Below are positions 1 to 64,000 of a stretch of DNA of 64,000 nt, piece by piece. The DNA lies in assembly GCF_003149515.1 (NCBI RefSeq), contig NZ_CP029145.1:2604001-2668000 (forward strand), in the 5' to 3' direction. The notes below the pieces were generated by a model, which worked only from the letters and a program-made list of their open reading frames with translations, made no database searches and had not been told where the DNA came from. Numbering within the stretch: the stretch's first letter is position 1; every line of letters starts with the position of its first letter. The DNA comes from Hymenobacter nivis. Lineage in GTDB: Bacteria > Bacteroidota > Bacteroidia > Cytophagales > Hymenobacteraceae. Made by a program: the position numbers and the translations under genes.

Positions 1-335
1 ACCACCCAGGGCGTGTACTTATTGAGCCAACCATGCGTTTTCTTGAACAGGGGCCGATGCGTGATGCAGTGCATCATCAGCCCCAGGGGCCCCTTGAAGT
101 AGAACGTGCCGAGGAAAAAGTATAACCCCGCCGCCATCCACCACGCCGTGCCCACAACGGCTGGCACGAACAGCAGCACTGCCAGCGGCAGCATGGTGAG
201 CGAGATTTGTAGCAGCAGGTACACAAATGGCAGGTCGCGCTCATCCTGCACGTAGCGCCGCGCAAACCGGTGAAAGCGGGAAGGAAGCACCGCCGGGGTA
301 TAACCGGGGTCGGTGCAGACGGCAAGGTCTTTCAT
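1..335 (-). CDS. Fatty acid desaturase-like protein, N-terminal part only
   Basis: Reading leftward from an ATG at 335..333, the frame stays open to the window edge, giving about 111 residues. The start is Asp/Arg/Pro-rich. Two hydrophobic stretches follow (residues about 37-62 and 64-80), and then a His box MHCITHRPLF with H89 and H93 in HxxxH spacing. This matches the first histidine box of membrane di-iron fatty acid desaturases, which place double bonds in acyl chains at the inner membrane. The remaining His boxes would lie outside the window. The family call rests on one box and the hydrophobic profile. Another member of the di-iron desaturase/hydroxylase group is possible. Confidence 0.6.
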   Translation of the reverse strand, partial: MKDLAVCTDPGYTPAVLPSRFHRFARRYVQDERDLPFVYLLLQISLTMLPLAVLLFVPAVVGTAWWMAAGLYFFLGTFYFKGPLGLMMHCITHRPLFKKTHGWLNKYTPWV

Positions 336-704
336 GAAACTGAAATGAGCCCTTTTTCGCTGCTCAGCGCGCCAATGCGGCTTGTGAGGAGAGAACCCAC
401 AGGCGACTAGACCCAAAGGAGGCAATGAGGAAATGTGCACCACGCCCGTGGCTAACAGTGCTTCTACTTATTTGTTGGTGCGCCCAAGTATTGGTTTTAT
501 ACGCAGTGATGTAGGATCTATACGCAGTGGTGTAAAGCTAGTTTAAACGGTAGGCTCTGGCGGCGGCGGCGCAACTTTCAAGTTATCAAACGGCTGGCCC
601 GCGCCCCGGCTTCCGGGGTCCCAAATCCAGTCCCGGCTGGCGAACCATCCCCGGGGCCCCGGCCTTATCTTTACCCATAACCCCGTTTTGCCCCGCCCGC
701 CGCC
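336..704. other. Divergent intergenic region between desaturase and dnaE
   Basis: No gene is visible in these 369 bases. They should hold both divergent promoters. They contain a 21-bp-spaced direct repeat (498-534, listed separately) and a weak -7-like box TATCTTTA at 666-673, 31 bases before the dnaE ATG. The part from about 540 to 704 is very GC-rich. Confidence 0.5.
498..534 (+). repeat. Two direct repeats, 21-bp period, possible operator
   Basis: TATACGCAGTGATGTA (498-513) recurs as TATACGCAGTGGTGTA (519-534) with 15 of 16 bases identical. The start-to-start distance is 21 bases, about two helical turns, so two copies of a regulator could bind the same face. No regulator gene lies next to it. 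An operator role is inference. Confidence 0.5.
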
Positions 705-4388
<3,684 letters not shown>

Positions 4389-4552
4389 GGGCCCCGAACC
4401 TAATGCTCGCGCGCCGGGTTTGGTACGTACCAACGGACTTGGTAGCTAGCATGAACTTTCTATGGGGGCCGTTGTTAACGCCCCAATCTGCTACCTTGCG
4501 ACCCCGTTGGCCGTACACGCCAGAATCCACTTTAAACTGAACCCTTACTGAA

Positions 4553-4882
4553 ATGGGACATAAAGCAATTGAGATTACCGATGCTAATTTTGAGTCCATC
4601 ATCAACTCCGACAAGCCGGTGCTGGTCGATTTCTGGGCCGAATGGTGCGGTCCTTGCCGCATGGTGGGCCCGGTAGTGGAGGAGCTAGCCAGCGAGTACG
4701 AAGGCAAGGTCATCGTGGGCAAAGTTGACGTGGACGCCAACCCCCAAACCTCGGCTAAGTTCGGCATTCGCAGCATCCCCACGCTGCTCGTGTTCAAGAA
4801 CGGCCAGATAGTTGACAAGCAAGTAGGCGCCGTGCCCAAGCACGTGCTCGCCCAAAAACTCGAAGCCCAAGTAACGGCCTAA
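4553..4882 (+). CDS. trxA: Thioredoxin
   Basis: Cytoplasmic dithiol-disulfide oxidoreductase of 109 residues, the normal size for thioredoxin 1. The active site WCGPC is at residues 31-35 and the cis-proline is P76 (RSIPTLLVF). There is no signal peptide. A -7-like box TACCTTG lies at 4492-4498 with TTG at 4472-4474, so the gene probably has its own promoter 165 bp after dnaE. A strong terminator follows at 4909-4940, making it a single-gene unit. Confidence 0.97.
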
Positions 4883-4908
4883 GCGCCCGCTCTTCCGTTT
4901 ATAAATGC

Positions 4909-4940
4909 AAAAGCCTGGACCCCGCGGTCCAGGCTTTTTT
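4909..4940 (+). terminator. Terminator after trxA
   Basis: Hairpin AAAAGCCTGGAC / GTCCAGGCTTTT around a CCCGCG loop, ending in a T run. It lies 26 bases after the trxA stop. Confidence 0.9.
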
Positions 4941-5098
4941 GCGTGGTTTTGGCACGGTGCTTGCCGACGGACCTGTGCGGTACCGGGGCCCCGGCCCAAC
5001 AACTTGAGCGCCGTAGTGCTACATTTCCGGTGGCATTGGGACGTTCCCGGGCCGCGCCGATTTCTTCACCTCCCACCCATCTTTTTTCGGTCTTTTTT

Positions 5099-5509
5099 AT
5101 GAAACGCCTCCTCGGCTTCCTTCTCTCGCTCAGCCTGTTGGGCGGAGCCGCCCACGCACAAGCTACAGCCCCCGCCACCGGCACCATGAGCTCGTCAAAA
5201 ATGACGAGCACCAAAATGTCGCAGACCCCGGCCACAACAACGCACACTACCACGTCGCGCACCGGCATGATGGGCTCGAAGGCCTCCACTGGCTCGAAAA
5301 GCACGGCCACCAAAACGGCCACCATGTCGTCGACCTCGACGGCTACCAGCAGCAAAATGAAGGCCAACGGTACGCCCGACATGCGCTACAAGGAGAATAA
5401 AATGGCCAAAACCACCACGGTCACCGGCAAAATGAAGGCCAACGGCACGCCCGACATGCGCTACAAAGCGAACAAAACGACGTCCACCACAACCAAGAAA
5501 ACGATGTAA
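5099..5509 (+). CDS. Small exported Ser/Thr/Lys/Met-rich protein with repeated GTPDMRYK motif
   Basis: 136 residues. The start at 5099 was chosen because it begins a clear signal peptide (MKRLLGFLLSLSLLGGAAHA, cut after AHA). The mature part is low complexity (Ser, Thr, Lys, Met, Ala) and contains no cysteine or acidic cluster. Near the C-terminus a 13-residue unit KMKANGTPDMRYK occurs twice (about residues 86-98 and 110-122), each followed by a short basic Thr-rich spacer. I recall GTPDMRYKENK-type motifs in other Bacteroidota exported proteins but know no function. A possible -7 box TACATTTC is at 5020-5027, and a terminator follows. Confidence 0.8.
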   Translation: MKRLLGFLLSLSLLGGAAHAQATAPATGTMSSSKMTSTKMSQTPATTTHTTTSRTGMMGSKASTGSKSTATKTATMSSTSTATSSKMKANGTPDMRYKENKMAKTTTVTGKMKANGTPDMRYKANKTTSTTTKKTM

Positions 5510-5535
5510 ACCGGGGCAGCTTGCCCTGGTTGCTC

Positions 5536-5568
5536 AAAGCCTTTTCCCAGCAGGGAAAAGGCTTTTTT
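5536..5568 (+). terminator. Terminator after the GTPDMRYK protein
   Basis: AAAGCCTTTTCCC pairs with GGGAAAAGGCTTT across the loop AGCA and runs into T6. Confidence 0.9.
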
Positions 5569-5648
5569 CATGCCCCCGGAGTAACGACCGTCGTCCACGA
5601 AACGGCGCTACCTTTCGGTCCAAAATTGCACTTCCACACCTACAGCCC

Positions 5649-7583
5649 ATGCTGCTACAAGTTACTGTTCCCATTGCTTTTTCCGTGCTTGGAGTCCTTA
5701 TCGGCTTGCTGGTATTATTGCTGCTAGCCAAGTCGCTGCTGGGCATCGTGGTCATCAGCGAGCTGGAGGTGGGCGTTGTGGCCAAGAAATTCGCCCGCAC
5801 CAGCCTGAGCGCCGGCCGCTTCATCGCCCTGGAGGGCGAGGCCGGCTACCAGGCCGATACCTTGGCCCCGGGCTGGCACTTTTTCCTGTGGCCCTGGCAA
5901 TACGCCGTCACGAAGGAGCCCGTAGTGGTGGTGCCGCAGGGCGAAATTGGGCTGGTGGTAGCCAACGCCGGGGCCCCCATCCCGCCGAGCCACATCCTGG
6001 CCCGGGTCGTGGATTGCGACAACTACCAGGATGCCCGCGCCTTCCTCACCAAAGGCGGCGAGAAAGGCCGGCAGCTGGGCATGGTCACCGCCGGCACGTA
6101 CCGCATCAACACGGCCTTGTTCACGGTCATCACCCAGCGCAACGCGGGCACGATGGGCATGCGGCCCGAAGAATTGTTCATCTACCGCGTGGTGCCCGAG
6201 GCGGTGGGCATCGTGACGACGCTCGACGGCGTACCGATTGAGCCGGGCGAAATCGCGGGGCCCGTCATCCCCACCCACGACAACTTCCAGGACGCGCAGG
6301 CCTTTTTGGTGGCCGGGGGCCGCCGCGGCTTGCAGGAGCAAGTGCTGCTCAGCGGCTCCTGGAACCTTAACCCCTGGTTTTGCCGGGTGCAGCAGGTACC
6401 GATGACCGAGATTCCGATTGGCCACGTGGGGGTGGTCATCTCCTTCGTGGGCAAGCCAGCAGTGGACGTGAGCGGCACCGAGTTCACCCACGGCAACCTC
6501 GTGGACGTGGGCCACAAGGGCATTTGGGCCATCCCGCTCTACCCCGGTCGCCAGCCCCTCAATACCCAGATTATGAAGGTGGAGCTGATTCCGACCACCA
6601 ACATCGTACTCAACTGGGCCAACCGCACCGAGGCCCACCACTACGACGACTCGCTGAGCAGCATCACGGTGCGCTCGCGCGATGGCTTCTCCTTCAACCT
6701 CGACGTGGCCCAGATTATCCACGTGGGGGCCCTCGATGCGCCGCGCGTCATTTCGCGCGTGGGCTCGATGCAAAATCTGGTGGACCACGTACTGGAACCC
6801 ATTGTGGGCAACTACTTCCGCAATTCCAGCCAGGAATACACGGTGCTCGACTACCTCACGAACCGCGCCGAGCGGCAGCGCGAGGCCGCCACGTTCATCC
6901 GCACGGCCTTGCTCGACTACAACGTGCAGGCCGTCGATACGCTCATCGGCGACATTGTGCCGCCCGCCCAACTCATGACCACCCAAACCGACCGCAAGCT
7001 GGCCGAGGAGCAGCGCAAAACCTACGAGGTGCAGCAGGCCGCCCAAACCCAGCGCCAGGCCCTGGTGCGCGAAACCAGCATCGCCGACATTCAGAACTCG
7101 CTGGTGCAAAGCGAGCAAGGCGTGAATATTGCCGAGCTGCAAGCCAATGCCCAGGTGAAAAAAGTGCGCGGTGAGGCCGAAGCCGCCAAGCTACGGGCCG
7201 GCGGCGAGGCCGAAAGCACCCGCCTGCGGGCCATTGCCGATTCCGAAGCCACCCGACTGCGCGGTGTGGGCGAGGCCGAAGCCATCCGGGCCATCGGCAA
7301 CGCAAAGGCCGAAGCCTACCGTGTGGGCGTACAGAGCCTGGGCACCCGCGAATTCACCGGCTTGCAATTGATGCAAATAATAGGAGACAACCGGGTGAAA
7401 ATTGTGCCCGAAGTGCAGGCCAACGGCGGCGCGGGCGGCCAGGGCGGGGGCTTAGTGGAAGCCCTTATTGGCTTGCTGGCCCAGCAGCAATTAGCCCCCG
7501 GGGCCCCATTCGTGTCGGCTTCAGAACCCGCAAAACCTGCCTCGCTGCCAGCAGCTGGCGCGCAGGAAAACACGCAGAGTTAA
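5649..7583 (+). CDS. SPFH/band 7 membrane protein, flotillin-like
   Basis: 644 residues. A hydrophobic N-terminus (about 5-32) anchors it. The SPFH-type region carries two imperfect internal repeats, DNYQDARAFLTKGGEKG (about 124-140) and DNFQDAQAFLVAGGRRG (about 213-230). The C-terminal half is a long Ala/Glu/Arg coiled coil with the typical GEAEA repeats (KVRGEAEAAKLRAGGEAES), and the protein ends with a Gly/Pro/Ala-rich tail. Flotillin-like proteins form membrane-bound oligomers that organise membrane domains. The double internal repeat makes it longer than classic flotillins. A -7-like box TACCTTTC is at 5609-5616. The next plus-strand unit, the tRNA, has its own promoter. Confidence 0.85.
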   Translation: MLLQVTVPIAFSVLGVLIGLLVLLLLAKSLLGIVVISELEVGVVAKKFARTSLSAGRFIALEGEAGYQADTLAPGWHFFLWPWQYAVTKEPVVVVPQGEIGLVVANAGAPIPPSHILARVVDCDNYQDARAFLTKGGEKGRQLGMVTAGTYRINTALFTVITQRNAGTMGMRPEELFIYRVVPEAVGIVTTLDGVPIEPGEIAGPVIPTHDNFQDAQAFLVAGGRRGLQEQVLLSGSWNLNPWFCRVQQVPMTEIPIGHVGVVISFVGKPAVDVSGTEFTHGNLVDVGHKGIWAIPLYPGRQPLNTQIMKVELIPTTNIVLNWANRTEAHHYDDSLSSITVRSRDGFSFNLDVAQIIHVGALDAPRVISRVGSMQNLVDHVLEPIVGNYFRNSSQEYTVLDYLTNRAERQREAATFIRTALLDYNVQAVDTLIGDIVPPAQLMTTQTDRKLAEEQRKTYEVQQAAQTQRQALVRETSIADIQNSLVQSEQGVNIAELQANAQVKKVRGEAEAAKLRAGGEAESTRLRAIADSEATRLRGVGEAEAIRAIGNAKAEAYRVGVQSLGTREFTGLQLMQIIGDNRVKIVPEVQANGGAGGQGGGLVEALIGLLAQQQLAPGAPFVSASEPAKPASLPAAGAQENTQS

Positions 7584-7691
7584 AATTTAATTTGGTATAT
7601 ACTACTGGAAATTAATTACTTGAAAACTAACAATCGTTTGTTGTGACGTTTTTATTACATTTCTAACATAGAAACTTATCTAATCTTATTC

Positions 7692-7699
7692 TACCTTTA
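7692..7699 (+). promoter_or_regulatory. Probable -7 box of the Leu-like tRNA
   Basis: TACCTTTA matches the Bacteroidota -7 consensus TAnnTTTG except at the last base, in an AT-rich stretch 36 bases before the tRNA. A small leader hairpin CAGCAA/TTGCTG lies between it and the tRNA. Confidence 0.45.
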
Positions 7700-7734
7700 C
7701 AGTCAGCAAGAGCGAAAGACTTTTGCTGATAACT

Positions 7735-7848
7735 TGTAGTGTGGTGGAACTGGCAGACACACCCTCCTCTCTCGAGGGTGAAGGTTCGGAATAAATCGGC
7801 CCCCGGCCGGCTAACCACTTCGTGGAGGTTCAAGTCCTTCCGCTACAG
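7735..7848 (+). tRNA. Leu-like type II tRNA with anticodon CTC and a 45-nt variable region
   Basis: A full cloverleaf can be drawn. Acceptor TGTAGTG (7735-7741) pairs with CGCTACA (7841-7847, one G-T pair). D-stem is GTG/CAC with the Leu-type loop GAACTGGCAGA. Anticodon stem is CCCTC/GAGGG (7762-7766 / 7774-7778) with loop CTCTCTC, so positions 34-36 read CTC, a Glu(GAG) anticodon. T-arm is GGAGG-TTCAAGT-CCTTC. Position 73 is G, and CCA is not encoded. Leu tRNAs have A35 (anticodons NAG or NAA), so body and anticodon disagree. The variable region (7779-7823) is 45 nt, about two to three times the usual type II arm, with GAA-GGTT pairing to AACC-(AC)-TTC. A promoter-like box and a strong hairpin flank it. 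It may be a recoded or regulatory tRNA-like RNA, or a decayed gene. Confidence 0.7.
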
Positions 7849-7849
7849 C

Positions 7850-7902
7850 CCAAAGGCTTAAAGAGGCGACTTTACAGTAAAGTCGCCTCTTTAAGCCTTT
7901 GG
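7850..7902 (+). terminator. Perfect 25-bp hairpin between the tRNA and dsbD
   Basis: Two 25-base arms pair perfectly around the 3-base loop CAG. A T6 run follows two bases later on the plus strand, so it ends the tRNA transcript. It probably also serves the convergent dsbD gene. Confidence 0.85.
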
Positions 7903-7919
7903 CATTTTTTGTTTTGCAG

Positions 7920-10112
7920 CTACCGGGCCGCTACGGCCCCGTGCCGGGCCTGGTAGCTGCGCCGCCCCTCTTTCAGGAACTGCGCGAACTGCGCCACGTT
8001 GGGCTCGTAGGCGATGGGCGCCACGAGCGGTTTGCCCGTGGGGTCGTCGGGGTTGAGCAATACGTAATAGGGCTGGGCATTGAAACCATAGCGGGTTACC
8101 TGGAGGTCAGCGTTTTGCTTGCCCAGGCTGGTTTTTTGCTGGTGGTCGCGCGTCGAGGTATACCACTCGTTCTGGGGCAGCTCGGTTTTGTCGTCCACGT
8201 ACAAGGCCACCACTACGTAGTCGTTTTGCAGCTGGGTGAGCACAGCCGGGTCGCTCCACACGGTGGCTTCCATCTTGCGGCAGTTCACGCAGGCGTGGCC
8301 GGTAAAGTCGATGAAAATGGGCTTATGCGCCAGCTTAGCCGCGCGGATGCCTTGCTGCAAGTCGAAGTAGCCCTGCAAGCCGTGGGGCAGCTCCAGGAAG
8401 TCGCCAAAGCGCGGCGTTTCGCCCAATGCGCTGGCGGCCTGCACCGGCGTGGCGGGGGCCCCAGCGGCCAGCGAAAAGTCGTGGCGGCTCTGGGGCGGCA
8501 GGTAGCCGGCCAGCAGCGGCAGCGGGGCCCCAAAGAGGCCCGGTACCAGGTAGGTCATGAAACTGAAGGCCAGCACGGCCATCAGCAGCCGGCCCACGCT
8601 GAGGTGCTCCAGCGGCGAGTCATGCGAGAGGCGGAACTTGCCCAGCAGGTACAGCCCGAGCAAGGCCGAGAGCACCACCCATAGCACCAGGTACACGTCG
8701 CGGGTGAGAATGCCCCAGTGGTAGGCCAGGTCCACCATACTCAGGAACTTGAGGGCCAGCATCAACTCCACAAAGCCCAGCACCACCTTCACCGTATTTA
8801 GCCAGCCGCCCGAGCGGGGCAGGCTTTTCAGCCACGACGGGAAGATGGCGAACAGCGTGAACGGCAGCGCAAAGGCCAGCGAAAAGCCCAGCATGCCCAC
8901 CACCGGGGCCAGCGTCTGGCCGCGGGCGGCGAGGCCCAGCACCGTAGCCACGATGGGCCCCGTGCAGCTAAACGAGACCAGCACCAGCGTGAAGGCCATG
9001 AAGAACACCCCGAGCCAGCCGCCCTTGTCGGCCTGGGCATCGGCTTTGTTCACGAGGCCGCTGGGCAGCGTGATTTCAAACAAGCCCAGAAACGAAAGGC
9101 CGAACACCACGAATACCACAAAAAACAGCAGGTTCGGCAGCCAGTGCGTGGCCATGAAGTTGGGGCCGTCTTCGCCCAGCAGGCGGGCCACCACCACGCC
9201 AATCAGCGTGTAAATGACAATGATGCTGAGCCCGTACACCACGGCCTTGAGGATGCCGCGGCCGCGGCTGTCCTGGCCCCCGGTGAAGAATGAAACCGTC
9301 ATCGGCACCATCGGGAACACGCAAGGCGTGAGCAGCGCCGCCAGCCCCGAGATGAACGCCAGCACGCCAAAGCTCCACAGCCCGCCCGCGTCGGCAACCG
9401 GTGCCGCCGCGGCCACTGCCGCCGACACGATGGGGGCCCCAGCGGCCGTTTCGGCGGGAGCGGGTGCGGAGGCCAGCGGCGCCACAACGGCTACCGGAGT
9501 GGCAGCCACAACGGGCTCGGCAGCCGCGGGCGTTGCAGCGGTAGGCGCCGCGGGAGCCGTTGCTACGTCGGCAGCAGCGGGGGCCCCAGGCTTGGCGATG
9601 GGTGCGGCGGCGGCGCTAGCGACGGCCGCGCCACTTACTTGCAGGGGCCCGAAGACCAGGGTTTCGTTGCCGGGTACGCAGCGGCCGTCTACGTCGGTAC
9701 AGCTTTGGTAGTCGGCCTCGGCCTTAATGGTGAGGGGCCCCGGCTGGAGCACCTTGATGCGCTGGCGAATCTGGCCGGTTTTTTCCCAAAAGGCCACTTC
9801 GCCCTTGAATACCTCGTCCATCTGGTGGTGCGACTTTACCGACTGCGGCTTACCCACCAGGGCGTAGGCCGCGCTGGGCGCAAACTTGAGCGTGAACACC
9901 ACGGGCCCCACGTCCTCGCTGAAATCGGTGGCGTAGAGGTGCCACTTCTCGTCGATGCGGGCGTTCACCAGCAGCTCCACTTCCTGGCCCACTTTGGCGG
10001 TGGGCTGGCTGAGGGCCGTGCTGAGGTGCGTGGGCACCAGGATCTGGGCCGTTAGCGGCAGGGCCGGCAACCAACAGAGCAGTAGAAATTTAAAAAACCA
10101 ACGAATATTCAT
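7920..10112 (-). CDS. dsbD: Protein-disulfide reductase, DsbD-like
   Basis: 730 residues, carrying electrons from the cytoplasm across the inner membrane to periplasmic thiols. There is a signal peptide (residues 1-22), then a periplasmic N-domain of the DsbD alpha type (about 25-160). An Ala/Pro/Val-rich linker (about 165-245) follows, then roughly eight membrane helices (about 250-530) that include PCVFPM and SCTGP cysteines. The C-terminal thioredoxin domain has HACVNCRK (Cys near 607 and 610). The layout is the alpha-beta-gamma order of DsbD. It is monocistronic and faces away from corC, sharing a 149-bp AT-rich upstream region with it. The low-complexity linker is longer than in E. coli DsbD. 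Confidence 0.93.
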   Translation of the reverse strand: MNIRWFFKFLLLCWLPALPLTAQILVPTHLSTALSQPTAKVGQEVELLVNARIDEKWHLYATDFSEDVGPVVFTLKFAPSAAYALVGKPQSVKSHHQMDEVFKGEVAFWEKTGQIRQRIKVLQPGPLTIKAEADYQSCTDVDGRCVPGNETLVFGPLQVSGAAVASAAAAPIAKPGAPAAADVATAPAAPTAATPAAAEPVVAATPVAVVAPLASAPAPAETAAGAPIVSAAVAAAAPVADAGGLWSFGVLAFISGLAALLTPCVFPMVPMTVSFFTGGQDSRGRGILKAVVYGLSIIVIYTLIGVVVARLLGEDGPNFMATHWLPNLLFFVVFVVFGLSFLGLFEITLPSGLVNKADAQADKGGWLGVFFMAFTLVLVSFSCTGPIVATVLGLAARGQTLAPVVGMLGFSLAFALPFTLFAIFPSWLKSLPRSGGWLNTVKVVLGFVELMLALKFLSMVDLAYHWGILTRDVYLVLWVVLSALLGLYLLGKFRLSHDSPLEHLSVGRLLMAVLAFSFMTYLVPGLFGAPLPLLAGYLPPQSRHDFSLAAGAPATPVQAASALGETPRFGDFLELPHGLQGYFDLQQGIRAAKLAHKPIFIDFTGHACVNCRKMEATVWSDPAVLTQLQNDYVVVALYVDDKTELPQNEWYTSTRDHQQKTSLGKQNADLQVTRYGFNAQPYYVLLNPDDPTGKPLVAPIAYEPNVAQFAQFLKEGRRSYQARHGAVAAR

Positions 10113-10208
10113 ACAGAATTAATCAGCATTAGCACGTAAAATTAGGCTTCTTAAGCACAATTGGCTGGTTAAAAAGTTCAAACGCCTAACCCCGCGCGCC
10201 AAAGTCCG

Positions 10209-10216
10209 TACTTTTG
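10209..10216 (+). promoter_or_regulatory. -7 box of corC-like gene
   Basis: TACTTTTG is an exact match to TAnnTTTG, 46 bases before the ATG at 10262. It overlaps the TTG that would be an upstream start codon, which argues for the ATG start. Confidence 0.65.
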
Positions 10217-10261
10217 AGTTACAATGGCACCCAGACCGTCCGCGTCGCGGGGGCCGCCGAC

Positions 10262-11596
10262 ATGGGTTTACAGATCTTATTTACCGTTTTGCTGGTGTTG
10301 GCAAACGGGTTTTTCGTGGCTGCCGAGTTTGCGCTGGTCAAGGTACGCTTGTCGCAGCTCGAATTGAAGGCGCAGGAGGGCAACCGCCTGGCGCGCTTGG
10401 CCGAGAGCATGTTGCGTAACCTCGACGCTTACCTGTCGGCCACGCAGTTGGGCATCACCCTAGCCTCGCTGGCCCTGGGCTGGGTAGGCGAGAGCGTAGT
10501 GGCCGCGGCCATCCTGGGCCTCATGCACCGCTTGCAGCTGAACGTGACGCCCGAGTTGGCCCATTCCATTGCCATCCCCGTTTCCTTCGCCACCATTACC
10601 GTCTTGCACATCGTCATCGGCGAGCAGGCCCCCAAGGTATTGGCCATTCAGCGCTCCGAAGCCACTACGCTGGTCATCGCCGCGCCGCTGCGGGCATTCT
10701 ACCTCATCACATTTCCGGCTATCTGGCTACTCAATAAACTGTCTAACATGCTCTTGGGTGCGTTCGGAGTAAAATCGACGCATGGCACCGAGGTGCACAC
10801 GGCCGAGGAGCTGCGCCTGTTGCTCGACCAGGGTAAGCAGAGCGGCGAAATTGAAGATTCGGAGCACGAGCTGATCGAGAACGTGTTCGAGTTCAACGAC
10901 CGCATGGTGAAGCAGATTATGGTGCCGCGCACCAAGCTGGCGGCGCTCGACGTGCACGCCTCGGAAGACCAGATTTTGGAAACGGTGTTCAGCGAAGGCT
11001 ACTCGCGCCTACCGGTGTACGAAGGCAACATCGACAACATTGTGGGCATCCTGAACGTGAAGGACCTGCTGCCCATCATCCGGCGCAACGAGCCGGTAGA
11101 GCTGGCCCGCATTATGCGCGCGCCTTACTTCGTGCCCGAAACCAAGAAAATCAACCGCTTGCTGCGCAGTTTTCAGCGCAAGCACACGGTCATGGCCGTC
11201 GTGAGCGACGAGTTCGGCGGCGTGTCGGGCATTGTTACCATTGAGGACATCATGGAGGAACTAGTAGGCGAAATCCAGGACGAATACGACAACGAGGTGC
11301 CCGTGGTGGAGAAAGTAGCGGCCGACGAATACCGCGTGGCCGCCGCCACGTCCATCTCCGACGCCAACGAGTACCTACCCTTCCCGCTGCCCGAAAGCGA
11401 GGATTACGAAACCGTGGGCGGCCTGCTGAACGTGGTGTACGGCAGCATCCCCGAGGTGGGCGACGTGGCCGTGCTCGACCCCTACGAGTTTCGGGTATTG
11501 GAGCGCTCGCGCCGCGTCATCGATCTGGTGCAGCTGCGCGTGGTGCGCGCCGAAGAAAAAGCCGAACCCCGCACCGACCTGAGCGCCGAGATTTAA
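10262..11596 (+). CDS. CNNM/CorC-HlyC family transporter-associated protein
   Basis: 444 residues. The N-terminal CNNM (DUF21) membrane domain starts with GLQILFTVLLVLANGFFVAA and spans about residues 1-175 with three or four helices. A CBS pair follows (about 200-320, VPRTKL, SRLPVYEG, DEFGGVSGIVT), then a CorC_HlyC domain (about 335-425, SESEDYETVGGLL). Members are linked to Mg/Co efflux and are often named hemolysins; the substrate here is unknown. I prefer the ATG at 10262 over an upstream TTG, which falls inside the promoter box. A decayed copy of the last 80 codons lies at 13577-13782. Confidence 0.9.
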   Translation: MGLQILFTVLLVLANGFFVAAEFALVKVRLSQLELKAQEGNRLARLAESMLRNLDAYLSATQLGITLASLALGWVGESVVAAAILGLMHRLQLNVTPELAHSIAIPVSFATITVLHIVIGEQAPKVLAIQRSEATTLVIAAPLRAFYLITFPAIWLLNKLSNMLLGAFGVKSTHGTEVHTAEELRLLLDQGKQSGEIEDSEHELIENVFEFNDRMVKQIMVPRTKLAALDVHASEDQILETVFSEGYSRLPVYEGNIDNIVGILNVKDLLPIIRRNEPVELARIMRAPYFVPETKKINRLLRSFQRKHTVMAVVSDEFGGVSGIVTIEDIMEELVGEIQDEYDNEVPVVEKVAADEYRVAAATSISDANEYLPFPLPESEDYETVGGLLNVVYGSIPEVGDVAVLDPYEFRVLERSRRVIDLVQLRVVRAEEKAEPRTDLSAEI

Positions 11597-11612
11597 ACCG
11601 TCTTTCTCAAGG

Positions 11613-11674
11613 CTTCAAGCCACAAACAGGGCCCCAGCATTCGTGAATGCTGGGGCCCTGTTTGTGGCTTGAAG
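11613..11674. terminator. Perfect 30-bp hairpin between convergent genes
   Basis: Two 30-base arms (CTTCAAGCCACAAACAGGGC and onward) pair perfectly around a 2-base loop GT. It lies between corC and the convergent lipoprotein gene. There is no long T run on either strand, so it may act as an RNA-stabilising stem or a bidirectional terminator. Confidence 0.75.
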
Positions 11675-11705
11675 AAATTGCTGGGTGGTTCTACAGCGCT
11701 TTATT

Positions 11706-12275
11706 CTACAGCGCTTTTATGATGAACAGCACCACGCCCACTACCAATACAACGGCGCCAGCAGTAATCAGGAACCCCGAGCTGACAATGATGCCGATAA
11801 CCAGCGCGGCCAAACCCACCAATGCTACCGTTATCGACGTGCCGGCGGCGGCGGCGTGCGCAGTGCTAGCCGTGTTTTGCTGGCGCGCCTCTGCTTTGGC
11901 TACCTGCTTCATCACCTTATTGATGGCCATGCGCTGCAGTAGTGTGGGCTTAGCGGTGCCGGCAACGGGCCGGACCACCGTTTGGGCCACTACCTGAGCC
12001 GAGCTGGCGCGCGCTAGGCTGGTTTTTGCAGTGGGCTCGGCCACCGAAGCGGTAGTAACTACTGGCGCGGCAGCAGCCACGGGAGCCCCGGCCACGGCGG
12101 GGACCGCAACGGTTACCTCGGGGGCGGTTGCTACGGCAACGGGTGCGGCCGTGGCCTGCGTGGTGCCTAAGTAGGAAGGCGTTTGCGGTTTGAACGCATA
12201 ATCAGTGCGGCTGCACGAGCTCAGCGAACCAGCGATTACCCCGAGGGCAAGCGTAAGAGAATAGGCCTTTTTCAT
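11706..12275 (-). CDS. Lipoprotein of the YAFxPxTPxYLG family with C-terminal membrane helices
   Basis: 189 residues. The start at 12275 begins a lipoprotein signal (MKKAYSLTLALGVIAGSLSSC). Just after the cysteine is the motif YAFKPQTPSYLG, then an Ala/Val/Pro/Thr-rich linker (about 40-105). The C-terminus has two closely spaced hydrophobic segments (about 143-186, GTSITVALVGLAALVIGIIV). The N-terminal 35 residues are clearly homologous to the TM2 lipoprotein at 14650-15243; the C-termini differ. Function is unknown. An outer-membrane anchor at one end plus membrane helices at the other is unusual. Confidence 0.8.
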   Translation of the reverse strand: MKKAYSLTLALGVIAGSLSSCSRTDYAFKPQTPSYLGTTQATAAPVAVATAPEVTVAVPAVAGAPVAAAAPVVTTASVAEPTAKTSLARASSAQVVAQTVVRPVAGTAKPTLLQRMAINKVMKQVAKAEARQQNTASTAHAAAAGTSITVALVGLAALVIGIIVSSGFLITAGAVVLVVGVVLFIIKAL

Positions 12276-12492
12276 GGTTAAGTAAGGAATTAGTTGAAGA
12301 ATGAGAGGATACAAGTCCTATACGCGCCCCACGTAGCAGCGATTATCCTCTTTGTTCCCTGCCAGTAATTAACCTCAACCTTGCAAGAGGTAACTCACTG
12401 TTTTAATATATATTAATTTTTTCAAAAAATATCAAAGCTAATTCGGAAGTGTGTGTTAAGTTACTGCCCGTAGGCGAGGCGTAAATTTGGCT

Positions 12493-13442
12493 ATGGATTA
12501 CCTGAGTTTGCGCGAGCGGCCCCGCCAGTTTCTGGCCCTGACCAGCCTGCGAGCGGCGGAGTTTGACGACTTGCTGACCGACTTTGCCCCGGCCTGGGAG
12601 CGCCACCACCGCTACCACACCCTGGAAGGAACCAAACGGGCGTTCCCCGCCCACCGCGAGCGGGCCAACGCCGTGCTGGCGGGCAGCGATATAAAGCTCT
12701 TTTTTCTGCTCACCTACCTCAAAAGCAACGCCTTGCAAGAGCACCAGGCCGCCAGCTTTGGCATTTCGCAAGCGCGCGTCAGCCACTTGGCTACCGCCCT
12801 GCTGGGCGTGCTCAACCAGGTGCTGGCCCGGCGCGGGCTGCTGCCCGTGCGCGACGGCGGCGAGTTGGCTCAGCGCCTGGCTAACCACCCGGAGCCGGTC
12901 TTTGCCTACGACGGGGTCGAGCGGGGCGTACCACGTAACACGGACCGGGAGGCCCAGGCCGAGGAGTACAGCGCCAAAAAAAAGCGCACCGCGTAAAAAA
13001 CATGACCTTATGCGATTCCACGCAGTACGTGCATTTTCTCTCGGCTACGGAAAGCGGGCGAGCGCACGACAAAAAACTGGCCGACGAGTACGCGCTGCAC
13101 CTACCGGCGGGCTGCGTGTTACGGCAGGATTTGGGCTTGCTGGGCCACGCCCCGACCGGGGTCGTGGTGGAGATGCCCCACAAGAAGCCGCCGAAGCGGG
13201 AGTTGACGTTTGCCCAAAAGCTGTATAACCAGTTGCTGAGTCCGTTGCGCGTCGTTATCGAACACGCGCACAGCGGTATCAAGCGCCTGCACATGGTGCA
13301 GGGCACTATCCGCTTGCGCGGCGAATGGGTGCGCGATACGGTCATGGTCGTGGCCTGTGGGCTGCACAACCTGCGTGCGCGCAGCCCGCACCGCGCCTAT
13401 CGCGCACCTGTCCACGCGAAACTCGCTAACTACGCCGAATAA
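12493..13442 (+). CDS. IS5-type transposase, two frames joined at an A8 run
   Basis: Frame 1 (12493-12996) has an HTH-like N-domain and the first catalytic Asp (FAYDGVER). Frame 2 (ATG at 13002, open from further upstream, ending 13442) carries GRAHDKKLADEY and IEHAHSGIKRLHMV, the second Asp and the Glu of a DDE_Tnp_4 domain. Frame 2 is -1 relative to frame 1. The switch fits the run of eight A at 12976-12983, giving a continuous EEYSAKKKAHRVKNM reading. IS5 relatives commonly use -1 frameshifting or transcript slippage here. I could not define clear terminal inverted repeats or target duplications, so the element ends are open, somewhere near 12440-12490 and 13445-13500. Confidence 0.8.
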
Positions 13443-13576
13443 GCTTTATCATACTAAACTCGCCAAATAATTCAAGCATTAGCGCTGATCAGGTTTGTTC
13501 TGTAGGCCTTGAAACCTCAGCCATTGGCCGCAGGGGCCCTATCTGTGAAGCGCTTGCGAGCCAGCAGCTTACCCAG

Positions 13577-13782
13577 CCGACGCTAACGAATACGGGTGCC
13601 GACGAGTACCTGCCTTACCGGCGCGAAAGCGAGGACCACGAAACCGTGAGCGGCCTGCTGAGCGTGGTGTACGGAAGCACCCCGGAGGTAGGCGACATGG
13701 CCGTGCTGGACCCCTACGAGTTTCGGGTACTCGCGCCGAGGTGAAGAACGAGATCCGCACCGGCCTGAGCGCCGGGATGTAA
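13577..13782 (+). pseudogene. Degenerate 3' remnant of a second corC-like gene
   Basis: Translation of 13604 onward gives EYLPYRRESEDHETVSGLL and later VLDPYEFRVL, which matches residues about 369-420 of the CorC-like protein at 10262-11596. DNA identity is also obvious (CCCCTACGAGTTTCGGGTA in both). Relative to the intact gene, roughly 45-50 bases are missing after FRVL; then the last codons (CCGCACCGGCCTGAGCGCC) reappear and the copy ends at 13782. No start or upstream domains remain. It sits before the TM2 lipoprotein just as the intact gene sits before its own lipoprotein. Confidence 0.88.
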
Positions 13783-13809
13783 GCAAGTTAACAGTGACCT
13801 TAAGAGCAC

Positions 13810-13842
13810 AAAAAATACCCGCTTGATTGCAAACGGGCATTT
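13810..13842. terminator. Terminator hairpin split by the IS1-family insertion
   Basis: AAAAAATACCCG pairs with CGGGCATTTTTT (one mismatch). The 3' arm now reads GGGCATTT before the element and GGGCATTTTTT after it (14615 onward), because the element landed in the arm and duplicated 8 bases. The original hairpin lay between the corC remnant and the convergent TM2 lipoprotein gene. Confidence 0.75.
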
Positions 13843-14614
13843 GGCGGTGGTCTATTAGCGAGTGAGGTTGTAAATTAGCGCATGGTTTATACGCAACACT
13901 TATGTGCCCGCTGTGGTAGTGAACACATCCGCCGCAATGGCACGCAGGGTGGTCAGCCTAAATACCAGTGCAAGGCGTGCGGGTATCAGGCACGGTTTAT
14001 ACCAGCGGCCGTGGCCAAGGCGGCACAGTATGCGCAGGTGGAAGCCTTGCTCACCGAGCGTAACTCCCAACGTAGCATCGTGCGCGCCACCGGCGTGGCA
14101 CGGATGACCATCGCCAAGCTGATAAAAAAAAGCGGCCTTGGACTCGCCCCGGCTGCCGCGTCGCCGGACGAAAAAGGCCCAACGCCGGAAACCTGAAGCC
14201 CTCGAACTTGACGAAATGTGGACCTTCGTGGGCCGGCGCACGTGCAAAGTCTGGTTGTGGCTGGCCGTTGAACGGGCCTCGCGCCGCATCGTGGCCTGGG
14301 TGCTGGGTTGCCGGGGAGCCGCCACGGCCCGGCGCTTGTGGGCCGCGCTGCCGCGACGCTACCAACGCCACTGCCGCTACCACACCGACCAGTGGGAAGC
14401 CTACGCCAAGGTCTTGCCCGCCCACCAGCATCGGCCTCATCCCAAAGGCAGCGGCAAAACCAATATTGTTGAGGCTATCAACTGCTCCTTACGCCAGCGC
14501 TGCGGGGTATTGGTCCGCAAATCCTGCTCCTTTAGTAAAAGTTTGCGCATGCACACGGCTCGCATCAAGATTGTGATTGACAATTACAACCTCACTCTTC
14601 AATAGACCGCCGCC
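13843..14614 (+). mobile_element. IS1-family insertion sequence, complete ends
   Basis: 772 bp, close to the 768 bp of IS1. Inverted ends: left 13843-13875 starts GGCGGTGGTCTATTAGCGAG; right 14582-14614 reads GGCGGCGGTCTATTGAAGAG on the complement, and both continue TGAGGTTGTAA. Both sides carry the 8-bp target duplication GGGCATTT (13835-13842 and 14615-14622), typical of IS1. Confidence 0.93.
13882..14605 (+). CDS. IS1-family transposase, InsA/InsB frames
   Basis: Frame 1 (13882-14196) encodes an InsA-like protein with a zinc finger (CARCGSEHIRRNG then CKACGY) and an HTH. Frame 2, open after 14126 and ending at 14605, encodes the DDE part: LELDEMWTFV, HTDQWEAY, TNIVEAINCSLRQRCG. The frames meet at A8 (14124-14131). 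Frame 2 is +1 relative to frame 1, whereas classic IS1 uses a -1 shift. Transcripts lacking one A, or a +1 slip, would join them. Otherwise the copy is inactive. Confidence 0.85.
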
Positions 14615-14649
14615 GGGCATTTTTTGTAAAGAAAATTACAGAGAAGGCG

Positions 14650-15243
14650 TTACAGCTTCTTAGCGTACTCGCCACCTTTTGGTTTTAGGGTGCCGAGGAT
14701 GATGCGAATGAAGTCGATGAGCGACAGAATACCGAACACCCCAAAAGTCAACAGTTCCAGAATACCTAGTCCGGTATAGCCCAGGTAGAAGCGGTGAATG
14801 CCAAGGACGCCAAGGAAGAAAGAGAGTATAAGTGCGACAAGCTGACTCTTACCTTCCGCTTTCATCCCCTTGGGAGCTGCGGCTAGTTCGCGTTTCAACC
14901 CTTGCTTTACGGCTTTGCGGTCGGCCTTGGTAACCGCCAAGTGCTGGGTGGCACTGGCTTGTGGCGCGGCGACCGGCGCCACTGCATGGGAAGCAGTTGC
15001 CCGGTGAGTTAACGCTTGGGCAGCTTCGTAAGCCGGGGACGTTGTCGCTACTAGCGGGGCGGCCTCAGTCGAAGCCGTCATGGTTTCGTCCGGTACCGGT
15101 GCTATAGCCACAGCCGAATGGACTCGCTCCGAGCCCAGGTAAGCAGGCGTATTTGGATTAAAGGCATAGTTAGACTTGCTGCACGAGGCGAGCGAAGCAC
15201 AGGCCGTACCTAAGATTAAAAAACGGTAGAATGATTTTTTCAT
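14650..15243 (-). CDS. TM2-domain lipoprotein of the YAFxPxTPxYLG family
   Basis: 197 residues. The lipoprotein signal MKKSFYRFLILGTACASLASC starts at 15243, followed by YAFNPNTPAYLG. The middle is Ala/Thr/Pro-rich with a basic stretch (KADRKAVKQGLKRE). The C-terminus is a TM2 domain: LVALILSFFLGVLGIHRFYL, then GYTGLGILELLTFGVFGI and DFIRIILGTL. TM2 domains are two helices joined by a short turn; their role is unknown. The N-terminus is homologous to the lipoprotein at 11706-12275, which supports a duplication. Local DNA upstream is AT-rich. Confidence 0.85.
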   Translation of the reverse strand: MKKSFYRFLILGTACASLASCSKSNYAFNPNTPAYLGSERVHSAVAIAPVPDETMTASTEAAPLVATTSPAYEAAQALTHRATASHAVAPVAAPQASATQHLAVTKADRKAVKQGLKRELAAAPKGMKAEGKSQLVALILSFFLGVLGIHRFYLGYTGLGILELLTFGVFGILSLIDFIRIILGTLKPKGGEYAKKL

Positions 15244-15393
15244 ACTTAAAAAAGGTTGGAAAAGGGTGATGTGCAGTGGATAAAAATTCTTTGAAAAAGG
15301 GGGTATGAAGAAAAAAGGAACCATTTTTTGACCGCATAAATATAAAAGCATAAATTTGAAATTAGATTTATTTTAAATTTAATTATACAATTA

Positions 15394-16443
15394 TAGGACT
15401 TACGCAAACGCGAGCGAAGGCTGGCGTAATTCATGTCGCATATACTCATCCAAAAAGCCTTGTTTGAGCTGATAGACGGTTTGTTTGGTTTGGTAGGCGG
15501 CTTGTTTAAGGCAGGTCCAAGCGCGCACGGCCAGGGCAATATGATTGCGCTGACTGCGGGCCAGCCGGCACTGGCAGGCCTGCACGCCGGTGAGTTGCTT
15601 GAGTTCGCGGTGAAACTGCTCAATCGTCCAGCGGACGCTGCTTTCGTGTTCGGCAGCGGCCGTGTGCAAGGGCTCAACCTCGTTGGTGAGGAGGTAGTCC
15701 GTCCGGTGGGTGGACACCAGTACGCGGAAGAGTTTCAGTTTGAAATCTTTGGGCATGCCCTTCACTTTCAGGATTTTGCCAGCTTCTACTTCGGCGGCCG
15801 ACCAGCACAGGCAGGCCACGGGCTGGTAGGGCTGCTGGCCGCCGGAATCATCGACGAGCCGGTTGCTTTTCAGCGGGCAGTAAAATGTTTTGCCTTCGTC
15901 CAGCAGCCACTTGAACAGGGCCGTGGTGGCGTACCAGCTATCCATGAGCACCGTGCGGTATGGGATACTGCGCGGGGCCAATTGCCCGAGCATGTCGGCC
16001 ATATGGTCGAGCTTGGTCTTGCCGTCGGTGTCGGGGGCGAAAAGGCGGTAGTCAATGAGCCAGAACTGGTCGGTTTCGGGGTTGACGCACACACACGTCA
16101 CCAGGCCGATGCCGGCAATCACGCCGTGGGCGTTGCCGCTGTACTGGCGGCGTACGAGTTCGATGCGCCGGCTGTGGTGCTTGTCGAGCACCGTGTCGTC
16201 AAACAGGACGTAGCCCCGCGCGCTGAGCATCACCTGTGGGCGTACTTGCTGCCAGAGCTGGCGGGGGGTGAAACGCCGGGTTTTGAGAAAATAGCGCACG
16301 TTGTCGTGCGAGAGGCCCTCCAGATGCTCGGCCAGATACGTCCCCGTGTAGTTGACCTGGCTGCTCACCAAAAACTGCCCGTACAGTTGTGCCGTCACTT
16401 TCATGGCTTTTCCTTTCAAGTTACACTTTTTGCGTAAGTCCTA
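15394..16443 (-). mobile_element. IS701-like insertion sequence, complete ends
   Basis: 1050 bp with 15-bp perfect inverted ends TAGGACTTACGCAAA (15394-15408) and its complement (16429-16443). The 5-bp duplication AATTA flanks both sides (15389-15393 and 16444-16448). It sits in AT-rich DNA upstream of the TM2 lipoprotein gene, where it may separate that gene from its promoter. Confidence 0.9.
15400..16419 (-). CDS. IS701-like DDE transposase
   Basis: 339 residues filling the element, with an alternative start at 16404 (MKVTAQLYG). Motifs: GYVLFDDTVLDKHHSRR (first Asp), TVLMDSWYATTALFKWLL (second Asp), and SSVRWTIEQFHRELKQLTG (Glu), in the spacing of the DDE_5 transposases used by IS701-type elements. 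The open frame is intact and the ends are perfect, so the copy may be active. The family name is from memory of similar Cytophagales transposases; IS4-superfamily relatives are the alternative. Confidence 0.88.
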   Translation of the reverse strand: MKGKAMKVTAQLYGQFLVSSQVNYTGTYLAEHLEGLSHDNVRYFLKTRRFTPRQLWQQVRPQVMLSARGYVLFDDTVLDKHHSRRIELVRRQYSGNAHGVIAGIGLVTCVCVNPETDQFWLIDYRLFAPDTDGKTKLDHMADMLGQLAPRSIPYRTVLMDSWYATTALFKWLLDEGKTFYCPLKSNRLVDDSGGQQPYQPVACLCWSAAEVEAGKILKVKGMPKDFKLKLFRVLVSTHRTDYLLTNEVEPLHTAAAEHESSVRWTIEQFHRELKQLTGVQACQCRLARSQRNHIALAVRAWTCLKQAAYQTKQTVYQLKQGFLDEYMRHELRQPSLAFA

Positions 16444-16512
16444 AATTATAAAGATAACTATTTTCTAAATCAGTATTTAGTTAAAATTAGGTTTTTTTAA
16501 TATATTATGTAG

Positions 16513-16629
16513 TTACTCGTCTTCAAAGAATCCTGCCAGCACTTCAGTGTCCGGATCGGCGTAAAGCTTAGCTGTTCCTGGGAGCAGCGAGCCCACGGCT
16601 ACGTTTTCGTGTGCCCATAAATTTTTCAT
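16513..16629 (-). CDS. Possible small protein, 38 residues
   Basis: This is the only candidate gene in the 420-base stretch 16443-16862. MKNLWAHENVAVGSLLPGTA then an acidic end (LAGFFEDE). The frame stays open upstream to 16770 with a hydrophobic stretch ALAIGVVGIQSIP, so it may be the tail of a broken exported protein. I recognise no family. Confidence 0.3.
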   Translation of the reverse strand: MKNLWAHENVAVGSLLPGTAKLYADPDTEVLAGFFEDE

Positions 16630-16862
16630 ATTCCTACCAGAAGCTGCGTCACTTGCGAATGATGGGGCTTTTTGGGGTATTGATTGAATTCCTACTACGC
16701 CAATAGCAAGCGCAAATCTGATAGCAGGCCCAGGGGCCCCGCGGTAACAACCACGACGGGCCGGTCGCAATGCCTGTGATTGGCACTGCCGGACCTGCCA
16801 GCGTTATAGCGAGCGGGGCCCAGCCCAAGGCGCGATGCATTACCGCGCCCAACTGGTTCAGG

Positions 16863-17390
16863 TTATGCTTCTGGTGCTGCCGCGAACCAGCTGGCGTAGA
16901 GCTGGTAATTCTCGGCGGTGCGGCGCAGGCCGGCGCGCTGGGCTTCGCTCACGGGCTTGATGCGGCGGGCGGGCACACCAGCGTAGAGGTAGCCGGGCTC
17001 GCAGATAGTATTTTCGAGTACCACGGCCCCGGCGGCAATAAGGCAGCCCGCGCCCACTACGGCATGGTCCATCACAATGGCTCCCATGCCGATGAGCACG
17101 TCGTCTTCCACGGTGCAGCCGTGCACCAGGGCCCGGTGGCCGATGCTGACGCGCGCGCCGATGCGCAGGGCCGCGCCCTGGTAGGTGCAGTGCAGCACAG
17201 CCCCGTCCTGGATGTTGGTGCCGGCCCCGATGCGGATACTGTTCACATCGCCCCGCACCACGGCCGTGAACCACACCGTACAGCCGGGGCCCAGCACCAC
17301 GTCGCCCACCACGGTGGCGTTGTCGGCCACGAAGCAGTCGGCCGGAATTTCGGGGTAAACGCCGCGGACGGGCAGGATGAGGGCGGGCAT
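16863..17390 (-). CDS. Gamma-carbonic anhydrase family protein
   Basis: 175 residues of left-handed beta-helix hexapeptide repeats (VADNATVVGDVVLGPGCTVW). The three zinc/iron ligands of gamma-carbonic anhydrases are present: H67 (AVLHCTYQG), H85 and H90 (IGHRALVHGC). The start at 17390 (MPALILPVRG) is preferred over 17441, which adds residues not typical of the family. Members hydrate CO2 or act as trimeric transferase relatives; many lack proven activity. It is cytoplasmic and divergent from the gene at 17442, with about 50 bp between the starts. Confidence 0.9.
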   Translation of the reverse strand: MPALILPVRGVYPEIPADCFVADNATVVGDVVLGPGCTVWFTAVVRGDVNSIRIGAGTNIQDGAVLHCTYQGAALRIGARVSIGHRALVHGCTVEDDVLIGMGAIVMDHAVVGAGCLIAAGAVVLENTICEPGYLYAGVPARRIKPVSEAQRAGLRRTAENYQLYASWFAAAPEA

Positions 17391-17441
17391 ATAAACGCAG
17401 GTTGGTGGAAACCCAAAGGTAGCTGTCGCTATATTTAGCAT

Positions 17442-17933
17442 ATGGTTTCCTCCCCTGCTCCCGGCCCCGTAGTATTTTCTGAAAGCCAGGGTTTTCTACG
17501 CTCCTGGTGGTGGCTGCTGGTGCTGCTGGCCATTCTGCCGGTGGGCATCGCCGCCGTTGCCAGCGGGCCGGCACGCTGGCCGCCGGTGGCCCTGGTGGGG
17601 CCGGTGTTACTAGCTGTGGGGTTGTTCGCCTGGCTGCGGTTGGATACCCGCCTCGATGCCCAGGGCCTCACGTACCGCATGCGCCCGCTGGGGTGGCAGC
17701 GCCTAGCCTGGACCCAAATCCAGTCGGCGCATGTGCGCTCCTACTCCCCCATCGGCGAGTACGGCGGCTGGGGCATCCGGGGCCTATTTGCGAAAAACCG
17801 GGCCCTGAACGTCGCGGGTAGCCACGGCTTGCAGCTAGAGTTAGCCGATGGCCGCCGCCTGCTGCTGGGCACCCAGCGCCCCGAGGAGCTACGGCACGCA
17901 CTGGCCCAACTGGGGCCCCTGCTGGCGCCCTAA
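17442..17933 (+). CDS. Two-helix membrane protein with a PH-like cytoplasmic domain
   Basis: 163 residues. Two membrane helices (about 22-38 and 46-64) are followed by a soluble beta-rich part: DTRLDAQGLTYRMRPLGWQR, IQSAHVRSYSPIGEYGG, GLQLELADGRRLLLGTQRPEEL. This looks like the bacterial PH-like domains (DUF304 type) that follow two TM helices. No enzyme motif is seen. Its stop TAA (17931-17933) overlaps the stop of the convergent radical SAM gene. Confidence 0.75.
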   Translation: MVSSPAPGPVVFSESQGFLRSWWWLLVLLAILPVGIAAVASGPARWPPVALVGPVLLAVGLFAWLRLDTRLDAQGLTYRMRPLGWQRLAWTQIQSAHVRSYSPIGEYGGWGIRGLFAKNRALNVAGSHGLQLELADGRRLLLGTQRPEELRHALAQLGPLLAP

Positions 17934-18913
17934 ACGCGCAGCAGCCGCTTCCAGGTGCCCTTGTCCCAGTTGTATTTGAGGGTGCTGGGCAGGGCTTGCC
18001 AGAAGTATTTGCTGGTTTCGACGGCGAAGCTGGGCTGCATGTAGCAGTTGATGGTGCAGCCCTCGCAGGCAGGCAGGCGGCCTTCGAGGGCTGCGAGGCG
18101 CTGGGTTTCGGGGGCCCCGTAAAGGTCGAAGAGGTGGCCGTCGATGGGAAATTTTTGCTGGCCCAGGTGGTAGCAGGGTAGCACCAGCTCGTTGCTGGGC
18201 GAGATGACGAGCGTGGTGCTGGCCGCCCGGCACACGGGGGCCGCCACGTGGTTGCCGCCGTCGCGCCGCAGCGCAATAAAGGCCTCGTTGAGGTACACGC
18301 CCTTGCGCCGGCCAAAGGCGGAGAGGTAGTCCAGCTCCGCGGCCGTGAGCTGCTCACCGGTTTCCACATCGCCGTACTCAAAGGCGGGGTTAAGAATGAG
18401 CACCAGGCCGTTGGGTTGGGTAATGTCGCGGTACACGGCCTCCAGGTCGGCCAGGTTGTGGCGAAAAACGGTGAAGAGGATATCCGGCCGCTCGCCCAGC
18501 TCCTTGGCCACGCGGATGCTTTCGAGTACGAAATCATAGCAGGCCACGCCGCGGCCCCGGTCGTGGGTGTCGCGGTCGGCCGAGTCGAGCGAGAAGTGCA
18601 GCATGTCCACCAGCCCACGCAGCTTCTCGGCGTTTTTGGGGTAAAGCAGGCCGTTGGTGGTCACCGTGGTGATAAACCCCAGCGCCCGCGCCAGCGCCAG
18701 GAAATCAGGCAGCTGGCGGTGCAGCAGCGGCTCGCCCCCGGTGAAGTCAATCACCGACACGCCCAACCGCTTGAGGTCGCGCAGGTTGCAGTCCACATCG
18801 CCGAGCGTAATGTAGGGCGAAGGCTTCTCCCAGATGTCGCAAAACGCGCACTTCGCATTGCAGCGGTACGTGACGTAGTAATTGCAGAGAACAGGGTGCT
18901 TGACGAGGAGCAT
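17930..18913 (-). CDS. Radical SAM protein with C-terminal cysteine cluster
   Basis: 327 residues. The [4Fe-4S]-SAM motif is C18-x3-C22-x2-C25 (YRCNAKCAFCDIW), followed by FTGGEPLLH, which binds SAM. The C-terminal part has cysteines CRAAS, PCYHLG and CEGCTINC, resembling a SPASM/twitch auxiliary cluster. Such proteins modify peptides or make cofactors, and no substrate peptide gene is visible nearby. The 4-base overlap with the convergent gene at 17442 leaves no room for a terminator. Confidence 0.85.
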   Translation of the reverse strand: MLLVKHPVLCNYYVTYRCNAKCAFCDIWEKPSPYITLGDVDCNLRDLKRLGVSVIDFTGGEPLLHRQLPDFLALARALGFITTVTTNGLLYPKNAEKLRGLVDMLHFSLDSADRDTHDRGRGVACYDFVLESIRVAKELGERPDILFTVFRHNLADLEAVYRDITQPNGLVLILNPAFEYGDVETGEQLTAAELDYLSAFGRRKGVYLNEAFIALRRDGGNHVAAPVCRAASTTLVISPSNELVLPCYHLGQQKFPIDGHLFDLYGAPETQRLAALEGRLPACEGCTINCYMQPSFAVETSKYFWQALPSTLKYNWDKGTWKRLLRV

Positions 18914-18915
18914 AT

Positions 18916-19020
18916 TATTAGCTATTAGCTATTAGCTACTGGCTGTTAGCTTTTTACATTGTTGGCGGCATCAACCACCACAACGAAGCTAACAGCTAAA
19001 AGCCAACGGCTAACAGCTAA
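18916..19020. repeat. Inverted array of TTAGCT-type short repeats
   Basis: TTAGCTATTAGCTATTAGCT and variants (18916-18955) face AGCTAACAGCTAAAAGCC and GGCTAACAGCTAA (18986-19020) in inverted orientation, so the whole 105-base gap between the radical SAM gene and nth can fold into one long imperfect stem. Similar but diverged units (AGTTGTCAGTTGCTAGTT) occur at 38243-38279 and inside the gene at 50914. Confidence 0.8.
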
Positions 19021-19022
19021 AA

Positions 19023-19781
19023 TCAATGTGGCAGCTTGCCCCAGGCGGCGGCGTCCCAGGCGGTGGGCGTGGCGGCCAGGGCCTCGGGGGTGGCGGCGCC
19101 GTAGTGTTCCTGGTAGTAGCTGCAGAAGCCCTTGAGGGGGCAGCGCGGGCAGTTGGGCTTCAGGAAAAAGCAGATTTGCTGCCCGTGCCAGTAGTTATGC
19201 TTGTGGAAGTTGAACAGCCCTTCGGCATCGAGCTGGGGCCCTAGCAGGGCCAGCAGTACACTGTGCGCCTTCTCTACCGATACCTTGGGGCCCAGGAAGC
19301 CCACCCGCTGGGCCACGCGGTGCACGTGCGCATCCACGGGCAGCACGGGGTGGTGGTAGTTGAAGAGCAGCACCAGCGAGGCCGTTTTCAGGCCGATACC
19401 GGGCATGTCGGTCAGCCAGTCCATGGCGCGGTCGGTAGGCCAGTCGGCCAGGAAATCGAGGTCGAATTTCCCACCCGTCTCGGCCTGAATGCGCCGCAGA
19501 ATCTCCTGGATGCGCGGGGCCTGCGTGGCCGGCCAGCGCGTGGTGCGGATGGCGTGGATGAGCTCCTCCACCGGGGCCCCCAGCACGCCGGGCCAGTCGC
19601 CGAAGGCCTCCAGCATCCGGTCGTAGGCCAGCTCTTCGTCGGCGTGGGTGGTGCGGTGCGAGAGCACGGTCGAAATCAGCTCGCGCATGGGCGTGCGCCG
19701 CGCCACCGGCGGCAAATGCCCGTAAAACTGGTCGAGGATTTCGTAGTCGGCCAGGGCCTTGGCAATGGGTGTCTGAACCAC
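19023..19781 (-). CDS. nth: Endonuclease III-like DNA glycosylase
   Basis: 252 residues, base-excision repair. It has the HhH motif with catalytic lysine (MPGIGLKTAS, K132), catalytic aspartate D150 (LPVDAHVHRV) and the C-terminal [4Fe-4S] ligands C204-x6-C211-x2-C214-x5-C220. All family residues are present. The N-terminus is not typical of E. coli Nth and the tail after the cluster is longer. The predicted start is GTG at 19781, inside a dispersed repeat (19771-19786), so the start is less certain than the domain. It could be a clade-specific Nth-like glycosylase rather than Nth proper. Confidence 0.85.
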   Translation of the reverse strand: MVQTPIAKALADYEILDQFYGHLPPVARRTPMRELISTVLSHRTTHADEELAYDRMLEAFGDWPGVLGAPVEELIHAIRTTRWPATQAPRIQEILRRIQAETGGKFDLDFLADWPTDRAMDWLTDMPGIGLKTASLVLLFNYHHPVLPVDAHVHRVAQRVGFLGPKVSVEKAHSVLLALLGPQLDAEGLFNFHKHNYWHGQQICFFLKPNCPRCPLKGFCSYYQEHYGAATPEALAATPTAWDAAAWGKLPH

Positions 19782-19953
19782 GGATTTATCGGATTAGGCA
19801 GATTCGTCGAATTTTGGGGACGCCCTTTTAACGACCCGAAATAAAAAAAGCTGCCCATACGGGCAGCTTTTTTTATTTCGGAACATCATGGGCTCAGCTC
19901 AGCAAATAGTCCTGAAACCCATTCCCAAGATCTGACGAATCCGTGGTTCAGAC
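19771..19953. repeat. Inverted 16-bp repeat flanking the nth-ompA gap
   Basis: GTCTGAACCACGGATT (19771-19786) and its complement (19938-19953) bracket the gap. One copy covers the nth start codon; the other abuts the stop codon of the OmpA-like gene. The inner terminator hairpin lies between. Confidence 0.8.
19836..19881. terminator. Bidirectional terminator between ompA-like gene and nth
   Basis: 21-bp perfect arms around ATAC (CCGAAATAAAAAAAGCTGCCC) with A7 and T7 on the two sides, so it can work in both directions. It ends the minus-strand OmpA-like transcript. Confidence 0.9.
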
Positions 19954-20670
19954 TTACAGGACGCCTTTCTTAGCGGCTTTCTGCATTTTCTCGTTGGCAA
20001 AAATGGCGACTTCCACGCGGCGGTTGGCGGCTTTGCCGGCTGCGGTAGCGTTGTCGCCCACGGGCTGCGAGGAGCCGTAGCCCTTGACCGTAACGCGGGC
20101 CGGGTCCACGCTCTTGCCGGTCAGCTCGTTGGCTACGGCCTGGGCGCGACGCTGGCTCAGGGGCTGGTTGATGGCGTCGGAGCCCGAGCTATCGGTGTGG
20201 CCTTCCACCACCACGTTGGTGTCGGCGTATTTCTGGAGCGTGGTGGCCAGCTCGCCGATGTTGCCAGCGGCAGCGGCCGTCAGCGTCGAGGAGCTGCTAG
20301 CGAACAGGATACCCGAGGCAAACGTAATTTTGATGCCTTCGCCCACGCGCTCCACGGTGGCGCCTTCCAGGTCGCGGCGCAGCTCGGCGGCCTGCTTGTC
20401 CATTTTGCGGCCGATGAGCACGCCCGCGCCGCCGCCCACCACGGCCCCGAGGATGGCGCCCTTAGCCGTGCCCGACTTGCCGCCAATCAGGCGGCCCAGC
20501 AGGGCCCCGCCCGCCGCCCCGCCCAGGCCGCCGATGATGCCGCCCTTGGTGGCTTTGTTCATGCCCTTGGGCTTGGCCGTGCTCACGGTAGTGCTCTGGG
20601 CCTGCACCAGTTGGCCAACCAGCAGCAACAGTGCCAATAAAAAAGAGAAAGGAGTGCGAAGATTTTTCAT
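19954..20670 (-). CDS. Glycine-zipper OmpA-family outer membrane protein
   Basis: 238 residues. The start at 20670 begins a signal peptide cut after VQA. A glycine zipper (about 40-90: GGIIGGLGGAAGGALLGRLIGG, then GAVVGGGAGVLIG) is followed by RKMDKQAAELRRDLEG and an OmpA domain with VVVEGHTDSSGSDAIN, LSQRRAQAV and NRRVEVAI, the peptidoglycan-binding residues. It likely tethers the envelope to peptidoglycan. It is paralogous to the lipoprotein at 21413-22144 over nearly the whole length (VERVGEGIKITF is shared). Confidence 0.9.
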   Translation of the reverse strand: MKNLRTPFSFLLALLLLVGQLVQAQSTTVSTAKPKGMNKATKGGIIGGLGGAAGGALLGRLIGGKSGTAKGAILGAVVGGGAGVLIGRKMDKQAAELRRDLEGATVERVGEGIKITFASGILFASSSSTLTAAAAGNIGELATTLQKYADTNVVVEGHTDSSGSDAINQPLSQRRAQAVANELTGKSVDPARVTVKGYGSSQPVGDNATAAGKAANRRVEVAIFANEKMQKAAKKGVL

Positions 20671-20798
20671 GGGTAACGTAAAAAATGAATTTCGGCAGGA
20701 ACGGAATGAACCGCGGTGAGAATGTGGGCGCCGGCCCGCCAAACAGCCGGCAAGTGCGCCTTTTGCAACCATCTTGCCAAACTTGCACCCGCCGCCGG

Positions 20799-20846
20799 GG
20801 CCCCACAGAAAAGCCTGGCGGTGCGGCCAGGCTTTTCTGTGGGGCC
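20799..20846. terminator. Terminator after the small glycine-zipper gene
   Basis: 21-bp perfect arms (GGCCCCACAGAAAAGCCTGGC) around GGTGCG, placed 24 bases beyond the stop of the minus-strand gene at 20871. Confidence 0.75.
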
Positions 20847-20870
20847 GGTTACCGGGCCAGCGCGGGCCCC

Positions 20871-21149
20871 TTATTTTTTGCCATGGTAGCCTTTGTAGCG
20901 GGCCGGGTCTTTTTTCTTGTCTTGGTTGCGACCAATCAGGCCGCCGCCCACCACGCCGGCCGCCGCGCCAATGAGGGCCCCCTTGCCGCCACCAAGCATG
21001 GCCCCGGTCACGGCCCCAGCCCCGCCGCCGATGGCCGCCCCTTTGGCTTTGCGGCTCCAGCCTTTTTTAGCGTCCTGGGCTTGCGCGGCCGAGCCGGCCA
21101 ATAGGAAAAACAGCAGCAGAAAGGCGAATACGATTTTGAAGGATTTCAT
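20871..21149 (-). CDS. Small exported glycine-zipper protein
   Basis: 92 residues. A signal peptide (MKSFKIVFAFLLLFFLLAG to AQA) is followed by a basic patch KKGWSRKAKG, then a glycine zipper (AAIGGGAGAVTGAMLGGGKG, ALIGAAAGVVGGGLIG) and a basic tail QDKKKDPARYKGYHGKK. The zipper resembles those of the two OmpA-like neighbours but there is no OmpA domain. It probably inserts into or lies against the outer membrane. It has its own downstream hairpin. Confidence 0.82.
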   Translation of the reverse strand: MKSFKIVFAFLLLFFLLAGSAAQAQDAKKGWSRKAKGAAIGGGAGAVTGAMLGGGKGALIGAAAGVVGGGLIGRNQDKKKDPARYKGYHGKK

Positions 21150-21253
21150 GACAGAGAAAGGTCAGGGGAAAAGTAAATGAGCGAAGCAGTGATTTTAGCG
21201 CAAGCCACTTCACTGGCGTTACTTAGCACTGGCATATATGCAACGCCTGGCAT

Positions 21254-21284
21254 AAAAAGAGCCACCCGAAGGCGGCTCTTTTTT
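21254..21284 (-). terminator. Terminator of the OmpA-like lipoprotein gene
   Basis: AAAAAGAGCCACC / GGCGGCTCTTTTT with one mismatch and loop CGAA. It lies downstream of the minus-strand gene ending at 21413. Confidence 0.75.
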
Positions 21285-21412
21285 GTTCAAAGCCCAGCTG
21301 CTGCAAGGGGCCTCTGCGTGTTTGCTTTGGATTAATTATACATTAATTCAGACGCAATAACTTAAATACCAACGCAAAAGCTAACGGCTCAATACTCTGC
21401 TTGGCGGCTGCA

Positions 21413-22144
21413 CTACAACGTGCCAGCTTCGGCGGCTTTCTTCATCCGCTCGTTGGCGAAAATGGCAATTTCCACGCGGCGGTTGGCCTGCTTGCCGGCC
21501 TCGGTCGAGTTGTCGCCCACCGGGTCCGACGAGCCCAGGCCCTTAGTGGTGATGCGGCTGCTGCTCACGCCCTGGGCCACCGTGGCGTCGGCCACCGATT
21601 GGGCCCGGCGCTCGCTTAAGGGCAGGTTGATGGCGTCGGTACCGGTGTTGTCGGTGTGGCCTTCCACGAGCACGTTGGTGTCGGGGTATTTCTCAAGCGT
21701 AGCGGCCATCTTCACGATGTCGGCTTGCGAAGCCGCCCGCAGGTTGGCCGAGTTGGTGTCGAAGAGGATGCCCGAGTCGAAGGTGATTTTGATGCCTTCG
21801 CCCACGCGCTCCACGGTGGCATTTTTCATGTCGCGCTGCAAATCAGCAGCTTGCTTGTCCATTTTCCTACCGATGAGCACGCCGGCCCCGCCGCCCGCGG
21901 CTGCCCCTAGGATGGCACCGATGGCCGTACCGCGGCCGCCGCCCAGCAAGCCGCCCAGCAGGGCCCCGGCGGCGGCGCCGCCGCCAGCCCCAAGCAAGCC
22001 GCCTTTCGTGGCCTTGTTCATACCGGTTTTGCGAACTCCGGTGCCGTTAGCCGACGTATCAGCAGGCTGGCGCATCGAGGCGCAGGAACTGAACAACAGC
22101 ACGCAGGCCATAAAAATCGAGAGTAGGGATTTGGGAGTGGTCAT
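21413..22144 (-). CDS. Glycine-zipper OmpA-family lipoprotein
   Basis: 243 residues. Lipobox FSSC (C about 21), then a glycine zipper (GGLLGAGGGAAAGALLGGLL, GAAAGGGAGVLIG), RKMDKQAADLQRDMKN and an OmpA domain with VLVEGHTDNTGTDAIN, LSERRAQSV and NRRVEIAI. It is the paralogue of 19954-20670, differing mainly in being a lipoprotein. YiaD-like proteins of this kind link the outer membrane to peptidoglycan. The stop is followed by a hairpin at 21254-21284. Confidence 0.9.
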   Translation of the reverse strand: MTTPKSLLSIFMACVLLFSSCASMRQPADTSANGTGVRKTGMNKATKGGLLGAGGGAAAGALLGGLLGGGRGTAIGAILGAAAGGGAGVLIGRKMDKQAADLQRDMKNATVERVGEGIKITFDSGILFDTNSANLRAASQADIVKMAATLEKYPDTNVLVEGHTDNTGTDAINLPLSERRAQSVADATVAQGVSSSRITTKGLGSSDPVGDNSTEAGKQANRRVEIAIFANERMKKAAEAGTL

Positions 22145-22252
22145 GTAAAAAAATCAAAAAGTGAAAAAGCTGACTGCCGCATTGTACGGCAAACCCCGCC
22201 CCGGGGATAGGGGCGGCGTTTCAAGAAGTATGCCGAACCGGCCGCCCGGGCC

Positions 22253-23170
22253 CTAACGGACCTTGCCGGAGCTGCGGCGGGGCGCCGCGGCAGTGGCGCT
22301 GGCCACCGGCGCCGCCGCCCCGGGGGCCGGCCGCAGCAGATGCAGCAGATCGGCGAGGCGGCGCTTGAGTTCGCGGCGGTCCACAATGAAGTCGAGGAAG
22401 CCGTGCTCGAGCACAAACTCGGCGCTCTGGAAACCCTTGGGCAAGTCCTTGCCGATGGTTTCCTTGATGACGCGGGGCCCCGCGAAGCCGATGAGGGCCC
22501 CGGGCTCGGCAATGTTGAAATCGCCGAGCATGGCGAACGAGGCCGTGACGCCGCCCGTGGTGGGGTCCGTCAGCAGGCTCACGTAGGGCACGCCGGCCTC
22601 GGCGAGCAGGGCCAGCTTGGCCGAAGTTTTGGCCATCTGCATCAGCGAGTAGCCGGCCTCCATCATGCGGGCTCCTCCCGAGCGCGAAATCATCAGGAAC
22701 GGCACGCGGTACTGGCGGGCGTAGTCGATGGCGCGGGCAATTTTTTCGCCCACCACCGAGCCCATCGAGCCGCCGATGAACTTGAAATCCATGGCAGCCA
22801 CCACCAGCGGCTGGCCATCGCTCAGGCCGTGGGCGGTGCGCACGGCGTCTTTCAGGCCGGTATTTTTTTCGGTGGTCGCCACGCGCTGCGGGTAGGCCTT
22901 GGTGTCGACGAAGTGCAGCGGGTCGCCCGAAGTCAGGTCGGCGTTGAGTTCTTCAAACTGGCCGCCGTCGAACAGCAGCTCGAAGTAATCGGCCGCGTCG
23001 ATGCGGTCGTGGTGGCCGCAGTGGTCGCACACGTAGCGCAGGCGCTTGTGCTCGGCCATGGTGGCCACCGTTTTGCATTCGGGGCACTTGTACCAGAGGC
23101 CGTCGGGCGTTTCTTTCTTTTGTTCGGTGGGGGTGTTGATGCCCTTTTCCTCGCGCTTAAACCAAGCCAT
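22253..23170 (-). CDS. accD: Acetyl-CoA carboxylase carboxyltransferase subunit beta
   Basis: 305 residues, the beta half of the carboxyltransferase that makes malonyl-CoA for fatty acid synthesis. The N-terminal zinc ribbon has C29, C32, C48 and C51 (YKCPEC, YVCDHCG). The crotonase-type core includes [25 protein letters not shown] and [14 protein letters not shown]. An Ala/Pro-rich C-terminal tail (about 280-305) is extra. The start at 23170 ([10 protein letters not shown]) is the family start. The stop is TAG followed by GGCCCGG. accA is not in the window. Confidence 0.97.
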
Positions 23171-23496
23171 TTGTTCGGGAGCTACAAGCTGTGGGCGGCG
23201 GGCCACCAGCTTTGGATACGATAAAGTGACCGCAAAAATACGCGCTGGCCCGTAGAGGCTGCGGCCGGGCCGCCGGGGCCCCGCCCGGCGCGCAGGGGCA
23301 ACAAAGTAGCGAAACCGCGGCACAAACGTTGCCCACCCGGGGCCCCCACCCCGGTCCAGCCGCCGGCAAAACGCGCCCCGGGGCCCCCACCGGGCCGGCG
23401 CGGGGCGCTGCCCCGGCCGTACCTTGCCCCGGCGTTTGGGGCTGTGCGGCTGGCGGCGAGCCCGGCGGCAGCGCGGGGCTCCGTTTATTTTTTATT
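23171..23496. other. Divergent promoter region accD / OmpA lipoprotein
   Basis: 326 very GC-rich bases rich in GGGGCCCC-type strings. No gene is seen. A -7-like TACCTTG at 23420-23426 fits the plus-strand gene; TACTTTG on the complement near 23303-23309 fits accD. Confidence 0.4.
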
Positions 23497-24519
23497 ATGC
23501 GCCTGAAAAATTTCAAGCCGGTCCTGCTGGGCCTGGGTTTGCTCGCCGCCGGGGCCCTGCCGGGCTGCGTGGCCGCCCGCAAGTACGACGACCTGCAAGC
23601 CCGCCAGCGGGCCGATGCCCAAGGCAAGGCCGAGGCCGAGCGCCAGCACCGCGCCGCCACCGCCGAGCTGCAAAAAACCTCCGACGCACTAGCCCAGCTG
23701 CGCCTCGATAACCACCGCCTCGAAGACGACTCGCTGGCCACCGGCACGGCCCTGCGCAAAGCCCGGGGCCTCAACCGCGACCTGAATGACAGCTACGACC
23801 GCCTGCTGAAAAATAGCGGCCAGGAGTTGGCCAATAAGTCGTCGGACTACAACAAAGTAGCCCGCGACCTGGCCCGCCGCGAGGCCGAGCTGGGAGCCCT
23901 CGATGCCGGCCTGCGCACCAGCAAAACCGACAACGACCGCCTCGCCGCCAACCTCAAAACCCGCGAGGCTAAGCTGGCCGAACTCACCCAAGCTCTGGCC
24001 GACAAGGACCGGGCCGTGAACGACCTCAAGGCCCGCGTGAGCAAGGCGCTACTGAGCTTCAACGCCAGCGACTTGCAGGTGAAGCTGAAGGACGGCAAGG
24101 TGTACGTGTCGCTCTCCGAGCAGCTGCTTTTCAAGTCGGGCTCGGCCAAAGTGGACCCCAAGGGCCAGGCCGCCCTAAAGACCCTGGCCACTGTGCTGCA
24201 AGAGCAGCCCGACGTGAACGTGGTGGTGGAAGGCCACACCGACACCGTGCCCATCAAGGGCGTGGTGAACGGGGCTAAAGACAACTGGGACCTGAGCGCC
24301 CTGCGCGCCACCGACATTGCCCGCCTACTGACGGCCGGCGGCGTGGGCCCGGCCCGCATCACGGCCGCCGGTCGCGGCCAGTACGTACCCGTGGCCCCCA
24401 ACGACACGGCCCCCAACAGGGCCCTGAACCGCCGCACCGAGATTATCCTGACCCCGAAGCTCGACGAGCTGTTCCAGATTCTGGAGAGCAGCAGCGGGGC
24501 CCCGGCGCCGGGCAAATAA
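23497..24519 (+). CDS. OmpA/MotB-domain lipoprotein with coiled coil
   Basis: 340 residues. Lipoprotein signal ending LPGC (C24), then a long coiled coil (about 30-195: ADAQGKAEAERQHRAATAEL and many charged heptads), then an OmpA domain (about 215-330) with LLFKSGSAKVDPKG, VVVEGHTDTVPIKG and LSALRATDIARLL. Likely an envelope spacer that binds peptidoglycan with its C-terminus. The start at 23497 is set by the signal peptide; a longer in-frame GC-rich extension upstream is not credible protein. Confidence 0.9.
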   Translation: MRLKNFKPVLLGLGLLAAGALPGCVAARKYDDLQARQRADAQGKAEAERQHRAATAELQKTSDALAQLRLDNHRLEDDSLATGTALRKARGLNRDLNDSYDRLLKNSGQELANKSSDYNKVARDLARREAELGALDAGLRTSKTDNDRLAANLKTREAKLAELTQALADKDRAVNDLKARVSKALLSFNASDLQVKLKDGKVYVSLSEQLLFKSGSAKVDPKGQAALKTLATVLQEQPDVNVVVEGHTDTVPIKGVVNGAKDNWDLSALRATDIARLLTAGGVGPARITAAGRGQYVPVAPNDTAPNRALNRRTEIILTPKLDELFQILESSSGAPAPGK

Positions 24520-24597
24520 GCTAGTAAGTTGCTCAGCGTCAAACCCCTTTTTCCTCCCTAACTTACCGGCAGAAAATCCTTTCCCCTTTCTGCCTTT

Positions 24598-26052
24598 ATG
24601 AATTCATCTTTCTACTCCCGCTGGCTACCGGCTTTGCTGCTGTGGCTGGGCTCTGCGCTGGCGGCGCAGGCTTCACACATTTTAGGTACGGAGATTACCT
24701 ACGCGCCGGTGGCCTCCACCACGGCCGGCACGCCGCGCTACCACGTCGTCCTTAAGCTGTACATCGACCTGTCCCTACAAGCAGCAAAGCAGCCGACGGC
24801 GACGCTGACGTTCAGCCGCAACGGCTGCGACGCCGTTGGTACCGGCAGCTTTTCCGTTAACGTCCCCATCACGCAGGTGCTGAAAACCTACGGGCAAAGC
24901 TGCCCAGGGAACCTGACGTACACCGTGCAACTTTACGAAACCGACGTGGACCTGCCCCGAGGGCAGTGGACGATGGGTTTTAATGGTGAAGGTCGGGCCG
25001 CTGGTGTTAAAAACATCACCGTTCCAAATTCTTCATCCTACGGCATTTATTGCAGCGCTTTCCTGAACACCGAGCTGGTGGCCCAAAATACCTCGCCTGT
25101 GTTTCTGTCGACGCGCTTGCCTTACGTGGCCAGCGGCCAGGCGGAACGCTACAGCTTCAGTACATTTGATGCCGACGGCGACTCGTTGGTGTACCGCTTC
25201 GCAACGCCGCAGGAAGGCGCGAGCCCCCGGTTCGTGTGCGGCGCTGATATCCCGAGCACGCCGTCGCCCCACTTCCAGCTAAACGCCGCCACGGGGGCCC
25301 TCACCGCCCCGGCGGCGGCCACCACCGACGTAGGCCGCTACATCATGGCGGCCCGCGTGGACGAGTTCCGGCGGCTGAACGGCAGCTGGCAGCAAATTGG
25401 GTAGGTGATGCGCGACGTGAGCTACTTATACCTGAACGCCGCCAACCGGGCCCCGGGCTTCACGGGCCTCACCGTGGGCGGGGCCCCGGCGGCGCAGCCC
25501 CTGAACCAGCTCATCCGGGTGCGGGCCGGCCAAACTGTGGTGCTGGCCCTCGACGCGGCCGACCCCGACGCGGGCCAAACCCTGAGCTTCAGCAGCGACG
25601 CCGTGGGCGCCATACCCGGCCTGAGCTTGCAGCCCCTGGGGCCCACCCGCGCCCAGCTGACCTGGCAGGTGCCCGCCACCCTGCCGCCGGGCCGCTACAC
25701 GGCCACGGTGGCCGTGACGGACGACGGCTGCCCCACCGCCAGCGAGGAGCAAACCCTGGCCTTCCTGGTAACGGCGGCCACGCCGCTGGCCACCCGCCCC
25801 GAGCAGGACGCCAAGGCGGCCGCCTTCCCCATGCCGTTCCGCGAGCAGGTGCAGTTTCAGGCCGGGGCCCCGGGGCAGGCCATTACTATCGTGGATGAGT
25901 TGGGGCGCGTGGTGGCCCAACTGCGCACCCAAGCCGATGGCCGCGTGGTGTGGCAGCCCGCCGCTGCCTTGCCAGCGGGCCTGTACGTGGCCCGCGGGGC
26001 CGATGGCCGCCCGCTGGCGCGCTTGCTCCGGGCCCCTGGCACCGATTATTAG
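24598..26052 (+). pseudogene. T9SS-type secreted protein gene with an in-frame TAG
   Basis: One reading frame runs from 24598 to 26052 and is broken only by TAG at 25402-25404 (QQIG-stop-VMRDVSYLYLN). The first part has a signal peptide (ending AAQASH) and beta-sandwich-like repeats: THLGTEITY-type start (SHILGTEITYAPVA), FDADGDSLVYRF, and AARVDEFRRLNGSW. The second part ends in a C-terminal sorting-like domain (FPMPFREQVQFQAG, VDELGRVVAQLRT, LPAGLYVARG), as in type IX secretion cargo. A CAG-to-TAG change is the simplest cause. The truncated product would lack the sorting domain. Two separate proteins are unlikely because the frame is continuous. Confidence 0.82.
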
Positions 26053-26132
26053 CAACCGCGGCAATTGCCTCTTTGGTAGGCCTTCGCGTTGTATTAGCTT
26101 AATTTTCAGTTAATTGCCTTAAATTTTCTCCA

Positions 26133-27257
26133 ATGAAAAAGCACTTGCTTAGCTGCCTGCTGCTGGCCCCGGGGCTTGCCCTCGCCCAAACGTCCTTTCC
26201 CTTCACCATCAAGGGCAAAATCGGCAATTTGAACGCGCCGGCCAAGGTCTACCTCATGCGCGGGTTGGAGCCCGCGGACTCCGCTACGTTCAAGGATGGG
26301 GCGTTTGAGCTAAAGGGCACCGCCGACGCACCCAAAAAAGTGGATCTGATACTTAAGCGCGACGGCAAGCTGGGCAACGGCATGTACGGGATGGTTGACA
26401 GAACGCAAGTGTTTCTGGAGCCTGGGCCGGTGGTGCTCACCAGCCCCGACTCATTGTTCAAAGCCCGCGTTACGGGGGGCCCAGTTGCGGCGGACGACCA
26501 GCGGCTGCAAGTCGCGCTCAAGCCCATCTACGACAAGAGGAAAGTGGTTGGGGCCGAAATCAGGAAAGCTTCGATGGAGGAGCGCCGGGCCCCGGCGTTT
26601 GCGGCGCGGATGCAAGGGCGGTTCGATGTCCTCAACAAAGAGGATCAGCAGGTCCAGCAAGATTTCATTAAAGCCAACCCCAGCTCTTGGGTGAGCCTGA
26701 ATGCACTAACTAATTTGATGAGCGTGCCCCAGTATGCGGTAGTAGCTCCGCTCTACGAGGGGTTGAGCCCGGCCCTCCAGGCCAGCCCCGAAGGTCGCCA
26801 GTACGGCGAGATGCTGCGGGGACTCAAGGAAGTTGCCATCGGCGCGCAGGCCCCTAACTTCTCCCAAAAAACGCCCGCCGGCAAGTTGGTATCACTCACA
26901 GACTACCGGGGCAAGTACGTACTGATTGATTTTTGGGCCAGTTGGTGCAAGCCATGCCGCCAGGAAAATCCGGCCGTTGTTAAGGTATACGAGGCTTACA
27001 AAGGCCGCAACTTCGACATCCTGGGCGTGTCGCTCGACAGCGAAAACAGCCGTGAGAAGTGGATGAAAGCCATTCAGGACGACCATTTGCCCTGGACGCA
27101 GGTATCGGACCTGCGCGGCGGGGACAACGCCGTCGCCCAAACTTACCACGTGCAGAGCATCCCGCAGAACTTCCTGATTGACCCCAGCGGCAAAATCGTG
27201 GCCACCAACCTGCGCGGCGAGGAGCTGCAAACCGTGCTGGCAAAATTCATCAAGTAA
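26133..27257 (+). CDS. TlpA-like thiol-disulfide oxidoreductase with DUF4369 domain
   Basis: 374 residues. Signal peptide (ending LALAQ), then a DUF4369-type N-domain (about 20-115: FTIKGKIGNLNAPAKVYL, TFKDGAFELKGTA), a helical middle, and a C-terminal thioredoxin fold with WCKPC at 271-275 and the cis-Pro region SIPQNFLIDPSG. It is periplasmic, probably reducing or isomerising disulfides. This architecture is common in Bacteroidota. It is monocistronic and ends in the bidirectional terminator at 27298-27334. Confidence 0.93.
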   Translation: MKKHLLSCLLLAPGLALAQTSFPFTIKGKIGNLNAPAKVYLMRGLEPADSATFKDGAFELKGTADAPKKVDLILKRDGKLGNGMYGMVDRTQVFLEPGPVVLTSPDSLFKARVTGGPVAADDQRLQVALKPIYDKRKVVGAEIRKASMEERRAPAFAARMQGRFDVLNKEDQQVQQDFIKANPSSWVSLNALTNLMSVPQYAVVAPLYEGLSPALQASPEGRQYGEMLRGLKEVAIGAQAPNFSQKTPAGKLVSLTDYRGKYVLIDFWASWCKPCRQENPAVVKVYEAYKGRNFDILGVSLDSENSREKWMKAIQDDHLPWTQVSDLRGGDNAVAQTYHVQSIPQNFLIDPSGKIVATNLRGEELQTVLAKFIK

Positions 27258-27297
27258 CGGCGGCCGCGGGGGCCCTAAATTAACCAGCGCGCCACGT

Positions 27298-27334
27298 AAA
27301 AAAGCCCGCCCTGACGACCAGGGCGGGCTTTTTT
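27298..27334. terminator. Bidirectional terminator
   Basis: AAAAAAGCCCGCCCTG / CAGGGCGGGCTTTTTT between the convergent TlpA-like and TonB receptor genes, with A and T runs on both sides. Confidence 0.92.
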
Positions 27335-27353
27335 AGCGTTGAATTGCCTTCGT

Positions 27354-30185
27354 TTACAGCGTGATGTTCACGCGGGCGAAGTAGTAGGCGCCGCTGAAGC
27401 CGAACTGGTTGGCGCTGTAGAGGAAGCGGCCGCGGTTCGAGTTGTCGAGCCCCGAGCTGTAGCTCAGGTCGGGCTGGGTAGAGCCGGCGGGCTGGGGCGC
27501 GTTGAAGTTGGCGGCGTTGTTGCGCGGGTTCACGATGAGCTGGTCGGGGTAGACGTTGAATAGGTTGTTCACCCCGATGATGAGACCCACCTGCTTGGTG
27601 ACCTGGGCGCTGAGCGTGAGGTCCGTAATCCACTTGGCCGAGAACGTCTGGTCGAGGAAAGCGCGGGCAGGGTCGGGGTCGGCGGTTTTGATTTCGCCGA
27701 AGCGCACCGAGCGGCCCTCAATACCGAAAATGCCGTAGGTGTAGGCGGCCGAAAGGGCGATTTTGCTGCGCGGGTTACCGCTTTCAAGGCGGGTGCGCTG
27801 GGCGCGGTCAAACAGCGTGTTTTGTAGGTTGCTGGTGCCGGGGGTCTGGTCGTTGTTCACCGTCGACGACGAGCTGTTGAAATTCGTCACCACCGTTTGG
27901 TTGAAGTTGGCGGCGGCCATCAGCACCAGGCGGCTTTTGTCGCCCAGCGGTAGGCGCTCGTTCATCACAATGTCAATGCCCTTGGTGCGGGTGTTCACGG
28001 CATTGGCGAAGAACTGCACCCGGCTCACGGGCAGCGTACCCAGGATGGCGGCTACCGTGGGATTGGTACGCGTGAACTGCGCCGAGAGCACAATCCGGTC
28101 CTTGATGTCAATCAGGTAGGCGTCGGCCGTGAGGGTGAAGCCGCCCGACTTGGCGGTGAGGCCTACGCCGTAGTTGGTCGATTTTTCCTGCCGGAGCGGC
28201 TCCACGCCGAAGCCCTGCTGGCCGGTGCCGCCGGCCGTGTAGCTGTTGCGCACGATGGGGTTGTCGTTGTTCACGGTGAGCACCTGGTTGGCCACGCCGC
28301 TCACAAACTGGGTGCTGGTGTTACTGAAGTAGCGCTGCTGGAGCGAGGGGGCCCGGAAGCCGTTGCCCAGCGAGCCACGCAGGGCCACCGCGTCGGTGAT
28401 GCTGTAGCGCAGCCCCAGCTGGCCACTTACGTTGCCGCCGAAGTCGCTGTAGTTTTCGGCCCGGCCGGCGGCGTGGATGAGCAGCTTATCGGTGATGTCG
28501 CTCTCCAGATCGAGGTAGCCGGCCACGTTGGTGCGGCCCTTGTTCACCTCGTCCTGCGGCTGGTAGCCGGGGAATACCTGCGAGCCCGACGCCGTGGGCG
28601 CAGTGCTAATCTGCCGCCCGCCGTTGATGTACGAGGCGTACTCGCCCCGACCGATCAGGAAGTTATCGTAGCGAAACTCGCCGCCGAAGGCCACGTTGAG
28701 GTTGGCCAGGGGCCCCACCTCGATGAAGCGACGCGAGAAGCCCAGGTTGGTCGTGTTCTGCAAAAAGGCCAGGCGGCCGGCGTAGAAGCTGGTCGGGTTC
28801 ACGCCCACCAGGTTGGGGCCCTGCGGCAGCGAGGCGTTCACGGAATTGTCTACGTTGTAGGCCAGTTCGTTGCGGCCGAAGGTGTTGCTCAAATCGACGG
28901 CGAAGCCTGCGAAGTTGTTGCGCACGCCCACAATGGCCGACTGGTCGTAGATGGTGGTGTTGATGAACGGCAGGAAGCCGTTGGGGAAGAGGTTCAGGTC
29001 GCTCTGGGTGGCCTGGTTGGGCAGGCGGTTGAAGCCGGAGCCGCGGCCGGTGCGGTACGAGGCGCCGCCCGATACGTACAGCTCGTAGCCGCCGCCCAGG
29101 CGGTAGCCGCCGTTGATAAAACCACCGAAGTTGCGCGTTGCCGACTGGCCTACGCGCAGGTCGTTGCGATTAAAGCCGTTCTGCGCCACCAGGGCGTCGT
29201 CCTGGGCTTTCAGGTCGCGGCGGGCTTGCTCAGTGGTGGCCGAGGCGGGGTAGTTGCCGCCGCTGCCCAGGTAGATGAGCGGGGCGGTGTCGGTGAAGCC
29301 GCGGTCGGTGTAGGCGCGGTTCAGGAACTGGCCGCTGAGGTCGAGGAAGCCGCGCTTGTTCAGCCCGATGCCCACGTTGAAGTCGACCTGCTCGGTTTTG
29401 CCGTCGCTCTGCGTCGTCTGGCCATATAGCGCACTGCTACTCACGCCGGTCGAGTCGTCCTTCAGCTGAATGTTAATCACGCCCGCAATGGCATCGGAGC
29501 CGTAGAGGGCCGCCGCGCCGTCGCGCAGCACTTCGATGCGCTTGATGCTGGCCGTTGGAATCACGTTCAAATCGGTGCCCACCGAGCCGCGCCCGATGGT
29601 GCCGTTGATGTTCACCAGCGCCGAGTTGTGGCGGCGCTTGCCGTTCACGAGCACCAGCACCTGGTCGGGGCCCAGGCCACGCAGGCTGGCGGGGTCCACA
29701 AAGTCAGTACCGTCGGAAATGGACTGGCGCGACGACTGGAACGAGGGTGCGGCGTAGGTCAGCACCTGGCTCACGTCGGTCTGGGCAAAAGCCTTGATTT
29801 CGCGGGCCGAAATCACGTCTACCGGGGCCGTGGTCAGCACGTTGGAGCGGCCCTCGGTCACGCGCGAGCCGGTCACTACCACGTCGCCCAGGTCGGTGGC
29901 CGAGGTTACCAGGCGCACGTCGAGGCGGATACGGCCGTTGAGTGGAATCTGCTGCGTGGCGAAGCCAATGGCCTGCACCGTGATGGTAGCCGTGGGGGCC
30001 ACGCTCAGCGAAAATTCACCGTTGGCCCCCGTGCCGGTGCCGTTGGTAGTGCCGCGCTCGAGCACGGTGGCCCCGGGCAGGGCCTCGCCCTGGGCCCCTA
30101 GCACGCGGCCAGTGACGGTGACGTTCTGCGCGTGCACGGCCAGGGCCGTAACTGCGAACAGGGGCGTGAGTAAGAGTTTTTTCAT
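27354..30185 (-). CDS. TonB-dependent outer membrane receptor
   Basis: 943 residues. Signal peptide (MKKLLLTPLFAVTALAVHAQ) fixes the start at 30185. A carboxypeptidase-regulatory-like domain follows (about 22-105: VTGRVLGAQGEALPGATVLE). The plug domain has TDLGDVVVTGSRVTEGRSN, ISAREIKAF and LRDGAAALYGSDAIAGVINI. A beta-barrel ends in an aromatic/Leu C-terminus (YYFARVNITL). It imports a siderophore, vitamin or oligomer; the substrate cannot be read. The plug lacks the SusC-type NEVVVVGYG signature and no SusD gene is adjacent, so this is an ordinary receptor. The AT-rich 30186-30482 is its likely promoter region. Confidence 0.93.
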   Translation of the reverse strand: MKKLLLTPLFAVTALAVHAQNVTVTGRVLGAQGEALPGATVLERGTTNGTGTGANGEFSLSVAPTATITVQAIGFATQQIPLNGRIRLDVRLVTSATDLGDVVVTGSRVTEGRSNVLTTAPVDVISAREIKAFAQTDVSQVLTYAAPSFQSSRQSISDGTDFVDPASLRGLGPDQVLVLVNGKRRHNSALVNINGTIGRGSVGTDLNVIPTASIKRIEVLRDGAAALYGSDAIAGVINIQLKDDSTGVSSSALYGQTTQSDGKTEQVDFNVGIGLNKRGFLDLSGQFLNRAYTDRGFTDTAPLIYLGSGGNYPASATTEQARRDLKAQDDALVAQNGFNRNDLRVGQSATRNFGGFINGGYRLGGGYELYVSGGASYRTGRGSGFNRLPNQATQSDLNLFPNGFLPFINTTIYDQSAIVGVRNNFAGFAVDLSNTFGRNELAYNVDNSVNASLPQGPNLVGVNPTSFYAGRLAFLQNTTNLGFSRRFIEVGPLANLNVAFGGEFRYDNFLIGRGEYASYINGGRQISTAPTASGSQVFPGYQPQDEVNKGRTNVAGYLDLESDITDKLLIHAAGRAENYSDFGGNVSGQLGLRYSITDAVALRGSLGNGFRAPSLQQRYFSNTSTQFVSGVANQVLTVNNDNPIVRNSYTAGGTGQQGFGVEPLRQEKSTNYGVGLTAKSGGFTLTADAYLIDIKDRIVLSAQFTRTNPTVAAILGTLPVSRVQFFANAVNTRTKGIDIVMNERLPLGDKSRLVLMAAANFNQTVVTNFNSSSSTVNNDQTPGTSNLQNTLFDRAQRTRLESGNPRSKIALSAAYTYGIFGIEGRSVRFGEIKTADPDPARAFLDQTFSAKWITDLTLSAQVTKQVGLIIGVNNLFNVYPDQLIVNPRNNAANFNAPQPAGSTQPDLSYSSGLDNSNRGRFLYSANQFGFSGAYYFARVNITL

Positions 30186-30482
30186 GCAGGAAACGAGGTA
30201 TTGAAATAAAAAAGGAGGAAACCGATCAAGTTCAGCGGCTGCAAAAGCTTGGGCCGCCGTATTCCAACCAATGTAACAATTATTCTTCCGAAAAAAACAA
30301 AACCGTAGCCAGCGGCCGCCCAAGAAGCCAAGTGCCTGCCACCGAAAGTTCCGTTGCATCCACTGCCACCGCAACAAAGTCATCCAAACCGTGCCCATAA
30401 GCAGGAAGTATTGCGCAATGTTACCGCAATACTTTCGCAACTTTATAGCACCACCGCCATTGGCGGCTGCCCTCTGGGCTGG

Positions 30483-31191
30483 CTAGCGCAGCCGATAGGC
30501 CACGCCCCAGCGCAGCGTGCGAACGTAGGCCTCGCGCACGGGCCCGCCCACCAGGCCCGCCTGGGCGTTGGCAGAGCCGTAAGAATAGCTGGCATTGACG
30601 CCCACCCGGCCGCGCCACGCGGTGGCATCGGCCCGCAAGCGGCCGTCGAAGGGGAAGCGGCCGCCACGGTCGGTGTTCGTGGCCCACGCCGTGCCGTTGT
30701 TGTAGGTGCCGTGGCCCGTTTCGCGGGCGCTGAGCTGGCCAGCCAGCTCGGGGCCCGCCAACACACCGAGGGCCAGCAACGCCACCTTAAAGCGGTGGCC
30801 CAGCCCCGGTCCTGGGACCGCAAGTGCGCACGGCCGATGGCGGCGTACGCCGTGTTGGCGTAGCCGGCCAAGTAATGGAGGGTAGCGAGACCGTGCGGCT
30901 CCGCGCCCAATCGTAGCCCAGGTCGAACGCCAGCAGGCCCTAGCGCCGGCCCACCCGCTGCACGCGCCCGCCCAGGGCGAAGCCCGTGCCCAGCCGGCTG
31001 CCGTAGGGGTTGTTGGTGTAGCCGCGCTCGGAACCGGCGTAGCTGCGGTAGTTGCCGAACGATGTGGCTTCGGTGCCGCTGCCCCGGTACTGGGAAAAGC
31101 TGGCCCCAACCTGGCCAATCAGCTCGGTGTGCTGGGCCGCTGCTGGCGCGGCCAGGGCCAGCAGCGGCACGAGTAGTAAGCGTGTTTTCAC
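30483..31191 (-). pseudogene. Broken outer membrane beta-barrel-like protein gene
   Basis: It starts with GTG at 31191 and a signal peptide (VKTRLLLVPLLALAAPAAAQ), then HTELIGQVGASFSQYRGSG and TNNPYGSRLGTGFALGGRV. TAG at 30942-30940 stops the frame after RVGRR. Homologous-looking sequence continues as GLLAFDLGYDW, then after a 1-base shift near 30900 as GLATLHYLAGYANTAYAAIG, then after another shift near 30800 as LGHRFKVALLALGVLAGPEL, ending WGVAYRLR at 30483. One nonsense change and two frameshifts mean no full product. Alternating hydrophobic strands suggest a small barrel; the family is unknown. Confidence 0.75.
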
Positions 31192-31284
31192 TGGCGGACG
31201 GGCATTGGGTGGAAAGCTGGCAGTGCGCAACTGTTTCGGGATACCGCTTGCTCCCAAAGCGTTGCATTAGTGGGGAGCGGTATT

Positions 31285-32007
31285 TCACTTCAATAATTCC
31301 TGCACTACGGGTAGCACCTGCTGGGCCCAGCCCTGCAGGTGGGGCCCCGTGTAGTGCAGGCCGTCGGCGGTGAACTGGCTGGCGTCGCCAGCGGCGGCGC
31401 GGGTGGTGGGCGTGATGTCGACGCAGGCCACGCCGGCCCGGCGGCACTCGTCCTGGGCCAGGGCGTTGAACTGGTCAATTTCGCGGCCGATTTGGGCCCG
31501 GTCGCGGCCCTCGGCGAAGGGCGCCTGGCCCCAGTCGGGAATGCTGAGTACGACCACCCGGCCGAACCGCCCGCCGGCCAGCCGCGCGGCCGCGGCCAGT
31601 AGCTGCCGAAACTTGGCGCGGTAAGCAGCCTGGCTCAGGCCCCGGTACTGGTTGTTGACGCCAATCAGCAGCGATACCAGACCGTAAGTAGCGGGGCGAT
31701 GGGCAGCCCGGACGGCAGTTTGCAGCTGGCCGGTGGTCCAGCCGGTGCGGGCAATGATGTCGGGGTCGGCCAGGGCCCCGCCCTGCCGGCGCACCAGCCC
31801 AGCCAGCTGCACGGGCCAGCGGTCGGCCGCGGCCGCGCCTTCGCCGATGGTGTAGGAATCGCCGAGGGCTAAAAAAGCGGGGCCGCTGGCAGGCACAGAA
31901 GAAGCAATAGACACGGTAGCGACGGGAAGTTTGGGGGCGCAGGCGGCCAGGAATACGGCGAACGAAAGCAAGAAGCGCACAGCTTGGATGCCCCAGTGCC
32001 CCCCCAC
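31285..32007 (-). CDS. SGNH/GDSL hydrolase, lipoprotein
   Basis: 240 residues. A lipobox-like LAAC (C23) follows a hydrophobic segment. SGNH blocks: ALGDSYTIGEG with nucleophile S51, then SLLIGVNNQY (Asn block), and TADGLHYTGPHLQ with the Asp-His pair. It is probably an esterase or lipase acting outside the cytoplasmic membrane, possibly in the periplasm or on the outer membrane. The substrate is unknown. The start could also be a few codons later. Confidence 0.87.
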   Translation of the reverse strand: MGGHWGIQAVRFLLSFAVFLAACAPKLPVATVSIASSVPASGPAFLALGDSYTIGEGAAAADRWPVQLAGLVRRQGGALADPDIIARTGWTTGQLQTAVRAAHRPATYGLVSLLIGVNNQYRGLSQAAYRAKFRQLLAAAARLAGGRFGRVVVLSIPDWGQAPFAEGRDRAQIGREIDQFNALAQDECRRAGVACVDITPTTRAAAGDASQFTADGLHYTGPHLQGWAQQVLPVVQELLK

Positions 32008-32084
32008 CTGCAGCGCGCGGGGCGAGCTGGGTTTGGGGACCCGCGCCCAGCTACTTGGCCATCAAGCCCCTAGCTTATACTAGT

Positions 32085-32174
32085 CAGCAGGGTGCGGGGC
32101 TTGCCCCTGTCCGTCGTCGCACGATTGGCGCGCTTCGTGCAACGACGGGCGGGGGCAAGCCCCGCACCCTACTG
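32085..32174. repeat. Palindromic intergenic repeat, GGGTGCGGGGCTTGCCCC type
   Basis: Arms AGGGTGCGGGGCTTGCCCC and GGGGCAAGCCCCGCACCCT, extended on both sides and inward by CCGTCGT/ACGACGG, give a 35 to 37-bp imperfect stem over a short spacer. It fills the gap between the SGNH hydrolase and the PLP lyase. Confidence 0.88.
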
Positions 32175-32207
32175 CGCGACGAGTATAATGGAAACCCCGC
32201 GGGGGCC

Positions 32208-33347
32208 CTAGCCAATGGCCTGGGCCAGGTCCTCAATCAGGTCCTCGGCGTCCTCGATACCCACGCTCAGGCGGATAAGCGAGTCCGACAGGCCGGCCTT
32301 GCGGCGCTGCTCCGGTGGGATGCTGGCGTGCGTCATGGTGGCGGGGTGGCCGCTGAGGCTTTCCACGCCGCCCAGGCTTTCGGCCAGGGTGAAGAGCTGG
32401 AATTTCTCGAGCACGGCAATGGCGTCTTCCTTTTTGTCACCTTTCAGCACGAACGAAATCATGCCCCCGAAATCGCGCATCTGCCGGGCGGCCACGGCGT
32501 GGTTGGGGTGGTTTTCGAAGCCGGGCCAATACACGTGCTCCACTTTCGGGTTTTGGCGCAGGTATTCGGCCACGGCGCGGCCGTTTTCGCAGTGGCGCTG
32601 CATCCGCAGGTGCAGGGTTTTGAGGCCGCGCAGCACCAGGAAGCAATCCTGGGGCCCCGGCGTACCGCCGCAGGCGTTCTGGTAAAAGCTCAGGCGCTCC
32701 AGCAGCTCGTCGCTGTTGAAAACCAGGGCCCCCATCACAGTATCAGAGTGGCCGGCCATGTACTTGGTGAGTGAGTACACCACGATGTCGGCCCCCAATT
32801 CCAGCGGCAGCTGCAGGTAGGGCGTGCTGAAGGTGTTGTCCACGGCAAGCAGGGCCCCGGCTTCTTTGGCAATGGCGGCCACGCCGGCAATGTCGATGAC
32901 GTTGAGCAGCGGGTTGGTGGGCGTTTCTACCCAAATGAGCTTGGTGTTGGGGTTAACGGCGGCGCGCACCGCGGCCAGGTCGCGCATCGGCACGAAGTGG
33001 CACACGATACCCAGCGGCTCGTACACCTTGGTGAAGAGCCGGTAGCTGCCACCGTAGAGGTCGTCGGTCGAAATCAGCTCGTCGCCCGGCTTGAGCAGCT
33101 TCATTACGCAATCAATGGCCGCCATGCCCGAGGCAAAGGCCAGGCCGTGCTGGCCGTCGTCGAGGGCTGCCAGGGCATCTTGCAGTTGGGTGCGGGTGGG
33201 GTTGTGGGTGCGCGAGTACTCGAAGCCCTTGTTGACGCCGGGCGAAACTTGGGCGTAGGTCGAGGTCTGGTAGATGGGCGTCATGATGGCCCCGGTGGTG
33301 GGATCGGGGTGCACGCCGGCGTGGATGGCTTTGGTGGCGAATTTCAT
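32208..33347 (-). CDS. Cystathionine gamma-synthase/lyase family PLP enzyme
   Basis: 379 residues, the usual length. PLP lysine K195 in YSLTKYMAGHSD, cofactor aspartate D170 (AVDNTFSTP), N-terminal Tyr-Arg pair (FEYSRTHNPTR), GMAAI and SLGGVESLSGHPATMTH near the end. These are hallmarks of Cys/Met metabolism gamma-family enzymes. Synthase (metB) and lyase functions cannot be separated by eye. No methionine genes or SAM riboswitch lie beside it. The stop TAG is followed by GGCCCC. Confidence 0.93.
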   Translation of the reverse strand: MKFATKAIHAGVHPDPTTGAIMTPIYQTSTYAQVSPGVNKGFEYSRTHNPTRTQLQDALAALDDGQHGLAFASGMAAIDCVMKLLKPGDELISTDDLYGGSYRLFTKVYEPLGIVCHFVPMRDLAAVRAAVNPNTKLIWVETPTNPLLNVIDIAGVAAIAKEAGALLAVDNTFSTPYLQLPLELGADIVVYSLTKYMAGHSDTVMGALVFNSDELLERLSFYQNACGGTPGPQDCFLVLRGLKTLHLRMQRHCENGRAVAEYLRQNPKVEHVYWPGFENHPNHAVAARQMRDFGGMISFVLKGDKKEDAIAVLEKFQLFTLAESLGGVESLSGHPATMTHASIPPEQRRKAGLSDSLIRLSVGIEDAEDLIEDLAQAIG

Positions 33348-33543
33348 GGGTGGGCAGGAAGGGCGGGGAGCCGGTGAGAATCAAGTTGGCGACAAAGGTC
33401 GGGGGCCGCGCCCACAAGGCAAGCGACGGGTAGTTTATGCATGGTAATATTAAATTTATTACATATTTTTAGCTCTGGCCAATTCCCTGTAAATGCGCCT
33501 GAGTTCCTTGTTTAACAGCTCACATCTCTCTTCTTCCCGCACA

Positions 33544-35339
33544 ATGAAAAACCTGCTACTCGCTGCTTTGCTAGCCCTGTTGCTAACGGCGCCGGCTGGG
33601 GCCCAGCCGGGTATTCCCACCATGCGCACCCTGCCGCAGCTCCAGGATTCGCTGCGGGCCGTGATGACCCGCGAACACATTCCGGGGCTGATGCTCACGC
33701 TGGTCAGCCACGACTCGGTGCTGTTTGAAGGGGGCTTAGGGCTGGCCGGTGTGACCGCTAAACGGCCCGTGACGGCCCACACGCTCTTTCGCATCGGCTC
33801 GGTCACGAAGACCTTTATCACCGCCGGCCTCATGCAGCTCATCGAGCAGGGCAAGCTGCACCTGAACGACGAGGTGCACAAAATTGCCCCTGAAATCCCC
33901 ATCGACAACCCCTGGGAAGCCACCGACCCCGTGCGCATGGTGCACCTGCTGGAGCACACCGCCGGCTTCGACGACGTGGACCTCAACCACATGTACAACA
34001 ATACGGCTACCGACCCCCGCGGGCCGGCCGTCCTGGCTATATTTCGGAACGAGCTGCACTGCCGCTGGCGGCCCGGCGAACGCATGAGCTATTCCAACCC
34101 TGGCTACCAAGTGGCGGGCTACCTGCTCGAAAAGTTCAGCGGCCAGCCCTACGAGCAGTACCTCACCGCGCACTTTTTGCGCCCGCTGGCCATGCCCGAT
34201 GCCAGCCCGGCGCTGCGCATCGTGCCCGGCCCCGGCATGTCGCGGGGCTACAGCTACGCCGATGGGCGTTACCGGACCCTCCCCCTTCTGCCCACCTACG
34301 TCGGCCCGGCCAGCTCGATGAGTGCCTCGGCGGCCGACATGACTCAGTGAGTGAAGTTTTTTCTGCACGACGGCCACGCCCCCGATGGCCACGTCCTGCT
34401 GCAGCCTGCCAGCCTACGCGCGCTGGAAACCGTGCACTCTTCCCTGGCCAGCCGCGCGGGCCTACCCACCGGTTATGGCCTGGCCAATCCCCCGTCGGGG
34501 CTGAGAGGAAAAGCTACCTTTCGGGGCCACAACGGGAGTATTGCCGGATTTATCAGCGCCTTTGGCTACAACCGCGAGCTGGGCATGGGCTATGCCTCTC
34601 GAACAACGGCGGGCAGCGCGCCCCCAAGCTGGAACAGCTGGTGCAAGCATTTTTGCTGCGGCAGTTGCCCCCGCGCGGGCCAGCGCCCGCGGTGCCGCTC
34701 GATACCGCAGCCGTGGCGCTCTACCTCGGCCACTACCGGAGCGCTGCACCGCGCCAAGAGCTGACCAGCATTGCCAACTACCTGGCCGGCAGCGGCAACC
34801 TGCGCCGGCAAGGCAATCTGTTGCTGGTCGAACCCCTCATCGGCAAGGCCGGTACCCTGCTGCCCACCGGCCAGCTCACCTTCCGCCTCCCGAATCAGCA
34901 AACGGCCACCATTGTGCTCGCGCAGGACAAAGAAGGCCGGCGGGTGCTCATAACCAGTATGCCAATAGCGCAAGCTGATTATGCGCTGGCGGTGGGGTTC
35001 TGGTGGTGGCTGCCCCCGGCCCTGCTCGCCCTTTCCGTACTACTGATCATCACCAGCAGCTTGGCCGCGCTGGTGGGTCTGGTACGGGTGCTGCGCCATA
35101 AGCTTCCACGGGCGCAGCTGCTGCCCCGCCTGCTGCCGCTACTGGCGCTGGGCGCGCTGGCCACTACGGCGTGGGGGCTGGCAAGCCTCATTGGCCACCT
35201 CACGACGGACGGCCACCTGAGCACAGTAGCGTCCGTAGCCGCTTCGCTGGGGCCGTTGGTGTTCGTGGCCTGCACGGTGGCGGGGCTTGTGCTCACGGTG
35301 CGTTACTTTGGGCGTTTCCGCCGGCCCGCCGTGGCCTAG
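33544..35339 (+). pseudogene. Serine beta-lactamase-family hydrolase gene, broken
   Basis: The signal-peptide start is at 33544 (MKNLLLAALLALLLTAPAGA). The beta-lactamase/DD-peptidase fold shows SVTK (SxxK), YSNPGY (YxN) and later GHNGSIAGF. TGA at 34348-34350 interrupts MTQ-stop-VKFFLHDG where Trp is likely (TGG to TGA). Near 34595-34597 one C appears lost, moving the frame so that GMGYA continues as LSNNGGQRAP. The C-terminus has about four membrane helices (WWWLPPALLALSVLLIITSS onward), ending at 35339. Two lesions make it a pseudogene. An intact version would be a periplasmic serine hydrolase anchored by C-terminal helices. Confidence 0.85.
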
Positions 35340-35469
35340 CACCTACTGCTCACCTACAGGGCCCTGGGCTGACTGGCTGGCGGCGGTGCTGGGCGCGTGT
35401 GGCTGGATGAGCCTCCGGCTTTGGGCGGTGTAAAACCCACCGACCGGGCCGGGTGCGCCGCGCCGCCGT

Positions 35470-35516
35470 AAACGGGCCTACCCGCGCCGGCACCATCCGG
35501 CGGGGTAGGCCCGTTC
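35470..35516 (+). terminator. Terminator-like hairpin before the VTT gene
   Basis: AAACGGGCCTACCCGCGCCGG pairs with CCGGCGGGGTAGGCCCGTT (one bulge) across CACCAT and is followed by CTTT. Confidence 0.65.
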
Positions 35517-35549
35517 TTTGGGGCCCCGGCCCCACCCTTACCGTTTCCG

Positions 35550-36275
35550 ATGGCTTTTTTGCGCGCGCTTTTTCAGAAGAATTTCTCCACCCTGCTCACC
35601 ATGTTCCTGCTGGTGGCCGTGCCGCTACTGGGCTCGTCGGCGGTGGCGGCGGTGCTCTACCGGCACCAGCACCTGCTCGAAGGGCTGCGCTGGGGCCCCG
35701 CGCTGCTGTACTTCGCCCTCACGGCCGTCACGATGGCCTTTGCCCTCACACCCACCACGTTCGTGGCCATTGCCACGGGCTACTACTTTGGCTGGGCGGG
35801 GCTACCGGGCATGGTGGCGGCCTACGCCGTGGCCGCCGCCATCGGCTACGAGCTGGCCCTGCGCCTCGACCACGGCAAGCTGCGCCAGTTCCTGCACTTA
35901 TTCCCCAAGGCCGGGGGCGTGGTAGATGAGCTGCAAACCCAAAGCTGGTCGCTCATCATCCTTACGCGCCTCTCGCCGGTGCTGCCGTTTGCCCTCATGA
36001 CGTTCGTGCTGGCGATGGTGGGCGTGCCGCGCCGCCGCTTCCTGGCCGCCTCGGTGGCGGGGATGCTACCGCGCAGCCTGTTTTTCTACTGGCTCGGCAC
36101 CGAGGCCTCCGACGTGCTGGCCCTGCTCCGCAACCCCGACCAGGGGGCCCTGAGCAAGCTCGTGCTGGTGGGCCTGGTGGCGGCTTCGCTATTCGGCCTG
36201 TTTTTCGTGTTCAACCGGGCCCTGAAGCGCAGCTTGCAGGCAAATGCGGCCCCCGACGCAAAAATCTTACCCTGA
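35550..36275 (+). CDS. VTT-domain (TVP38/TMEM64-like) membrane protein
   Basis: 241 residues. Five to six hydrophobic segments (about 14-34, 50-72, 75-105, 130-150, 165-185, 205-222). The family core is visible: FALTPTTFVAIATGYYFGW, AAAIGYELALRL and RLSPVLPFALMTFVLAMVGV, with the reentrant Gly/Pro-rich loops of DedA/VTT proteins, which act as lipid scramblases or flippase-like transporters. The extreme C-terminus is charged. It is a single gene after the hydrolase pseudogene. Confidence 0.88.
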   Translation: MAFLRALFQKNFSTLLTMFLLVAVPLLGSSAVAAVLYRHQHLLEGLRWGPALLYFALTAVTMAFALTPTTFVAIATGYYFGWAGLPGMVAAYAVAAAIGYELALRLDHGKLRQFLHLFPKAGGVVDELQTQSWSLIILTRLSPVLPFALMTFVLAMVGVPRRRFLAASVAGMLPRSLFFYWLGTEASDVLALLRNPDQGALSKLVLVGLVAASLFGLFFVFNRALKRSLQANAAPDAKILP

Positions 36276-36345
36276 TAATGAACGGGTTTACCCCGGCATG
36301 GCAAAAAAAGCCGGGCCAAAGTTGCGGCAGCCCCAAAAGCCTCCC

Positions 36346-36353
36346 TACCTTTG
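36346..36353 (+). promoter_or_regulatory. -7 box of tRNA-Arg
   Basis: TACCTTTG fits TAnnTTTG exactly, with TTG at 36322-36324 as -33 element (21 bases between the TTG and the TA). It lies 19 bases before the tRNA. Confidence 0.75.
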
Positions 36354-36372
36354 TGCTCCCAACAAGGGAAAT

Positions 36373-36446
36373 GGTTGTGTAGCTCAATTGGATAGAGCAT
36401 CTGACTACGAATCAGAAGGTTTAAGGTTCGACTCCTTACACGACCA
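36373..36446 (+). tRNA. tRNA-Arg(ACG)
   Basis: 74 nt. Acceptor GGTTGTG/CACGACC with one G-T pair, D-loop with AATTGGATAGAG, anticodon stem TCTGA/TCAGA with loop CTACGAA giving anticodon ACG, T-loop TTCGACT. Discriminator A at 36446; CCA is not encoded. It reads CGU and, after inosine editing, CGC and CGA. Confidence 0.96.
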
Positions 36447-36448
36447 CT

Positions 36449-36485
36449 TAAAAGGCCCTCAGCAATGCGCTAAGGGCCTTTTTTA
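36449..36485 (+). terminator. Terminator after tRNA-Arg
   Basis: AAAAGGCCCT / AGGGCCTTTT with an inner partial stem and a T6 run. Confidence 0.85.
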
Positions 36486-36809
36486 ATGCCGTTTTTAAAA
36501 AAGCCTCGATTGGCAGGGCCCTGGTACGGGGCCTCACTCGCAACGGCGTGCATATCTTTACCCTGTGCAACGGCCCTACGAATCCGTGCCCCGCTTTTGA
36601 TGATGCACCTACTTTGGCGAACGCAACGTTCACGCCCTTTCTTTTCCTTAAAGGCCCTCGGCACTGCGCCAAGGGCCTTTTTTTTATGCGCCAATCGCTA
36701 GGATTTAAGCCCGATTAAATAGTTTTTCTATCCCACGGCTCGCCAAGCGCCCCTCCCAATTATCTTCCACCATCAGTTACTACTAATTATCTACCAAGCC
36801 ATTAGTTCT
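36486..36809. other. Non-coding stretch with a second, near-identical terminator
   Basis: No convincing gene. A hairpin at 36648-36686 (AAAGGCCCTCGGCACTGCGCCAAGGGCC, here described in parts: AAAGGCCCT / AGGGCCTTT then T8) closely copies the tRNA-Arg terminator 200 bases upstream. TACTTTGG at 36610-36617 is a weak -7 candidate. The stretch may hold a short RNA or a decayed duplicate of the tRNA unit. The last 100 bases are AT-richer and should hold the promoter of the next gene. Confidence 0.5.
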
Positions 36810-37379
36810 ATGAAAAGCCTGCTACTCCTCTTATCCCTGGCGTTGGCCGCGCCGGCCGTGCGCGCTCAAAGTGCCCCCGCGCTGCCCGTCGACCCCACCA
36901 CGCACCTGGTGGCCTACTCCGCCGTGGTCGACATTCCCGGGGCCACCGAAAGCGAATTATTCCGCCGGGCCCGTGCCTGGGCCCTGCGCCGCTACAAGGG
37001 CGACGCCGCGGTGCTGCAAGTGCAGGACGCGGCCACCGGCAAAATCATCGTTAAGGGCCGCACGCAGGCCTTGGTGAATGGCCGCAGCTGCGGGCCCGTG
37101 GGCCACGTGCTCAGCATCCGCGTCCTTAAGGCAGGGCAGTACCAATACAACGTCACCCACTTTGTGAACACCAATACCACGCCCACCGGCGACTACGGCA
37201 TGGGCCCCTTCGAGCGCGAAAAACCGCACCTGACCTCGGCCTATACCGACGAAGTGACGGACGCCCTCATGCAAAAAACCTGGAACCTGCTACGCGTCAA
37301 CACCGACGACGAAATTAAGACCATGCTCGGCTACTTGCAGGCCGCCATGACTGACGCTACCCAGGACGCTAAGCTGTAG
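36810..37379 (+). CDS. Exported DUF4468-type protein
   Basis: 189 residues. Signal peptide (MKSLLLLLSLALAAPAVRAQ). The mature part starts LPVDPTTHLVAYSAVVDIPG, then SELFRRARAWALRRY, DAATGKIIVKGR and LSIRVLKAGQYQYNVTHFVN, the pattern of DUF4468 domains (TATA-binding-protein-like fold) common in Bacteroidota exported proteins. Molecular role unknown. It converges on the small gene at 37390 with 10 bases between stops. Confidence 0.82.
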   Translation: MKSLLLLLSLALAAPAVRAQSAPALPVDPTTHLVAYSAVVDIPGATESELFRRARAWALRRYKGDAAVLQVQDAATGKIIVKGRTQALVNGRSCGPVGHVLSIRVLKAGQYQYNVTHFVNTNTTPTGDYGMGPFEREKPHLTSAYTDEVTDALMQKTWNLLRVNTDDEIKTMLGYLQAAMTDATQDAKL

Positions 37380-37389
37380 CCGGCCCGGC

Positions 37390-37506
37390 CTATGCGGCGC
37401 GGTGGAAGTGCTCCCAAAGGGCCCACACGAAGCCCGCCGCCGCCGCGAAGGCCATTAACACGTACACGATGCGGGTTTGGCGGGGAATAATTTCGTCGCG
37501 TTTCAT
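37390..37506 (-). CDS. 38-residue single-TM protein, last gene of the stator locus
   Basis: MKRDEIIPRQTRIVYVLMAF continues into AAAAGFVWALWEHF and ends HRAA. One TM helix (about 13-31) has a basic N-terminus, suggesting an N-in orientation. It starts 67 bases after the MotB-like gene and reads in the same direction, so it may be cotranscribed. Too short for family assignment; a small subunit of the membrane complex is plausible. Confidence 0.55.
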   Translation of the reverse strand: MKRDEIIPRQTRIVYVLMAFAAAAGFVWALWEHFHRAA

Positions 37507-37573
37507 GGGGGCGGGCCATTGGTAACTAACTTCCAACGGCCCGCAGGGGGCCCCAGTTGTTATCCCCAGGTTA

Positions 37574-38236
37574 TCATTTACCGATGGAGCCAATCTTGGG
37601 CTGAATCTGAATAATAAAGCGCTTGTTCTTGGCCTCCTCGGGGCCCGTGTAGCGGCCGGCGCCGCGGAAGCCGCTGCCGGCGGCCACTACTTCCAGATTG
37701 GGCGGGAATTGCAGGCCGGCCTGCTCCCAGAGCCGCAGCACGGCCAGGGCCCTACTGTAGCTGAGCTGGCGCACGGCGGGCCCGTCAAGGTTGTGCGGAT
37801 CGGTAGCGGGGTAGCGCAGGTCCTTAGCGGCGCGGCCCTCTACCACAATGAGGTACTGCACATTATCCCGCTTGTCCAGGCTCTGCATCTGGTGCAGCAG
37901 GAAGCGCCCGGCCTGCACCAGGGGCCCCTGGGCGGCGGCGGGCAGCACGTCGCTCTTGGGCGCGAAGGTGACTTCCGAGTTCAGCTCGTAGCGCTTGTAG
38001 CGCTGGTTGTAGGTGAAGTAGCTGCTCTCCAGGCGCTTCAGGGCGTCCTTGATTTCGTCGAGCTTGCGCTTTTCCTGCACCTGCACCTTTAGCTCAGCAA
38101 TCAGGTTCTCGTTGGTGCGCTGCTTGTCCTGGAAGCGCTTGTAGCTGAGTACGAACAGCACCAGCATCACCAGGAACAAGGCCGTCATCAGGTCCACGTA
38201 GCTGGGCCAGAAGAAATCTTTGCGGTCCTGGTTCAT
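37574..38236 (-). CDS. MotB/ZorB-like stator protein with OmpA-type domain
   Basis: 220 residues. A single N-terminal TM contains the proton-binding-type aspartate D15 (WPSYVDLMTALFLVMLVLFV), as in MotB, ExbD, TolR and ZorB. A short coiled coil (about 36-70) follows, then an OmpA-like domain (about 85-215): EVTFAPKSDVLPAAAQ, LIVVEGRAAKDL, LSYSRALAVLRLW and KNKRFIIQIQPK. The usual GHTD is EGRA here, so peptidoglycan binding may be altered. Size and layout are those of ZorB. It is downstream of the MotA-like gene, like other stator pairs, and likely forms with it an ion-driven inner-membrane motor. Confidence 0.85.
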   Translation of the reverse strand: MNQDRKDFFWPSYVDLMTALFLVMLVLFVLSYKRFQDKQRTNENLIAELKVQVQEKRKLDEIKDALKRLESSYFTYNQRYKRYELNSEVTFAPKSDVLPAAAQGPLVQAGRFLLHQMQSLDKRDNVQYLIVVEGRAAKDLRYPATDPHNLDGPAVRQLSYSRALAVLRLWEQAGLQFPPNLEVVAAGSGFRGAGRYTGPEEAKNKRFIIQIQPKIGSIGK

Positions 38237-38288
38237 TTTAGTTGTCAGTTGCTAGTTATTCGTTATCAGTTGTTTGTTGCAGTCGTGC

Positions 38289-38439
38289 AGGGCCCCCAGG
38301 CCGTCATGCTGAGCAGAGCCGAAGCATCTCTACTGCGCAAGTAATCCAATCAATTGAGTTAGTACCGCGGGAGAGATACTTCGCTGCGCTCCGCTCAGCA
38401 TGACAATCTTGAAGGGCACGATGACGGCCTGGGGCCCCT
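38289..38439. repeat. Palindromic repeat, family A (GTCATGCTGAGC/CCGAAGCATCTC), copy 1
   Basis: Outer arms AGGGCCCCCAGGCCGTCAT and ATGACGGCCTGGGGCCCCT; inner arms GTCATGCTGAGCAGAGCCGA and its partner ending CGCTCAGCATGAC. It sits between the MotA-like and MotB-like genes. A diverged AGTTGTCAGTTGCTAGTT array lies beside it (38243-38279). Copy 2 is at 49525-49642. Confidence 0.9.
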
Positions 38440-38473
38440 AAGCGCTGATAACCGCCAACGGGCAACTAAATCC

Positions 38474-39916
38474 TCACTTCTTGTTCAGGCCCAATGCTTT
38501 CTGGAGCCAGCTGCGCTCGGTGAGTTGCTCCAGTACGGCGTTGGTACGCGTGACTTGGAACAGCAGCTGCTGCTGCAAAGCCGTGTCGGCGTCGAGGCGC
38601 TGCTCCAGGGCCCTAATGGCCTGCGCAGTTTGCTGGGCCTGGCGCTCTTGCAGCTGGTTAAGAGCTTGTTGCTGGGCCGGTAGTTGGCTGAACGGGTTGA
38701 GGTACTCGACGATGCGCTGGTAAATGTTGTCGGCCTTGAGCGTGTCGAAGCGGCGCTGCCATTCGGCCTGAGCGTTCTCGGCGTCGGCATTGAAGTGGGC
38801 CAGGCGCGTGGTCATCATGCCCGTGAGCTGGCGGCTGGCCTTGTCGAAGTACTGCTCCGTGTCGGCGCCCATGCGGTCCATGCGCTCCTGGCTTTGGTTG
38901 AAGAACCGGAACTGGCGGTCCACCGTGTCGTTGTGCTGCTGGAGCATCGCCGGCACTTGGTTGAGGCCGGTTTCGAGGCCTGTGAGGCGGCTCAGCAGGC
39001 CCTCCACTTTGCGCACCACGTCGCCGCCAGCGGCCAGCGTGGCGTTCAATTTCTCCTGGTACACCAAAAAATCCTCGAACATGTGGGCGCTGCGGTCCAT
39101 CCGATCGAACACGGCCACCGAGGCGTTGGCCATCTCGGTGAACCCTATCCCCTGCAATCGCTCCAGAAACCGCCGCTGCACCTCCGTACTGCTGATAATC
39201 TGATCGATAAGCGGCCGCAGCTGCTCAAAAGCCGGGCCGATGGACTGGATGTCGTTGACGAATTTGACATTGAAACCATCGAGCACCGTTTTCAGTGTGC
39301 TCAGGCTACCGGCCATATCAGAATGCAGAATGGGCAGCAATTCGACCTGCAAAAACGAGTAGTAATCGTTGCGTAGCCGCTCGGCCTGGCGGCGGGCCTC
39401 GCGGTACCGCGCGTTGCCCCACAGCGTGAGGCCCAGCCCGCACAAGCTGCCCACCATCGCCACCGTGATGCCCCGCAGGAAGCCCGCAATGGCCGCATCG
39501 TCAAACTTGCCGTCGCCCAGCACGAGGCTCACCAGGCCCAAAATGGCCCCGCCAAACGTGCCCATCAGCCCGATGTAGAGCGGCAGCGAGGTGGTGGATT
39601 GGATTTCGCCGTCGAGGGCCCCCACGCGCCGCTCGGTCAGGTCTTGCAGGATGTTGAAGTCGGCCGTACCCTTGTTTTTGAGCAGGTACACGTTAGTGTT
39701 GGCCAGCACTTCGGCAAACTCGGGCGAGGGCGCGGTGCTGGCCACCGTATCTACCTCCCGCTGCGTCGCCGGGTCGCTGACTTTGGCAAGAAACAGGGCC
39801 CCGGCGCTGGGAAACAACTTCTCCAAACGGCCAATTTGGGCGCGGGCCCCCAGGAAGGCCCGCACTTGCAAGCCAATCAACAGCACCACGGCCAGGGCCT
39901 CAATTATCAGTAGCAT
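38474..39916 (-). CDS. MotA/ExbB/ZorA-like channel protein with long tail
   Basis: 480 residues. Three TM helices: residues 1-17, 111-134 (SLPLYIGLMGTFGGAILGLV) and 143-166 (IAGFLRGITVAMVGSLCGLG). The GLMGTFGGAILG and GITVAMVGSLCGLGLTLW segments are the pore-helix signatures of the MotA/TolQ/ExbB proton channel family. About 310 residues follow, rich in Gln, Arg, Leu and Ala heptads (FRFFNQSQERMDRM, LEQRLDADTALQQQLLF), predicting a long cytoplasmic coiled-coil tail as in ZorA. Together with the MotB-like gene it should form a 5:2 stator; the tail could couple to the NTPases encoded upstream. Confidence 0.87.
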   Translation of the reverse strand: MLLIIEALAVVLLIGLQVRAFLGARAQIGRLEKLFPSAGALFLAKVSDPATQREVDTVASTAPSPEFAEVLANTNVYLLKNKGTADFNILQDLTERRVGALDGEIQSTTSLPLYIGLMGTFGGAILGLVSLVLGDGKFDDAAIAGFLRGITVAMVGSLCGLGLTLWGNARYREARRQAERLRNDYYSFLQVELLPILHSDMAGSLSTLKTVLDGFNVKFVNDIQSIGPAFEQLRPLIDQIISSTEVQRRFLERLQGIGFTEMANASVAVFDRMDRSAHMFEDFLVYQEKLNATLAAGGDVVRKVEGLLSRLTGLETGLNQVPAMLQQHNDTVDRQFRFFNQSQERMDRMGADTEQYFDKASRQLTGMMTTRLAHFNADAENAQAEWQRRFDTLKADNIYQRIVEYLNPFSQLPAQQQALNQLQERQAQQTAQAIRALEQRLDADTALQQQLLFQVTRTNAVLEQLTERSWLQKALGLNKK

Positions 39917-39945
39917 AGGGTTGTTTTAGAATCCGTTACCTGGCT

Positions 39946-40038
39946 ACCCCACCCCCGGCCCCTCCCCGGCGGGGAGGGGTACCAGTACCTGGCCCGTTGA
40001 ACGCACCCTCCCCACCAGGGAGGGGCCGGGGGTGGGGT
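39946..40038. repeat. Palindromic repeat, family B (ACCCCACCCCCGGCCCCTCCC)
   Basis: A 21-base arm (ACCCCACCCCCGGCCCCTCC plus C) and its exact complement enclose a GC-rich core with further inverted pieces (CCTCCCC/GGGGAGG). It lies between the MotA-like gene and the gene at 40045. Confidence 0.9.
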
Positions 40039-40044
40039 TCCACG

Positions 40045-40959
40045 TCAGGCGAAGTAAATGCGCGCCTTGCGCACGATTTCCCAGTCGCCGCCGTCCACGC
40101 GGCGCAGTAGGCCGGGGGCCTCAGTCACGATGCGCGAGGCCGCGCCCTGGGGCAGGTTGAACTCGCAGGCCGGCTCCAGCACGTCGGCGTAGGAGCTGAT
40201 GTGGCGCGGGTGCGAAGCTGGGTCCGGGTTCACCTGGAACGTGGTTTCGTCGGGCCGCGCCGGGTCGAGGGTTAACTCATAAATGCTATTGTGGGCGGGC
40301 TGCTCTTGCAAGGCGTTGCGCCGGAACCGCCCGTTCACCGGCGCCGAGCTAACGTAAGCGCGGCGGGGCCCCGCCGGCGCGGGCGGGGCTGGGGCGGGCA
40401 CAGCCGGCTCCAAAAAGACCTCGTATTCTTCGTTGGCCGCAGCTGCAGTTGCTGTCGGCACAGCGGCCTCGGGCGGCGTGATAAGCGCGGGCATCGCAGC
40501 CACGGGCCGAATCAGGGGTTTGTTGGTTACTGCCTTGGACAGGCCGGGGGCCGCCGGGCCAGCTGCCAGCTTGGCTTGCTCGGCCAAGGCCCGTTCTATC
40601 ATTCGGTGCACCTGCTGGTGCTGGCCAGGGCTCAATGCATTCGGCTGCGCCACTGCTTGCGAAACAGGGCTGCCCGCCGCGCCCAAAGACGAAGACTTGC
40701 GCCGGGGCTTTGGCTTTAAAATCAAAAAAGCTACCCCGATCAAACTCAGCACCGACAAGGCCAGGGCCCATTCGCTCCAATCGTGGGCGGCCAAAGGCGC
40801 CGCCGCCACTTGGGCCACGGGCGGGCGGGCCGCCGGGGATGCCGGCGCAGTGTCCAGCACGCCTTGGGCCAGGGCCCCGCCAATCGGGCCCGCCAGCAGC
40901 ACGGCCACGGCCAGCCCCTGAGCAGCCGACTTCCCGAAATTAAGCAGTTTGCGCAGCAT
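40045..40959 (-). CDS. Unknown exported/membrane protein with Pro/Ala linker
   Basis: 304 residues. An N-terminal signal-like segment (about 12-31, AAQGLAVAVLLAGPIGGALA), a second TM (about 63-82, WALALSVLSLIGVAFLILKP) followed by a basic patch, then a long Pro/Ala/Gln-rich linker. A compact C-terminal part (about 225-304) looks folded: NSIYELTLDPARPDETTFQV, SSYADVLEPACEFN, GDWEIVRKARIYFA. It overlaps the upstream Hsp70-like gene by 20 bases, implying translational coupling and joint action. I recognise no family. It may link the cytoplasmic ATPase to the membrane motor. Confidence 0.75.
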   Translation of the reverse strand: MLRKLLNFGKSAAQGLAVAVLLAGPIGGALAQGVLDTAPASPAARPPVAQVAAAPLAAHDWSEWALALSVLSLIGVAFLILKPKPRRKSSSLGAAGSPVSQAVAQPNALSPGQHQQVHRMIERALAEQAKLAAGPAAPGLSKAVTNKPLIRPVAAMPALITPPEAAVPTATAAAANEEYEVFLEPAVPAPAPPAPAGPRRAYVSSAPVNGRFRRNALQEQPAHNSIYELTLDPARPDETTFQVNPDPASHPRHISSYADVLEPACEFNLPQGAASRIVTEAPGLLRRVDGGDWEIVRKARIYFA

Positions 40960-43900
40960 AATAGCGTTCGTAAAGGCGTTGGGTGAGCTTAGGCAGCGCG
41001 TCGCGGAAGGGGAAGAAAAACAGCGTTTCGCCGATGGGCGAGGTTTCCTTGGCGGTGCCGGCGGCGAGCTGGTTGAAGCCCGCGTTGAGGCTGTCGCCCA
41101 TCTCCTGCCGGAAAAACTCGCTCAGGAATTCGGCGTCAAACTCCACGTTCAGGCGGGGCAGCAGCTCCTCCACGTCGGGGTCGTTGGCCAGGAAGTCGAT
41201 GAGGCGCTGGGCGTTGACCAGCACGCCGTCGCGCCGGTCGCGGGCCTGGGCCAGGTTGGGCTGGGCAGCGCGGCCGGTGAGCACCGGCGCGGGCGCCGCG
41301 GCCAGGGCCCCTGCGGCAGCAGTCGCGTCGTCTTCGTCGGCATCCTTCGGGAAGGTGTCGCCAATGATAGCGGTGGCCTTCATGTTCTCCATCAACTCCT
41401 GCAAGGCCAGGTGCTCGCCCTGCTGGGCGGCGAAAAGGCGGGCCCCGCCGTTGGCGGTGGCCTCCTTGGGGTGGTCGGCCACAGTGAGGCGGAAGTCGGC
41501 GGGCACGGGCTGGCCGGTGGCAAACTCCAGCAGCAGGCGCGCCAGCTTGGTAGCCGTAGGCTGGCCGGGGCGGAAATCGAGCAGCTTGATGTACGTGCTG
41601 CCCTTGCCGCTGAAGCTGAGGTGGCGCGGCAACGGCGTAAGGCCCTGGGCCTGCGCCGCCTGCCCCACGTGGTACACAATGGCCGCGAAGTGCAGCAGCA
41701 GCACTACGCGTAGGTGCTGGGCCAGGATAATTTTCTCGCTGAACCGCAGCTGGTCATCGAACCCAAACAGCAGGCTCACTACGTCGGAGGCGTAGAAATC
41801 GGGGTTTTGCACGGCCTTGTCGAAGGCATTACGGGCCTTTTGGAAGGCGTCCTTATTCGTTTCGTCGGGCACCATTTTTCCCACCAGGGCCGTCTGGTAG
41901 CGTAAAAAGCCGTTCAGGCGGCCGCCGCGGGTCTGGCGCGAGCCGTCGCTCCACAGCACGTCGCCGGCGAAGCGGAACGAGCTGATAGCGGCCGGCTTCT
42001 CGCCCCGCACAAACAGCACGTCGGTGGTGCCGCCGCCAATGTCCACGTTCACGGCGTTCACGCCGTCGCGCGGCTCGATGGCGCCCTGCTTCACCAAGTC
42101 CAGGTACGGGGCCAGCGACTCGCTCAGCACCCGCGGCGGGTGCAGCTGCCGGGCCCCAAACACCCATTGGTATTCCTCGGCCCAGGTATTTTCAAACACC
42201 AGCTGGGCGGCGGCATTCATGCTCAGCGGCCGGAACCACACCACCTGCGTCTTGCTCACGTCGCCGTTGTTAAGGGCGGTTTTATGCTTGATTAGCAGTA
42301 GTATCTCACGCAAAAAGGCGCGCACACGGCGCTGGCCAGCTTCGTTGTCGGCCCCGCTGGTTTCCCACTTCAGGTTGGTTCGGTAGTGACCAGCGGCGGC
42401 GTTCAGCTCGTCGCGGTTGATGTTGAAACCGATGTTGACGTTGCCGAACAGCTGGGTAATCTGGCCCGCGAAAATCGGCGTTTCGCAGGTCGCCGTCCGA
42501 ATCGGGAAGGCGTAATCGGCCCCGTCCACGCCGATGAAGGCGGGCACAAACTCGCGGTTTTGCACCGTGCGGGCGTAGGCCAGGCTGCCAAAGCTGGTGC
42601 TGTAGCGCTCAGGCAGGGAGTTGGCGCGCTTCAGCGGCTGGTTCAGCGTCACCACCTGCAACTCGTCCTCCGTGGCAATGCGGAAGGACTCGGGCGTGGT
42701 GTCGGCGCCGCGCATCAGGGCCACGTGGCTGTTAGTAGTGCCAAAATCGACGGCGAACGTGAAGGCGGCCGGGCCGCTCGTCACCGCTTTCCAGCGGGGC
42801 ACCACCACGTTGCGCACCGTGCGAAACGGCGTGCCCGGCGCATCAGGCAGCGGGCATTCCAGCTCCACGAAATCAAACGGGGCCTGCCGCAGCTGGTAGT
42901 AAATGCTGGCCGCCCCGAACGGGTTGCGGGCCACGCGCACCTGCTTCTCGGCCCCGCGGGGCCCCTGCGCGTCGTGGAAATGCAGGTCGGCCAGCGTCGC
43001 GCCGGGGTTGTCGTCCACCAGCATCACTTCGTAGGTGTTGTTGATTTCGGCCCGCTCGTGCTTGTAGAACGGGAACACGCCCAGGTTCACGAGCGTCTCC
43101 ACGAGGAAGCCGTTTTCGGGGCGCTGGCTCACGGCGCTGGGCAGCTTGCGGTAGTAGTGGCGCTCGTAGATGACGGGCTGGCCGTGCTGCACGGGCACGG
43201 TCAGCGTCACGGTCACGTAGTTCATTTCCACCGTGAACTGCACCAGGCGGTTCACGTCCTCCGGGGTGAAGAAATTGAAAAACTGCTTTTTCAGCGGTAG
43301 TAGAAACGGAAACTGCAAGTCCGCATCGGTGTCAAAATCGGTGTATTGGTACGCCTTCCGGGCCCCCGGCTGGTAAATGACCGGCTGGCGGCCGGCCGCG
43401 AATTTGTCGCGGTTCAGGCCGTAGGGCAGCTCCACGAGGAAGTCTTCCAGCAGGTCGTTCACCGTCAGGTACGGGTAGGTGATGCCCAGCGCGGGCAGCA
43501 CGCGGGCCGCCAGGTTGGGCTCGGCGTCGGCCCAGCCAATCTGGGCCCCCATGCCGGCCGCGCCCTTGGTGCCGCCGTAGTAGTTGCTGCCCGTTAGGTC
43601 GAGGTCAGGCTTAAGCACGAGCGGCGCGGGGCCCTCCAGCACGCGGGTGGCGGCAATGAACCAGTCGCTGGTGCCCGGCTTTTGGGAGATGCGCGCCTGG
43701 TACAGCTCGGCCCCTTTGATGCGTACCGTGCCGCCCTCGTAGGGCAGCGGCTCGTAGTCGGCCAGGAACTCGGTGGGATTGAGGTTTTGGCCCGCCACGT
43801 CGTTCACGCGCTGCCGGTCAGTGTCCTGCAAATAGCGGAACAGGCTGTTGGCAAACGTCTTATCGCGCAGGTTTTTGTTGACGTCGAACCAGCCGTACAG

Positions 43901-44512
43901 AAATTTCTGAAACTCCGGGGCCCTGTTGGCCAGCGGCACAATGGCTTGGTCGAAGTAGCGTCCCGCACCGTTCACCCGCTGAATATCCAGCGGCCGCAGC
44001 CCCTGCCGCGCAAACACCAGCGTGAACGGCGAGGTGAGCCCGAGCAGCTCACGCCGCCCGCTGCCCCGCGCCTCCCCAAAAATCAAGAATAGCGTTTCGA
44101 CGCCCGCAAACTGCGGGTCGTTCAGGTACAGGCCCAGCGTGCGGCCCATCAGGCGGGTGGCCTCGTTGCTTTGCAGGGCCCTGAGCTGGTCGTCTTTGTG
44201 CCAGGGCAGCAGCGTAAGGCTATAGTTAGCAAACTGTTGCCGAAAAAACAGCAGCTCCAGCAAGTCCAGGCAGTGCGTCACTAAATGGTGGTACACGGAG
44301 GTGCCGTTGGGCTCGTGGCGCACAAACTCGAACGCCTCGGCCAGCAAATGCAGCTGCCCAAACGGCGTCGGAATCGACGTGCTCGTGACGTGCGCCGAGC
44401 CGCCATCAGGGTCGGCAATGGTCTTTATCTGGTTGTCGCTGATGCGGTCGGACTGCTGCCAGCCGCGAAGCAACGATTTGCCCTGCTGGTGCAGGCGAAG
44501 GATGGTGCTCAT
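40940..44512 (-). CDS. Large protein with Hsp70/actin-type ATPase core
   Basis: 1190 residues. The first about 580 residues match no family I recognise. The second half has the actin/Hsp70 nucleotide motifs in order: phosphate-1 AVDFGTTNSHVALMRG (about 586-600), phosphate-2 VDIGGGTTDVLFVRG (about 822-836) and adenosine-type SFSGKGSTYIKLL (about 968-980). A short linker and acidic stretch (DADEDDATAAAGALAAAP) come before a helical C-terminus. No signal peptide, so cytoplasmic. It overlaps the next gene by 20 bases. A SrfB-type virulence protein is an alternative family I cannot exclude by eye. ATP-driven chaperone-like or filament action coupled to the stator is inference. Confidence 0.82.
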   Translation of the reverse strand: MSTILRLHQQGKSLLRGWQQSDRISDNQIKTIADPDGGSAHVTSTSIPTPFGQLHLLAEAFEFVRHEPNGTSVYHHLVTHCLDLLELLFFRQQFANYSLTLLPWHKDDQLRALQSNEATRLMGRTLGLYLNDPQFAGVETLFLIFGEARGSGRRELLGLTSPFTLVFARQGLRPLDIQRVNGAGRYFDQAIVPLANRAPEFQKFLYGWFDVNKNLRDKTFANSLFRYLQDTDRQRVNDVAGQNLNPTEFLADYEPLPYEGGTVRIKGAELYQARISQKPGTSDWFIAATRVLEGPAPLVLKPDLDLTGSNYYGGTKGAAGMGAQIGWADAEPNLAARVLPALGITYPYLTVNDLLEDFLVELPYGLNRDKFAAGRQPVIYQPGARKAYQYTDFDTDADLQFPFLLPLKKQFFNFFTPEDVNRLVQFTVEMNYVTVTLTVPVQHGQPVIYERHYYRKLPSAVSQRPENGFLVETLVNLGVFPFYKHERAEINNTYEVMLVDDNPGATLADLHFHDAQGPRGAEKQVRVARNPFGAASIYYQLRQAPFDFVELECPLPDAPGTPFRTVRNVVVPRWKAVTSGPAAFTFAVDFGTTNSHVALMRGADTTPESFRIATEDELQVVTLNQPLKRANSLPERYSTSFGSLAYARTVQNREFVPAFIGVDGADYAFPIRTATCETPIFAGQITQLFGNVNIGFNINRDELNAAAGHYRTNLKWETSGADNEAGQRRVRAFLREILLLIKHKTALNNGDVSKTQVVWFRPLSMNAAAQLVFENTWAEEYQWVFGARQLHPPRVLSESLAPYLDLVKQGAIEPRDGVNAVNVDIGGGTTDVLFVRGEKPAAISSFRFAGDVLWSDGSRQTRGGRLNGFLRYQTALVGKMVPDETNKDAFQKARNAFDKAVQNPDFYASDVVSLLFGFDDQLRFSEKIILAQHLRVVLLLHFAAIVYHVGQAAQAQGLTPLPRHLSFSGKGSTYIKLLDFRPGQPTATKLARLLLEFATGQPVPADFRLTVADHPKEATANGGARLFAAQQGEHLALQELMENMKATAIIGDTFPKDADEDDATAAAGALAAAPAPVLTGRAAQPNLAQARDRRDGVLVNAQRLIDFLANDPDVEELLPRLNVEFDAEFLSEFFRQEMGDSLNAGFNQLAAGTAKETSPIGETLFFFPFRDALPKLTQRLYERYYAAQTA

Positions 44513-44538
44513 AGTGAATAGTATAGGTGCGGTCTGGG

Positions 44539-44707
44539 CCCGGGCTGCCGGCTTTTCGCCGGCTGCCCGGTAATCGCTAAACGGTTGGAGAGGAACGGTA
44601 ATCGCTGCACGGCAAGGGGGCAGGCGGAAGGCAACGGCTCGGCGCTGGGGGCCCTAATTGCCCGGGCGGCGATTACCGGGCAGCCGGCGAAAAGCCGGCA
44701 GCCCGGG
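44539..44707. repeat. Palindromic repeat, family C (CCCGGGCTGCCGGCTTTTCG), copy 1
   Basis: Two 39-base arms (44539-44577 and 44669-44707) are perfectly complementary across a 91-base spacer; each arm also contains the small hairpin GCCGGCTTTTCGCCGGC. It lies between the tubulin-like and Hsp70-like genes, 11 bases after the tubulin-like stop. Confidence 0.95.
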
Positions 44708-44718
44708 TCGGTCTCCTT

Positions 44719-46185
44719 CTAAAAACCTTTGATTTTGCTGTCTACCATTTCGCGCATCACCTTGCTGAACAGCTCCACGAACTGGCCCGGCCGGGTGGTG
44801 TGCGTCACTTTGGTAGCACTGTCGTCCAGCGACTTACGCAGCGAGTTGGTGACGATGCCCTTGTCGAAAAAGCCGGTTTCGACGCGCTGGCCATGCACCA
44901 GGTCGTTGTAATCGGCTGAGCCGAGCTGGAACGGGGCGAAGGCGCGGTCGTTGGCGGCCAGCTCCTTCAGCCAGGGCGTGAAGCCGTAGGCGGGGTTGTC
45001 GAGCAGCTCGCGCAGGGCCCTATAAAAGTCGTCGTGCTTCCAGTCGGCGGGCAGTTGCAGGGTTTTGGCAAACACCGCGTCCATCGTGCCGGGCAGGCCG
45101 TGGGTAAGGAAGGTGGCGAAGAGCTGGAACCGCGTGAGGGCCCGGCCCAGCAGCTGCATGCTCTTGTCGGCGTCGAGCGAGCCGAAGCGCACCGGCCGGT
45201 CGTCCTTCTCCAGGCCGTACTCGAAAAATAGCTCCTGGCCTTGCAGCTCTGACTTGCTGTGGGCCATGAAATCGAACACCGCCAGGGCCCCCACCAACTC
45301 GATGAAGTGGGCGCCGTTGGTTTGGTCGGCGCCGCCCTCCTGGTTGTCGTAGCTCTTGGTCACGGGGTCGGCCAGGTAGTACAACGAGTTGAGGCCCCGC
45401 AGGTTGGTTTCATAGTAGCTGAGGGCCGCCTTAGTTTTGGTAATGAAAAACCGCGAGTCGATGGCGCTTTCCGCGCTGGGGTTCACCTTGAAGTAGGGCA
45501 GCACCGAGAGGCCGCCCATGGGGGCCTCGCGCAGGGCTTTCTCGTTGGGCAGGCGCTGGCCGCCGCTCAGGTCGGGGTAGCGCAGGTTCTTGAGCAGCAG
45601 CGGGAAACCGGCCGCGCCCGTGCCCCCGAAAATAGAGCTGATAAAGAACACCCGGTCACCATCCTGCTCGTTGAAGTTGTTGGCAAAGGCCTGGATTTCG
45701 GCCGAGCCCATCAGCCCGTTCAGCACCACCGAGCCCACGTTGGGGCTACCCTTAAAGCCCACGGTGAGTGGGCTGGCCAGGTTTTCGGGCGTGAAGAGCA
45801 GGTCCACCAAGTGGCGGCTTTCCACCGGCATCCGGTCGTAATGCAGGTAGTCGCGGAAGCTCTCGTTGATGTTGCCGAAGTCGTACACAAAGGCATCCTT
45901 CACGTCGCCGCTACCAGTTTGGGCAATGGCCGAGAGCGTTTTGATGTCGGTGTGGAAGAAGTCGCCCGCCGCCGGAGCCGGCTCCAGGGCCTTACGCAGC
46001 CGGGCGTAGGTTTTGAGTAGCTCCACGGTGCGGTTCATGTCGCCGTTGCGGGCGTCGGGGTCGATGATGATGGGCACCACCGTGTCGCAGTTCTTGATTT
46101 CGACGCCCGCCGCCAGCAGCATTGTCAGCGAGCGAATGACGCGCGAGCCCGTGCCGCCGATGCCGAATAAAAACAGTTTAGCCAT
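44719..46185 (-). CDS. Divergent tubulin/FtsZ-like GTPase
   Basis: 488 residues, cytoplasmic. The N-terminus MAKLFLFGIGGTGSRVIRSL has a Rossmann-type glycine loop (residues 8-15), then IIIDPDARNGD. A tubulin-signature-like loop is FFISSIFGGTGAAGFPLL (about 181-197), matching the GGGTG(T/S)G T4 loop with GGTGAAG. SSIFGGTG after a hydrophobic strand, and the following helix, fit the tubulin/FtsZ nucleotide-binding domain. The C-terminal half is not FtsZ-like in sequence. I assign it to the tubulin-like group (PF13809-type) from motif order. GTP binding is likely; polymerisation is unproven. It is bracketed by two copies of repeat family C. Confidence 0.75.
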   Translation of the reverse strand: MAKLFLFGIGGTGSRVIRSLTMLLAAGVEIKNCDTVVPIIIDPDARNGDMNRTVELLKTYARLRKALEPAPAAGDFFHTDIKTLSAIAQTGSGDVKDAFVYDFGNINESFRDYLHYDRMPVESRHLVDLLFTPENLASPLTVGFKGSPNVGSVVLNGLMGSAEIQAFANNFNEQDGDRVFFISSIFGGTGAAGFPLLLKNLRYPDLSGGQRLPNEKALREAPMGGLSVLPYFKVNPSAESAIDSRFFITKTKAALSYYETNLRGLNSLYYLADPVTKSYDNQEGGADQTNGAHFIELVGALAVFDFMAHSKSELQGQELFFEYGLEKDDRPVRFGSLDADKSMQLLGRALTRFQLFATFLTHGLPGTMDAVFAKTLQLPADWKHDDFYRALRELLDNPAYGFTPWLKELAANDRAFAPFQLGSADYNDLVHGQRVETGFFDKGIVTNSLRKSLDDSATKVTHTTRPGQFVELFSKVMREMVDSKIKGF

Positions 46186-46224
46186 TGAGGTAGAATGGGA
46201 TAGAAGATAAAGGGTCGGGCCCGG

Positions 46225-46330
46225 CCCGGGCTGCCGGCTTTTCGCCGGCTGCCCGGTAATCGCCAGGGCCCCCAGGCTGACCTAACTAATTCAACGATTA
46301 GCGGGCAGCCGGCGAAAAGCTGGCAGCCCG
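46225..46330. repeat. Palindromic repeat, family C, copy 2
   Basis: The left arm (46225-46263) is identical over 39 bases to the left arm of copy 1. The right arm (about 46294-46330) differs at a few bases (GCGGGCAGCC, AAGCTGGCAG). The spacer is shorter and unrelated. It lies upstream of the tubulin-like gene. Confidence 0.93.
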
Positions 46331-46340
46331 CCCCGGGGCC

Positions 46341-46799
46341 CTAGTTAGGCCAGCGCACCGGCGTGGTGCGGGCGCTGGTGGAAAAGGATTTCACCACAAA
46401 CGACCAAAACACAAAAAACAAGGCCCCGAACAGCGCATTCACGCACAAAAAGCCCAGTACGTAACGGTTGTAGGCCGATTGCTCGATGCCTTCCAGCGCC
46501 ACACCGCTGCTGTTGAGGCTCTCCGTGACGACCGAGTGCGCCTGCGAATACGCCAGTGCCGCCGCCGCCACGGCCGTGAGCAGCACGAACAGCAGCCAGT
46601 GCGAAGTTTTGAACAAGGCCGTGGTCATCAGCCGGTTCAGCACCACGTAGTACACCAGGGCCATGCCCAGCGCCACGGCGAAAAATGTGCTGAGGCCCAC
46701 GCCGGGGAAAATGCTTTTTTGGTACACGGGGATGAGCGACGACGGCGCCGGCGTGCCCAGCAAAGCCTGGTAGAGCGAAGTGAAAAGCTGTTGAAACAT
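46341..46799 (-). CDS. Three-TM membrane protein of the stator locus
   Basis: 152 residues. TM helices at about 32-55 (VGLSTFFAVALGMALVYYVV), 66-84 (HWLLFVLLTAVAAAALAYSQ) and 112-136 (RYVLGFLCVNALFGALFFVF). A short periplasmic or cytoplasmic loop HSVVTESLNSSGVALEG lies between the second and third. No family recognised. Its position between the vWA-like lipoprotein and the tubulin-like gene suggests a membrane anchor for one of them. The stop is TAG followed by GGCCCC. Confidence 0.8.
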   Translation of the reverse strand: MFQQLFTSLYQALLGTPAPSSLIPVYQKSIFPGVGLSTFFAVALGMALVYYVVLNRLMTTALFKTSHWLLFVLLTAVAAAALAYSQAHSVVTESLNSSGVALEGIEQSAYNRYVLGFLCVNALFGALFFVFWSFVVKSFSTSARTTPVRWPN

Positions 46800-46846
46800 G
46801 GGGTGGTTTGGGTTGTCAGATTATGTAAAGATTAGGGCCCCAGAGC

Positions 46847-46953
46847 TGTAGCGCGGACTTTATAGTCCGCGGCTCTGAACAGTCGCTGCACGGCCGCCAA
46901 ACGATAATCGGCAGGACGAAGCGAGAGCCGCGGACTACAAAGTCCGCGCTACA
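46847..46953. repeat. Palindromic repeat, family D (TGTAGCGCGGACTTTATAGTC), copy 1
   Basis: 30-base arms TGTAGCGCGGACT... and ...AGTCCGCGCTACA with few mismatches; the interior carries GGCAGGACGAAGCGAGAG. It begins within two bases of the stop of the vWA-like gene. Copies 2 and 3 are at 49995-50079 and about 57201-57281. Confidence 0.92.
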
Positions 46954-46954
46954 T

Positions 46955-48259
46955 TCAGTCCGCCCGCTGCACGCGGATGGGCAAATCGAGGGCTTGCTGG
47001 GCGCTGGGCTGGTCGGCGAAGTAGTCGGCCACGCCCTGCATGACGTCGGTGAGAAGGAAAGTTTTGGGGCCCTGGCGGGCGATGTTGCTGTCGTTGGCGG
47101 TGGAAGTTTGGGCAATCCAGGCGGGCTGCGAGCGGGGCAGCGTGAGGTGCAATAGGGCCCCGGCACCGGGCACCTGGCCCAGCTTTATTTTAGCCAAGTG
47201 CGTGTACTGCTGCAGGTAAGGCTTGCCTACGGCGGCCGGCTCCTGGGCCACGGGCCAGGTGCGCAGCAGCGTGGCGTCGGTGGCGGCGGCGTCGAGGCGC
47301 AGGCCCTGGGTGGCGGCTTTTTGCCACTCGGCGGGCACACCTTTCAGGTCGAGGCCGAACACGACTTCGGCCGGCTCCTTGCGCGTCACGCTCTTGGTGA
47401 AGCTGAGCGTGGGCACGCCGTTCACCGGGTCGGCCTGGTACCATTCGCCCTGGTTCTGGAAGTGGTCGAGGGCGGCGTAGGGCGGCGCAAACCGGGTGTT
47501 GAAGTGGGCCTGGGGCTGGCCGGCCAGCCGCTTCAGCAGCGTGCCGTCGACCTGGCCCACCAGCGCCGGGGCCCCCACCACCCAGATGTAATAGGGCAGC
47601 TTTTCGCCACGCAAAGCCTGCGGGCGGGTGCGATTGCCGGGGTAGAAATTGCCGCGGTAGGCCGACGTGTTGGCGAACACCGACACGGCCAGCGTCGCCG
47701 CGTCGGCGGTGGCCAGGGCGTCCTTCACGTCGGTTTTCACGCGCCAGGTTTCGTCGGCGTTTTTGGGACTGTAGATGAAGTCCGACACGATGATGCTCAC
47801 TGTGCCGGGCCGTTTAGCGTGCAGCTTCAGGGCTTCGGCCAGCATCTGGGGCAGCTCGGTGCCCAGGGCGGGCTTTTGGATGCCGGTGCTCACGGCGCTC
47901 GTCAGGGCCCCGTAGCTGGTGGGCACCAAGATGCGCGGGTCGGCGCCGGTGGCTTCCTTCACGAAGTAGTAGGCCGCGGGGGCCCCGTGCTGGCCGTTCA
48001 CATCAGAAAGCAGCGCAGCCACCGTTTGCTGGAAGTTGCTGCCGGGCTCGCCGGGCGCGTTGGCGTGCATGAAGCCCTGCATCCCGCCCGAGGCGTCAAC
48101 CAACACGTTGATTTGGCTGATTTTATCAGCCGCCAGGGCCCCGGCGGCGGGCTTGCCGCCGGCAATTTTGACGGGCTCGCCGCCGGAGCCGCAGGCCATG
48201 GCTAGCCCGCTCAGCGGCAGCAGCAGGGCATATTTTCTAAGGATCAAAGCTGAACTCAT
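46955..48259 (-). CDS. vWA-like lipoprotein, first gene of the stator locus
   Basis: 434 residues. The start at 48259 gives a lipoprotein signal (ALLLPLSGLAMAC, C23) followed by GSGG, so it is membrane-anchored outside the cytoplasm. A von Willebrand A-like domain begins INVLVDASGGMQGFM with a MIDAS-like D55-x-S57-x-G59, and later VSIIVSDFIYSPKN with an Asp after a hydrophobic strand. The C-terminal half (about 235-434) is beta-rich with no family recognised. vWA domains bind partner proteins through a metal. A TACCTTG box at 48316-48322 (complement), 57 bases upstream, may be the operon promoter. Confidence 0.8.
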   Translation of the reverse strand: MSSALILRKYALLLPLSGLAMACGSGGEPVKIAGGKPAAGALAADKISQINVLVDASGGMQGFMHANAPGEPGSNFQQTVAALLSDVNGQHGAPAAYYFVKEATGADPRILVPTSYGALTSAVSTGIQKPALGTELPQMLAEALKLHAKRPGTVSIIVSDFIYSPKNADETWRVKTDVKDALATADAATLAVSVFANTSAYRGNFYPGNRTRPQALRGEKLPYYIWVVGAPALVGQVDGTLLKRLAGQPQAHFNTRFAPPYAALDHFQNQGEWYQADPVNGVPTLSFTKSVTRKEPAEVVFGLDLKGVPAEWQKAATQGLRLDAAATDATLLRTWPVAQEPAAVGKPYLQQYTHLAKIKLGQVPGAGALLHLTLPRSQPAWIAQTSTANDSNIARQGPKTFLLTDVMQGVADYFADQPSAQQALDLPIRVQRAD

Positions 48260-48457
48260 GCGCCGGAAAACGGACTGAAGGGAGAGGCAACGGGCACCGC
48301 GCGGGTTTCCGGCAACAAGGTAGGGCCGGCGCGCGGCCCGGCCGCTCCTCGCACATAACAGGCCAGACCGACGCAGACAACGCCAAAACAGCCAACGATT
48401 TCGGGCCCTTGGTTGTTGTATTGCCACGGGGCCGTTGGCGGCCCCAGCCGGGAAGGT

Positions 48458-48465
48458 TACCTTTG
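48458..48465 (+). promoter_or_regulatory. -7 box of the FNR-type gene
   Basis: TACCTTTG, exact TAnnTTTG, with TTG at 48435-48437 (20 bases between). It lies 32 bases before the ATG at 48497, in the divergent region facing the vWA-like gene. Confidence 0.75.
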
Positions 48466-48496
48466 CGGCCGCTTGTTTCAGAGACTTAGCTCGTTT

Positions 48497-49513
48497 ATGC
48501 CCAACGTAATTTCCACCGATATCTGCATCGTCGGGGCTGGCCCAGTGGGCCTATTTGCCGTATTTGAAGCCGGCTTGCTCAAGCTCCGCTGCCACGTTGT
48601 TGACGCCCTGGCCCAGCCTGGCGGCCAACTCACCGAAATCTATCCCAAGAAGCCGATTTACGACATCCCAGGCTTCCCCGAGGTGCTGGCCGGCGACTTA
48701 GTGGACAACCTGATGAAGCAGATCGAGCCCTTCCACCCCACTTTCACGATGGGCGAGCGGGTGGAGCGCTTCGCCAAGCTCGACGACGGCACCTTCCAGC
48801 TCTACACCACCGACGGCACCGAGATTCAGTGCAAGGCCGTGGCCATCGCCGGGGGCCTCGGCTCGTTCGAGCCCCGCAAGCCGGCCGTCGAAAACCTCGA
48901 GCGCTTCGAGGGCGGCAAAGGCGTGCATTACATGGTGCGCGACCCCGAGCGCTTCCGCGGCAAGAAAATCGTGATTGCCGGCGGCGGCGACTCGGCCCTC
49001 GACTGGACCAACTTCCTGGCCAACGTGGCCTCGGAGGTGACGCTGGTGCACCGCGGCACCACCTTCCGTGGGGCCGCCGACTCGGCCGAGAAAGTGCAGA
49101 AATTGCACGAAGCCGGCAAAATCAAGCTCGTGTTGAGCTCCAACGTGACGCACCTGCACGGCAACGGCCACTTGCAGGAGGTCACCATCACCGGCAACGA
49201 CGGCGTGGCCGAAACCGTGCCGCTCGACGCCTTCGTGCCACTCTTCGGCCTCACGCCCAAGCTGGGGCCCATCGGCGAGTGGGGCCTGGGCCTGGAGAAC
49301 GACGCGGTGAAGGTGAACACGCTGGATTACAGCACGTCCACCCCCGGCGTGTTCGCCATCGGCGACATCAATACTTACCCCGGCAAGCTCAAGCTCATCC
49401 TCTGTGGCTTCCACGAGGCCGCCCTCATGTGCCAGGGCGCATTCAAATACATCTACCCCGACAAAAAATACACCCTGAAGTACACGACGGTGAACGGGGT
49501 ACCTACTTTGTAA
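48497..49513 (+). CDS. Ferredoxin/flavodoxin-NADP reductase, thioredoxin-reductase type
   Basis: 338 residues. FAD-binding VGAGPVGLFAVFEA (11-24) and PGGQLTEIYPKKPIYDIPGF; NADPH-binding IAGGGDSALDWTNFL; the C-terminal FAD motif VFAIGDINTYPGKLKLIL. It lacks the CxxC of thioredoxin reductases, as the TrxR-type ferredoxin-NADP reductases do. The start at 48497 follows the promoter box. The ferredoxin gene 158 bp downstream is the likely redox partner. Confidence 0.93.
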   Translation: MPNVISTDICIVGAGPVGLFAVFEAGLLKLRCHVVDALAQPGGQLTEIYPKKPIYDIPGFPEVLAGDLVDNLMKQIEPFHPTFTMGERVERFAKLDDGTFQLYTTDGTEIQCKAVAIAGGLGSFEPRKPAVENLERFEGGKGVHYMVRDPERFRGKKIVIAGGGDSALDWTNFLANVASEVTLVHRGTTFRGAADSAEKVQKLHEAGKIKLVLSSNVTHLHGNGHLQEVTITGNDGVAETVPLDAFVPLFGLTPKLGPIGEWGLGLENDAVKVNTLDYSTSTPGVFAIGDINTYPGKLKLILCGFHEAALMCQGAFKYIYPDKKYTLKYTTVNGVPTL

Positions 49514-49524
49514 ATAACAGAAGA

Positions 49525-49642
49525 AGAACGTCATACTCATCTGGCGTCCGCGCAGCCGAAGCGTCTCTACCACGCTAGTAATTAGTTACTTCCCCGATAG
49601 AGATACTTCGGCTGCGCGGACGCCAGATGAGCACGACGTTCT
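49525..49642. repeat. Palindromic repeat, family A, copy 2
   Basis: AGAACGTCATACTCATCTGG and its partner CGCCAGATGAGCACGACGTTCT enclose CCGAAGCGTCTCTAC and AGAGATACTTCGGCTGCG, the family core also present at 38289-38439. It separates the FNR-type and ferredoxin genes. Confidence 0.9.
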
Positions 49643-49671
49643 GCTCTGGCTTTACAGCCCTTACCGATTCT

Positions 49672-49989
49672 ATGGAAAACGACATCCGCATTTACGTGGA
49701 GGAGGCCCCCGGCCAGCGCCGCGAGTTGGAAGCACCTACCGACATGGGCCTGAGCCTGATGGAGCTGCTGAAGGCCAACGACTACCCCATCCAAGCTGCG
49801 TGCGGCGGCATGGCTCTGTGTGCCACCTGCCATGTGGAAGTGCTGGCCGGCCCCGCCCTCCCCGAGCCCCAGGACGCCGAGCTGGACATGCTCGAAACCC
49901 TACCCCACGTGTACGAAGGCTCGCGCCTGAGCTGCCAGATTCGCCTCCATCCCCACACTGATGGCCTGGTGGTGCGCATTGCCGGGTAA
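49672..49989 (+). CDS. [2Fe-2S] ferredoxin, adrenodoxin type
   Basis: 105 residues. Cluster ligands C44-x5-C50-x2-C53 and C88 (AACGGMALCATC, LSCQI). The spacing is that of adrenodoxin/Isc-type ferredoxins. Acidic overall. The start at 49672 (MENDIRIYVEE) is chosen because the upstream 15 codons come from the palindromic repeat. With the adjacent FNR-type reductase it makes a short NADPH electron chain; the acceptor is not in the window. Confidence 0.93.
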   Translation: MENDIRIYVEEAPGQRRELEAPTDMGLSLMELLKANDYPIQAACGGMALCATCHVEVLAGPALPEPQDAELDMLETLPHVYEGSRLSCQIRLHPHTDGLVVRIAG

Positions 49990-49994
49990 GCTGT

Positions 49995-50079
49995 TGTAGC
50001 GTGGACTTTGTAGCCCGCAGCTTTCGCTTCGTCCTGCCAATGACCATGCAGCGCCGCGGACTATGAAGTCCGCGCTACA
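49995..50079. repeat. Palindromic repeat, family D, copy 2
   Basis: TGTAGCGTGGACTTTGTAGC and its partner GACTATGAAGTCCGCGCTACA; the interior CTTTCGCTTCGTCCTGCCAA matches copy 1 in inverted orientation. Confidence 0.9.
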
Positions 50080-50090
50080 TTCAACGATAC

Positions 50091-50126
50091 AAAAAATCCC
50101 TGCCAGTAACTGACGGGGATTTTTTG
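50091..50126. terminator. Bidirectional terminator
   Basis: AAAAAATCCC / GGGATTTTTT between the ferredoxin gene and the convergent gene at 50144, with A and T runs on both sides. Confidence 0.85.
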
Positions 50127-50143
50127 TGGTGGTAAACTAGGCC

Positions 50144-50779
50144 CTAGCGGCGGTGCTTCTTGCTGCTCTTGTGGCTGGCCGTGGCCTTCTTTTTAGAAGG
50201 CGACGGCTTCTTGTGCGAGGTCACTTTTTTGGCGGAGGCTTTGTGCTTGGTTTTGGTGGTGTGGCTGCGGTGGCTCTTGCTGCTCTTGGCGGCACGGGCT
50301 TCCTTTGCACGGGCGGCTTTCGACTTAGTTTTGCTGCTGTGGCTGGCTTTGCTGCTGTGGGTAGCCTTGGAGCTGCGCCGGCTGCTATGGTGGCGGGCGG
50401 CGCGGCGCTCAGAGGCGCGCTCTTCGGCCCGGGCCTCGGCACGGCGGGCAGATAGCCAGGCGGCGTGGCGGGCGGCGTAGGAACGGGTGGTATGGATTTC
50501 GTGGGCGGCTACGCTGGCTTCTTCGGGCCGGGCGTCATCGGCGCTGGCCGTGGCGTGGGCGGTGGCATCGTTTTCGGGCGAAGCAGTAGCGTCAGCGGCA
50601 GCAGCGGCGGCGGCGCGGACGGCTTCGGGCTTCTTGCGGCGCACCGGCATCAGGAAATCGCGCTCGGCGCGCTCGCGCAGGCTCAGCTTTTCTTCGCCGG
50701 GAAGTTTGGTTACGGGCGTCTGGGCGTGGGCCGTGCCCAGGGTCAGGAATAGGGCCGCCAGGGCTAACAACTGCTTCAT
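50144..50779 (-). CDS. Exported Ala/Ser/Lys-rich highly basic protein
   Basis: 211 residues. Signal peptide (MKQLLALAALFLTLGTAHAQ) sets the start at 50779. After LRERAERDFLMPVRRKKPEA comes an Ala-rich acidic-neutral part, then from about residue 105 an almost pure Arg/Ser/His/Lys/Ala tail with SSK, SHK and TKTK repeats. It resembles histone H1-like or SR-type low-complexity tails but is exported, so it may bind polyanions such as LPS or DNA outside the membrane. No family call. The stop is TAG followed by GGCC. Confidence 0.8.
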   Translation of the reverse strand: MKQLLALAALFLTLGTAHAQTPVTKLPGEEKLSLRERAERDFLMPVRRKKPEAVRAAAAAAADATASPENDATAHATASADDARPEEASVAAHEIHTTRSYAARHAAWLSARRAEARAEERASERRAARHHSSRRSSKATHSSKASHSSKTKSKAARAKEARAAKSSKSHRSHTTKTKHKASAKKVTSHKKPSPSKKKATASHKSSKKHRR

Positions 50780-50913
50780 AGTATAATCATTATCCAATTG
50801 GTCGAAAGGCAAAGCTAAGCCCATTCTTGGCAAGATGCAAGTGCCGCCGGGCCCCAACTTGGCCCGGCAGCCGCCCCGTTTGCCCCCGCCCGGGGCCCCT
50901 ATTTACCCCTCTC

Positions 50914-53900
50914 CTACTGCGCAATACTCAACCGTTGCCCAGCCGAATTGGCCCCGAATTCGGGTGCGTACAGGCACTGCACCTGGCTCAGGCCACCCGA
51001 GAAATTGCCGGCCTGGCTGGCCCGCAGCCGGTACTCAAACACGTGCGTACCGCGCGGCACTTCGCTCAGAAAAAAGTTGGTGGCCGCGTCGCGCGGGCTC
51101 TCGTAGTAGCCCAGGCCGTTCTGGTAGCGGTAGCCGCTGAGCTGGCCGATGGGCTCCAGGCCGGCGGCGCGCTGGTCTTTGAGGTGCACGTACTCCAGGG
51201 CCCTGTCGGTGCGCAGCACGAGGCGCACCACCAAGGCGTCGCCCACTTTGAGGGGCGTGGCGGCGGTCAGCTTTTCGAGCACGGGGCCCCCGGCGGTGCG
51301 GGTTTCGCGGTAGAGCTGGCGCTCCAGGCTGAGGGGCGTGGCGGCGGGCGTAATCTTGTCAATGTCCTCAAAATACTGCCAATACAACGCTCCCCAGGCC
51401 ACGCCCGCGTCGGGCTTGGTGATGGTGACTTTGCCCTGCGCGGGCAGGATTTCGGCCGCCGGCCAGCTGGTTTTGAAGTAGCCGGTACCGGCCTGGGCGG
51501 CGTCGGGCCGCACGGGCTGGGCCCCCACACTGATTTGCAGCGGCTGCGGGGCGGCCAGCCAGTCGGAGCCGCGCAGCAGCAGGGCGTAGCAGGCGTCGGC
51601 GGTGGCGCGGGTGCTGGGCCAGTTGTGGGTTTGCTTCTGGGTAAGCAGCCAGAGCTTCATTTCATCCACCGATTTCTGATCGTTTTTCACTTCGTCGAAG
51701 GCTTCGATGAGCGTGGCCTGGGTTTCGGTGGGGGCCTCGCGCCAGTAGTAGCCGCCGGTCACTTCCTTCCAATACATGCCCAGGGCGGACGAGTGCAGGG
51801 CGTTTTCGGCCAGGGCGCGCAGGATTTGCTGGGCCGCTGGGGCCCCCTTGCTTTCCCGAAACAGCGCCAGGGCCACCTGGGCTTGCAGGTAGCGCGTCTG
51901 GCCCGGCCAGAACTGGGCGGCCTGCCCGCGGTAATAGGCGTATGCGAGCGCCGCAGCCTTGGCCACGGGCTGGCCGGGCCAGAAGCTGCGGGCGTACAGG
52001 GCCTGGATTTGCAAGTCGCCGAGGTGGTTGTCAGCCAGCTTCGCAGCCTTTTGGCGGCGCAACTCGGCATAGTCGCGGGCGGTGGCGGCGTCGAGGTAGC
52101 GTAGGGCGTTTTGCAGGATGGAACGGGCGGCAGCATTTTGGCTAGCGTCCAGGGCCCCCAGCTTTTTCAGCTTGCCGAAGCCGGCCACGATGAGCTGGGT
52201 GAGGTAGCGGTCGGCGGGCATTTTCTCGAACCACGGAAACGCGCCGTCGGGCCGCTGCATGGCCTGGAGCTTGGCCAGGGCGCGGGTGGTTTCGGTGCGC
52301 AGCCGCACGGTATCAAACAGGGTGGTGAGGCGGCCCAGGCGCTCGGTTTCGCCCTGCGCGTCGCGCACCCAGGGGGTTTCTTGCAGCAGCAGGTTTTTCA
52401 GCTCCTGGTTTTGGCTGAGCTTGCTTTCCAGGGCGTTGCGCTGGGCAGCGGTGCCGCTCTGGGCCTGGCGCGTCCACTCGGCCAGCACGGTTTTGAAGCG
52501 CGGGTTGGACCGCAGGATTTGGGCCGCCAACACGTTGGCGTACAGCCGGTCGAAGACCTGCTCGGAGCACTCGTAGGGGTACTCCATCAGGTAGGGCAGG
52601 CTCTGCACGGCGTACCAGGCGGGGTTGGCTGTCATTTCCAGCGTGAGGGAGTAGTTGCGCCGCGTAGGCGAGGCGGTGCTGGTCAGCTTCTTCAGCTCGA
52701 AGATGCGGGTGCCGGGGCCCACAATGGGCAGCGGCAGGCTCTCGGTGACGAGGATGCGGTTGGGCAGCACGGGCAGCGTGTTTTCCTCGCCGTCGGAGTA
52801 AGTTGTGAGTTGTGAGTTGCGAGTTGCGAGTTTTTTGGTGCGCTTGGCTTTTTTGCCGGTTAAATGCTCACTGTCAACTGTTGACTGCGTTTCCGCTACT
52901 ACCCGGTACGTCACGGCCACCGGCGCGAAATCGGCGGGCAAGCGCAATTCCCAGCCCAGCGCGGCGCTTTGGTGGGCCCCAGCGGCCACCGCTTGTTGCG
53001 CGGGGCCCCGCAGCAGCTGGGCGGTGAGGTCCTGGCCGGTGGCGGCGTCGAGCAGGAAGAGCTGGGCCGTGCCGCTGGTGGCGTGGTCGGTCAGGTTCGA
53101 GAACTTGGCGGGGAAGGTGAACGTGTCACCCTGGCGCAGGAAGCGCGGGGCGTTGGGCGTAATCTGGATTTCCTTTTGGGTGACAAGCTGCCGGGCCAGC
53201 TGGCCCGCGCGCAGGCTGCGGTCGTGGGCCAGGGCCAGCAGCTGCCAGCGCGTCACGGCCTCCGGCATCTGGAATTCGAGCACCGCGTCGCCGTTTTTAT
53301 CGGTGCGCAGGGCCGGCTCCCACAGGGCCGTTTCGCGGAAATCGGTGCGGGTGGGCACGGCGGAGAGGTCGGGGGCGGGGGGCGGGCGCTTAACGGTACT
53401 CACGGAACCAGTTAGTTCAGAACGTTTTTGCGTCCCGTAACCCACTACCACCATTTCGTTCAACGCTTGGCTATCAGCCATCATCGGGACTGCGGCAGCG
53501 ACGCTTGAAATTCCTCGTATCCTGATGTTTACCCCACCGACGGGGGGCCCGCGCCGTATTTGCACCCCAGACACCCGTCCCATCAGTCTGCTTTCAACCG
53601 ATGAGTCCCAGGTGTTGAGCACTGGATAATCCACGTTTAAGGATTCGGCTCCATTATCTAGTTCTGCAAACGGATTAGAATTCAATTCTCCAAAATTTCC
53701 CTGCCACCCAAAATGTGGCGGGTAATACTGGCCACCAAAATTCAGCCCCTGAAACCTATGCTGCCGGAACACGTCCAGGCTCTGGTCGTAGAGTGTCGCC
53801 AGCAACTCGGCATCGGCCGCTTGGCCGTTGGCTTGGTGTATGGCGATGCGCCAGGTTTCTTTCTGCCCGGGCTGGAGCTTGTCGCGGAAGGTGCTGATGG

Positions 53901-56900
53901 CGAGCTGCAACGGCTGCGGCTTCTCTGCCACTTGCACCGTGGCATCGTGGCGGTATAGGCGGTTGGCGCGCACCTGCGTGGTGTGGATGTACAGGGGCCC
54001 CGGGGCCCCGGCGGGGCCGCTTTCCACGGCTACGCGGCGCTGCTCCCCGGCGCGCAGCGTGAGCCACTCCTGGCGCAGGAGCTGGCCGCCGCGCTCCACT
54101 TCCAGCAGGATGCGGGCCTCGGCCTCGCTGCTACCCAGCAGGATGGCGGTGGCCTGGCCGGGGGCCACGGTGTCGGCCAGCGCCACAAACCAGTCGGGCG
54201 TGGCGAAGGGCACGGTGGGGGCCCCGGCGTCGTAGAGCGTGAAGTCGTGCTGAGCCCGCGCCGAATCGGCCCCAGCAGCCCGGGCTTCGAGGCGGTAGCG
54301 GCCGGTGGGTAGGGCCCCCAGAGCGGCGCTCAGGCCGAGGGCGGGGCTGGCCTTGGTGTCGAAAGCGAGGGTTTTGACCAACTCCGGCGCGGCTTCGTTA
54401 TCGGGCGTTTCGGGCGCGGGGCCGGGCACGCCGGCCGGGTTGGGGCGGTAGCGCAGGGCCAGCAGGCGCAGCGTGCCGGCGGCGGGCAGCGGCTCGCCGG
54501 TGGCGTTGGTGCCCAGCAGCCGGAAGGTGGGCAGGTGCTGCTTATCGGCCAGGTCGGGGCCCGTAATGCTGAGGCTAAGTGGATTGCGGCCGATGGGGAA
54601 GCCGCGGGTGGCGCTGCGGGTTTCACCGGCCGCGTCGGTCACGTCGGCGGTTACCTCGAATAAATAGCCCGGCTCCCAGCCGCGCCGGCCGGCCCGCGGG
54701 GCCCCCAGCGGCGGCGTGAACGTGACGCTGAAGCGGCCATCGGCGTCGGTGGTGGCGGTGCCGTGGGCAATTTCCTGGTTGCCACCGCGGTTGGGCGGGT
54801 ACATACCGCGCCCAAAACCGGAATCGAACAGCGCGTACAGCTCGCGGCGCGTGACGCGGTACTGCACCGTGGCCCCGTCGGTGGCCGGCCCGGCGTAGGC
54901 GCGGGCCCGGCCGCTCACGGCCAGCGGCTGGCCCAGCTGCGGCCGGCCGGGCACCGAATCGAGCTGCACGTAGAAGGTGGGCCGCTTGTAGTCCTCCACG
55001 GCAAAAGCCAATTCGCCGTCGTCCGCGCTCAGCTTGAATTCGCCGTTCAGCAAGCCCGCCGGCAGCACAAAAGAGCCGTTGAACGAGCCAAAGTCGTTGG
55101 TTACGAAGCTGAGCTCCTGCACGGTGTCGCCGTTCACGTCTTCCAATTCCACGTCCTGCTTTTCCTTGGTCAGCAGGCGCGATTTTCCGTCCCGGTTTTC
55201 TACCAGAATGCCCTTAAAGTACACCGTCTGCCCCGGCCGGTAAATGGCGCGGTCGGTGAAGAGGAAGCACTTGGTTTCAGGATTATCCTCTTGGTTGTCA
55301 TTGTTATAGTAGCCGCCCAGGTTATTCACCGCCAGCGTATCGCGGCCCCGCCAAACCTGGGCCCCGGCCACTTGCTCGTCCGGCCGTTGCGGGGTGTTGG
55401 TGGTGGCCGGCGGCAGCTCGGCGATGCCGATGGCGGCCGTTTGCTGCACGGCGCTCAGGCGCGTCACCTGCTTGCGGCTGGCTTGGTCGTAGTGCCGGTA
55501 CGCGGCCTGCGCCGATACCCCGGCCAGCGGCTGCCCACCCTGCCGATCCAGCACCAGCAACTGCGGGGCCCCGGTGCCGGGCCGGTGGCGGCTCACGGCG
55601 CTCAGCGCGCTGGCACCCAGCGCGGCGTAGCTGGTGGCCGCTCCGACCTGGGGCTGGGCGGGGTCGGTGCTTTGGGTGCTGACGATGACCAGGTAGTAGC
55701 CCACCGGCAATACTGGGCCGGCCGCCGCTAGCTTTTGCGCCTTGTAATCAAGCGGATGCGCGGGTACCGGCACGGCCCAGGTGGCCGCGGGCGCGGCCTT
55801 CAGGGCCCGGGCAAACCGCTGAGGCATGGGTTTTTGCCGGGCCTGGTAGTCGTTGAAGCTCGTCCACTCCCTCAGCGAAATGCGGTAGGCCCAGGCGTGC
55901 AGCTCCGTCACGTTGCGGACCGTCACATCCAGCCGCCAGGACTGGCCGGGCACCACAATTTCGGCGGCGGAAAAGGTCAGCTCCGGCCGCTCAATTCCGG
56001 CGCGTAGAGCCCGGGCCCGCGCCGCGCCGCGTGACTTGGGGAACTGTGCTTCGGCCGTACGAGCCAGGGCTACGGCGGCCACCGGGGTGCTATCGCGCGC
56101 GGCTTCGGCCTGGCGGGCGATGAACTCGGTGCTGAGGGGCAGGGCTTTATATGTCTCAGCAAGGCGAGCCAGGGCGGGCGCATACTGGCCGGCGAGGTCG
56201 GTGTTTTGGGTGAGGGTGCGCAGGTAGTCGAGGCGCTGCAAGTCCACATCGGCCAGGGCCCCGGGGTTGGCGGCGGCCAGCGGCAGGCGGGCGGCGGTGA
56301 GGCGCTGCAACAGGCGCAGCGCCAGCAGCGGACCGTTCAGCGAATCGGCGGCCGGGGCCCCCAGCTTTAGCGCGGCAAACTCCGCGGCGCTGCCGAACAG
56401 CTTGGGGTCAGTTACTTGAAACTGCTGCTCGGGCCGGGAGATGTACAGCTCCTGGTTCTGGAGGCCGGCGATGGCGCGCTGGGCCAGCAGGTCGTAGAGG
56501 GTGGGGCGCAGGGCCCGGCCCTCGGCGTCGCCGCCCGTGGCCAGGTCGCCAAGGTCGGTCAATGTGGTTTTGAGCTGCCGCTCGGGCTCGTCTTCTACCG
56601 ATTGGAAGTAGTGCCGCACGATGGCCGCCCCGAGCCGGCCGGCGTCCCAGGTAGCGAGGGCAGTACCGCCGTCGGCCGCACCGGGCGTGGCGCCATCGGC
56701 GGTGGGCAGGGCTCCGGCCGTGCGCTGGTACAGCTGGTAACGGTGCTGGTTGTAATAGTCGGCATACAGGCCGGCCAGCAACGAATGCAGGATGGGCCGG
56801 GCCGGGAACTGGGCCGTTTTCACGTCGGCCTCCAGCAGGGCAATGGCCTTTTCATCGGCGTCGTTTTCCTTGTTCTCCAGCAGCCGGATTTTATAGAGCA

Positions 56901-57111
56901 GGGCCCTAACATAGGCCGGGGCATTGTTTTCGCGCCGGGCCTGCTGGTAGATGTTTTCTATCAGCGGCGCGGCGGTGGCGGTCTGCTCCTTTTGCAGAAG
57001 GGCGTCGATTTTTTTCCACTGCGCGGGGTACGGCGTACCGGGGCCCGGCGCGGCGCGGTCGGCGAAAAAGGTCATCAGCAACAGCAGGAAAACAAGTAGG
57101 AACGGGCGCAT
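50914..57111 (-). CDS. Alpha-2-macroglobulin-like giant protein with SusC-plug-like insert
   Basis: 2065 residues. ATG at 57111 with a hydrophobic start (MRPFLLVFLLLLMTFFADR). MG-type beta domains fill the middle (FLFTDRAIYRPGQTVYFKG is the classic MG2 sequence). The bait/A2M region ETALWEPALRTDKNGDAVLEF is followed by a thioester-type motif YECSEQ (about 1511-1516), and an alpha-helical thioester domain with a C-terminal receptor-like domain. About residues 1176-1240 hold SusC plug-like pieces: GRVSGVQI, NIRIRGISS, then NEMVVVGYGTQKRSELTG, in reverse order to SusC. A repeat-derived stretch KKLATRNSQLTTY sits just before SDGEENTLPVLPN. Such proteins trap proteases in the periplasm; no penicillin-binding partner gene is adjacent. 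Confidence 0.9.
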   Translation of the reverse strand: MRPFLLVFLLLLMTFFADRAAPGPGTPYPAQWKKIDALLQKEQTATAAPLIENIYQQARRENNAPAYVRALLYKIRLLENKENDADEKAIALLEADVKTAQFPARPILHSLLAGLYADYYNQHRYQLYQRTAGALPTADGATPGAADGGTALATWDAGRLGAAIVRHYFQSVEDEPERQLKTTLTDLGDLATGGDAEGRALRPTLYDLLAQRAIAGLQNQELYISRPEQQFQVTDPKLFGSAAEFAALKLGAPAADSLNGPLLALRLLQRLTAARLPLAAANPGALADVDLQRLDYLRTLTQNTDLAGQYAPALARLAETYKALPLSTEFIARQAEAARDSTPVAAVALARTAEAQFPKSRGAARARALRAGIERPELTFSAAEIVVPGQSWRLDVTVRNVTELHAWAYRISLREWTSFNDYQARQKPMPQRFARALKAAPAATWAVPVPAHPLDYKAQKLAAAGPVLPVGYYLVIVSTQSTDPAQPQVGAATSYAALGASALSAVSRHRPGTGAPQLLVLDRQGGQPLAGVSAQAAYRHYDQASRKQVTRLSAVQQTAAIGIAELPPATTNTPQRPDEQVAGAQVWRGRDTLAVNNLGGYYNNDNQEDNPETKCFLFTDRAIYRPGQTVYFKGILVENRDGKSRLLTKEKQDVELEDVNGDTVQELSFVTNDFGSFNGSFVLPAGLLNGEFKLSADDGELAFAVEDYKRPTFYVQLDSVPGRPQLGQPLAVSGRARAYAGPATDGATVQYRVTRRELYALFDSGFGRGMYPPNRGGNQEIAHGTATTDADGRFSVTFTPPLGAPRAGRRGWEPGYLFEVTADVTDAAGETRSATRGFPIGRNPLSLSITGPDLADKQHLPTFRLLGTNATGEPLPAAGTLRLLALRYRPNPAGVPGPAPETPDNEAAPELVKTLAFDTKASPALGLSAALGALPTGRYRLEARAAGADSARAQHDFTLYDAGAPTVPFATPDWFVALADTVAPGQATAILLGSSEAEARILLEVERGGQLLRQEWLTLRAGEQRRVAVESGPAGAPGPLYIHTTQVRANRLYRHDATVQVAEKPQPLQLAISTFRDKLQPGQKETWRIAIHQANGQAADAELLATLYDQSLDVFRQHRFQGLNFGGQYYPPHFGWQGNFGELNSNPFAELDNGAESLNVDYPVLNTWDSSVESRLMGRVSGVQIRRGPPVGGVNIRIRGISSVAAAVPMMADSQALNEMVVVGYGTQKRSELTGSVSTVKRPPPAPDLSAVPTRTDFRETALWEPALRTDKNGDAVLEFQMPEAVTRWQLLALAHDRSLRAGQLARQLVTQKEIQITPNAPRFLRQGDTFTFPAKFSNLTDHATSGTAQLFLLDAATGQDLTAQLLRGPAQQAVAAGAHQSAALGWELRLPADFAPVAVTYRVVAETQSTVDSEHLTGKKAKRTKKLATRNSQLTTYSDGEENTLPVLPNRILVTESLPLPIVGPGTRIFELKKLTSTASPTRRNYSLTLEMTANPAWYAVQSLPYLMEYPYECSEQVFDRLYANVLAAQILRSNPRFKTVLAEWTRQAQSGTAAQRNALESKLSQNQELKNLLLQETPWVRDAQGETERLGRLTTLFDTVRLRTETTRALAKLQAMQRPDGAFPWFEKMPADRYLTQLIVAGFGKLKKLGALDASQNAAARSILQNALRYLDAATARDYAELRRQKAAKLADNHLGDLQIQALYARSFWPGQPVAKAAALAYAYYRGQAAQFWPGQTRYLQAQVALALFRESKGAPAAQQILRALAENALHSSALGMYWKEVTGGYYWREAPTETQATLIEAFDEVKNDQKSVDEMKLWLLTQKQTHNWPSTRATADACYALLLRGSDWLAAPQPLQISVGAQPVRPDAAQAGTGYFKTSWPAAEILPAQGKVTITKPDAGVAWGALYWQYFEDIDKITPAATPLSLERQLYRETRTAGGPVLEKLTAATPLKVGDALVVRLVLRTDRALEYVHLKDQRAAGLEPIGQLSGYRYQNGLGYYESPRDAATNFFLSEVPRGTHVFEYRLRASQAGNFSGGLSQVQCLYAPEFGANSAGQRLSIAQ

Positions 57112-57200
57112 AAGCAGCAACGGAAGGAAGGGTTGAGGCCCTAAAGATGCCGTACCCTACCACATTCCACACAAGCCGCGCAATTAATTGCGGCCGCACC

Positions 57201-57281
57201 GGTAGCGTAGGCGCTGCAAGTCCGTGGCTCGCGCTTCACCTGGCCAATTGACAACGATTGCCGGGCAGCGCGACGCTACAG
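57201..57281. repeat. Palindromic repeat, family D, worn copy 3
   Basis: GTAGCGTAGGCGCTGCAAGT and GACGCTACAG ends with an interior GTCCGTGGCTCGCGCTTCAC that matches the GTCCGCGGCTCTCGCTTCGT of copy 1 (complement). More diverged than copies 1 and 2. Confidence 0.65.
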
Positions 57282-57311
57282 CAGTTTGCAGCCCGTGCGG
57301 AAGGCATGTAG

Positions 57312-57365
57312 AACGGAGTGGCACTCCGTTTCCGTGCGAACGCCAAACGGAGTGGCACTCCGTTT
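57312..57365. repeat. Direct pair of a 20-bp palindrome
   Basis: AACGGAGTGGCACTCCGTTT occurs at 57312-57331 and again at 57346-57365. Each copy is itself a 9-bp inverted repeat, and the two could also form one larger stem. Confidence 0.9.
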
Positions 57366-57466
57366 GACAGCGCTAAGTATACTGGCTTGGAAACCGCTTT
57401 GAAGTCGACGTTACGTTTTGATGGTTCAACCGCACGGACTCGCAGCGGCCACGCTACGCCGTTTAC

Positions 57467-58054
57467 TTACGAGGCCATGGGCAGCCCGGCCAGCACGCGC
57501 TCGGCCTGGCCGGCATGGCGCTGCAAGTGCACCACGAGGTATTCGAGCTGGTCTGCCAAGCGTAGGCACAGCAGGGGAAATTGCGGGTTGGGGATACGTA
57601 CCGCGTTGGCGTTCACTTGGCGGGCGCGCAGCACCAAGCTCAGTAGCTCGTCGAGCTGGCGGCTGTACACCTCCGTGACGGTGCGGGTGAGGCGGGTGCC
57701 GGTGGGGGCGTAGCGCTGGGGCGTCGTGCGGGGTTTTTCGGCGGCGGGCACGCGCAGGCTGGCCACCAGGCGGGCGCCCAGCAAGCCGGGCTTCACGGTG
57801 GGCGCGGGCTGGCTGCCGCGTTCCTGGGCCCGGCGCAGGCGGGCGCCGATGGCGGGCAGAAAGTAGCCGCCCACGATGTTGAGGTGCTCCAGGCATTCGC
57901 CCACGCTCCAGGGCCCCGGGCCCGGGCCGGGGCGGCGGTTCAGTACCTCGGGCCCCAGCGGGCGGAACCGACTCTGCGCCTGCACCCGCAGCACCAACAG
58001 GACGTTGGTAAGGTCGTCGAAGAAATCGGAGGTGGCACGGGGGGGCGCGGGCAT
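57467..58054 (-). CDS. DinB-like four-helix protein
   Basis: 195 residues. DDLTNVLLVLRVQAQSRF opens helix 1; WSVGECLEHLNIVGGYFLPA has the His-containing helix 2; TVTEVYSRQLDELLSLVLRA and LRLADQLEYLVVHLQRHAGQ (His pair LVVHLQRH) follow. The three His positions fit the metal site of the DinB_2 superfamily, small metal-dependent transferases or hydrolases such as bacillithiol transferases. The substrate is unknown. It stands alone. Confidence 0.8.
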   Translation of the reverse strand: MPAPPRATSDFFDDLTNVLLVLRVQAQSRFRPLGPEVLNRRPGPGPGPWSVGECLEHLNIVGGYFLPAIGARLRRAQERGSQPAPTVKPGLLGARLVASLRVPAAEKPRTTPQRYAPTGTRLTRTVTEVYSRQLDELLSLVLRARQVNANAVRIPNPQFPLLCLRLADQLEYLVVHLQRHAGQAERVLAGLPMAS

Positions 58055-58236
58055 ACGCAGGAAGACGCTTACAGGAATGCAATATTACAGCGAGCCACCC
58101 GATTCGGTTCGGCAGGGCCCCACTGCTCTTTGCCGGGGGGCCTCCGCCCCAGGCAACGGCCCGGCCGCGCAGCGGGGCCCCCACGCGCCAGCGGCCGGGA
58201 AGCATGTTGCGGTGAGTTTGGCGGCAAAAGGGGGGA

Positions 58237-59484
58237 TTACTTCTCGTCGCCTTCGGCGCGGCCAGCGTTGGGCTTCGGCGCCGTGTCAGCCTGTTCGTCG
58301 GGGGTGCCGGCGGGGCGGAAGGCCTTCTGGGCAGCGGGGCCGCTGTTTTGGGCGTCGCGCTCCTGCTGCGTGTAGTCGCCCTTAGCCGGCGAGCCGCCGG
58401 TGGCGCCGGGCTGCCCGGCAGCGTACTGGTCATCGTAAGAACCACCTTTCGAGCCGAAGCCCTCGCGCATGGCTTGCTCAGCCGCGTTGGGGCCCTTACC
58501 GAAACCGCTGCGGTCGTCGCCAGTGGCGTAGTCGGGCAGGTGCGCCTCGCCCTGGCGGCCCTTATCGCCGTAGCCTTCGCCGGCAGCGTCGGGGGCGGGG
58601 GTGCCGCCCGTGGCGGGAGGCGCCGGGGCCGCGCCCGTAGCCGCCGAGCCGCCGGGGCCGTTGGCCGAGCCCTGGTTGTCGTAGCCCCCGCGCGACGAGC
58701 GGTCGTCTTCGCCCTGGTTGCGCTGGGGCACGTCGGTAGGCGCCGCCGTGGGCGTGGGGGCACCGCCGCCGAAGGCCGTGTGGCCATAGTCGGCTGCGTA
58801 GCCGGGGCCCTGGCCGGGGCCGGCGCTGTTATCGTTCTGCTGGTTGGCGCGGGCGTCGGTGCGGCCGGGCAGGTTACGGGTGTCGTGCTGGTTGCCGCGG
58901 CCGTCGGGGCCCGGCGTTTCGGGGCTCGGGGCGGGCGGCTGGGCGGCGTCGGGCGAGTTGGCGTGGATTAGCTGGTCGCGGTCTTGCACGTAGGAATTGT
59001 GCTGGGGCCCGGGCTCGCCGGGGCCCCCGTAATAGCGGTCCTCGGGCGAGTCGCGGGGCTCGTAGTCGGCCTCGCGGTTTTGATTGCCGTAGCCGCCGTG
59101 GGTATTATGATCGCCCTGGCGGCCAAACTCGCCCCGGCTGGCGTCGGCCCGCTGGTTATCGAGGCGGGCCGCGTCGCCGACCACGTCCTGGGTGGCGTTG
59201 CTGAAATTACCGCCGTAGGCGTTGGGCTGCCCGGCCGCGGCCGGGTCGCTAGGCTCGGGGTCGAGGTCGGCGGGGTCGGCCTCCTTGTTTTCCTGCTGGC
59301 CGTAGTCGTCCACGCCACCTTCGCCCACGCTCATTTCGGCGTCCACCAACTGCTCGCTCGATACCGGATGGGTGGGCGGTATGCCCGCCGGGGGCACGGG
59401 TTTCGTGGCCGTGTTGCCCGCGGGGCCACCCGGGCGGTTGCCGGCAATTTCGTTCGGTTCGGTGTTGAGGTTTTCCGTGCTCAT
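58237..59484 (-). CDS. Disordered hydrophilic Gly/Pro/Asp/Gln-rich protein
   Basis: 415 residues with no signal peptide, no TM, no cysteine and hardly any hydrophobic stretch. Composition is dominated by Gly, Pro, Ala, Asp, Asn and Gln, with motifs such as NHTHGGYGNQN-like blocks (HNTHGGYGNQNREADY), SRGGYDNQGSANG and KGGSYDDQYAAGQ. It looks fully disordered and hydrophilin-like, suggesting a stress or desiccation role by composition only. Frame use is consistent with coding (codon-position GC bias), and antisense frames here are shadows. Confidence 0.7.
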   Translation of the reverse strand: MSTENLNTEPNEIAGNRPGGPAGNTATKPVPPAGIPPTHPVSSEQLVDAEMSVGEGGVDDYGQQENKEADPADLDPEPSDPAAAGQPNAYGGNFSNATQDVVGDAARLDNQRADASRGEFGRQGDHNTHGGYGNQNREADYEPRDSPEDRYYGGPGEPGPQHNSYVQDRDQLIHANSPDAAQPPAPSPETPGPDGRGNQHDTRNLPGRTDARANQQNDNSAGPGQGPGYAADYGHTAFGGGAPTPTAAPTDVPQRNQGEDDRSSRGGYDNQGSANGPGGSAATGAAPAPPATGGTPAPDAAGEGYGDKGRQGEAHLPDYATGDDRSGFGKGPNAAEQAMREGFGSKGGSYDDQYAAGQPGATGGSPAKGDYTQQERDAQNSGPAAQKAFRPAGTPDEQADTAPKPNAGRAEGDEK

Positions 59485-59631
59485 GGGCGAAGAGATTAAG
59501 GAGGAAGAAAGCCCCGGGGGGGCCTAAACTATACGCGCCCCCCGGGCCACGGTTGGGGCCCGGCGCGGCGGGTTGCGGGCGGGGCCGTATTTTTGCCGCC
59601 ACGCTTCCCTTTTATTTTCGATTCGCTGCTT

Positions 59632-59826
59632 ATGGAAACCGGTACGGTTAAATTTTACGACGACGCCAAAGGCTTCGGCTTCATCATCCCCGACGGCACG
59701 GAGGAGGAAATTTTTGTGCATCAAACCGGCCTCATCCACGAAATTGAGGAGGGCGACCGGGTGCAGTTCAGCGTTAAAGCCGGCAAAAAGGGCCCCAACG
59801 CCGTCGAGGTGACGCGCATCGTGTAG
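59632..59826 (+). CDS. Cold-shock domain protein
   Basis: 64 residues, the size of CspA proteins. RNP1 KGFGFI (13-18) and RNP2 IFVHQ (27-31) are present, with the N-terminal METGTVKFYDDAKGFGFI typical of the Bacteroidota type. It binds single-stranded RNA/DNA. It starts after an AT-rich leader and ends in a hairpin at 59844-59881. Confidence 0.95.
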   Translation: METGTVKFYDDAKGFGFIIPDGTEEEIFVHQTGLIHEIEEGDRVQFSVKAGKKGPNAVEVTRIV

Positions 59827-59843
59827 CCCCTTTCATGCCCATT

Positions 59844-59881
59844 AAAAAGCCGGCCCCGCGCACTGCGGAACCGGCTTTTTT
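59844..59881. terminator. Terminator after the cold-shock gene
   Basis: AAAAAGCCGG ... CCGGCTTTTTT around a GC-rich loop, between the cold-shock gene and the convergent gldH. Confidence 0.85.
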
Positions 59882-59899
59882 GCATTTTGCCGCGGGCCG

Positions 59900-60415
59900 T
59901 TATTTCTTCGCAGGGGCCTGGTACTTGGCCACGCGCACGCCCACGGCCATCAGCCCGGGCAGCTGGTCCTGGCGCATGAACTGCTCCAGCGTGAGGGTGT
60001 AGTTGCCGGGCTGGGCAAAGCGCTGGCGGGGCAGGGCCAGAATCTGGTGGTCGTAGATGTCGCCGGTGCCGCTGCCGCGGGGCTCGCCGGTTTTGGGGTC
60101 CATCAGCAGCATTTGGTGCAGCAGCGGGGCCCCTACGCGGCCGCCGGGGCCCGTCAGCGTAGCCTTCACATAAAGGTTGTAAAAGGGGTACACCGAGGCG
60201 TTGCGCACGTCGAAGTATACGTCGTAGCGCGCCGCCGTATCGGCAATAGCAAACGTGAAGGCGGGCTTGCGCTGCACATCCCATGAGTTGTTGGGGAAAT
60301 CGGTATTCTCCTCAAACACGCGGTTAGGGTCGCAGCCGGCCAGGGCCAGCAGCCCCAGGGCCCCCACTAAGGCCCTGGGTCGGGCCAAAAAGCTCAAATC
60401 AAAAAAGCGAAGCAT
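59900..60415 (-). CDS. gldH: Gliding motility lipoprotein GldH
   Basis: 171 residues. Lipobox ALAGC (C28), then DPNRVFEENTDFPNNSWDVQ, the GldH hallmark, and a beta-sandwich: AARYDVYFDVRNASVYPFYN, GDIYDHQILALPRQRF, GNYTLTLEQFMRQDQLPGL. GldH is an outer-membrane-associated lipoprotein needed for gliding and type IX secretion in flavobacteria. It starts 20 bases after the ricT stop, so the two are an operon, as in other Bacteroidota. Confidence 0.92.
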   Translation of the reverse strand: MLRFFDLSFLARPRALVGALGLLALAGCDPNRVFEENTDFPNNSWDVQRKPAFTFAIADTAARYDVYFDVRNASVYPFYNLYVKATLTGPGGRVGAPLLHQMLLMDPKTGEPRGSGTGDIYDHQILALPRQRFAQPGNYTLTLEQFMRQDQLPGLMAVGVRVAKYQAPAKK

Positions 60416-60435
60416 AAGCGTTTACTGTCAAAAAC

Positions 60436-62166
60436 TTAGGCACCGGCCGGCGCGGGGCCAGCTCCAGGATTGGCGGCTCCGTCGCCGCCGCTGCGGCCTT
60501 CGCCACCGCGGCCACCACCGCGGCGCGAGCCACGCCCGCCGCGGCCTTCGCGGGGGGGGCCGGCGTCGCCGCTGGGGCGGGGCGTGGGCGCGTCAGGGTT
60601 GCGGCGGGGCCCCTCGGGACGGTCGGCGCGGGGCGGGCGCGGCTCGCCGGCTTCGCCTTCGGGGCGGGCGCCGTCGGCCGAGCGGCCGCGGCCGTTGCGG
60701 CGGTTGAGGGGGCGGGCGGCGGCGCCGCGGCGGCCCCGCTGCTCGGGGGCCGCATCGCCGGCGGCGGGGGCCCCGGTGGCTTCGCGGGGTGCATCGGGGG
60801 CCGCTGGGGCCGGGCGGCGCTCGGCGGCGGGGCGGGGCTCGCGCGGCTCCCGTTCCCGTTGTTCCCGGGGCTCGCGTTGCTCGCGTGGTTCACGCTGCTG
60901 TTCCCCCCGGGGCTCGCGTTGTTCCCTTGGCTCGCGTAATTCACGCGGCTCGCGGGTGCTGGGGCGCTCGGCGCGGGGCGGGCGCGGGGCCCCGGCGGTG
61001 GCAGGGGCTTCGGGGGCACCGTCAGGACCACCGTCGGGCTTGCCTTTTTTGCGCTTGCTGCGCTTGCCGCTGGTGCGGATCTGGTCATCGAGGCGATCGA
61101 GCGAGCCCTCCACGATGGCCGATACTTCGGGCTCCGGCTCCTCCTCGCGGGGGGGCAGCAGGCTCTCGATTTTCTCGCCGCGCTTGTTCATTTCGAGCAG
61201 CTCGCGCACGCGGGCGGCCTCCAGCATCACCCAGTTGTTATCGCCCTTGATGGCGAACCACATGCGGCGGCGGAAGATGTCAGTTTTCTGCAAAAAGGCC
61301 TCGCCTTTAGCCGTTTGCAGCGGGCGCTGCACCTGCGGAATGTCCTTCAGGGCATCGAGGTAAGCATCAAGCTCGTAGTTGAGGCAGCACTTGAGGCGGC
61401 CGCACTGGCCGGCCAGCTTCTGAGGGTTCAGGCTCAGGTTTTGGTAGCGGGCGGCGGTAGTACTCACCGTTTTAAAATCGGTAAGCCACGTCGAGCAGCA
61501 CAGCTCGCGCCCGCAAATGCCGATGCCGCCGATACGGCCGGCCTCCTGGCGCAGCGAAATCTGGCGCATCTCCACCCGCACCCGGAACTCGTCGGCCAGC
61601 CGCCGGATCAGCTCCCGGAAGTCTACCCGGTCTTCGGCCGAGTAGAAGAACAGGGCCTTGGTGCGGTCGGCCTGGTACTCCACGTCGCTCAGCTTCATGC
61701 GCAGGCGCAATTCGCCCACCATCGCCCGGGCCCGGAACATGGTGCCGTTTTCGAGGTCGCGCACGGCCTGCCAGCGCTCCTCGTCGTCGGGCGTGGCCAC
61801 ACGCAGGATGGTGCGGATGTCTTTGGTATCGGTGGGCACCTTCTTCTTGCGCATTTGCAGGCGCACCAATTCGCCTTTCAGGCTCACGTGGCCCAGGTGC
61901 CAGCCGCTGCCGGTGGCCTCCACCACCACGGCGTCGCCGGTGACGAGGGGCAGGCGGTCGGCGTTGCGGAAGAACTCTTTGCGGCCGCCCTTAAAGCGGA
62001 TTTCCACAATGTCGAAGCCCGCGAAGGAGTCGGGTACGTCCACGTCGGCTAGCCAATCGAAGACGTTGAGGCGGGTGCAGCCACTACTGCACCCCCCTTT
62101 AGAGCCGCAGCCGCCTACCTTACTGGTAGAGCAGCCGCCGCCGGAGGAACAAGTTGAACAAGCCAT
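60436..62166 (-). CDS. ricT: PSP1-domain protein (YaaT/RicT-like) with Arg/Glu/Pro tail
   Basis: 576 residues. The start at 62166 gives a Cys-rich N-terminus (MACSTCSSGGGCSTSK, GGCGSKGGCSSGC), absent from B. subtilis RicT. The PSP1 core (about 45-330) has FDIVEIRFKGGRKEFFRN, RAMVGELRLRMKLSDVEYQ, ALFFYSAEDRVDFRELIRRL, GRELCCSTWL and CGRLKCCLNYE, the Cys pairs that hold a Fe-S cluster in the Ric complex. From about residue 390 on it is a low-complexity Arg/Glu/Pro/Gly tail with REPREQ repeats. It likely affects RNA processing or Fe-S-linked regulation. It is upstream of gldH. Confidence 0.9.
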   Translation of the reverse strand: MACSTCSSGGGCSTSKVGGCGSKGGCSSGCTRLNVFDWLADVDVPDSFAGFDIVEIRFKGGRKEFFRNADRLPLVTGDAVVVEATGSGWHLGHVSLKGELVRLQMRKKKVPTDTKDIRTILRVATPDDEERWQAVRDLENGTMFRARAMVGELRLRMKLSDVEYQADRTKALFFYSAEDRVDFRELIRRLADEFRVRVEMRQISLRQEAGRIGGIGICGRELCCSTWLTDFKTVSTTAARYQNLSLNPQKLAGQCGRLKCCLNYELDAYLDALKDIPQVQRPLQTAKGEAFLQKTDIFRRRMWFAIKGDNNWVMLEAARVRELLEMNKRGEKIESLLPPREEEPEPEVSAIVEGSLDRLDDQIRTSGKRSKRKKGKPDGGPDGAPEAPATAGAPRPPRAERPSTREPRELREPREQREPRGEQQREPREQREPREQREREPREPRPAAERRPAPAAPDAPREATGAPAAGDAAPEQRGRRGAAARPLNRRNGRGRSADGARPEGEAGEPRPPRADRPEGPRRNPDAPTPRPSGDAGPPREGRGGRGSRRGGGRGGEGRSGGDGAANPGAGPAPAGA

Positions 62167-62312
62167 AAGGCCGAGGGTATATATATCGTGAAGCGGCGCT
62201 TTATCCGGGCCGCAGAAAGTTCGGAATCTAGCAAAGATAATCGTTTCGGCAAGCGTACGGGCAACCCGCAACGGCGCCTAGCTGCTAGGGCCCCAGCCCC
62301 CCGGCAAGGCCA

Positions 62313-62345
62313 TAAAAAAAGCCCGCGGCGGAGCCGCAGGCTTTT
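62313..62345 (-). terminator. Terminator-like hairpin
   Basis: AAAAAGCCCGCGGC / GCCGCAGGCTTTT with one mismatch, upstream of ricT and just past the alcohol dehydrogenase remnant, whose transcript it would end. Confidence 0.7.
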
Positions 62346-62391
62346 CAGGCAACCAATCTGAGGTGCCGGCGCCAGACAGGCGCTGGGGGCC

Positions 62392-62535
62392 CTACGGCTT
62401 CAGCACCACCTTCGCGCAGTTCTCCTTCTTGTTGCGGAAGATGTCGTAGCCGTGGGCAGCGTCGGCCAGCGGCAGGTGCTGGGTGATGATGCCATCGAAT
62501 TGCACTTTGCTGTTGATGACATACCAGAGGATTGG
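62392..62535 (-). pseudogene. C-terminal remnant of a zinc-dependent alcohol dehydrogenase
   Basis: Minus-strand frame gives VQFDGIITQHLPLADAAHGY, then DIFRNKKENCAKVVLKP and TAG at 62394-62392. This is the end of a medium-chain zinc alcohol dehydrogenase. Upstream homology stops near 62535; no Zn sites or NAD motif remain. The stop is followed by GGCCCC. The rest of the gene was probably lost when the repeat-containing DNA at 62536-63124 was inserted or rearranged. Confidence 0.78.
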
Positions 62536-63124
62536 GCCCCCACCCCGGCGCACGTTTGGGTAGCGGATTATTATAGTGGCTTACCCCAATGCACGGGCCT
62601 GGCGCGTTGCAGCGGCATCTGTCGCCGCGGGCCTTCTGGCGCGACGTGCAGGACGTGCTGCGGCTAATTCCTTTTCGGTGGTGGTCCAAAATAAGATGGT
62701 CCGGCGGCTTTTTCCGTCGTCGGGCCACTCCGACGACGTCTCGGAGCCACTGTTTTTCAGCAAGAATAGCCCGACGAAGCCCTTCGGGCAACTCACCGGA
62801 CCACCCCTTTTTAGACCACACCGACTTTTCATCGGCGGCGGGGCTACTGCATTGCGCAGGGCCCCGGCGGCGCACGCAACAACCTTGTACCTCTTATCAT
62901 TTGGCAGCGGTAGCCCGCCCATCCTTCACGGCAAAAAGTACCATCCTACCCCCGGCGAGCAGGCCAGCGCGCAGGCATGGTACCGACCAGAAAACTGGTT
63001 ACAAACCCGGCGGCAACAGTTGTTTCCGCGTAGGTATAGTAGTAACTGGCAAAAGGAACCGGTGCGGGACTACCCAGTGGCCGGCCGCTTTTCTAGCTTA
63101 ACTACTGTTCCTACACAAGACTTT
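62536..63124. other. Gene-free stretch with a MITE-like element
   Basis: About 590 bases with no credible gene: frames are short, overlapping and without family signatures. It holds a roughly 150-bp element with inverted ends (62675-62825, listed separately). The 40 bases before 63125 are AT-rich and should hold the promoter of the GNAT/nitrilase gene. Confidence 0.5.
62675..62825. repeat. MITE-like element with about 30-bp inverted ends
   Basis: TCGGTGGTGGTCCAAAATAA and onward to TGGTCCGG (62675-62704) is matched, inverted and with a few changes, by 62797-62825 (complement TCGGTGTGGTCTAAAAAGGG then GTGGTCCGG). The interior about 90 bases has no coding frame. No matching transposase is in the window. 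Confidence 0.6.
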
Positions 63125-64000
63125 ATGACCGAGCTTATTGAAATCCGACATCTTCAACTTACTGACTATGAGGCGGTGAAAACCGCCATGCTGCAAGCCT
63201 ACCCGCGCATGGCCACCTACTGGCGGCGCGAGCAGCTAGCCCGGCTGGTGACCATTTTTCCCGAAGGCCAGTTTGTGGTAACGGTCAACGAGGAAGTGGT
63301 GGCCGCCGCGCTGGCCCTCGTTATCGACCACGAGAAGCTGGCCGACCAGCACACGTTCCGGCAGGTTACCGGCGACTATACCTTCTCGACCCATGACCCG
63401 GCCGGAGATACGCTTTATGGCATCGAGGTGTTTGTGGTGCCGGCCATGCGCGGGCGGCGGCTGGCGCGCCGCCTCTACGATGCCCGCAAGGAGCTGTGCG
63501 AGCGCCTCAACCTGCGCGCCATTGCTTTCGGAGCGCGCATTGCAGGCTACCACGAGTACCAGCACGAGCTGTCGCCGAAGGAGTACGTGCGCCGGGTGAA
63601 GGACCGTGAAATCGTGGACCCAGCGCTCAACTTTCAGCTGGCCAACGACTTCCACGCGGTGCGGGTATTGCGCAACTACCTGCCCGGCGACGAGGCCAGC
63701 GGCGACTACGCCCTGCTGATGGAGTGGGACAACATGCTCTACGACACCCGCCCGGCCCCGCCCGTGGCCCAGAAAACCCAGGTGCGCCTGGGCTTGGTGC
63801 AGTGGCAAATGCGCCTCTACGACGGCCTCGAAGACCTGTTTCAGCAAGTAGAATATTTTGTGGATGCGCTGGCGGCCTACCGCGCCGACTTTGCGCTGTT
63901 TCCCGAGCTGTTTCACGGCCCGCTGATGGCGGAGACGAACGAGCTGGCTGAAATCGACGCGATTCGCAAGCTCAGCCAGTTTTCGGACGAGATACTGGCC
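63125..64000 (+). CDS. GNAT acetyltransferase / carbon-nitrogen hydrolase fusion, N-terminal part
   Basis: 292 residues visible; the gene runs off the window. The N-terminal GNAT domain (about 1-200) has IEIRHLQLTDYEAVKTAML and the acetyl-CoA loop VVPAMRGRRLARRLYDARKE. From about residue 215 a nitrilase-superfamily domain begins: QVRLGLVQWQMRLYDGLEDL, then FALFPELFHGPL with the catalytic Glu of the Glu-Lys-Cys triad. Bifunctional GNAT/C-N hydrolases of this order are known in many bacteria; substrates are unknown. The later Lys and Cys lie beyond the window. Confidence 0.9.
   Translation, partial: MTELIEIRHLQLTDYEAVKTAMLQAYPRMATYWRREQLARLVTIFPEGQFVVTVNEEVVAAALALVIDHEKLADQHTFRQVTGDYTFSTHDPAGDTLYGIEVFVVPAMRGRRLARRLYDARKELCERLNLRAIAFGARIAGYHEYQHELSPKEYVRRVKDREIVDPALNFQLANDFHAVRVLRNYLPGDEASGDYALLMEWDNMLYDTRPAPPVAQKTQVRLGLVQWQMRLYDGLEDLFQQVEYFVDALAAYRADFALFPELFHGPLMAETNELAEIDAIRKLSQFSDEILA

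Follow-up and report, generated by a model that had tools for sequence, protein, structure and literature searches.

A putative non-decoding tRNA with a possible role in asparagine synthesis in Bacteroidota and their phages

We describe a tRNA-like RNA, here called X, that a large group of Bacteroidota and some of their phages have retained, with a conservation that is more than chance. As judged from its sequence, X joins identity elements of AspRS with the U1-A72 pair that is read by GatCAB, and it looks unable to decode. On balance, we lean towards X being a metabolic, non-decoding tRNA that would be aspartylated and amidated to Asn-X, releasing free asparagine. It falls a little short of an even chance, in our estimate, that this non-decoding tRNA family acts as an RNA cofactor, so that AspRS, GatCAB and X make up a tRNA-based asparagine synthetase; with the same reserve, we propose that the putative synthetase stands in many genomes in asnA's place beside the regulator and was acquired by phages. 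X was not described in the titles and abstract openings covered by our literature search and, to our knowledge, it would be the first tRNA retained solely for the synthesis of an amino acid.

Structure of X in the window

The window, a stretch of 64,000 nucleotides from Hymenobacter nivis, contains the mature part of X, from U1 to G73, on the plus strand at 7735..7848, as supported by a cloverleaf check, by our covariance model R1 (126.5 bits) and by covariation. A sequence-only reading of the window had pointed to paired stems, a Leu-like D arm, the loop CTCTCTC, a 45-nt variable region and G73 at this place. All these features were confirmed: the 15 pairs of the acceptor, D and anticodon stems are all standard. 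The 7-bp acceptor stem is formed by TGTAGTG (7735..7741), whose first three bases are kept in relatives (U1 in 89/89, G2 in 89/89 and U3 in 88/89 distinct copies of X), and by CGCTACA, which is followed by the discriminator G73 (7841..7848). The D arm (7744..7760) has a 3-bp stem and the Leu-like loop GAACTGGCAGA. The anticodon arm (7762..7778) has a 5-bp stem, CCCTC/GAGGG, which is CCCGC/GCGGG or CCCTT/AAGGG in some relatives, and its loop (7767-7773) reads C32 U33 C34 U35 C36 U37 C38. The giant variable region (7779..7823) consists of a 4-bp base stem, an internal loop in which AAA and CTAAC are conserved across X, and a hairpin of variable length; the T stem-loop GGAGG TTCAAGT CCTTC (7824..7840) follows.

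The next base is C74 (7849), just as in the ordinary tRNA genes of these loci, where a C also comes after the discriminator. It is followed by a perfect, terminator-like inverted repeat at 7850..7902 (arms 7850-7875 and 7877-7902), so the terminator noted earlier is present, but with arms of 26 bp and not 25 bp. As to the promoter-like box noted earlier, TACCTTTA at 7692..7699 (+) has one mismatch to TAnnTTTG, which we take to be the Bacteroidota -7 box consensus, and an exact TAnnTTTG is absent from the upstream stretch of the window copy. An open frame upstream of X presumably encodes an SPFH protein. Two transposase-like open frames, which we take to be transposases, lie nearby at 13882-14605 (+) and 15400-16419 (-), and the latter had no close match among plasmids.

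Detection and covariation

Neither ARAGORN nor the Rfam tRNA model RF00005 finds X in the window, where a tRNA-Arg at 36373 is the only match at the Rfam gathering score. Thermodynamic folding of the window copy gave z = -1.07 and a minimum-free-energy structure that is not a cloverleaf; as folding energy is unremarkable, the case for X rests on conservation. In a MAFFT alignment of 43 distinct sequences from the genus, which was not fitted to any structure, 97.4% of the pair cells were standard against 89.8% after shuffling. This high proportion does not fit the earlier suggestion that the window copy is a decaying gene. Pairs changed on both sides were found within the genus in four helices, namely the acceptor, D, variable-base and variable-hairpin ones; in the anticodon and T stems, which are well paired, there were none. 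A wider set of 69 distinct rows, in an alignment guided by a model with this structure and thus biased towards it, had 98.0% standard pair cells (85.6% in shuffles) and 280 cells changed on both sides (78.5 in shuffles). None of 500 shuffles reached either figure, slid controls were never above 60.7% paired, and all six helices of X contained both-side changes in this set. Decay was rejected on this conservation and covariation, but decayed copies of X do exist in relatives (L084-L087; L381, L382 and L391).

Distribution in the genus, the class and phages

The search of relatives that the sequence-only reading had put forward found X in the genus, in the class and in phages. A DNA search gave matches in 88 of 120 genus genomes, a few of them to the flanks or to part of the query only. 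With the model R1, 84 of the 120 carry a long form of about 107-199 nt (a 203-nt copy holding Ns is left out of this range) and 25 a 76-nt short form; four have only a decayed long form (G035, G051, G059 and G079) and seven have neither. No genome carries both forms among the matches listed (0/120), an exclusion that is weaker than its chance figure implies because these counts come from related lineages. In the short form, the variable loop is 7 nt long, the anticodon stem is different and the loop reads CTATCTC; U1-A72, G2-C71 and G73 are retained. This form seems to replace the long form and would do the same job; since it does without the giant arm, that arm is suggested not to be essential for the core task.

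In a sample of the order, 266 of 291 genomes had a match at E <= 1e-9; this is an upper bound, since ordinary Leu tRNAs are among the matches of 50-61 bits and 81-86 nt. A second model, R2, built on 73 rows from the order and on two loci from other parts of the class, matched 51 of 295 class genomes in 19 families at E <= 1e-13, one of the 51 (G033) with the short form. Carriers among the matches listed include Dyadobacter, Cyclobacterium, Belliella, Emticicia, Aquirufa, Flammeovirga, Marinoscillum, Saprospiraceae and Chitinophagaceae. Three matches of about 60 bits and 84-87 nt in 198 genomes of the phylum outside the class were taken as ordinary tRNAs. One locus titled as a Rickettsiales bacterium (MAG; L296) holds two copies of X near SufB-like and AsnC-like genes, and because of this content it may be a mislabelled Bacteroidota genome.

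X forms tandem arrays in many loci. Three to seven rows stand in tandem in L148, L149 (where one row spans Ns), L150, L151, L152, L154, L156 and L163; the arms of X are mostly alike within an array and very different between species.

An exact pattern requiring G34 found X in 36 viral contigs, all matched by R2, one of the copies being truncated where its contig ends. Several of these contigs can be recognised as phages by their terminase, portal and RNA ligase genes, the PHROGs protein scan having covered 8 of the 36. With one X sequence as query, nothing similar was found among annotated phages or plasmids. Other tRNAs are present in 18 of the 36 viral loci; in L350, X (3169-3319) lies between a tRNA-Gly and a tRNA-Ser, 4 and 9 nt from its neighbours. 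Two X phages with large tRNA arrays have RNA ligase genes (L364, 8107-9240 (+); L367, 1575-2828 (-)), and tRNA-repairing phages are known to carry such genes.

An Asp-type loop with a pyrimidine at position 37

Positions were counted in 89 distinct copies of X, after removal of identical sequences, an N-bearing copy from L149, one Leu tRNA and degenerate copies such as L084-L087; as copies were found with models or patterns, their invariance is favoured. A table of 237 sequences, filtered on TG...ACA ends, was not used for position 1-72 counts. In the loop, U35 (89/89), C36 (88/89) and C38 (89/89) are kept. Position 33 is U in 76 copies and lost in 13; at position 34, G stands in 50 copies, A in 20, C in 16 and U in 3; and base 37 is always a pyrimidine (U in 84, C in 5). 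U1-A72, G2-C71 and G73 occur in all 89 copies and G1-C72 in none. U20a is absent, because G18-G19 is followed by C-A-G-A/C, with one T among the 89 copies at the first of these positions.

The ordinary tRNA-Asp genes of the fetched loci have the loop CTGTCAC (7/7) and G1-C72 (9/9), and X differs from them mostly at position 37 of the loop and at pair 1-72; the tRNA-Glu genes have the loop CTTTCAC in four of six and A73 in all six. X thus has an Asp/Glu-type loop with a pyrimidine at 37, and glutamate is the less likely of the two because tRNA-Glu has A73 here. A purine at 37 was found in 157 of 162 ARAGORN tRNAs, a count that required U33 for loop placement, and four of the five exceptions are the short form of X. 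X does not have the fixed U33 and the purine 37 of canonical elongators, nor the A73 and Leu anticodon of tRNA-Leu. A long arm as in tRNA-Ser or allo-tRNAs is found in the long form; the 76-nt short form has its 7-nt variable loop instead.

Sections of PMC9976931 give G73, G34, U35, C36 and C38 as aspartate identity elements, G2-C71 as a minor one, and G1-C72 and G2-C71 as strictly conserved in bacterial tRNA-Asp. X has G73, U35, C36, C38 and G2-C71 from this set; it has G34 in 50 of 89 copies and G1-C72 in none. Parts of PMC9976931 and PMC4206432 state that U1-A72 permits GatCAB to amidate Asp-tRNA-Asn and that G1-C72 and U20a block amidation. By this rule, as sections of PMC9976931 word it, X resembles a GatCAB substrate: U1-A72 is present, and G1-C72 and U20a are absent.

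Among the options of the sequence-only reading, a non-translating tRNA-like RNA fits best. Insertion of Leu or Ser at GAG codons became unlikely, base 34 being any of the four bases, U33 not being fixed and base 37 being a pyrimidine, and the ordinary Leu anticodon that relatives might have shown is absent among the tabulated X loops.

3' end and promoter

G73 is followed by C74 in all chromosomal (96/96) and viral (33/33) rows of X examined; the chromosomal rows are not all distinct, as some places are represented by two loci, and the count left out rows shorter than 100 nt and, from the 35 full-length viral rows, two with a start other than TGT. The same rule holds in 170 of 171 ARAGORN tRNAs of these loci, four of them the short form, so X has a tRNA-like 3' end by the standard of its own loci. 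Among 204 distinct upstream stretches, 121 have a TAnnTTTG box in the 70 nt before X, against 7.6 expected from mononucleotide shuffling, often with a TTG 22-24 nt ahead of it. Together, these sequence features suggest that X is transcribed and receives tRNA-type 3' processing.

An AsnC-like gene upstream of X and asparagine synthetase A in its place

Neighbours were counted around 225 distinct copies with TGT...ACAG ends and at least 700 nt of upstream sequence, a sample that is not random and in which array copies count separately. In 101 of the 225, the 1.2 kb upstream include an AsnC-like gene, which is divergent from X in all 101; by locus, the figure is 87 of 165. Downstream, no AsnC-like gene was found in 208 copies with enough sequence. 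The median distance is about 166 bp by alignment ends, with most values at 113-233 bp. By group, the gene was found in 20/24 copies of the genus set, 81/180 elsewhere and 0/21 viral copies; the 124 copies without it include the window's own and all 21 viral ones. The best NCBIfam match of the AsnC-like protein is E. coli AsnC, at 152.8-164.5 bits (three proteins) against a curated cut-off of 227. The AsnC-like gene and X are often near a SufB-like gene, presumably SufB from its sequence (e.g. L157, L158, L165 and L203).

In four relatives without X, a gene for asparagine synthetase A (313.4-322.5 bits, cut-off 309) is divergent from the AsnC-like gene, in the usual place of X, with gaps of 190-208 bp. 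In relatives without the long form, remnants of X were recognised by eye beside the AsnC-like gene in L381, L382 and L391, and probably also in L383-L386; R2 gave 19.1 bits for the remnant in L382 and 18.3 bits for that in L391. In E. coli, AsnC activates the divergently transcribed asnA, according to parts of PMC4482635 and PMC8707732. The X loci resemble this pair in having an AsnC-family gene divergent from its partner, and differ from it in having an RNA gene as that partner and a regulator whose score is under the curated AsnC cut-off.

GatB and other routes to asparagine

If X is a substrate of GatCAB, X-bearing genomes must have GatCAB. We judged the presence of GatCAB by GatB alone, in 80 genomes that were hand-picked from earlier lists before the search. 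GatB was found in 40/40 genomes with the long form and in 29/40 without it (Fisher P = 0.0004, not corrected for kinship). Four of these 29 have the short form; when they are grouped with X, the figures become 44/44 and 25/36, and the 11 genomes without GatB are all without X. The contrast recurs within families: in f17, G390 has X and GatB and G218 neither; in f37, G238 and G312 have both and G278 neither; and in f42, G282, G316 and G377 have both and G243 and G347 neither. Genomes without X in f1, f3 and f5 do carry GatB. GatB-like matches of about 350-364 bits lie in frames of about 1,100 aa (G214:C19:17848-19227, G818:C26:397494-398879 and G650:C6:121127-122509), possibly fused or unusual GatB; G214 and G818 are two of the 29 GatB-positive genomes without the long form.

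The companion prediction, that genomes with the long form have no other asparagine synthetase, was not supported, as 75 of the 80 genomes have TIGR01536 matches. AsnB-family proteins, which are candidate synthetases, occur in 37 of the 40 long-form genomes, and since such matches are nearly universal, X may be one of two routes to asparagine; it need not be the sole one. Judged by a frame length close to that of E. coli AsnB, a weak criterion for a true synthetase, all the frames of 528-590 aa among the matches listed come from genomes that have no long form (G131, G145, G608, G243, G347, G224, G267, G336 and G213). One long-form genome, G181, has an asparagine synthetase A-like protein at 302.3 bits, just under the cut-off of 309.

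Parts of PMC4206432 report a U1-A72 tRNA-Asn in Bacteroidetes that have GatCAB, and some Bacteroidetes with AsnRS, GlnRS and GatCAB and without asparagine synthetase. GatCAB could therefore act on tRNA-Asn instead of X. We found a U1-A72 tRNA-Asn in one locus (L398), from a genome without GatB.

Comparison with known tRNAs

The tRNA-Asn of the AspRS and GatCAB route (Deinococcus, Thermus and Bdellovibrio, in sections of PMC4206432) is like X in its U1-A72 pair, a host with GatB and the link to asparagine. It has U36, whereas X has an Asp-type loop with C36, is a separate gene and should not read Asn codons. X shares G73, U35, C36, C38, G2-C71 and often G34 with tRNA-Asp, and differs from it by U1-A72, the pyrimidine at 37, the Leu-like D arm and the giant variable arm. 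Allo-tRNAs and tRNA-Sec, as covered in parts of PMC7609411, also combine a long variable arm, G73 and an unexpected anticodon; unlike them, X has 7/5 acceptor/T stems, a 3-bp D stem, a longer arm and a loop that seems unfit for decoding. That review (PMC7609411) does not contain the word 'Bacteroidetes'.

A proposed route to asparagine and its alternatives

We propose the following route. X would be transcribed from its own promoter, probably under the AsnC-like regulator where this is adjacent, trimmed like a tRNA and then given its CCA. AspRS would charge it with aspartate through the Asp-type loop (U35, C36 and C38) and G73, and GatCAB would convert Asp-X to Asn-X, since in X the G1-C72 of tRNA-Asp is replaced by U1-A72. 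Hydrolysis of Asn-X would then yield free asparagine; no candidate for the releasing enzyme was identified. Insertion of asparagine at Asp codons by Asn-X would be prevented by the pyrimidine at 37, together with the relaxed positions 33 and 34. We infer the transcription, charging, amidation, release and regulation of X, as well as the reason for its giant arm. If the proposal is true, a class-wide tRNA family was overlooked by two standard finders. It could explain the asparagine supply of Bacteroidetes that have AsnRS, GlnRS and GatCAB but lack asparagine synthetase, and why phages of this Bacteroidota group carry a tRNA seemingly unable to decode. Against it stand the incomplete aspartate set (G34 and G1-C72, as counted above), the seven genus genomes with neither form and the four with a decayed form only, and the copies in phage tRNA arrays, which could indicate a role in translation.

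It is unlikely that X is a charged, non-decoding tRNA whose amino acid (Asp or Asn) goes into a reaction outside the ribosome, for example the modification of peptides or of the cell envelope. Uses of tRNAs outside translation are known, and the loop, acceptor-end and C74 evidence is shared with asparagine synthesis, but no transferase-like gene stood out in 134 loci, in which the two commonest neighbour clusters were AsnC-like (65 loci) and SufB-like (23 loci). We consider it somewhat less probable still that X is an uncharged structural or regulatory RNA, be it protein-binding, a decoy for anticodon nucleases or an sRNA. The conserved AAA/CTAAC motif in the giant arm would suit such an RNA, as would the RNA ligase genes that two viral loci have close to X; the acceptor end, discriminator and C74 are all conserved, which argues against it, as does the short form that seems to stand in for X without the arm. 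Lower again we place a special role in ribosomal translation, for instance in reading GAN codons slowly or specifically under stress: the loss of U33 in 13 of 89 copies, the free base 34 and a U or C at 37, where nearly all other tRNAs of these loci have a purine, outweigh for us the phage copies within tRNA arrays such as that of L350 and the tRNAs that accompany X in half of the viral loci. Finally, a Leu- or Ser-type tRNA misreading GAG, or a decaying gene, is very improbable: the Leu-like D arm, and for Ser the long arm and G73, are compatible with the former, but the loop varies, the short form has no long arm and Leu tRNAs have A73 here (38/39), and the strong covariation of X opposes decay.

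A shifted anticodon (reading 36-38) was rejected, as compensatory changes are found in the stem that encloses the 7-nt loop. X was also rejected as a cis-regulatory leader, as the loci inspected do not share the same downstream genes. A spliced intron in the variable arm was considered as well, but we know of no bacterial system of that size.

Hairpins downstream of X

In part of the genus, hairpins with the loop ATCTGGGTGGGT lie just downstream of X, usually two in succession at about 34 nt from each other (e.g. L016, 1424-1435 and 1458-1469 (-)). Their core, TCTGGGTGGG, is absent from the 64-kb window. The hairpins occur in 64 of 436 loci, many of them overlapping, and they persist where X is decayed or gone (L381, L382, L390 and L391).
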